From the IMG/VR virus record IMGVR_UViG_3300017613_002120, positions 1 through 25,175 of that record: a stretch of 25,175 nt of DNA; one strand, given 5' to 3'. Under the pieces are notes generated by a model. The model was given only the letters and a program-made list of their open reading frames with translations. It did not search any database and was not told the origin of the DNA. This document shows positions 1 to 25,175 of this stretch, one piece after another. This stretch comes from a virus. The number at the start of each line of letters is the position of its first letter. The stretch's first letter is position 1. A program made the translations under genes and the position numbers.

Positions 1-2
1 AG

Positions 3-515
3 CCATATACAAATAAACAATTGCTTGAAGATTTAAAACAAATGAAGAATACAACTTTCATAAGTCCTAAAATCAAAATTCCATCAAGCATTACTGTAGT
101 TGCAAGTATAATGGCAAGATTAATGAAGTCTGAATTATCTCAATATATTGTGAAAAAGACAATAAAGGACAACACAGGTGCAAAGATTGTAAATATCAAT
201 ACATTTGAAATGATAGACGTAGGATTGCACCTAAAACCACAGGAAGCTTTTGAACTTGGGAAGGGTATTAAAAAAAGCAAAGGTGAGAGGACTGTTACTG
301 ATAAACCAATAGATGATTCATCTACTGATGATCATGTAACAACTTCTAAAGACACTTGTGAGCCTACTACTTTAGCACATAATACTGAGGGAGCATCTAA
401 AATAAAAGCAACAGATATTAACATTCAAATAGATAATAGTGTTAAGTCAGTGGTGGTTAAAATCAATAAGAAAACACTATCTAACATGACAGATATAACC
501 GTATCATTTGATTAG
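3..515 (+). CDS. Unknown protein, 5' end outside the window
   Basis: The reading frame is open from the left edge to a TAG stop at 513-515, so the true start probably lies outside; an internal TTG at 21 is possible but is not preceded by a clear ribosome binding site. The visible part is about 170 residues. The first half has mixed hydrophobic and basic segments. The middle (roughly residues 95-135) is rich in Thr, Asp, Ser and Lys and looks disordered, and the last 35 residues alternate hydrophobic residues in a beta-like pattern (IKATDINIQI). I recognise no family. It is followed 10 bases later by a small zinc-binding protein on the same strand, and these two are the only plus-strand genes in the window. 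They belong to a different transcription unit from the virion and glycan genes. Confidence 0.6.
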   Translation, partial: PYTNKQLLEDLKQMKNTTFISPKIKIPSSITVVASIMARLMKSELSQYIVKKTIKDNTGAKIVNINTFEMIDVGLHLKPQEAFELGKGIKKSKGERTVTDKPIDDSSTDDHVTTSKDTCEPTTLAHNTEGASKIKATDINIQIDNSVKSVVVKINKKTLSNMTDITVSFD

Positions 516-525
516 AGGAGAAATT

Positions 526-771
526 ATGCCTACCAGAAATGCACTTGGATATATTACCAAAATTGGTCTGGATGAAGATATACATAAGGGAGCATCTGTC
601 TGTAATATTTGTGGAAAAATAATGCCTTTCTGTTGGGATGTAGTATGCAAGAAGTGCAATGGCACTTCTTGCTATGACCATGCAAAATTAAAGAACGGTT
701 ATTGGTATTGTAAAAATTGCTTTTCAAAAATATTCACCTTCGACTTTAATGTTGATCCTGGCACAGCTTAG
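526..771 (+). CDS. Small zinc-binding (treble-clef or RING/FYVE-like) protein, 81 aa
   Basis: The ATG at 526 is chosen because AGAGGAG lies just before it at 514-520; an earlier in-frame ATG at 508 has no such site. Four Cys pairs or singles are visible: CNIC, CKKC, a single Cys followed by YDHA, and CKNC. The order C-x2-C ... C-x2-C ... C-x2-H-like ... C-x2-C could bind two zinc ions in a cross-brace (RING/FYVE-like) fold. Aromatic residues (W, Y, W, Y) fill the spaces between the pairs. Phages often encode such small zinc proteins, and their targets are usually unknown. The gene follows the upstream unknown gene by 10 bases. Its last 48 bases overlap the end of a minus-strand gene. Function is not assigned. 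Confidence 0.7.
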   Translation: MPTRNALGYITKIGLDEDIHKGASVCNICGKIMPFCWDVVCKKCNGTSCYDHAKLKNGYWYCKNCFSKIFTFDFNVDPGTA

Positions 772-1167
772 GTCACATTTATCCAACTTAAAACCCCTGA
801 GTTCTATCAAGTACTCCTTAAACCCACTAAACATAGATAGCAACTCAGGGGCCAGTGAGCTAATATGTTCATGTTTAATAGAAGCAAAATGAACTATCGG
901 AACTATTATACTTTTTATCTCTATATTCTTATACCCATCCACAATCGCCATCATTCCAGCAGACTTCTTTATTAAACCATAATAGTCTATAGCCATCGGG
1001 CGATTATATTTTAATTTGGTGTCAATAAATTCACCAAATGGAGTATTACAAAGCTTGCATTCTTTAACTGCTACCTTGCCCTCTTTTGTAAACACCCCAT
1101 TCTCCACACCAGAAATTACTACTGATTTTTCAAATGTATGTAGGTAACTCTTAAAGTCATTATTCAT
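724..1167 (-). CDS. Unknown protein, 147 aa, last gene of the minus-strand block
   Basis: The start is ATG at 1167 with AAAGGA upstream, 13 bases after the stop of the MOA-like gene. A CKLC pair near residue 37 followed by NTPFGEF recalls a split zinc knuckle or redox pair, but no second pair is obvious. The rest is mixed alpha/beta with hydrophobic strands (SIIVPIVHFA). I recognise no family. The last 48 bases overlap, in the opposite orientation, the end of the plus-strand zinc protein gene, so the two transcription units converge here with no spacer. A long inverted repeat (794-851) lies in the codons near the C-terminus. Confidence 0.65.
   Translation of the reverse strand: MNNDFKSYLHTFEKSVVISGVENGVFTKEGKVAVKECKLCNTPFGEFIDTKLKYNRPMAIDYYGLIKKSAGMMAIVDGYKNIEIKSIIVPIVHFASIKHEHISSLAPELLSMFSGFKEYLIELRGFKLDKCDLSCARINIKVEGEYF
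794..851. repeat. 15-bp inverted repeat near the convergent gene junction
   Basis: CCCCTGAGTTCTATC (794-808) is the reverse complement of 836-851 apart from one extra C at 841, giving a 10 + 5 bp stem with a single bulge and a 27-base loop. It lies inside the minus-strand 147-aa gene, about 70 bases before that stop, and 23 bases beyond the stop of the plus-strand zinc protein gene. No T-run follows on either side, so it is not a standard intrinsic terminator. It could still form a strong stem in either transcript, for example as a processing or stability element protecting a 3' end. Confidence 0.6.
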
Positions 1168-1180
1168 ATCTATTCCTTTA

Positions 1181-1621
1181 TCACATCCAAATTAAAAGAA
1201 CAAGATCCTCTTCTTTATCAGGACACCACATGGCATCTGTCTGCGGCTCAATCAAATAGATGCCTTCCATCGTCATGCAGATATTTAATGAGTGGCTTTC
1301 TTGTTGACCTTTAAATTTTATACCAAATGCTTCTCCAAAAGCCCAGGGCATCCACTCTTCCCTTGGTATCTTTCCAAGTTCAGCATCTACTGCCCTTATA
1401 CGTTTAATGTCAGCATGAAGCTGTAATGAGAAACTATCACAGTCATTAACATCAGGAAGAAAGATCTGTCTATCAACATCAGTAAGCTTTATTGCCTCTT
1501 TAAGTTTTTCCAAAGTAGGCATCCAATATCTTTTACTTCTTAGTCCTTGAAAGCCCAATGTTGGAAATTGATCTAGGAATTGATGTTTTAGTTCCTTGGC
1601 AGATATTTTGTGTGTTTTCAT
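1181..1621 (-). CDS. MOA-like (agglutinin C-terminal, papain-fold) protein, 146 aa
   Basis: The protein resembles the lectin-MOA-related family, which shares the papain-like C-terminal domain of the Marasmius oreades agglutinin and occurs as a stand-alone small protein in phages. Three conserved-looking elements are in the right order: Cys61 in NDCDSFS, His110 in QESHSLNI and Glu125 in YLIEPQTD. In MOA the Cys-His-Glu triad forms a calcium-dependent cysteine protease. Whether this protein is proteolytic is unknown. The N-terminal 50 residues are basic and helical. AGAAGG lies before the ATG at 1621, and the upstream 54-aa gene ends 1 base away. The family call rests on motif memory, not on a search. 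Confidence 0.6.
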   Translation of the reverse strand: MKTHKISAKELKHQFLDQFPTLGFQGLRSKRYWMPTLEKLKEAIKLTDVDRQIFLPDVNDCDSFSLQLHADIKRIRAVDAELGKIPREEWMPWAFGEAFGIKFKGQQESHSLNICMTMEGIYLIEPQTDAMWCPDKEEDLVLLIWM

Positions 1622-1622
1622 T

Positions 1623-1787
1623 TCAACTATTCCTTCTCTGTAGAAGTTCTACAATCGCATCAATGATAGTAAAATAGTGAACCATTATTGGACTTAACTC
1701 ACTAGGTGTCATTAATGATTTTTTGAGAGTATTCACAGCCTCAATAAGTTCTTCATCACTTCTCGGTTCCCCAGATTTATCGCTCAC
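1623..1787 (-). CDS. Small helical protein, 54 aa, GTG start
   Basis: The frame runs from a GTG at 1787 to a TGA at 1623. The GTG overlaps the TGA stop of the preceding glycosyltransferase gene (sequence GTGA), a usual sign of translational coupling. It fills an otherwise empty 162-base gap in the operon, and the next gene starts 1 base beyond its stop. The product begins MSDKSGEPRSDEELIEAVNT and continues with an amphipathic helix rich in Leu and Ile (IIDAIVELLQ) ending in RRNS. No family is recognised. The operon fit and protein-like composition support it; the short length and unusual start keep confidence moderate. Confidence 0.5.
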   Translation of the reverse strand: MSDKSGEPRSDEELIEAVNTLKKSLMTPSELSPIMVHYFTIIDAIVELLQRRNS

Positions 1788-2503
1788 AGATATTTCTTGT
1801 AATCAAATTTTTCTTTACGCCTTCCTCTTAGAGAGTGAAACATCTCTTGTGCATCATAAGCTGCACTGGGGTAGACATACATTGGAGACCCAACCTTGTG
1901 AGGTGTTGCTTTACCAGCCCTGCATAAGTCTGCATACCTATGATTTATATCTACATCATCATTACCATAACCACCTTCACCAAATCTTTGCATGTTATAT
2001 CCATGCAATAAATCCCAACAAGTACGACGCATAACAAAGACACCAAATCCTGCACCAGTGCCTTTACCTTTCTTCTGCTCGTTTTCAACCCACCCGTATC
2101 TCATTAAAGATAGTTCATCTGTTCTAACAATACCATCTTTACTAAGTGTTGCAAACAATCTTGGGAATACCATTTTATTATCAGTGAAATTCTCAACATC
2201 ATTGATATTTGCTTTTGAAATAAAATGGTCTATCCCAAGGCACCAAACAAACTCACTAGGCTGAGAAGCATCAACTCCAAAGTTAACTGCTTTGGCTTGT
2301 GTCCACCTATTATAATTATGAGTTTGTACAAGTGTTAAATTAAAAATCGGCTTTGTCTTAATATCAATAGGTGGGTCACTACCATCATCGACAAAGATCA
2401 CCTCCCAGGTGATAGGAAGATCAAGGGTGTTCATATACTTAACTTGCCTTTCTACCACCTCATATGATTGAAGTACAGGAAATATAAGCGCTATTTTATT
2501 CAT
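1784..2503 (-). CDS. Family 2-like (GT-A fold) glycosyltransferase, 239 aa
   Basis: The protein starts with the GT-A nucleotide-sugar fold: beta strand IALIFPVLQ, strand VIFVDDGS with the diphosphate-binding DDGS at residues 39-42, and the KAVNFG segment at 71-76 that follows the nucleotide site. A metal-binding DxD equivalent is likely IDH at 91-93. GFGVFVMRR (152-160) and GYGNDDVD (178-185) match the acceptor and late acidic motifs of the galactosyltransferase-like GT2/GT27 group. The enzyme should transfer a sugar from a nucleotide donor to a glycan or protein; donor and acceptor are not readable. Its start overlaps the end of the upstream acyltransferase by 8 bases, and its stop overlaps the start of the 54-aa gene. 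It lacks transmembrane segments, so it is probably cytosolic. Confidence 0.85.
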   Translation of the reverse strand: MNKIALIFPVLQSYEVVERQVKYMNTLDLPITWEVIFVDDGSDPPIDIKTKPIFNLTLVQTHNYNRWTQAKAVNFGVDASQPSEFVWCLGIDHFISKANINDVENFTDNKMVFPRLFATLSKDGIVRTDELSLMRYGWVENEQKKGKGTGAGFGVFVMRRTCWDLLHGYNMQRFGEGGYGNDDVDINHRYADLCRAGKATPHKVGSPMYVYPSAAYDAQEMFHSLRGRRKEKFDYKKYL

Positions 2504-3173
2504 TGTTTATACCATTTGCTTCATTTAATTCTTTATGATAATCAAGAACAGATTCAGGAAAGCCAACATATTCGATCTTTACATCTGTCATTCTAACATC
2601 AACAGCAATCTTATCTTCTTCCTTAACATCGTCCCTATGAATAGCTGGATTCCCAAACCATATTTCATTGTCAGGTATATCCTTTGTAAGTACAGACCCC
2701 ATGCCAAGGACTGAATTTCTACCAATAGTTACACCTGGCTTTATCATACACCCTGCGGCTATTATTGCCCCAGTTCTTATAATTGGAGGCTTAATAATAT
2801 TATAATCAACAGGCAGTCTATGAAAACGAATGGCATCACAATTGGTAGTCAAAGTATAAGGCCCATAGTAAACCTTATCTTCAACGATAGTGCCACCACC
2901 TACAGTAGCATGTGGATAAATTGCAATATCATTGCCAAGCACCACATCAGGGTCAAGAAGACAAAAAGATCGAATTGACACTCTATCTCCAATTACCGTG
3001 CCAGGTCTTATAAGACAATTGTGGCCTATAAAACAGTCATTACCTATAACAACATTTTCTTCAATGATAACATTTTCACCGATAATCAGGTTCTTGCCAA
3101 TTTTCACCGATGGATGGATTCCAGACTCATACCCATTAATTGTATCAATAGACGTATATTGGTAACTATTCAT
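2496..3173 (-). CDS. Left-handed beta-helix (hexapeptide repeat) acyltransferase, 225 aa
   Basis: From about residue 20 to 175 the protein is built of hexapeptide repeats of the [LIV]-G-x4 type (VKIGKN, LIIGEN, VIIEEN, VVIGND, TVIGDR and later VTIGRN, SVLGMG). These coil into a trimeric left-handed beta-helix that binds an acyl-CoA donor. A loop with His near residues 110-120 (AIRFHRLPV) interrupts the helix, as in sugar N- and O-acetyltransferases, where such a His is catalytic. The C-terminal 40 residues are a charged helical tail. It most likely acetylates or acylates a sugar nucleotide or a glycan residue. AAGGAGGTG precedes the ATG at 3173. It is a divergent tandem partner of the next upstream gene. 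Confidence 0.87.
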   Translation of the reverse strand: MNSYQYTSIDTINGYESGIHPSVKIGKNLIIGENVIIEENVVIGNDCFIGHNCLIRPGTVIGDRVSIRSFCLLDPDVVLGNDIAIYPHATVGGGTIVEDKVYYGPYTLTTNCDAIRFHRLPVDYNIIKPPIIRTGAIIAAGCMIKPGVTIGRNSVLGMGSVLTKDIPDNEIWFGNPAIHRDDVKEEDKIAVDVRMTDVKIEYVGFPESVLDYHKELNEANGINNE

Positions 3174-3185
3174 TTTGACACCTCC

Positions 3186-3797
3186 TTATATTCTTTCAAT
3201 CTTCGGAACGATTCCGATTACTTTGGCAGGATTGCCGCGGACTATTTCATTGTCTTGAACCCTTGTCATTACAACAGAACCAGTAGCAACAAATGCATTT
3301 CTACCAATGACAACACCTGCATTAATTATAGAGCCGGCACCAATTCTTGCACCATCAAGGATCTCAAAGGGTAACTGCTGCCATTTAGCATCTGGCCTCA
3401 TATTCTCGTGACAGAGCATATTATCATTAACACCAATAAAGCCGGGAGCAATCAGCACCTTGTTCCCAATTCTAGCACCATTGGTAATATGACAGTTACT
3501 CTGAATTCTACAGTTATCACCTATTTTAATGTTGCCCTCTAATACACAGCAATGACCAATCCTAGAATTCGCACCTATAATTGTTTCTGGCCTTATAACT
3601 GTACCATTCCCAACAAGTACATTATCTCCAAGTTCACAAAAATCTTCAACTGTTACAAAATTGCCGAGCCTGACATTCTTACCAAAATCTACAGAGGGAT
3701 AAATAGAAATAAAGCTAAAGCCCATTTGAGCTTCAACATTATGAAGATTTAAGTAATTCTTTTTTATAAAGTCTTTTGTTGTATCTATTACTTTCAT
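3186..3797 (-). CDS. Second hexapeptide-repeat acyltransferase (WbpD-like), 203 aa
   Basis: The start is placed at ATG 3797 because GGGGGGAGG lies directly before it; a longer frame back to 3911 runs into the coding region of the preceding gene and is not needed. Repeats run from about residue 32 to 185 (VRLGNF, NVLVGN, TIIGAN, IKIGDN, ARIGNK, then VVIGRN and VATGSV). The end, ...NEIVRGNPAKVIG, is the classic closing motif of sugar O/N-acetyltransferases (WbpD/WlbB, NeuD and Maa groups). The likely reaction is acetyl transfer to a UDP- or dTDP-amino sugar or to a glycan hydroxyl. It starts 1 base from the stop of the upstream putative glycosyltransferase and precedes its paralogue by 12 bases. 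Confidence 0.88.
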   Translation of the reverse strand: MKVIDTTKDFIKKNYLNLHNVEAQMGFSFISIYPSVDFGKNVRLGNFVTVEDFCELGDNVLVGNGTVIRPETIIGANSRIGHCCVLEGNIKIGDNCRIQSNCHITNGARIGNKVLIAPGFIGVNDNMLCHENMRPDAKWQQLPFEILDGARIGAGSIINAGVVIGRNAFVATGSVVMTRVQDNEIVRGNPAKVIGIVPKIERI

Positions 3798-3798
3798 A

Positions 3799-4596
3799 TT
3801 ATAACACCTCCCCCCTGGAATATATTGGCCCCGTCCACTTTCCCCTTCGGGCACTATTAAAATCTGGAAAATAAGCAGCAATTTTACTACGAAACCCAGG
3901 CCATACCCCATCAGTTCTTACACATCTACCAGCAAAAGCAGCAAAATGATAGATGCCTTCATTATAGTGCCTACAATGAAGTGGCACTTTACCCTCCGTG
4001 TGCTCACCTAAATTGTAGACATCGCTGAAAAAACCAGTATGTGGCCCCATACCTCTAAGTATTACTTTAGGCTTTCTTCCTGGATAGTGTGGATGCTCAT
4101 GGTCTTTAGAATGTGGACATTCACAAACATAGTCAAGCATGAACCGAATGAATCTTGCAGAGCAGTAAATGCCACGACCATGCACTCTACCATTTGCAAT
4201 TTCTTCTTTTTCATCACGAAAGATAAATGCTTGGTCTATACCTTGCAATTGATTTTGAATATCAGTAAAGACATTTGGGTTATAAATTTGAATGTCATCG
4301 TGCATGAAAAGAACAGGTGACTCCCTATCCCAAACATTTTTAATATACCAGTCATACCCTCCAAACTCTAATCCTGCCACTGGTATTTTTAAATGTCTTA
4401 CACCTGATGGAATTACATACTCCTCTATCTGCCTAGATGCTGGTATAAGATCATAATGCCTAGGTCGCTGGTCTTCTGCTCGCTTGTAATATGTCAATAC
4501 GGTAATATTAAACAGGTCTTTTATCTGTTTAAAAACACTAAACAATGATAATTCAAAATACCAACCACTTACTGCTATAGCCATTCTTTTACCCAT
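3799..4596 (-). CDS. Putative glycosyltransferase (GT-A-like, HDD motif), 265 aa
   Basis: The N-terminus has an alternating strand pattern (MAIAVSGWYF, ITVLTYYK). Residues 79-104 read GGYDWYIKNVWD then FMHDDIQI, where HDD after a hydrophobic strand is a probable metal-binding DxD, as in GT-A glycosyltransferases acting without a membrane anchor. A second half rich in His, Cys and Gly (VCECPHSKDHEHPHYPG) may bind a metal. No family name is certain. Its place between a radical SAM enzyme and two acyltransferases, in a run containing two clearer glycosyltransferases, supports a sugar-transfer role. GGGAG precedes the ATG at 4596. It could instead be a related nucleotide-sugar-binding enzyme without transferase activity. 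Confidence 0.55.
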   Translation of the reverse strand: MGKRMAIAVSGWYFELSLFSVFKQIKDLFNITVLTYYKRAEDQRPRHYDLIPASRQIEEYVIPSGVRHLKIPVAGLEFGGYDWYIKNVWDRESPVLFMHDDIQIYNPNVFTDIQNQLQGIDQAFIFRDEKEEIANGRVHGRGIYCSARFIRFMLDYVCECPHSKDHEHPHYPGRKPKVILRGMGPHTGFFSDVYNLGEHTEGKVPLHCRHYNEGIYHFAAFAGRCVRTDGVWPGFRSKIAAYFPDFNSARRGKWTGPIYSRGEVL

Positions 4597-4617
4597 TATT
4601 ATTCTCCCTTGTTATAG

Positions 4618-5649
4618 TTACAAGAAATTTACATGCCTGCAATCTTCTTTTATATTCCATAATATTTCATTAAAAGGATCACATCGGCAAAGATCAGGAC
4701 ATCTATCAAGATCAATACTATTAACCACCTCCCTTCTTTTTTTAGAGTTCCAAATATGATTTAATCCATTATCTTTAATGTTTCCTATAGTCATATTCTT
4801 ATTACCACGAGTATGACAACATATAGTCACATCTCCATTAGCACAAACAACAGTAGCAAACTGTTGTCCATAGCAAACTTTATATCTCTTTTCTATATTT
4901 TCAGAGAAAATTAAATTGTACTTATATTCTGATGTTATGATGCTAGTTGTATTATTTGACTTACCAATTAAAGGTTCAAAGTCAATAGGTTTAAATTTGT
5001 GTAAGTCTTGCTTACCATAAGATAGAAATGGTCGAAATTGAGCATAGTCAACTCCTAAAGAAATTGAAGTATTTACAAAGTCCATCATGTCTTCAAGTGC
5101 ATCAGTTCCTAACCCTGTAAGATATGCTGTGCCTATTGTACATTTGTAGTTGTCATCATTTTTAATGCCAGTCAGTTTGTTAACAGACATCAATATTCTC
5201 TTAAAATCAGAAGATCCATGAGTCCTTTTATGCATTCTTTCAGAACCAGCATCCAAACTTATTCTAATCCATTTACAGCAATCAAGTAGCGTATTCATAT
5301 CACTTTTATGAAGTAAGCCCCCATTTGTAATTAAACCAACATCAAGACCACAAAGATCAGCATATTTGATAGCCTCAACAGTGTCTACATTACAAAGTGG
5401 CTCTCCCCCACCAGTAAATATAATTCCTTTTCCACCTAACATTTGGACTTCACTGATAACAGACTTCATTTCTACTATACTGAGTGATTCTTTATCTGGA
5501 ACCGCAAAACCACAACATCCAGGACATTTATGATTGCAGATATTAGTAGCATCAAGTTCTATTGTAATAACAAAAGGATTTCTATCATTTAGCCAAGCTA
5601 CTACTTTAGGAAGATGATGTAAGATTTTATCACTGCTTAAAGGGTTCAT
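4618..5649 (-). CDS. Radical SAM enzyme with SPASM-like C-terminus, 343 aa
   Basis: The start is ATG 5649, which has AAGGAG at proper spacing; the frame extends upstream into the preceding gene without a better site. Cys38, Cys42 and Cys45 form the CxxxCxxC signature (CNHKCPGC) that binds the [4Fe-4S] cluster used to cleave S-adenosylmethionine. GGGEP at 80-84 is the SAM-contacting GGE motif, and ISLDAG follows later. The last 80 residues hold more Cys (KVCYGQ, VVCANG, TICCHT, CPDLCRC) and the IGNIKDNGLNHIW element typical of SPASM domains, which carry auxiliary clusters. SPASM enzymes modify peptides, sugars or tRNA-like substrates. The neighbourhood of sugar enzymes suggests a carbohydrate or glycoprotein substrate, but this is inference. 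It is 10 bases from the fusion glycosyltransferase gene upstream. Confidence 0.9.
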   Translation of the reverse strand: MNPLSSDKILHHLPKVVAWLNDRNPFVITIELDATNICNHKCPGCCGFAVPDKESLSIVEMKSVISEVQMLGGKGIIFTGGGEPLCNVDTVEAIKYADLCGLDVGLITNGGLLHKSDMNTLLDCCKWIRISLDAGSERMHKRTHGSSDFKRILMSVNKLTGIKNDDNYKCTIGTAYLTGLGTDALEDMMDFVNTSISLGVDYAQFRPFLSYGKQDLHKFKPIDFEPLIGKSNNTTSIITSEYKYNLIFSENIEKRYKVCYGQQFATVVCANGDVTICCHTRGNKNMTIGNIKDNGLNHIWNSKKRREVVNSIDLDRCPDLCRCDPFNEILWNIKEDCRHVNFL

Positions 5650-5659
5650 TTTAAACTCC

Positions 5660-7990
5660 TTAGTTAAATAATATATCTTCAAGAACTTCAACCCACTTCT
5701 TTGGATCAAGATTCATTCTAGCCCAATCCTTAGCATATTGTCCCATATGAGAACGTAACTTTTCTTTTCTTTTTAATGTTTTTAGCGCAAGCAAATACTC
5801 ATCATAATGAGTCGCGTAAAAACCATTGTTCCCATGTATTATTCTATCTTTTACCCCATCCCTTGGCTCACCAATTACTGGCAATCCAGCAGCTAAAGCC
5901 TCTGCTATCACTCTTGGATACTGGTCTCTCCAAAGATTAGACGTACGATATAAATAAACATGTCCCCTTGAAAGAAATTCAGTTACAGGAATTTCATCCC
6001 ATGTCCAGAATTTCATCCTATCAACATCTTTAAAAGTTTTGCTTATTTCATCCGGTGCTTGCATAAATTCAAAATTAACATCTTTTACATCACTCAGAAG
6101 TCTTGCATAAAATTTCATATCATTTTCTTTGGCAAATTGTTTTTGCCAAATATGAATCTTATCCCCCTTGCCCTCACTTTCAGTTGTTACATACTTACGA
6201 TAATCAGGTTTACAATGTTTTAACACAACTAGTTTTGAACCATCTTTTCTTGGTTCAGTACAGACATCCACCATTTTATCTAAATTGATCGCACCGAATA
6301 AAACAATTTTCTGAACGTGATCCAATGCAATCTGGTCTCGTTCGAACTCCATCATCTTTTCTTCATTTTGAAATATCACTGCTTTTAGTTTATCCCGTAA
6401 CCAATCCTCACATTTGGGCAACCAACCATTGACATAATTAATTCCTACAACCACTGATTTGGCTTTCTCAACTACTTTTTGTCCATGTTCAACAAAACCA
6501 TTTACATTATCATTTCCGTACAATAAAAGCGGGATCTCAGATTTCATTACTTCAGCCATATTAGTCCCAATTCCCATAAAGTTAGCACCTTCAATATCTT
6601 CATCCTTGAACTTTTTGTGAACCTGCGCCCACGGGTAAAAATTAACTTTCCACCTAGCATCTCGCAGTAGCTTGGCTATATTTAAAGCACTTTGTTCTCC
6701 ACCACCGTCAGTTTTCATAGATGCAAGAATATTTATCTCTTTAACCTCATCAACTACTACCATTTCTTGTTTGGTAACTCTGACAACACCACCCTTTTTC
6801 TTTATCGGTTTAGTAACTGGATTAGCAGTTTTCAAAACATTGCCACCATATATTATCTCAAGTTGCCGAATAACATCATCTGCTGTAAACACATCCATGC
6901 ATTGCTGTATCATCCTATTATTATCTTCTACTGGCAACTTGCATAACCTTTTGTTTTTATCAGGATCTTTAGGTAATGGCACTATTCTTGAATGCCAGCA
7001 CCCACCATATTCGCAGCAATGAAAGGCACCATTTGTATGTAACGGGTAAGTTTGATTATACAAAGTAAAAGTAATTGGTTCTCTGCCACCATATATTGTG
7101 ATACAAGGTTTGGGATAGATCCTAGGGTTTATCTTATTTGGCATTGCAGCACAAAGATGATGCAATAAAGATATACCACTAATACAACCATCTGCATGAT
7201 AAACAAGAGGAAATAATTTTCTTAGATCACCATTAAATTTATCCGTGAGGTCTATGACACCATTAATTTTCTCAAGTAGGTGATCACTCCTTCCGATAAC
7301 TACAAATTTTATATATCCCTTATAGTGATCAACCACCTTTTGAAACCGTCTCCAATCCCAAATTTTGCAAGTGCAATCACGTTTTCCACCTGGTGCTACA
7401 ACCCAGTATCTTTCAGCACCATAATTTTTCCTAATAAAAAAATCTTTCTTTTCTTCGTCTGTTAGGTAAATATCAGGTCTTATCCTTGCAAATAATTGAC
7501 ATATAGAATCTTTATTTTCAAACATATCCTGCATTGATTCGGGAAGATTAGTCAATCCACCATTTTTCTTTTCTTTATAGTTGATAGTCTTTTCAGTTTT
7601 AATATCTGGATCACCTATCCTGCCATTTGCAAATGCAGACATCAATTCATACAGGCTAAGGCCAAGAGGCTCATGATAATCTGCTGATGCAATCATATCA
7701 AAAAGAAAAGCCTGTGAGAAATGAGTATTCGCTGCATTAGCATTATTAATTACAGGATAACCAACTCGATAATGTTCTACTCCATTTTCATCCAATGCAG
7801 GAATCTTCTTGGGATCTGCTTTAATTACATAATCTACAAATGGATTATTTTCAAATACTTCGGGGAAACTTGTGTTGACAGTAATTTGAATTTTAGGGAA
7901 TAAGAGCTTGAAATCTCTTACACCACAAGTAAACATTAATGCATCACCAACAGCTCGCTTATGACTAAAAATGATATGTCTTTCTTTCAT
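5660..7990 (-). CDS. Two-domain glycosyltransferase: GT9 (heptosyltransferase-like) fused to GT4, 776 aa
   Basis: AAAGGAG lies just before ATG 7990, which is preferred to an upstream in-frame ATG at 8017. Residues about 3-370 look like family 9: HKRAVGDALMFTCGVRDF at the start matches the GD motif of ADP-heptose:LPS heptosyltransferases, and VVAPGGKRDC plus HHLCAAMP match the donor side. CCEYGGCWHSR and CMDVFTADDVI resemble the Cys-rich C-terminal part of bacterial GT9-like proteins. A linker with KKKGG follows. From about residue 420 the protein resembles GT4/GT1 GT-B enzymes: ASMKTDGGGEQSALNIAKLL, and near the end EALAAGLPVIGEPRDG and HGNNGFYA, the donor-binding region. Two transferases in one chain could add successive sugars. 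Donors cannot be read from sequence. There is no membrane segment. It is the first gene of the glycan cassette, after a 51-base gap. Confidence 0.82.
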   Translation of the reverse strand: MKERHIIFSHKRAVGDALMFTCGVRDFKLLFPKIQITVNTSFPEVFENNPFVDYVIKADPKKIPALDENGVEHYRVGYPVINNANAANTHFSQAFLFDMIASADYHEPLGLSLYELMSAFANGRIGDPDIKTEKTINYKEKKNGGLTNLPESMQDMFENKDSICQLFARIRPDIYLTDEEKKDFFIRKNYGAERYWVVAPGGKRDCTCKIWDWRRFQKVVDHYKGYIKFVVIGRSDHLLEKINGVIDLTDKFNGDLRKLFPLVYHADGCISGISLLHHLCAAMPNKINPRIYPKPCITIYGGREPITFTLYNQTYPLHTNGAFHCCEYGGCWHSRIVPLPKDPDKNKRLCKLPVEDNNRMIQQCMDVFTADDVIRQLEIIYGGNVLKTANPVTKPIKKKGGVVRVTKQEMVVVDEVKEINILASMKTDGGGEQSALNIAKLLRDARWKVNFYPWAQVHKKFKDEDIEGANFMGIGTNMAEVMKSEIPLLLYGNDNVNGFVEHGQKVVEKAKSVVVGINYVNGWLPKCEDWLRDKLKAVIFQNEEKMMEFERDQIALDHVQKIVLFGAINLDKMVDVCTEPRKDGSKLVVLKHCKPDYRKYVTTESEGKGDKIHIWQKQFAKENDMKFYARLLSDVKDVNFEFMQAPDEISKTFKDVDRMKFWTWDEIPVTEFLSRGHVYLYRTSNLWRDQYPRVIAEALAAGLPVIGEPRDGVKDRIIHGNNGFYATHYDEYLLALKTLKRKEKLRSHMGQYAKDWARMNLDPKKWVEVLEDILFN

Positions 7991-8041
7991 CTCTCTCCTT
8001 TCATTACAGTTCCACATTTAAGTGGCTGAAGTTATGAAAAT

Positions 8042-8314
8042 TTAATAAAAAATACTTTTATCAAAAAAACCTTTGTCTTCTAAAATACCAAGTTTCTTAT
8101 TATCTCCTGAATAAATATCTTCCATTAAATTATTCCATTCACAAATTGCATCTTCCTTATTCAACCAATAAGATGTAGATATAAAATGTTTCCCATCGTT
8201 GCATGTCAAGCACCATAGCTTGACATGATTTTTTCCATTGTTACTATTGCCAATCTCCCAACAACCCCATTCTGGTTGTTTACAGCAAATTAGACAGTCA
8301 ATTATAATTTTCAT
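8042..8314 (-). CDS. Lar-like small zinc protein, 90 aa
   Basis: CLICC near the N-terminus, WCLTC about 25 residues later, and a following DAICEWNNL match the layout of Lar-like restriction-alleviation proteins (CPxCG ... CxxC ... A...WN). In E. coli prophage Rac, Lar modulates type I restriction and modification; most phage members of this family are untested. The last 30 residues (DIYSGDNKKLGILEDKG...) lie outside the usual short family. The ATG at 8314 overlaps the DUF1353 stop as ATGA, so it is likely translated by coupling. A 51-base gap separates it from the glycan cassette. The call rests on spacing of motifs and is moderate. Confidence 0.5.
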   Translation of the reverse strand: MKIIIDCLICCKQPEWGCWEIGNSNNGKNHVKLWCLTCNDGKHFISTSYWLNKEDAICEWNNLMEDIYSGDNKKLGILEDKGFFDKSIFY

Positions 8315-8664
8315 TTATTTTTATTCCAATGAGATCGCCCACCTGCTCTAACTCCCAAAAATATTGTATCTGCCAATTCATCAGATACGCTATTTGCAAT
8401 TAATAATTTTTTAAATAATTCATCTACCTGTTCTCTCGTATATCCTAATTTTGCTCCATGCTCATATAAAAAATCATGTCCTAAAGACGGCCCCATAAAC
8501 TTTGGAGCAAAAGGGCTACCAATAATAGGCCAGAGAATTCTTGGAATGGAAGCTCCATTCCATCGGTATCCGGCTAATATTTCAACACCTTCAATTATAA
8601 TAGATTCTGCAAGCTCATATTCATCTGTTTCTGGAATCGGTGTTGCTTTAATGTAAAACGGCAT
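8311..8664 (-). CDS. DUF1353 family protein, 117 aa
   Basis: The pattern GYRWNGASIPRILWPIIGSPF then SLGHDFLYEHGA is the hallmark of DUF1353 (PF07087): an invariant dGASIPr stretch and a HDxLY motif, followed by a helical segment ending ...FLGVRAGGRSHWNK. The family is common in tailed phages and often sits between tail and lysis genes. Its function is not established. The length is usual for the family. The start at 8664 has AAGGGG upstream and lies 2 bases from the stop of the membrane-anchored protein. The downstream Lar-like gene overlaps its stop. Confidence 0.88.
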   Translation of the reverse strand: MPFYIKATPIPETDEYELAESIIIEGVEILAGYRWNGASIPRILWPIIGSPFAPKFMGPSLGHDFLYEHGAKLGYTREQVDELFKKLLIANSVSDELADTIFLGVRAGGRSHWNKNK

Positions 8665-8666
8665 CT

Positions 8667-9131
8667 TTATTCCCCTTCTTTTGAAACATCTATTTTAAAC
8701 TCTTCAGTCTCAAAGAAAAACGTTTTTTCAGGCATACCAAAAGGACGGTATGTCATGCTGCCTTGCCATCTATATGTGTTTCCTTTCATCTCAGGATATT
8801 GAGCTAAGGTAGGAATACGGTAAGTTAAAGTTATGTCCTTTTTCCCAGCTCCTATACTGGTAAATATAGATGATTTCCATATCTCCTCAAGAACTCCAGT
8901 TGTTTCATTTACCCTAACAAGTTCCCGCGTAACTCTGCCTTGGAATCCTATAAGCGCCCTTCTAGTGAAACTAATATGCTGGATTTCACCAGGTTTAAAT
9001 GCTCTATTATTTGTTTCAACAATCATCGGATTCTCTTGCATGTACCAGGGAATAAAGTTCACTATGATACTAGCAGAAACCAAGAAAATAGCAAGAGCCA
9101 CCACAATGCTTAAGACTTTTGTTATATTCAT
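8667..9131 (-). CDS. N-terminally membrane-anchored beta-rich protein, 154 aa
   Basis: Residues 5-27 (VLSIVVALAIFLVSASIIVNF) form a single strong membrane segment behind a short N-terminus with one Lys. The remaining 125 residues alternate hydrophobic and polar residues and include RWQGSMTYRPFGMPEKTFFFETEEF, fitting an immunoglobulin-like beta domain placed outside the cytoplasmic membrane. There is no lipobox. The family is not recognised. Position right after the tail genes, next to another small membrane protein, makes a lysis, superinfection-exclusion or spanin-like role possible but unproven. Its ATG overlaps the upstream stop as ATGA. Confidence 0.7.
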   Translation of the reverse strand: MNITKVLSIVVALAIFLVSASIIVNFIPWYMQENPMIVETNNRAFKPGEIQHISFTRRALIGFQGRVTRELVRVNETTGVLEEIWKSSIFTSIGAGKKDITLTYRIPTLAQYPEMKGNTYRWQGSMTYRPFGMPEKTFFFETEEFKIDVSKEGE

Positions 9132-9436
9132 ACTATAATCCTTCTTAAAACTTCTAGAACCATTAAAATAATAACTCCATTTACAAGTTTTCTTATTGGC
9201 TCAAACTCAACTTTAGTGACATAATCTCTTTTAATTTGGTCTTCGCATCTTTCCTGATCGTGAGCAGTTAATTTACGGCAGTCTTTTATTTCATTGGTTT
9301 TATCTGCCAATCCTTGAGCTAAATCTTCCCGCAGTTCGTCGATATGTCCATCGGCTTTTTCCTGTCCTTTTTCAAGATGCTGGATACCAAGACAATGTTT
9401 ACCGTGGTCTCTGCATCTCCACAGTTCGTCAGCCAT
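9128..9436 (-). CDS. Small protein with C-terminal membrane helix, 102 aa
   Basis: The start is set at ATG 9436, with AAGGTG upstream; a GTG one codon earlier is less likely. The N-terminus has Cys and His residues (WRCRDHGKHCLG), followed by a long charged helix (KGQEKADGHIDELREDL...) with heptad-like spacing, then VNGVIILMVLEVLRRIIV as a C-terminal membrane segment. This helix-plus-tail-anchor layout recalls phage XhlA/hemolysin-type or holin-associated small proteins, but no family can be asserted. It follows the 53-aa coiled-coil gene by 11 bases. Its stop overlaps the next start. Confidence 0.6.
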   Translation of the reverse strand: MADELWRCRDHGKHCLGIQHLEKGQEKADGHIDELREDLAQGLADKTNEIKDCRKLTAHDQERCEDQIKRDYVTKVEFEPIRKLVNGVIILMVLEVLRRIIV

Positions 9437-9447
9437 CACTATTCACC

Positions 9448-9609
9448 TTAATTGACCACATTTTCTTTTTTATTCTCTACCAATTCAATTTTGGCTTTAA
9501 GTTCCTGATTTTCCTGGCTTATAGCCTGAAGTTGTTCTCTTGTAATTGCCAATTCAACTTCTTTTTGTCCAATAATTTGTAATAATTTATCTACTTGTAC
9601 TTCAGCCAT
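9448..9609 (-). CDS. Coiled-coil small protein, 53 aa
   Basis: The frame begins at ATG 9609, two bases beyond the TAA of the J-like gene. AAAGGTG, formed by the last codons of J, serves as ribosome binding site. The product begins MAEVQVDKLLQIIGQKEVEL and continues ITREQLQAISQENQELKAK, with heptad-spaced Leu and Ile throughout, so a parallel or antiparallel coiled coil is likely. The last ten residues are charged (ENKKENVVN). Such short coiled-coil proteins follow tail-fibre genes in many phages, sometimes as chaperones or fibre partners. Function is not known here. Confidence 0.6.
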   Translation of the reverse strand: MAEVQVDKLLQIIGQKEVELAITREQLQAISQENQELKAKIELVENKKENVVN

Positions 9610-9611
9610 AA

Positions 9612-12600
9612 TTACACCTTTAATTTTTCAATATCCTTTTCCATTGGAATTATATAATCATTAAATACTTCTTGCAATGCTTTAATTAACATGGGAATAA
9701 ACAATGAGTATTTAATATATTTTAATCCCTCACCCTCTCCTACTAAACCAGGAAATATATTTTCTAATTCTTGACTTACTAAACCAATGTGCTTATCATT
9801 TTGAGTTTTCGTTTTTAAGTTATAATGTCTAACTTGACAACTTAATAGATCACTTAACTTGGGTGTACAATCTACAACATTCTCTTTCAGTGATATATCA
9901 CTGAAAGAACCATAACTGTCATTTCTGTTTACAACATCACCACTTGAATACACTATAAATTTGGATTCAGTATTGTCTTCCGCATAAATAAATTTAGACG
10001 CTGTATTGTCAGGTGAAAAAGCACTTATATCCAACCATAAGACATTGTTAGCATTATCACTTCTTGTATTTCGTATTCTTGCAGCAAACACACCATCATT
10101 AGCATCAACATCTAATCTAAAAAGCCCTCCATCCATATCCAAATCACCATTCAGATCTATTTCATTAACAAGAAGATCATTCCACCTATAACTTGAAGTC
10201 CCCAAATCAGAACCACCATTGAGTGTCGGAGCAAAATCTCCAGATACAGAAACTAGTGTTGAATTTAATAGGATTCCAGTCGAAGCATACATTTGCAATG
10301 TAGTAGGAGCCATATTAAAACTTGTATTTCCGCAATACATCAAAATATTACTATCTGCTTTTGTCCAAACAGTTGCAAAATTTATAGAGTTTCCTAATGG
10401 ATTTGCGCCAATAAATAATGACCCATAACTATCACTGTCGGGATATATACATAAATAGTCATTATCATAATCAACACCCATATAGTAAGTACGGGCATTT
10501 CCATGAAATTCTATTTGAGCAGTATCCCCACCAGTCGTTGAATGTAATTCTATATCCCCGCCAGCTTCACATATTATATCACTCCCATCTAACAACTTCA
10601 TGTTACCAGACGCTTGAATCTCCAAAGCGTCCGTAGTATTAATTGCAATTTTACCAGAAGTAATTGTCAGTGTGCCAAAATTGTCACCCTCCAACCTACT
10701 AGCCGCAATAGTGTTAGCAGTTATCTTTGTTCCTGAAAGTGTTTCTACATGAGCATCACCGACTGCTAATTTCATTATCTGCGCTGAACCAATAATCTGA
10801 TTGCAAATAGCATTGCCCCACGCCTTTTGATGTACTCCACTTTCATTTATTAGAATTACCGAGTCTTCTAAGGGTGTCCAATCTGATAAATCCAAAGGAT
10901 TAGAACTTTCAACTGAAGTAGATAAAGTAGTTGCAAGGTCTTTCCAATAAACATAAAAATCTTCAGTGTAACCAGCAGCAATAGAATACTCTATATTGTT
11001 ATGCCATAAAGTAAAACTTGACCATGCAATGTGGCCAATAAAGGGTGAGCTATCTGTTACTGTAAGCCCACTAATAACTGGGCTATAAGGAAACAGTTTA
11101 CTTGCAGCAGGGCCAAAAGTAACTATATCTGTTGGCAATATATTTAATGATGCAGCAGTGTCATTCGTACTACTAACACTAGATTCATTACTAAAAACAT
11201 CAACAGCTATCACCTCAAAATAAATAGTAGCTCCAGAACCATAAGTATCTTTTTCATCACTTGTAAGGACTCTAGTGTAAAAAGGGTTTTGAACTTCAAA
11301 CCAAGATTCCCCATTAAGAACAGCCCCTACCTTTGCTCTATATTCATAATGAGAAAAGTCTGATTCTGTATTTCTATCCCAACTGAACTCTACGGACAAT
11401 GACCATGAACTAGATGTTAAATTTTGTGGATTTGTAGGATCTGCATTGGAAACAGCCAACTCAGCAGCATTATCAGAATCAGTGGAATATATATCCCTAC
11501 AATACACTTTGAATGTAAGATCATCATTTGGTGTAGTGTTATCTTCTATGTTCATCGCCAATGTATAAATGAAATTTGGCACAGTAATATATTCTGTTCT
11601 CAATAATGTCGGTGTAACATCATATATTTCGACTTTATAATCATTATGTCTTGGATTAGTAATAGGCGACGACATATCATCCCACTCAATTTCACAATCA
11701 AAGCCAGTAAATGTAGAACCTCCGCCCTTGACTTGTAAGCCAGTAACATCTGGTGGAGCACTAGGATCGAGTGATAGTTCTATATCATCATAAACCCAAG
11801 TAGAATGGCCTGTAAGAGCTTCAGACCTTACTCGAACAGTATATGTTAAAGTGCCGGTGCCACTAATGTCTAAAGGCTTTATTTGATAAAAGGAATCTTC
11901 TATCCTTGCCACAGTAACATATCCACTGGGGTCATCAGCATCAGAATCTTTCTCAAATTGGACGGTATAATAAATAACCCTTGGATCTTCTGGTAATGTC
12001 CATGTAACATTTATTCCAAATAAGTGATTTTGTCCCTCCTTATATGTAAACTCCACTATGTCAAGGTTCGTTGGTGGTGATATTAAAAGATTCTTAGGCG
12101 GGACTATAGGTTCCTCAAATTCAATATCACCTTCCATTCTTGCAAACTTATCAGCATCATATTCAATACCAAAAACATCAAACTTGTTCTTTTCCACTTC
12201 TTCAGCAGCAATCACTCTGAACTCACGAACGTTGTTTTCAAGATCATCTGCCTGTGATATTACAGCCATCTCATTAGCAATAGGATCTCTTGAGAATACT
12301 GAGTCAATTACCAAACGAGCATTATTTGACTCAGTAACAGACTTGCAAGAAACACTGTCAATATAAAAAGTTTGTGCCACTACGGAAAATATACGAACAT
12401 ACGCAAGCGCTCCTGTTTGTGTTTCTGTTGCTTCAAATTCAATTTTATTCCATGCATTTAAGGTTAAATCAGTAAAGGTGTTACTATAAATAGTCCCAGA
12501 ATCAATTCCATCAGCAACTGTTACCCGGACACTTGAAGCAACCAGCGGATAGACATAAAAAGTGTACCTGTAAATTGTTCCAGAAATTGTTGTGTAAGTA

Positions 12601-14744
12601 GAAGATTCAATTCCTTGATTGGCTCCACCCGCTACAATTTTCCAGCCATAAGACCCCGAATATTTTTGCTCCGTACTTTGTTCATCTGTAGAACCACCAT
12701 AATTGTCCCAATTAGAATCAAATTCCATATCACCGTTTGTTATTAATTCAGAACCAAACGCACTACCCCAATCAACAGCAGCAGATATACTTTTGCTTTC
12801 TATCACTGCTTCATCATCAGAGTTTCTAATCAATACATGTAAGGAATAAGTTTCTGCCACCTCTTTTGTGAAAGAACCCTCAACAAAAATATTTATCCCA
12901 AGAGCACCCATTACTCTAAAGCCAAATCTTTTATCCCCGTAATATTGATCAGCAACTTTAATAACTTCACCAGGGTACAAATCTATCGAGTCAAAACTTG
13001 CTCTGAATCTAACTGTATCTGGTTTAAATACTTCAGAGTCAAGAAGCCATTTCCCAATCCTATGAGCCTGCCCTTTACTAATGCAACCTAACGTAGAAAC
13101 TCTTTTTTCATTATATCCATATCTTTCAATACCATAAGCATGTTGTATATATTCAGGAACTGCCCTACCAAGTTCAACAGGATTATCCCAAACAACAACT
13201 GCCGCAGTATGAATATCTTCCAACCCAGTACCATCATAAAAAAACTCACCATTAACAACATTTGCATTTGTATATAACCTAGTTGCATCTGTTGGTTTAT
13301 CTTGAGATATAGTAGCAATAGCAGAACCCCAATATGGCATTGCATTAAATGACGCAGCTAAAACATTAAAAAGTTCTTGTGCATCATATTGTTTGTCAAT
13401 CTTCCCATTAAATGAAAAACGAGGTTCCTTTTTTCCATACCCATTATCTACAAGTATATCACAATATTGAGCTATTGAGTAAAGTGTCCACTTATCTATA
13501 TAAGCTGCACTAATTCCAGCACAAGCAAAAGACTCATTTAACAGGTCATAAAACACCCATGCACTATTTGAAGACCATTTCTTAGTTGTATAAAAACGAC
13601 CATTCCATGTTCCACTATAAACTCTTTCTGCCGAAACCAAATTACTTGTTAGTGTGTCACTTTCAGTCGTAAGTGTAACAGTTGTAAGACCGGCACTATA
13701 AACAGGATCACTGTCAACTTCACATTCCATATACCCATCATCGCCACAATTACAACAGAAACTTGAAGATGCTAAGAAAGTAGTTCTTTTATCACCACTA
13801 ACAGTAAAAGAATTACTACTGACATATGTGGCTGTAAGATAAGGTGTGTAATTTATCGGGACTTTTATTTTTCTACCTCGAAGATGATATATCCTTTTAG
13901 GAACTTTTCCCCCCATAGAACGAGCATCTACTTCAAGGCCAAAGATTGCACTATTTGGGTATGTTAGCTTTACATTTATTATTTCAGTATAACTGACCCA
14001 ATATGTTTTACTATTATCTTCAAGTTTATCATCACTGTCTCTACTCTTACGCCATACCCTTAAATCGTAAGGTGCATCACCAAGACTTTTTAGGTCTATC
14101 GTTACAGACCTTTCATATTGGGACTTGGTTAAACCATCAAAAAAGAATGCTCCTTTATTTGCAACAATTGATTGATAGCCACCACCATTACACTGAACAT
14201 CTACTCGAACTGTACACTTCGTAGACTTATAATCACCATCTTTTTTCAACCAAAACAAACTTGGAAGTCTAATCGTAATTCTAACAGCATCAACATCTGT
14301 ATTTGTAATTGTTTTAATTACATATTCCGGGTTCCCAGGTGCATAAGTTAATTCAACAGGAAACCCACTAGTGACAGGTGTCTCGACTTGATTGAAGTCC
14401 TTTATGTATGTTTGATCTGCCGTTCCGTACTTATAAGAAAAGCTAACATTCTCAAAGTTATATGAATCATCATCGCCCTGTAATTGTACACCATTAAGAT
14501 ATACTGATTTGTCTCCATTTACAAGACCTTCTATCTCCCCTTCACATATTAAATCAACACACCTAAAAATAGCATTTGACTGCATTTTAGATGTCTTCTT
14601 CGGTAAAACATTACTAACAACTGCATCAGAAGAACCTCCCGAAGAAGGTGCAGGATTATCCCAAGAATAATCATCACCAGTTGGTGCAGGGCTATCCCAA
14701 TAATAAACAGGATCACTATCATTATCATCCCATGTTGGAGACAT
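9612..14744 (-). CDS. J: Tail tip / host-specificity protein J homologue with S74 chaperone, 1710 aa
   Basis: This protein should form the central tail tip that contacts the host receptor. The first 50 residues are low complexity (DNPAPSSGG); then MQSNAIFRCVDLICEGEIEGLV and YLNGVQLQ match the start of the lambda J family. Residues about 667-802 (LITNGDMEFDSNWDNYGG ... FYIDSVSCKS) look like a CBM4/9-type jelly-roll inserted in the TipJ region. About 880-1205 are fibronectin-III-like repeats. TKITANTIAASRL is the J-type turn into a shaft region. The C-terminus ends in a peptidase S74 domain: Ser1615-Asp1616 and Lys1620 in SDISLKE, then IGLVSQELENIFP. S74 domains trimerise fibres and cut themselves off at this Ser, here releasing about 95 residues. 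GGAGG precedes the ATG at 14744, which overlaps the gpI stop as TAATG. Confidence 0.93.
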   Translation of the reverse strand: MSPTWDDNDSDPVYYWDSPAPTGDDYSWDNPAPSSGGSSDAVVSNVLPKKTSKMQSNAIFRCVDLICEGEIEGLVNGDKSVYLNGVQLQGDDDSYNFENVSFSYKYGTADQTYIKDFNQVETPVTSGFPVELTYAPGNPEYVIKTITNTDVDAVRITIRLPSLFWLKKDGDYKSTKCTVRVDVQCNGGGYQSIVANKGAFFFDGLTKSQYERSVTIDLKSLGDAPYDLRVWRKSRDSDDKLEDNSKTYWVSYTEIINVKLTYPNSAIFGLEVDARSMGGKVPKRIYHLRGRKIKVPINYTPYLTATYVSSNSFTVSGDKRTTFLASSSFCCNCGDDGYMECEVDSDPVYSAGLTTVTLTTESDTLTSNLVSAERVYSGTWNGRFYTTKKWSSNSAWVFYDLLNESFACAGISAAYIDKWTLYSIAQYCDILVDNGYGKKEPRFSFNGKIDKQYDAQELFNVLAASFNAMPYWGSAIATISQDKPTDATRLYTNANVVNGEFFYDGTGLEDIHTAAVVVWDNPVELGRAVPEYIQHAYGIERYGYNEKRVSTLGCISKGQAHRIGKWLLDSEVFKPDTVRFRASFDSIDLYPGEVIKVADQYYGDKRFGFRVMGALGINIFVEGSFTKEVAETYSLHVLIRNSDDEAVIESKSISAAVDWGSAFGSELITNGDMEFDSNWDNYGGSTDEQSTEQKYSGSYGWKIVAGGANQGIESSTYTTISGTIYRYTFYVYPLVASSVRVTVADGIDSGTIYSNTFTDLTLNAWNKIEFEATETQTGALAYVRIFSVVAQTFYIDSVSCKSVTESNNARLVIDSVFSRDPIANEMAVISQADDLENNVREFRVIAAEEVEKNKFDVFGIEYDADKFARMEGDIEFEEPIVPPKNLLISPPTNLDIVEFTYKEGQNHLFGINVTWTLPEDPRVIYYTVQFEKDSDADDPSGYVTVARIEDSFYQIKPLDISGTGTLTYTVRVRSEALTGHSTWVYDDIELSLDPSAPPDVTGLQVKGGGSTFTGFDCEIEWDDMSSPITNPRHNDYKVEIYDVTPTLLRTEYITVPNFIYTLAMNIEDNTTPNDDLTFKVYCRDIYSTDSDNAAELAVSNADPTNPQNLTSSSWSLSVEFSWDRNTESDFSHYEYRAKVGAVLNGESWFEVQNPFYTRVLTSDEKDTYGSGATIYFEVIAVDVFSNESSVSSTNDTAASLNILPTDIVTFGPAASKLFPYSPVISGLTVTDSSPFIGHIAWSSFTLWHNNIEYSIAAGYTEDFYVYWKDLATTLSTSVESSNPLDLSDWTPLEDSVILINESGVHQKAWGNAICNQIIGSAQIMKLAVGDAHVETLSGTKITANTIAASRLEGDNFGTLTITSGKIAINTTDALEIQASGNMKLLDGSDIICEAGGDIELHSTTGGDTAQIEFHGNARTYYMGVDYDNDYLCIYPDSDSYGSLFIGANPLGNSINFATVWTKADSNILMYCGNTSFNMAPTTLQMYASTGILLNSTLVSVSGDFAPTLNGGSDLGTSSYRWNDLLVNEIDLNGDLDMDGGLFRLDVDANDGVFAARIRNTRSDNANNVLWLDISAFSPDNTASKFIYAEDNTESKFIVYSSGDVVNRNDSYGSFSDISLKENVVDCTPKLSDLLSCQVRHYNLKTKTQNDKHIGLVSQELENIFPGLVGEGEGLKYIKYSLFIPMLIKALQEVFNDYIIPMEKDIEKLKV
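9883..9908. repeat. 26-bp perfect palindrome over the S74 self-cleavage motif
   Basis: The 26 bases at 9883-9908 read the same on both strands; one half is TCTTTCAGTGATA. On the minus strand they encode the S-F-S-D-I-S-L-K segment with the predicted self-cleaving Ser. The mRNA could form a tight hairpin here. A perfect 26-bp palindrome inside a coding region is rare by chance. It may reflect an RNA structure that slows ribosomes at the domain border, a protein-binding site, or a past recombination junction for swapping fibre tips. Confidence 0.7.
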
Positions 14745-15247
14745 TAACTAACCACCTCCTCTGTTCTAACACCTTGTGATACTACAATTGAACCAGTATA
14801 AACCTCTCCATATATAAGTGGTATTGGAGAACCCTGTCTGTCAGTATTCCCAACACTACCAAAAGAATATCCACGCTCCTCACTCTCAAAATTATCTTCT
14901 GGCCTTACACTTCCTGACATAGTGAAAGCCATTACTGCACCAACAACAATTGATGCTATTAACACCCATCCTAAAGCACCAATCCCACCGGCACCTTGCA
15001 CTGTAGGTGAGATGTGAAAATCACCAGTTCCATAATGAAGATTTATCAAATCTTCATTTAAACTCTCCCCACCTAATAAGTCCTTACCACGAACAAGATC
15101 TAACCTCATATTCTTTATTACTTTTCCAAACTCACCACCAGTGTTAATGTTAATAGCATGAGCAGCTTCTGCAATTGATTCAACATCTAACTCCCACACT
15201 TCCCCAAACTCCTTTAATTTACCGTATAAAAATATATTTCTTAACAT
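14744..15247 (-). CDS. I: Tail assembly protein I homologue, 167 aa
   Basis: The start is ATG 15247 with AAGGAAAG upstream; an earlier in-frame codon lies in the K-like gene. The N-terminal 80 residues form a ubiquitin-like beta-grasp pattern (IFLYGKLKEFGEVWELDVESIAEA). A Gly-rich hydrophobic segment (GGIGALGWVLIASIVVGAVMAF) follows, as is usual in lambda gpI relatives. RQGSPIPLIYGEVYTGSIVVSQGV near the C-terminus is the family's best conserved motif. gpI acts in tail-tip assembly with K, L and J and is not a stable virion component in lambda. The gene overlaps K by 7 bases and ends in a TAATG overlap with J. Confidence 0.9.
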   Translation of the reverse strand: MLRNIFLYGKLKEFGEVWELDVESIAEAAHAININTGGEFGKVIKNMRLDLVRGKDLLGGESLNEDLINLHYGTGDFHISPTVQGAGGIGALGWVLIASIVVGAVMAFTMSGSVRPEDNFESEERGYSFGSVGNTDRQGSPIPLIYGEVYTGSIVVSQGVRTEEVVS

Positions 15248-15945
15248 GATTCTTTCCTTACAACACACTTTGCAGAACTGCCCCAAACATTTAAATCACA
15301 ATAACAAGACAGCCTGTTATTTAGGTGATGCAATATTCTCCCTTTACCATCATATACTCCAATATGGTTAATCACTTTTGATCCGATAGACCACATGAAA
15401 ATGTCACCTTCTTGAAAACCTTCTTTGCTAATAGTACTAAACCCAAACTTGGGAAATAAAGTTTCAAAAAGAGATTCCCCATTACCCCACAAACCATATT
15501 CTGACTTAACACGTGGTAAGTCAATACCCATATTTATCTTGTAGTAATCTTGAACTAATGTATAGCAATCATATATACCATAAACAAACGGTCTTTCCAG
15601 TAATTGTTGAGTTTCAATTCCATCTCCCCAAAAATAAATCCCCCCCTTTTTAGAATCATTAATGAATGCTACACCCCAAGGAATATTTGAGTCCTCACTT
15701 CTTTCCATATCTTCTTTTGACAAATATGGACAGTCTATATGACTGTGGATTATTGCTTGCATTCCGTTATTATAGCCATGAACTATTGTGCGCTTATCAA
15801 TCCTAAAAGTTTTATAAGGGTCTAAAGCAATATTATCACATGGCATGTAAGAATCATTTAATATAATACCACAACACTCCATAGGTGCCATTGCATATGT
15901 ATGTCCCCAAATATCTTTATGTGTATTAATAAAATACTTCTTCAT
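15241..15945 (-). CDS. K: Tail assembly protein K homologue: JAB plus NlpC/P60 domains, 234 aa
   Basis: Two enzymatic modules lie in the order typical of lambda gpK. The N-terminal JAB/MPN domain has Glu23 (MECCGII), His67 and His69 (IIHSHIDCPY) and Ser76/Asp79 (SKED), the zinc ligands and catalytic residues of JAMM metalloproteases; the spacing between HSH and S is one residue shorter than in lambda. The C-terminal NlpC/P60 domain has Cys127 in YGIYDCYTLVQDYY, His194 in INHIGVY and His206/207 as the third position. NlpC/P60 enzymes cut peptidoglycan stem peptides, so this tail-tip protein may open the wall during DNA entry or process tail proteins. Its ATG overlaps the L stop as ATGA. Confidence 0.92.
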   Translation of the reverse strand: MKKYFINTHKDIWGHTYAMAPMECCGIILNDSYMPCDNIALDPYKTFRIDKRTIVHGYNNGMQAIIHSHIDCPYLSKEDMERSEDSNIPWGVAFINDSKKGGIYFWGDGIETQQLLERPFVYGIYDCYTLVQDYYKINMGIDLPRVKSEYGLWGNGESLFETLFPKFGFSTISKEGFQEGDIFMWSIGSKVINHIGVYDGKGRILHHLNNRLSCYCDLNVWGSSAKCVVRKESC

Positions 15946-17726
15946 ATGCTCAGTCTATTCACTCCAGGGAACGCTGAAAATGGCATTGGCCCGTTATCTC
16001 CATATCTCAACTTACAGCCAGATAAAGTATGAGAACAATTATCACTTCCAGCATCAACTGTTGAATTACCATTTCTTTCAAAATAAGCACCCCCTGTATA
16101 TGGGCATTGCCTATCAGCATCGTAAGTAAAAGCAGAACCACCCCAACGCCTATAAACATATTGACAAACATCCTTCAAAACAATTCTTGAAGGAATTTTC
16201 TTTCCTTCTTTGTCCATATATGGAGTCAATTCAAACTCCATATAGATTTTTGTTTGGTTTAATTTTTTACTGATAATATATATGTCAATTGGAAATTCTG
16301 CCGTTGGATCAGCTTGAACCCCATCATCCAAATATTGCCGGAAAGTCCTTCTCCTCTTAACAACTGCACCAAGCATATCTTGATAAGACATACATAAATC
16401 ATGTATTGTATTATCTACATCAGCAATTTTTATTCTTGGCCTTGGCTGTTGACCTCTTGCAATATGAGCAAACCCCGTAGCATCAAAAGCCCTTGGATAA
16501 TATGTTTCTCCGTCAAACTCTACCGCAACTCTGATACTTCCTGATTCAGTAGTACCTTGAATAAAACGATAAATGCTACCACCTAAACTTGTGAGATGTA
16601 ATTCCCAAAGGACTATTAAATCTCCCGGTGCTGGCTGATGTATATCAACAGGAATACCAGTTTTTGATGCAGAACTTGAGGACTCAGATTCTGAAGATTG
16701 GGAACTTGATGATCCTGAAATTTTTCCAAACCACCATGAATTAGAGGATGAGTCACTAGATGTTGATGATATAGATACTGAATCACTTACAGAATCACTT
16801 GACAACGAAGACTCCGAATATGAAGATACCGATGAAGAGGAAGGTGACTCATTAGATGACTCAGACGAAGATGACGATTCCGAGCTAACCGATGAATATG
16901 ATGAATAGGAAGATGGTGACTCATTAGATGAATAAGATGATGTTGATGACTCAGATGATGATGACTCAGACGAAGATGATGTCGATGAAACAGATCCAGA
17001 CAAACTTGAATTGGAACTATTTGAACTAGAACTATCACTACTAGATGAAACAGAACTATCACTGCTAGACGACACAGAACTTGAGCTGCTAGATTCACTT
17101 GAACTACTAGTACTTTCAGAACTAGAGCTACCACTTGATGTGCTTTCACTACTAATAGATTCACTTGAACTACTAGTACTTTCACTTGAAGTACTTGAGC
17201 TTGAACTTTTCGACTCACCACTCATACTAGATGAAGATGCTGATGATTCTGAACTTTCAGAAGATTCACTTGAACTGGATGATTCACTAGATTCACTAGA
17301 TTCACTTGAACTGGATGACAATGAACTTGAACTAGTAGAACTATCTGAACTGCTAGATAATGAAGGGCTTGACAAAGACGAACTTGAACTTGAACTACTG
17401 ATAGATGAACTTGAACCACTGGATGATGAATCACTAGACAATGAACTACTACTAGATTCACTTGATAAAGATGAACTTTCAGAACTAGAGCTATCAGAGC
17501 TATTAGATTCGCTAGACGAACTTGAACTATCTGATGAACTACTTGAAGATGAACTACTTGAACTTTCACTACTTTCACTTTCACTTGATAAAGATGAGCT
17601 TTCAAATGAAGAGATACTTGAGCTTGAACCTACATCAGACGAAGAAGATGAAGATGTAGATGATACAAAACTTACATCTTCATCTTCAAACGTTACATCA
17701 CCACCTATAAAAGAAACATCAGGCAC
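15942..17726 (-). CDS. L: Minor tail protein L homologue with giant serine-rich N-terminal extension, 594 aa
   Basis: About residues 22-345 are a low-complexity chain of Ser with Glu, Asp, Leu, Thr and Val. From about residue 350 the protein is a normal-length gpL: APGDLIVLWELHLTSLGGSIYRF, GQQPRPRIKIADV and a C-terminal domain with Cys521, Cys541, Cys564 and Cys571. In lambda gpL four such Cys bind a [4Fe-4S] cluster. The closing PFSAFPGVNRL is also family-typical. Ser codons are mixed between TCN and AGY boxes, which argues for selection on the protein. The start is a GTG at 17726, four bases after the gpM stop, with TTTGGGG upstream. The extension is not part of known gpL and may be a surface-exposed, possibly glycosylated region. 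Confidence 0.88.
   Translation of the reverse strand: MPDVSFIGGDVTFEDEDVSFVSSTSSSSSSDVGSSSSISSFESSSLSSESESSESSSSSSSSSSSDSSSSSSESNSSDSSSSESSSLSSESSSSSLSSDSSSSGSSSSISSSSSSSSLSSPSLSSSSDSSTSSSSLSSSSSESSESSESSSSSESSESSESSASSSSMSGESKSSSSSTSSESTSSSSESISSESTSSGSSSSESTSSSSESSSSSSVSSSSDSSVSSSSDSSSSNSSNSSLSGSVSSTSSSSESSSSESSTSSYSSNESPSSYSSYSSVSSESSSSSESSNESPSSSSVSSYSESSLSSDSVSDSVSISSTSSDSSSNSWWFGKISGSSSSQSSESESSSSASKTGIPVDIHQPAPGDLIVLWELHLTSLGGSIYRFIQGTTESGSIRVAVEFDGETYYPRAFDATGFAHIARGQQPRPRIKIADVDNTIHDLCMSYQDMLGAVVKRRRTFRQYLDDGVQADPTAEFPIDIYIISKKLNQTKIYMEFELTPYMDKEGKKIPSRIVLKDVCQYVYRRWGGSAFTYDADRQCPYTGGAYFERNGNSTVDAGSDNCSHTLSGCKLRYGDNGPMPFSAFPGVNRLSI
17091..17184. repeat. 28-bp direct repeat in the serine-rich part of L
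   Basis: Bases 17091-17118 and 17157-17184 are identical (plus strand, starting AGATTCACTTGAACTACTAG), 66 bases apart in register, so the unit is in frame. It shows that part of the serine-rich region grew by recent in-frame duplication. Other copies in the region are similar but diverged. Confidence 0.75.
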
Positions 17727-17729
17727 TGT

Positions 17730-18086
17730 TTACCCCAAATCAAACTCTTTTCTAAAAATTGCAGTTACCAACCTTGCTATCCCAACATTGCCAATTTTCA
17801 TTGTTTTTTGCCATTCTGCAACAGTAAACTTTTGAGCTACAGTCTCATCAGGCGGAGTCCAATCAATAGCATCAACACCCCTAGCTGCTTCCAACTGTGT
17901 TTCTAAAAGGGATATTTCATCACTGTCTAAGTGTTCCCATTCCACATCCCATGTTTCAGAAATAACATTTATCCCATCTCCTGCTCGTTGTGAATAACCA
18001 TCACCAAACTCGGCTCTTAAAACCCTTGAAACACTTTGCTTTCTTGGCCCTTCAGCAGAAGTTGGTTCCACAGCTAAATCAGCCAT
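17730..18086 (-). CDS. M: Minor tail protein M homologue, 118 aa
   Basis: The protein matches the phage minor tail family (PF05939): FGDGYSQRAGDGIN near residue 28, a WDVEWEHL strand, the AARGVDAIDWTPPDE turn and the VAEWQKT segment before the final strands. In lambda gpM joins the tail-tip complex next to H, L and J. Length is usual for the family. GGAGG precedes the ATG at 18086. It lies between the tape measure gene (2-base gap) and the serine-extended L gene (3-base gap), the canonical order. Confidence 0.9.
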   Translation of the reverse strand: MADLAVEPTSAEGPRKQSVSRVLRAEFGDGYSQRAGDGINVISETWDVEWEHLDSDEISLLETQLEAARGVDAIDWTPPDETVAQKFTVAEWQKTMKIGNVGIARLVTAIFRKEFDLG

Positions 18087-18088
18087 TC

Positions 18089-21013
18089 TTACCTCCTATT
18101 ATATAAAAGCCCACCTACTCTCATCTGCTCTTTTAAATTTTTGTTAAATTCAACCTTCACTGCCCTACCAACTTCACGCCCAAGCGCCATAGAATCACCA
18201 TCACCGGCACTATTAACATTTACATTAATACTCGTTGCCAAACTATTTGAAGTCCCACCAGCGCCCACTGAACCACCTTCACCAAAACTTGTTCTGGCAC
18301 GCCCCAATCTAGGAACTCTAAATTTAGGAATATTAAAGTTAACATTATCAATTAATTCTTTAGGAAATGTTAGATTCTTAATTGACTCCATGAAATCAAT
18401 ACCATATTTCTTAACGGCATCAACTGGTTGCATAAATTCACCAGCAGTTGCCTTAATATCAATATTATCAGCCTTCTTATGTGGTGAGTATCCTTTGATC
18501 TCACCACCAAGAGCATAATTCTGTGCTCTAATCGCTGCTACCCTTGCTAAACCAGCAATAGTAGCAGCCGCCGCAGATGCAATACCTAAAGCAAGTCCAA
18601 CAGGGCCAGGAATTGATTTGACCATATTATCGTAAGAAGATTGGGCTGATGAATATGTAGATATAATTGTTTGAGCAATAGCTACTGCTTTTTGAGCTTG
18701 GAAGAACTCTTTTATTTTTTGTCCTGACGCATCATACATGTCTCCAAAGGCATTATTCATATTACTCAAAATACCACCAATTGCTAAGTTCTTGGCCTCT
18801 TGAATAGCAACCTCTTTATCAGCATAAGCCTGATCAATCTCAAGCTTGTGTTGTTTTTGTCTTCTGTTTATTTGATCTTGCTTAATGCCATTTGCTATCA
18901 TCATGGCAACTTCTTCCTTTTGCTGTCTTTCAAGAATATCCATCTTTAATTGAAAGAGTCTTTCCGTATCAGCAGTGCCACCACCTTCGGCAATTCCTAG
19001 TTCACCCCTAGCAAGTGTCATTTCCACAGACTGCCTACGCTTATCCGCATTCTCTTTTCTTCTGTTCACTGCCTCCTCTTTCTGGACTTTTTGTTGTCTT
19101 TGCCTTTCTTCTATTTGGTTAATATGTGCATGTTGTTTTACAAGTGCCTGGATTTCTTGCCTGTGTTTTTTATCCATAAGATCAGCTTCAAGGGCAATAA
19201 TCTTACTTAATTCTGCATGACTAGCTTCTGCCATTTCTAACCTAACACCTGCCAAATCTATATCAATTTGACTTCGAGCATTAGCAACACTTTCCTCAGC
19301 ATCTTTCCTTTCATTGGATAACTTCAACATATCAACATTAAATCGTTGTTCACGAGCCAATATCTTATCATCTACTGCTTTTTTCTTATCCTTTGTTTTT
19401 TGTGTTTTTAGTACCTCATTAAGATATTTTACTTCCTCATCTCTGCCCTGCTTCAATATGTTTGCACGTTTGTCAAAATAGGTGCCAAGACTGTCAGTTC
19501 CCTGATCATATAAACCCTGTATTTTAACTAGTTGCAACTCTATTTGACCTGCTGCTCTTGAAAATATGCTCTTAGACAATACAAGTGATGAGACTTTAGT
19601 TTGCTTTGGATCACCTTTCAAAGTCGTTTTGTCTTTAAACTTTGCAAGTCTCTCTGATTCCCACCTAGCTTCTTTTGCTGCTTTTCCGATTGCTTGAAGT
19701 TCCAATCTCCAATCTAAATATAAGTTTTTTATCTCTGTAACAGGATCTTTCCCTGCTAAAATCTCATCTGTTATTTGTCTGTTCAGTAACAAATCATCCT
19801 CTAAGATTTCAACAGTTTTTATCCTTTGTTGCAACTCTTTCTTTTTCGCGTCAATTATCTTATTAGTTTCTCTTTGCTGCCTTTGTGCCCAGGTATATTC
19901 TTTATCATAAAAATCATTATCACTTTTTTCACCCGCCTTCCGCATCTCCTCTACCCTTCTGGAAATTTCACTCTCTTTTTTCACTAGGGCTTCTATCTCT
20001 TGTCCTAAAGCCTTTATAATAGCTTCCTGGAATAGCTTGTCATGCTCACCTGCAAGATTTATAACAGAACGATAAACAACAAATAATGCACCTAACGACT
20101 TTTTAAGATGACCAATAGACACAGCTATAATACCAAAAGATTGTATTACTCTATCTGCAACCTCCGCCGCCCAATCACTAAAGTCCCCTTCTTTTCTTAG
20201 TGTACTAATCTCACCTACTATACTTTTAAGACCTACCTTCAAGAAATCAAATACTTCTCTATCCATTACCTGTTTTCTAAACTCATCCCAATAAGAGGTA
20301 AGAGTCGTCATTAAACCACGCCAACTAGCCTGTGCTTTTCGTGCAGCACCAGAATAGTCAGCATCAAAGCCTTTCCATATGGCCTCAATAATATCTTTTA
20401 TATCTACACTGGATTTTTGAAGGTCTTCAACTGATTTACCAAATGCTTCGTAGAGATACTTGCGGGCATTAATACCAACTTCAGAAAGTTGGTTTAATTC
20501 TTCTGCGGATATTTTTCCAAGTGCTGCCATCTGGCCTAATGCGCGAGCAATTCTTGGCATTGCATGTTCACCAAAAACCATTGACACATTGACCAAACTT
20601 TCCATTTTCTTTAACGTAGGATCAAGCCCATACGCCATCATTGTAGAAAAAGCATCAATTGCACCACGAGTATTTATGGGCATTTCTAATGCCCATGCAT
20701 TTAACTCATCTAAAGTTTCTTTACCTCTCCCTTTAGTAAGTGCATTTAATTTGGATTCTAACTGCTCAAAAGTAGCTGCTGTATCTAATGCTCCCTTTGC
20801 TATTGTGGTGAAACCTATACCACCTATAGCCCCAAGGATAGCAGTCTTAAGGTTAAATATAGATCCTTTTAATTTTGTATATGCACCACTTATACCTTTA
20901 AGATTGACTTGAGTAGACTTTAACTCTTTATTGAGGGAATTAAAAGTGGTCTTTGCAGCACGATCTTTAGCAGATACAACTATCGTTAAAAACTCACTAC
21001 TTTGAGCAGGCAT
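18089..21013 (-). CDS. H: Tape measure protein (lambda H-like), 974 aa
   Basis: The protein sets tail length and is threaded into the host envelope during DNA entry. The N-terminus (SAKDRAAKTTFNSLNKELK) is followed by a hydrophobic stretch (TAILGAIGGIGFTTIAKGA). Residues about 80-200 match the tape-measure N-terminal domain: FEQLESKLNALTKG, GAIDAFSTMMAYGLDP, ARALGQMAALGKISAEELNQLSE. Long charged coiled coils cover about 330-430 and 520-720. A small hydrophobic segment, GPVGLALGIASAAAATIAGLARV, lies near 801-830, then Gly/Ser-rich and beta segments. It starts 4 bases beyond the predicted end of the GT frameshift product and 147 bases beyond the G stop, as expected from the G-GT-H arrangement. 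Confidence 0.95.
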   Translation of the reverse strand: MPAQSSEFLTIVVSAKDRAAKTTFNSLNKELKSTQVNLKGISGAYTKLKGSIFNLKTAILGAIGGIGFTTIAKGALDTAATFEQLESKLNALTKGRGKETLDELNAWALEMPINTRGAIDAFSTMMAYGLDPTLKKMESLVNVSMVFGEHAMPRIARALGQMAALGKISAEELNQLSEVGINARKYLYEAFGKSVEDLQKSSVDIKDIIEAIWKGFDADYSGAARKAQASWRGLMTTLTSYWDEFRKQVMDREVFDFLKVGLKSIVGEISTLRKEGDFSDWAAEVADRVIQSFGIIAVSIGHLKKSLGALFVVYRSVINLAGEHDKLFQEAIIKALGQEIEALVKKESEISRRVEEMRKAGEKSDNDFYDKEYTWAQRQQRETNKIIDAKKKELQQRIKTVEILEDDLLLNRQITDEILAGKDPVTEIKNLYLDWRLELQAIGKAAKEARWESERLAKFKDKTTLKGDPKQTKVSSLVLSKSIFSRAAGQIELQLVKIQGLYDQGTDSLGTYFDKRANILKQGRDEEVKYLNEVLKTQKTKDKKKAVDDKILAREQRFNVDMLKLSNERKDAEESVANARSQIDIDLAGVRLEMAEASHAELSKIIALEADLMDKKHRQEIQALVKQHAHINQIEERQRQQKVQKEEAVNRRKENADKRRQSVEMTLARGELGIAEGGGTADTERLFQLKMDILERQQKEEVAMMIANGIKQDQINRRQKQHKLEIDQAYADKEVAIQEAKNLAIGGILSNMNNAFGDMYDASGQKIKEFFQAQKAVAIAQTIISTYSSAQSSYDNMVKSIPGPVGLALGIASAAAATIAGLARVAAIRAQNYALGGEIKGYSPHKKADNIDIKATAGEFMQPVDAVKKYGIDFMESIKNLTFPKELIDNVNFNIPKFRVPRLGRARTSFGEGGSVGAGGTSNSLATSINVNVNSAGDGDSMALGREVGRAVKVEFNKNLKEQMRVGGLLYNRR

Positions 21014-21017
21014 CAGA

Positions 21018-21538
21018 TTATCCCTTTCGTCTTAAGAATTGTTTCCAACCTTTTTCATCTGCAAACTGAGCTGTACGAAAGGCAATAGCTAATTCTTTCA
21101 TACTATTAAACCTAATGTACTTGTGCTCATTTAACGCATCAATAAAGAAAGAAAACCCGTAATCTAAGACTCCGGTATGACCTGCTTCGATAAGCCTACA
21201 AGCGTGTTTGAAAAGTCGTTGATAATCGCTTCTTTGACTGTATTCATCACACTCGTTAGCCCCATCATCTTTACTCCCACGAAAAAAGAGGCATTAACCT
21301 CTCTAAAAATATCCCAACATTGTTCAATCTCCGAAGGAGCCATTTCCAACAATTCTTCCCATGTCAAATTAATACTAATAGGCAATAGCCTATCAGCGAA
21401 CATGGTTTGCATTGCTGACAGGCTAAGATCACCTAATACATCCTCTTCTATAAGGCTTATGATTTGTTTCACTGTTAATTCATAAACCACAATAGATTTG
21501 TCAATACCTTCAATCTTGAATTTTCTTTCTTTTCGCAT
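21018..21538 (-). CDS. Tail assembly chaperone GT-like fusion made by -1 frameshift, 173 aa
   Basis: If ribosomes slip back one base at TTTTTTC (21287-21281), the first 86 residues of the G-like protein join 87 residues in the -1 frame, ending at a TAA at 21018-21020. The -1 frame has no stop between the slip site and that TAA. Its product looks like a real protein: it starts RGSKDDGANECDEYSQRSD, includes FKHACRLIEAG and FSFFIDALNEHKYIRFNSMKELAIAF, and ends WKQFLRRKG. In lambda and most long-tailed phages, G and GT chaperones bind the tape measure protein and recruit the major tail protein, and the short gap before the tape measure gene is filled by the T part in this way. The extension covers the otherwise empty 21018-21163. 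Confidence 0.8.
21164..21538 (-). CDS. Tail assembly chaperone G-like protein, 124 aa
   Basis: This is the unshifted product of the chaperone gene. It sits in the canonical place between the major tail protein and the tape measure protein. The sequence is alpha-helical after an N-terminal beta pair (KERKFKIEGIDKSIVVYELTVKQ), with LTWEELLEMAPSEIEQCW in the middle, and resembles small phage tail chaperones of gp13/gp14-type in outline. The ATG at 21538 is preceded by a G-rich stretch (GGGGGG). In lambda the G:GT ratio is essential for tail assembly. A TAG stop at 21164-21166 ends the zero frame. Confidence 0.8.
   Translation of the reverse strand: MRKERKFKIEGIDKSIVVYELTVKQIISLIEEDVLGDLSLSAMQTMFADRLLPISINLTWEELLEMAPSEIEQCWDIFREVNASFFVGVKMMGLTSVMNTVKEAIINDFSNTLVGLSKQVIPES
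21281..21287 (-). promoter_or_regulatory. Programmed -1 frameshift slippery heptamer T TTT TTC
   Basis: On the minus strand the zero-frame codons are GCC TCT TTT TTC GTG. The heptamer T TTT TTC fits the X XXY YYZ rule for tandem -1 slippage: both tRNAs re-pair on TTT TTT. It lies in codons 84-86 of the G-like gene. The -1 frame is open from there to 21018. Confidence 0.75.
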
Positions 21539-21587
21539 TACAAGAACCCCCCTATAATTAGGTTAGTTAAATTGTCGCGATTTTAGG

Positions 21588-22169
21588 TTATGCAGCTACA
21601 GATGTAGATGAAGACGAATCAGACGATTCGGATACAGATCCTTCACTATAACCAGCAGCAAAGTCAACATCAAAATAGGGACTGAGTGCATGACCAGCAG
21701 TGTCTGCCAGACCTTCACCAGTGAAGTTCATCACTAGCCACTCGTCACCAATTAATTGCAATGGGCCAGCAGGGCGTAAGGTTACTTTCCAAAAATCCCA
21801 AACTTGATCTGGCCCTGTCGGGTTATCAGAAGTAAATCTAACAGCAAACTCTTTTGATGAATCTTGAAGACCTCGTACGACCATACCATCAGTTAATGTA
21901 CCGACAAGAAACTTCATCAAGTTGGAGGCAGAAAATTCATCAAGGTCAAAGGTTAAATTATATTCAGTATTGATAACAGGATTTTTATCTTTCGTCCTGT
22001 AACCACTTCGATGAGAATAATGAGGCAAGTTTTCGACTACCGGTTCACACTGAAAACTAGGACTGTTACCAACATCATAATAAGTCCCAATAGTGTCTCC
22101 ACTTCTTTCAGCGATAGTGATAATCCCTTTACCTACAACATATAGATCTGTGCTATGGGGATTAGCCAT
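21588..22169 (-). CDS. Major tail protein (tube), 193 aa, serine-rich C-terminus
   Basis: The start is ATG 22169 with GGGAGG upstream, 1 base from the preceding stop. The first part (MANPHSTDLYVVGKGIITIA, then PVVENLPHYSHRSGYRTKD and TEYNLTFDLDEFSASNLMKFLVG) has the strand-turn pattern of siphovirus tube proteins. These polymerise around the tape measure, and the position between the terminator and the chaperone gene fits. The last 17 residues (EGSVSESSDSSSSTSVAA) are serine-rich like the tails of two capsid-proximal small proteins. A disordered C-terminus would project from the tube surface, since tube proteins in many phages carry Ig-like or flexible additions there. Confidence 0.85.
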   Translation of the reverse strand: MANPHSTDLYVVGKGIITIAERSGDTIGTYYDVGNSPSFQCEPVVENLPHYSHRSGYRTKDKNPVINTEYNLTFDLDEFSASNLMKFLVGTLTDGMVVRGLQDSSKEFAVRFTSDNPTGPDQVWDFWKVTLRPAGPLQLIGDEWLVMNFTGEGLADTAGHALSPYFDVDFAAGYSEGSVSESSDSSSSTSVAA

Positions 22170-22170
22170 G

Positions 22171-22623
22171 TTAAATTCCTCCCGTACTATGTTTATATGT
22201 AACAGTACTGGTAATATTAAAAGCAAGAAATGGCGCCCAATATTCAGGATTAGGTTTAAAACTTAATATCGTTCCAAAAGCCAAAGAATTATAACTAGGA
22301 AACGAATAAAGTTTTACCCATACATCATCTGCAATATTACTTAATTGCTGATCAGGATCTTCATTGTCCTGAATATAAATATATGTTTCAATATTTAAAT
22401 CGGAAATTATAACATCCACATTATGTTTTACTCTACTAGACATCTTTTCATTAGGTACAGGCAAGCCACCAACAACAGCCGCCACAGGAAACTCGGTGAC
22501 AGCAAATTCACCAAGCATAGAATGAGTTTGCATTACCCGTTTCACAGTCGTTATACTACTAAGTTTTTTTAACTGTGTAACATGATAATCTAAAATCTGC
22601 TCTCTTATGCTGTTAGTTCCCAT
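22171..22623 (-). CDS. Tail terminator / tail completion candidate, 150 aa
   Basis: Order places this just before the major tail protein, where gpU-type terminators and neck subunits sit. The N-terminus is helical (REQILDYHVTQLKKLSSITTVKRV), followed by beta strands with VDVIISDLNIETYIYIQDNED and a final region of FNITSTVTYKH, a typical layout for the tail terminator fold, in which a ring closes the tube. No exact family was recognised. AAGGATAGG lies before the ATG at 22623 and is shared with the end of the upstream gene. Alternatively it could be another neck protein. Confidence 0.55.
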   Translation of the reverse strand: MGTNSIREQILDYHVTQLKKLSSITTVKRVMQTHSMLGEFAVTEFPVAAVVGGLPVPNEKMSSRVKHNVDVIISDLNIETYIYIQDNEDPDQQLSNIADDVWVKLYSFPSYNSLAFGTILSFKPNPEYWAPFLAFNITSTVTYKHSTGGI

Positions 22624-22625
22624 AC

Positions 22626-23087
22626 CTATCCTTGTAAAACATTATGGATGTGATCCTCAACCATTTCTCTAATTTCGTCACGTTCCGCAAGGCTTATCGC
22701 AAAAAAGTTCCTACTCTGTTGATTATAGAATGCCTTTTGTGGATTTGTAATCTTACTGTCTTTACTACTTGTGTTTATAAAAAATATTTCAGCCTTAGTT
22801 TTAGACGATTTGAAAGTCATTGCACTTAACATAGAGCCTGTATAAAACAAATTTACTGGAGATCCTTGATGCCCAGTTTCCTCACGAAACATTCTATACT
22901 TCGGAGTATAAGGTTGAAAAAATCGACCTTCAGCATCAACACCTCGCCTAGTTCTATTCAAAATAGAAGTTATAATAAAAGTAGCAATCTCACCCATTAA
23001 CTGTTCAGTAAATATACCCTGTTCAGCACTATTAAAACGCCTTGTTAAACGGTTAAGACCACTAATTTTTACAAATTCTTCTGCCAT
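22626..23087 (-). CDS. Phage virion morphogenesis / HK97 gp10-like neck protein, 153 aa
   Basis: A basic helical N-terminus (NRLTRRFNSAEQGIFTEQLMGEIATFI) is followed by LNRTRRGVDAEGRFFQPYTPKY, which matches the R(x)G.d..G..f.pYs signature of the Mu gpG / virion-morphogenesis and HK97 gp10-like families. NLFYTGSMLSAMTF and the following strands extend the match. In Mu and HK97-like phages such proteins sit at the head-tail connection or finish the tail. Its ATG shares a base with the stop of the preceding gene as TAATG. The split between the two named families cannot be settled by eye. Confidence 0.65.
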   Translation of the reverse strand: MAEEFVKISGLNRLTRRFNSAEQGIFTEQLMGEIATFIITSILNRTRRGVDAEGRFFQPYTPKYRMFREETGHQGSPVNLFYTGSMLSAMTFKSSKTKAEIFFINTSSKDSKITNPQKAFYNQQSRNFFAISLAERDEIREMVEDHIHNVLQG

Positions 23088-23533
23088 TAGACTCTATGTA
23101 ATCGTCTTATTGGGATCTGATACTTCTCATCACTTTCAACCGTGTCGTCAAGATCCCAGTCATAGCTCAAACCAATTGCTAACACTTCATTCAATTCAAC
23201 CGCATACCGTTTAGCAAATAGTCCCACCGCTCTTTCAAACCCACCAGCATCAGGTGAGTCCTGAGTGAGAAAAATATATGCAAGTTCAAGAGTCTTGTAA
23301 CAAGCAAGACGCAAGACCTGCGTAGCATCTACATAATCAGGGTCGAACTCAGTAGTAGTCCAATTTACATCATGTTCTGCGCAAACTGACTTGTACCACC
23401 GTGAAATGAGAGTTCGATTGATGATGGCAAACGCTTCTTTGTGCTGCTCTTCCCACTCAGCGACTCCAAGATTTAAAATATTTGGCCTGATTTTAACCAA
23501 GTCGTCGTCTGTAGAATATACTTCTCGTGCCAT
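23087..23533 (-). CDS. Head-tail adaptor-like protein, 148 aa
   Basis: The start of the protein, MAREVYSTDDDLVKIRPNIL, resembles small helical head-tail adaptor proteins (gp6-like and Mu gp36-like groups), which bind under the portal. The rest is helix-rich, with an RLACYKTLELAYIFL segment and an ERAVGLFAKRYAVELNEVLA segment. It lies just upstream of the neck protein gene, the place where adaptors are usually found. Both junctions overlap by a single base (TAATG). The assignment is from gene order and outline, and no diagnostic motif is present. Confidence 0.5.
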   Translation of the reverse strand: MAREVYSTDDDLVKIRPNILNLGVAEWEEQHKEAFAIINRTLISRWYKSVCAEHDVNWTTTEFDPDYVDATQVLRLACYKTLELAYIFLTQDSPDAGGFERAVGLFAKRYAVELNEVLAIGLSYDWDLDDTVESDEKYQIPIRRLHRV

Positions 23534-23934
23534 TATTTCTTAACCCTTTTCTTGAGAGCACTCCTAACAGGTTTTTTAACTGGTGGTTTTGGTTTTGCAG
23601 CAACCTTCTTTTTAGGTACTGGGGGAACTTCCAGAACTTTTTCTCTTTTCATTTTCTGGATAGCATGTTCCTCAGTATACCCGGCTGGATTTATTTTTAT
23701 ATCTCCCACATCAACAACAGGTTGCTCGGGAATATATGGCGGGGTTTCAAGATCCATACTAATTTCAGTATAGCCAAGTCGAACTAACTCATCTGCAACC
23801 TTATTATTATTGGTCACAAATTGATTGGTATCTCTACCAAACTCAGCCAACATACAGTCACCCTTTGTATCCCAGACAACCCTGCCCAAATCTGAAAGAG
23901 GCGGTGGAGGTCTATAAAATCTTCTTTCTACCAT
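23533..23934 (-). CDS. Unknown head-region protein with Lys/Pro-rich tail, 133 aa
   Basis: The N-terminus (MVERRFYRPPPPLSDLG) is proline-rich. A middle domain of about 60 residues (FVTNNNKVADELVRLGYTEI) looks folded. The last 30 residues are almost wholly Lys, Pro, Ala, Arg and Val, like a histone H1 tail. Such a basic tail could contact packaged DNA or an acidic partner such as the serine/aspartate-rich tails encoded next door. Position between the capsid and adaptor genes suggests a structural or decoration role. No family was recognised. GGGAG precedes the ATG at 23934. Confidence 0.6.
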   Translation of the reverse strand: MVERRFYRPPPPLSDLGRVVWDTKGDCMLAEFGRDTNQFVTNNNKVADELVRLGYTEISMDLETPPYIPEQPVVDVGDIKINPAGYTEEHAIQKMKREKVLEVPPVPKKKVAAKPKPPVKKPVRSALKKRVKK

Positions 23935-24000
23935 TTTTAATTCTCCCTATATTTGTATTAAAAGACATGGTGCGTTATTGCACTATGATATTAGCACAGG

Positions 24001-24237
24001 TTAAGTCACAGAAGTTGAACTACTAGACTCAGAACTCGAACTAACAGAAACAGAACTCGAACTCTCCGAACTAGTCGAACTCGAACTAGTTGAACTTGTA
24101 GATGATTCCGAACTATCCGATGAGCTAGACCATGATACATTGTCATTCACATTTACGATCCATCGCCGAAGATAGGCTGGTAATGTAGAATCATGTTTCG
24201 CCCTGAGTCTGTCGTCGATGTGCTTTTTCTCAGACAT
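24001..24237 (-). CDS. Small serine-rich protein A, 78 aa (tandem paralogue)
   Basis: The first 35 residues (MSEKKHIDDRLRAKHDST, then LPAYLRRWIVNVNDNVSW) look folded and are shared with the neighbouring 53-aa protein. The remaining 43 residues are about three quarters Ser, with Glu, Thr, Asp and Val. Ser codons come from both TCN and AGY boxes, so the composition is not simple slippage of one DNA repeat. AAGGAG with ATG at 24237 is identical to that of the paralogue. Genes beside the major capsid gene are often decoration proteins; that role is suggested only by position. Function is otherwise unknown. Confidence 0.75.
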   Translation of the reverse strand: MSEKKHIDDRLRAKHDSTLPAYLRRWIVNVNDNVSWSSSSDSSESSTSSTSSSSTSSESSSSVSVSSSSESSSSTSVT

Positions 24238-24425
24238 AATTAGACTCCTTACGTCGTGGAGCTAGAACTTTCGGATGATGTAGAACTATCCGAAGAACTA
24301 GACCACGAAATGTTATCATTTACATTCGCGATGTATCGCCTAAGATAAGGGGGTAATGACAATGACTGTTCACTTTTCTCTCTGTCATTAACATTCTTTT
24401 TCTCAGACATAATTAGACTCCTTAC
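24223..24425. repeat. 30-bp direct repeat marking the tandem duplication
   Basis: The 30 bases at 24223-24252 recur exactly at 24396-24425 (starting CTTTTTCTCAGACATAATTA on the plus strand). They span the ribosome binding site, the start codon and the first codons of both small serine-rich genes. The two copies are 173 bases apart. This is the conserved core of the duplicated unit; the rest of the units is diverged, so leader and start have been kept identical or re-homogenised. Confidence 0.85.
24249..24410 (-). CDS. Small serine-rich protein B, 53 aa (tandem paralogue)
   Basis: The frame runs from ATG 24410 to TAA 24249. The start MSEKKNVNDREKSEQS is followed by LPPYLRRYIANVNDNISW and a short tail SSSSDSSTSSESSSSTT. 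It aligns with the 78-aa protein through LPxYLRRxIxNVNDNxSWSSSSDSS and differs mainly by a shorter tail. The TAA stop is part of the AAGGAG ribosome binding site of the paralogue downstream. The two copies therefore arose by tandem duplication and have since diverged in the linker and tail length. Confidence 0.7.
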   Translation of the reverse strand: MSEKKNVNDREKSEQSLSLPPYLRRYIANVNDNISWSSSSDSSTSSESSSSTT

Positions 24426-24481
24426 TTTTCGCTTGAATTATTTAATTTCTACCTTATTTAAAAAAGTAAAGTAGTCACTAG

Positions 24482-25175
24482 TTATGAAGTAGCCAGACTG
24501 GTGATAGTGCCATGATATTCTTCAGGCCCATAATCAATACCAATTTGACCATAGATTTGACCCTTCTCAGATGCACCCGTCTTGCTCAATTCCTCATAAA
24601 ACAAAACTCCCTTTTCAGGAACTGGCAGGAATACAGGAGAACAAACAGACAGGTCAGCAATCAGCAAAGTTGCCGCAGGAACATTAGGCGCCCATACAAC
24701 ACCCAATTGAGCAAAGTCAGTCTCAATTTGATTGATGTTATAGCCACCAACATTTCTATCTTGCGGTGCATAACCATAAATATCACTAATCTTTTGCTTT
24801 TGAAATGCATTCACAAAAACAACTGCATTGATAAACTCAGAACCATTAGCCGCCATTGTTCTAAGCAATTGATCCATCAATGCCTTGCTTAATGTTGCTG
24901 AACTAGCATTGACCGTGTTGGTGGTAGCCGCAGTAATAATACCTCTGGTCTTAGCCGCAACGGAGGCTGATGTCGCTTGCTGATAAGCACCATTAAGAAA
25001 AGTATAGTCAGCATTCACGGCAATCTGCCGCATATGTGCTTGAATCTGAAAATCCCTTTCATTTTGCACAGGCTGTACACCTGTAATATCAGCAAGATTG
25101 GTAGTTGCATCAGCAGTAATCTGACCCACTACTGACTGTTTAACATAAGAAACACTTACCTGCCTTTGAAAAATA
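24482..25175 (-). CDS. Major capsid protein, SU10/DUF5309-like (partial)
   Basis: The frame is open to the right edge, so the N-terminus lies outside; the GTG at 25129 is in-frame but not needed as a start. The visible 230 residues include FQIQAHMRQIAVNADYTFLNGAY, a helical stretch of the kind seen in the P-domain spine helix of HK97-fold capsids. They also include LSKALMDQLLRTMAANGS, NQIETDFAQLGVVWAPNVPAATLLIADLS and a C-terminal IGIDYGPEEYHGTITSL. This layout agrees with the SU10 major capsid (DUF5309) family, whose C-terminus has a similar E.hG.i.nl ending. It is the first gene of the visible block and is followed by 71 bases with no gene before the small serine-rich genes. Confidence 0.75.
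   Translation of the reverse strand, partial: IFQRQVSVSYVKQSVVGQITADATTNLADITGVQPVQNERDFQIQAHMRQIAVNADYTFLNGAYQQATSASVAAKTRGIITAATTNTVNASSATLSKALMDQLLRTMAANGSEFINAVVFVNAFQKQKISDIYGYAPQDRNVGGYNINQIETDFAQLGVVWAPNVPAATLLIADLSVCSPVFLPVPEKGVLFYEELSKTGASEKGQIYGQIGIDYGPEEYHGTITSLATS

Follow-up and report, generated by a model that had tools for sequence, protein, structure and literature searches.

A serine-rich extension on the tail hub protein gpL of an uncultivated tailed phage, and its possible glycosylation

The tail hub protein gpL of an uncultivated tailed phage, encoded in a 25,175-base IMG/VR fragment that we here call the window, was found to carry a Ser-rich N-terminal extension of 357 residues. 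This gpL is a decorated tail hub, a protein of a known kind in a new form, and it possibly forms part of a phage-encoded system for glycosylation of Ser residues.

The gpL gene and its serine-rich extension

The gene at 15942–17726 on the minus strand consists of a single 594-aa open frame with a GTG start, immediately 5′ of which lies a GGGG stretch that could be a ribosome-binding site. Its C-terminal part, residues 358–594 (15945–16655, minus strand), is an ordinary lambda-type gpL. TIGR01600 matched residues 361–592 with 156.6 bits against a cut-off of 70.75, PF05100 matched the C-terminal part with 135.6 bits against a cut-off of 25 (E 1.8e-39), and alignment with homologues identified Cys 521, 541, 564 and 571 as the four conserved iron–sulfur cluster cysteines, with three of these columns being invariant in the alignment and one Cys being absent in locus L019. 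Both the coordinates and the gpL identity given in the initial annotation were thereby confirmed. The tail genes of the window, all on the minus strand, follow the lambda order M-L-K-I-J, with a gpM-like distal tail protein (17730–18086, PF05939), a gpK-like NlpC/P60 protein (15241–15945, with a weak JAB match), a gpI-like tail assembly protein (14744–15286) and a 1710-aa gpJ-like central fibre having a C-terminal Peptidase_S74 chaperone (9612–14744).

The extension itself covers residues 1–357 (16656–17726, minus strand) and contains 237 Ser (66%), 30 Glu, 14 Asp, 11 Thr and 3 Lys, with a net charge of −41. In a charge–hydropathy plot, which is based on composition, it falls on the disordered side. 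The initial annotation had proposed a long, flexible and probably acidic tract of 320 residues made up of Ser, Glu, Asp and Thr; its length in general terms, its acidity, its predicted disorder and its contents of Ser, Glu and Asp all agreed with our results, while the number of residues had to be corrected to 357 and Thr was only a minor constituent (11 of 357). In the densest stretch of 40 residues, Ser reaches 82.5%, compared with 0–10% for the other main genes in the window, and the binomial log10 P for the Ser content, about −195, excludes chance at the protein level. No Pfam domain was matched in the extension, and phrog_18 aligned to part of the Ser tract, an alignment that low complexity may explain. 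A hydrophobic island, WWFGKIS, lies inside the tract at residues 331–337 (16716–16736, minus strand). In the literature searched, we found nothing relevant that described Ser-rich phage tail proteins earlier.

At the DNA level, the Ser residues of the extension are encoded by all six codons in about the proportions used in the rest of the genome, the TCN and AGY codon classes follow each other as would be expected at random (z 1.1), and the tandem arrays are short and imperfect only. A plain DNA repeat was rejected in view of the six codons, their genome-like use and the random order of the two classes, and the same genome-like use and random order argue that Ser has been maintained at the protein level and does not derive from a fresh triplet expansion. 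The open frame on the plus strand at 17011–17835 was also rejected as a gene, being the antisense of the Ser tract.

The fusion is found in other assemblies as well. The gpL protein is identical in a sibling assembly (G001), which has 99.8% identity to the window over the compared 19 kb and about 10 kb of extra sequence at the head end, and a Ser-rich extension in frame with gpL is present in three divergent contigs, L003, L007 and L008, the gpL domains of which are 68, 71 and 68% identical to that of the window; the gpL genes of L007 and L008 are truncated by the contig ends. A frame error or misassembly that fuses two genes, raised as a concern in the initial annotation, was rejected because of the identical sibling protein and the same fusion in the three divergent contigs; we found nothing in favour of such an artefact and give it next to no credence. 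There is furthermore no in-frame ATG, GTG or TTG between gpL codons 308 and 446, and a separate short gpL from an internal start is for that reason not expected. The last 260 residues of L007 and L008 are 90% identical, with an upstream tract of at least 127 residues in the former and at least 170 in the latter; as far as these two sequences tell, the composition of the Ser tract is conserved and its length is variable. All three contigs have a different hydrophobic island, such as TAVELLQYFAYPYDKLADAPA, at the position corresponding to WWFGKIS. In the L003 gpL, an inserted non-Ser segment, about 230 residues long, separates two Ser tracts; AlphaFold modelling without homologues gave an all-beta structure at a low-confidence pLDDT of 40, and sequence searches with this segment of the PDB, Pfam and PHROGs returned nothing usable. 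We also noted 72 bases tandemly repeated near the end of G001 (L011:453–596), where the window sequence stops, possibly as an effect of assembly.

The first 21 residues of the extension form a leader, VPDVSFIGGDVTFEDEDVSFV (17664–17726, minus strand), with a motif common to the gpL of L003, which has the similar MSQVFVQDGDVTPQDGDVILEP, and to other Ser-rich phage proteins; in L129 and L134, leader-like modules such as PDVVFKDTGAVEWTDTDDVVFEDIS precede or separate the Ser tracts. A leader pattern composed from the matched sequences themselves gave 15 matches from about three lineages, all of them in Ser-rich ORFs; the remaining ORFs, 1.65 million residues in total, had no match. As the pattern was derived from its own matches and these represent about three lineages, the motif should be taken as a lead only. 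As a small beta unit, the leader might serve self-association; alternatively, it might mark the protein for modifying enzymes.

N-terminal additions to gpL and other serine-rich proteins of the phage

Lambda-type gpL proteins usually have about 230 residues. The six cultured-phage gpLs that we compared have 227–244 aa, against 594 aa in the window, and a Ser-rich extension was absent from these six and from nine genome-derived gpLs. In 793 genomes of two phyla, the gpL frames spanned 206–308 aa from stop to stop, with two exceptions. These were frames of 428 aa (G502:C102:52848–54038) and 421 aa (G801:C33:216002–217171), both having an internal insertion close to position 92 of the model. Of 81 viral gpL loci, only the sibling of the window and L003, L007 and L008 had a Ser tract, in agreement with the initial view that the extension is unusual, and the closest relatives having no Ser tract were the gpLs of L049 (60% identity) and L004 (56%). 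Judging from the loci compared, the Ser-rich gpL extension is restricted to one lineage.

The N-terminus of gpL is a recurrent site of additions, because other gpLs bear different and unrelated modules there. On 22 viral contigs (L088, L093–L098, L100–L103, L107–L110, L112–L114, L118–L120 and L124), and also at the genome locus L037, gpL has an N-terminal module of about 66 residues (AWAASTAFSVGDIRR...) instead of a Ser tract, which matches the C-terminal portion of a PHROG for head decoration (E 2.8e-8), and the gpL at L076:9455–10657 has at its N-terminus a 169-residue repeat of the VAGSVSITLADVT type. In lambda, the N-terminal domain of gpL forms the last tail ring together with gpJ, and the iron-binding domain of gpL is located on the outer surface (PMC10721106). 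By analogy with the lambda structures and with the other N-terminal modules, the N-terminus of the window gpL would point outward.

Several further proteins of this phage have Ser tracts. A 501-aa protein with 319 Ser is encoded upstream of the portal gene, beyond the window (L010:8502–10007 in G001), and on the minus strand of the window a 78-aa protein with a Ser-rich tail (24001–24237), the gene of which shows an in-frame length difference of 21 bases when the window is compared with G001, is encoded next to its 53-aa tandem paralogue having a shorter Ser tail (24249–24410). Since at least three proteins of this phage besides gpL have Ser tracts, the gpL extension is not a tip-specific invention. 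The tandem paralogues are situated between the capsid and tail genes. The leader of the 501-aa protein, MAFTYANHGDGHQIVWDNGKW, is 67% identical in L013, and its C-terminus has the short repeat FEHKALKKT; a 1194-aa MuF-like head protein at L010:2564–6148 has, by inspection, further C-terminal domains. No close cultured phage was found using either the portal or the leader of the second Ser-rich protein.

The glycan cassette and its association with serine-rich proteins

Downstream of the tail genes and on the same minus strand, the window encodes a glycan cassette. A 785-aa glycosyltransferase (5660–8017) has a GT4-type C-terminal domain according to Pfam and PDB matches, and its N-terminal half seems, by inspection of the sequence, to be GT9/heptosyltransferase-like. 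The other members are a radical SAM/SPASM protein (4618–5709), a protein predicted to have a GT-A-like fold (3799–4596), a hexapeptide (left-handed beta-helix) acetyltransferase (3186–3911) and a second hexapeptide acetyltransferase (2496–3173), both NeuD-like, and a GT2-like glycosyltransferase with a weak Pfam match (1784–2503). The model of the GT-A-like protein had a pLDDT of 78.5, and its top Foldseek matches were glycosyltransferases and NDP-sugar enzymes at low TM-scores, about 0.3. Using Pfam and NCBIfam, we found neither DUF1975 (GtfA/GtfB) nor any other known Ser O-glycosyltransferase signature in the cassette proteins, and because DUF1975 is lacking, the cassette was not placed in the GtfA/GtfB family. 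A 146-aa protein at 1181–1621 shows weak similarity to Agglutinin_C and has a 46% identical homologue at L044:1947–2432, near Ser-rich genes.

The 785-aa GT9-GT4 enzyme matched 42 viral loci. With ORFs regarded as Ser-rich if at least half of the residues were Ser over 50 residues, and with redundancy kept, such ORFs occurred on 14 of 24 contigs with close GT9-GT4 enzymes, on 7 of 17 with distant homologues and on 4 of 77 gpL contigs, the close group differing from the gpL contigs at p = 7e-8 in this redundant count. When redundant contigs and the window phage itself were left out, Ser-rich ORFs were present on 9 of 19 GT9-GT4 contigs compared with 3 of 69 random viral pieces (Fisher p = 2.5e-5), and when the count was restricted to pieces of 8 kb or more, the corresponding numbers were 9 of 16 and 3 of 45 (p = 1e-4). 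The three Ser-rich background cases look like antisense frames. These background contigs had been sampled by a random 15-mer, a ribonucleotide reductase query having matched its own contig only.

The frequency of Ser-rich ORFs on the contigs with distant homologues did not differ significantly from that of the close group, and since the distant contigs also show Ser-rich proteins, the link extends beyond the close enzyme family. The full records of L014 and L015 have Ser-rich proteins beyond their first 20 kb too. Homologues of the GT-A-like and GT2-like proteins were, among the loci compared, found only in L013, L040, L125, L140 and L144, each of which has the GT9-GT4 enzyme in the same record as well as Ser-rich proteins. 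As analyzed with BLASTP, the structural genes of the compared contigs are unrelated to those of the window, which argues for a joint transfer of enzyme and Ser-rich proteins. The co-occurrence could also be due to a host group or habitat in common, as the background contigs were not matched for either. The contigs L003, L007 and L008 end too early to reveal whether a cassette is present.

Explanations for the extension and its relation to known systems

In what we consider the best explanation, the extension is translated and exposed on the surface, where it decorates the trimeric gpL hub of the tail tip. The short leader, of beta type, would be held out on a disordered, acidic and Ser-rich stalk of about 330 residues, which would begin directly at the native gpL N-terminus, with one strand for each gpL copy and hence, by analogy with the trimer of lambda, three on every tail. 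The Ser residues may be O-glycosylated by the GT9-GT4 fusion of the phage together with the accessory GT-A-like and GT2-like enzymes, and perhaps acetylated, yielding an extended, hydrated and sugar-coated brush that would space the tip from the surface polymers of the host, or reach through them, during adsorption. It is the enrichment of Ser-rich proteins in unrelated phages sharing the glycosyltransferase that points to O-glycosylation of the stalk. That the stalk is flexible and exposed seems very probable. The complete explanation, with an exposed disordered stalk on the tail hub probably being O-glycosylated by enzymes of the phage itself, we hold at slightly under an even chance, and glycosylation of the stalk, considered separately, is a tentative proposal. 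The glycan scaffold suggested in the initial annotation has indirect support, from the phage-encoded cassette and the Ser-rich enrichment, with glycosylation itself being what we infer; its other suggestion, a spacer, fits with relatives that place folded segments between Ser tracts. A wider version, in which a GT9-GT4 system for Ser O-glycosylation has moved among unrelated phages together with its acceptors, forming a mucin-like brush on tail hub and head proteins and having the beta motif as a mark of the acceptors, is rather doubtful.

Nearly as likely as a glycosylated stalk is an unglycosylated linker, which we regard as a quite conceivable explanation. The Ser tracts would then be flexible spacers in virion proteins built as beads on a string, with the spacer of the window holding the leader motif only and that of L003 also a folded segment, and the cassette would act on the host surface; phage sugar-modifying genes frequently change host surfaces. 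This agrees with the Ser-rich proteins of many other uncultivated phages among those fetched, in which folded segments alternate with, and are joined by, Ser tracts of 30–660 residues. In L041, a lectin-type Laminin_G_3 domain adjoins a Ser tract, and a 614-aa frame located away from the gpL locus (L105:13507–15348 and L106:11224–13065) has folded regions and Ser tracts, which in L105 seem to lead into a gpM-like start at the contig end, a weak gpM match below cut-off (E 0.0065). However, no folded module can be recognised in the window extension, the higher frequency of Ser-rich proteins on GT9-GT4 contigs would become a coincidence of host or habitat, and the preference for Ser over Gly, Pro and Thr, the usual linker residues, would be left without explanation.

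A nearly neutral expansion of low-complexity sequence, with a tract that grows and shrinks by slippage and is merely tolerated, appears improbable. It would account for the variable tract length among relatives, for the 21-base in-frame difference in another Ser tail between near-identical genomes and for the short imperfect repeats, but not for the Ser-richness, acidity and leader being kept at about 70% identity, for the six Ser codons in genome-like proportions or for the Ser tracts on several unrelated proteins of the same phage. More improbable still is a pro-region or assembly aid, cleaved off before the tip is completed. Some tail proteins do mature by cleavage, and gpL homologues function without an extension, but we recognised no cleavage signal in the extension, although not by systematic search.

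Compared with known systems, the window gpL shares with lambda-type gpLs the full-length domain above curated cut-offs, the four Cys and the gene order, and differs in its total size and in its long Ser-rich N-terminal addition; the family tolerates additions. In lactococcal phages, evoDit is a tail-tip ring protein with a lineage-specific addition thought to aid adsorption (PMC10688798). There, too, a conserved tail-tip ring protein is enlarged, and the relative L003 carries an inserted non-Ser segment; however, the window protein is a gpL and not a Dit, its addition is N-terminal and predicted to be disordered, with no match to a carbohydrate-binding domain in Pfam, whereas that of evoDit is internal, and the added segment of L003 stayed unclassified in PDB, Pfam and PHROGs searches. 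In bacterial serine-rich repeat adhesins (SRRPs) of Gram-positives, Ser is glycosylated by GtfA/GtfB (PMC6291802). A very Ser-rich stalk and glycosyltransferase genes in the same genome are features in common, but here the protein belongs to a phage tail, the cassette has no GtfA/GtfB of the DUF1975 type and the glycosylation is putative. For the mycobacteriophages Che8 and Rita, as they are cited in PMC11256854, virion glycosylation is phage-encoded, with glycans reported on the major capsid proteins. To the extent of that citation, these phages and the window both encode glycosyltransferases presumed to act on proteins of the virion, whereas in the window the candidate target is a dedicated Ser-rich tract, present on the tail hub and also on other proteins, and its sugars are presumptive.

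If the stalk is glycosylated, it would be the counterpart in a phage of the Ser-rich glycoprotein adhesins of bacteria, and a single small genome would encode both the enzyme and its acceptor; virion glycosylation would become directly testable, and models of how the tail tip contacts surface polymers would change. Even without sugars, the findings show that lineage-specific modules have repeatedly been attached to the N-terminus of the conserved gpL hub, and that uncultivated phages recurrently use very Ser-rich linkers as a building material.
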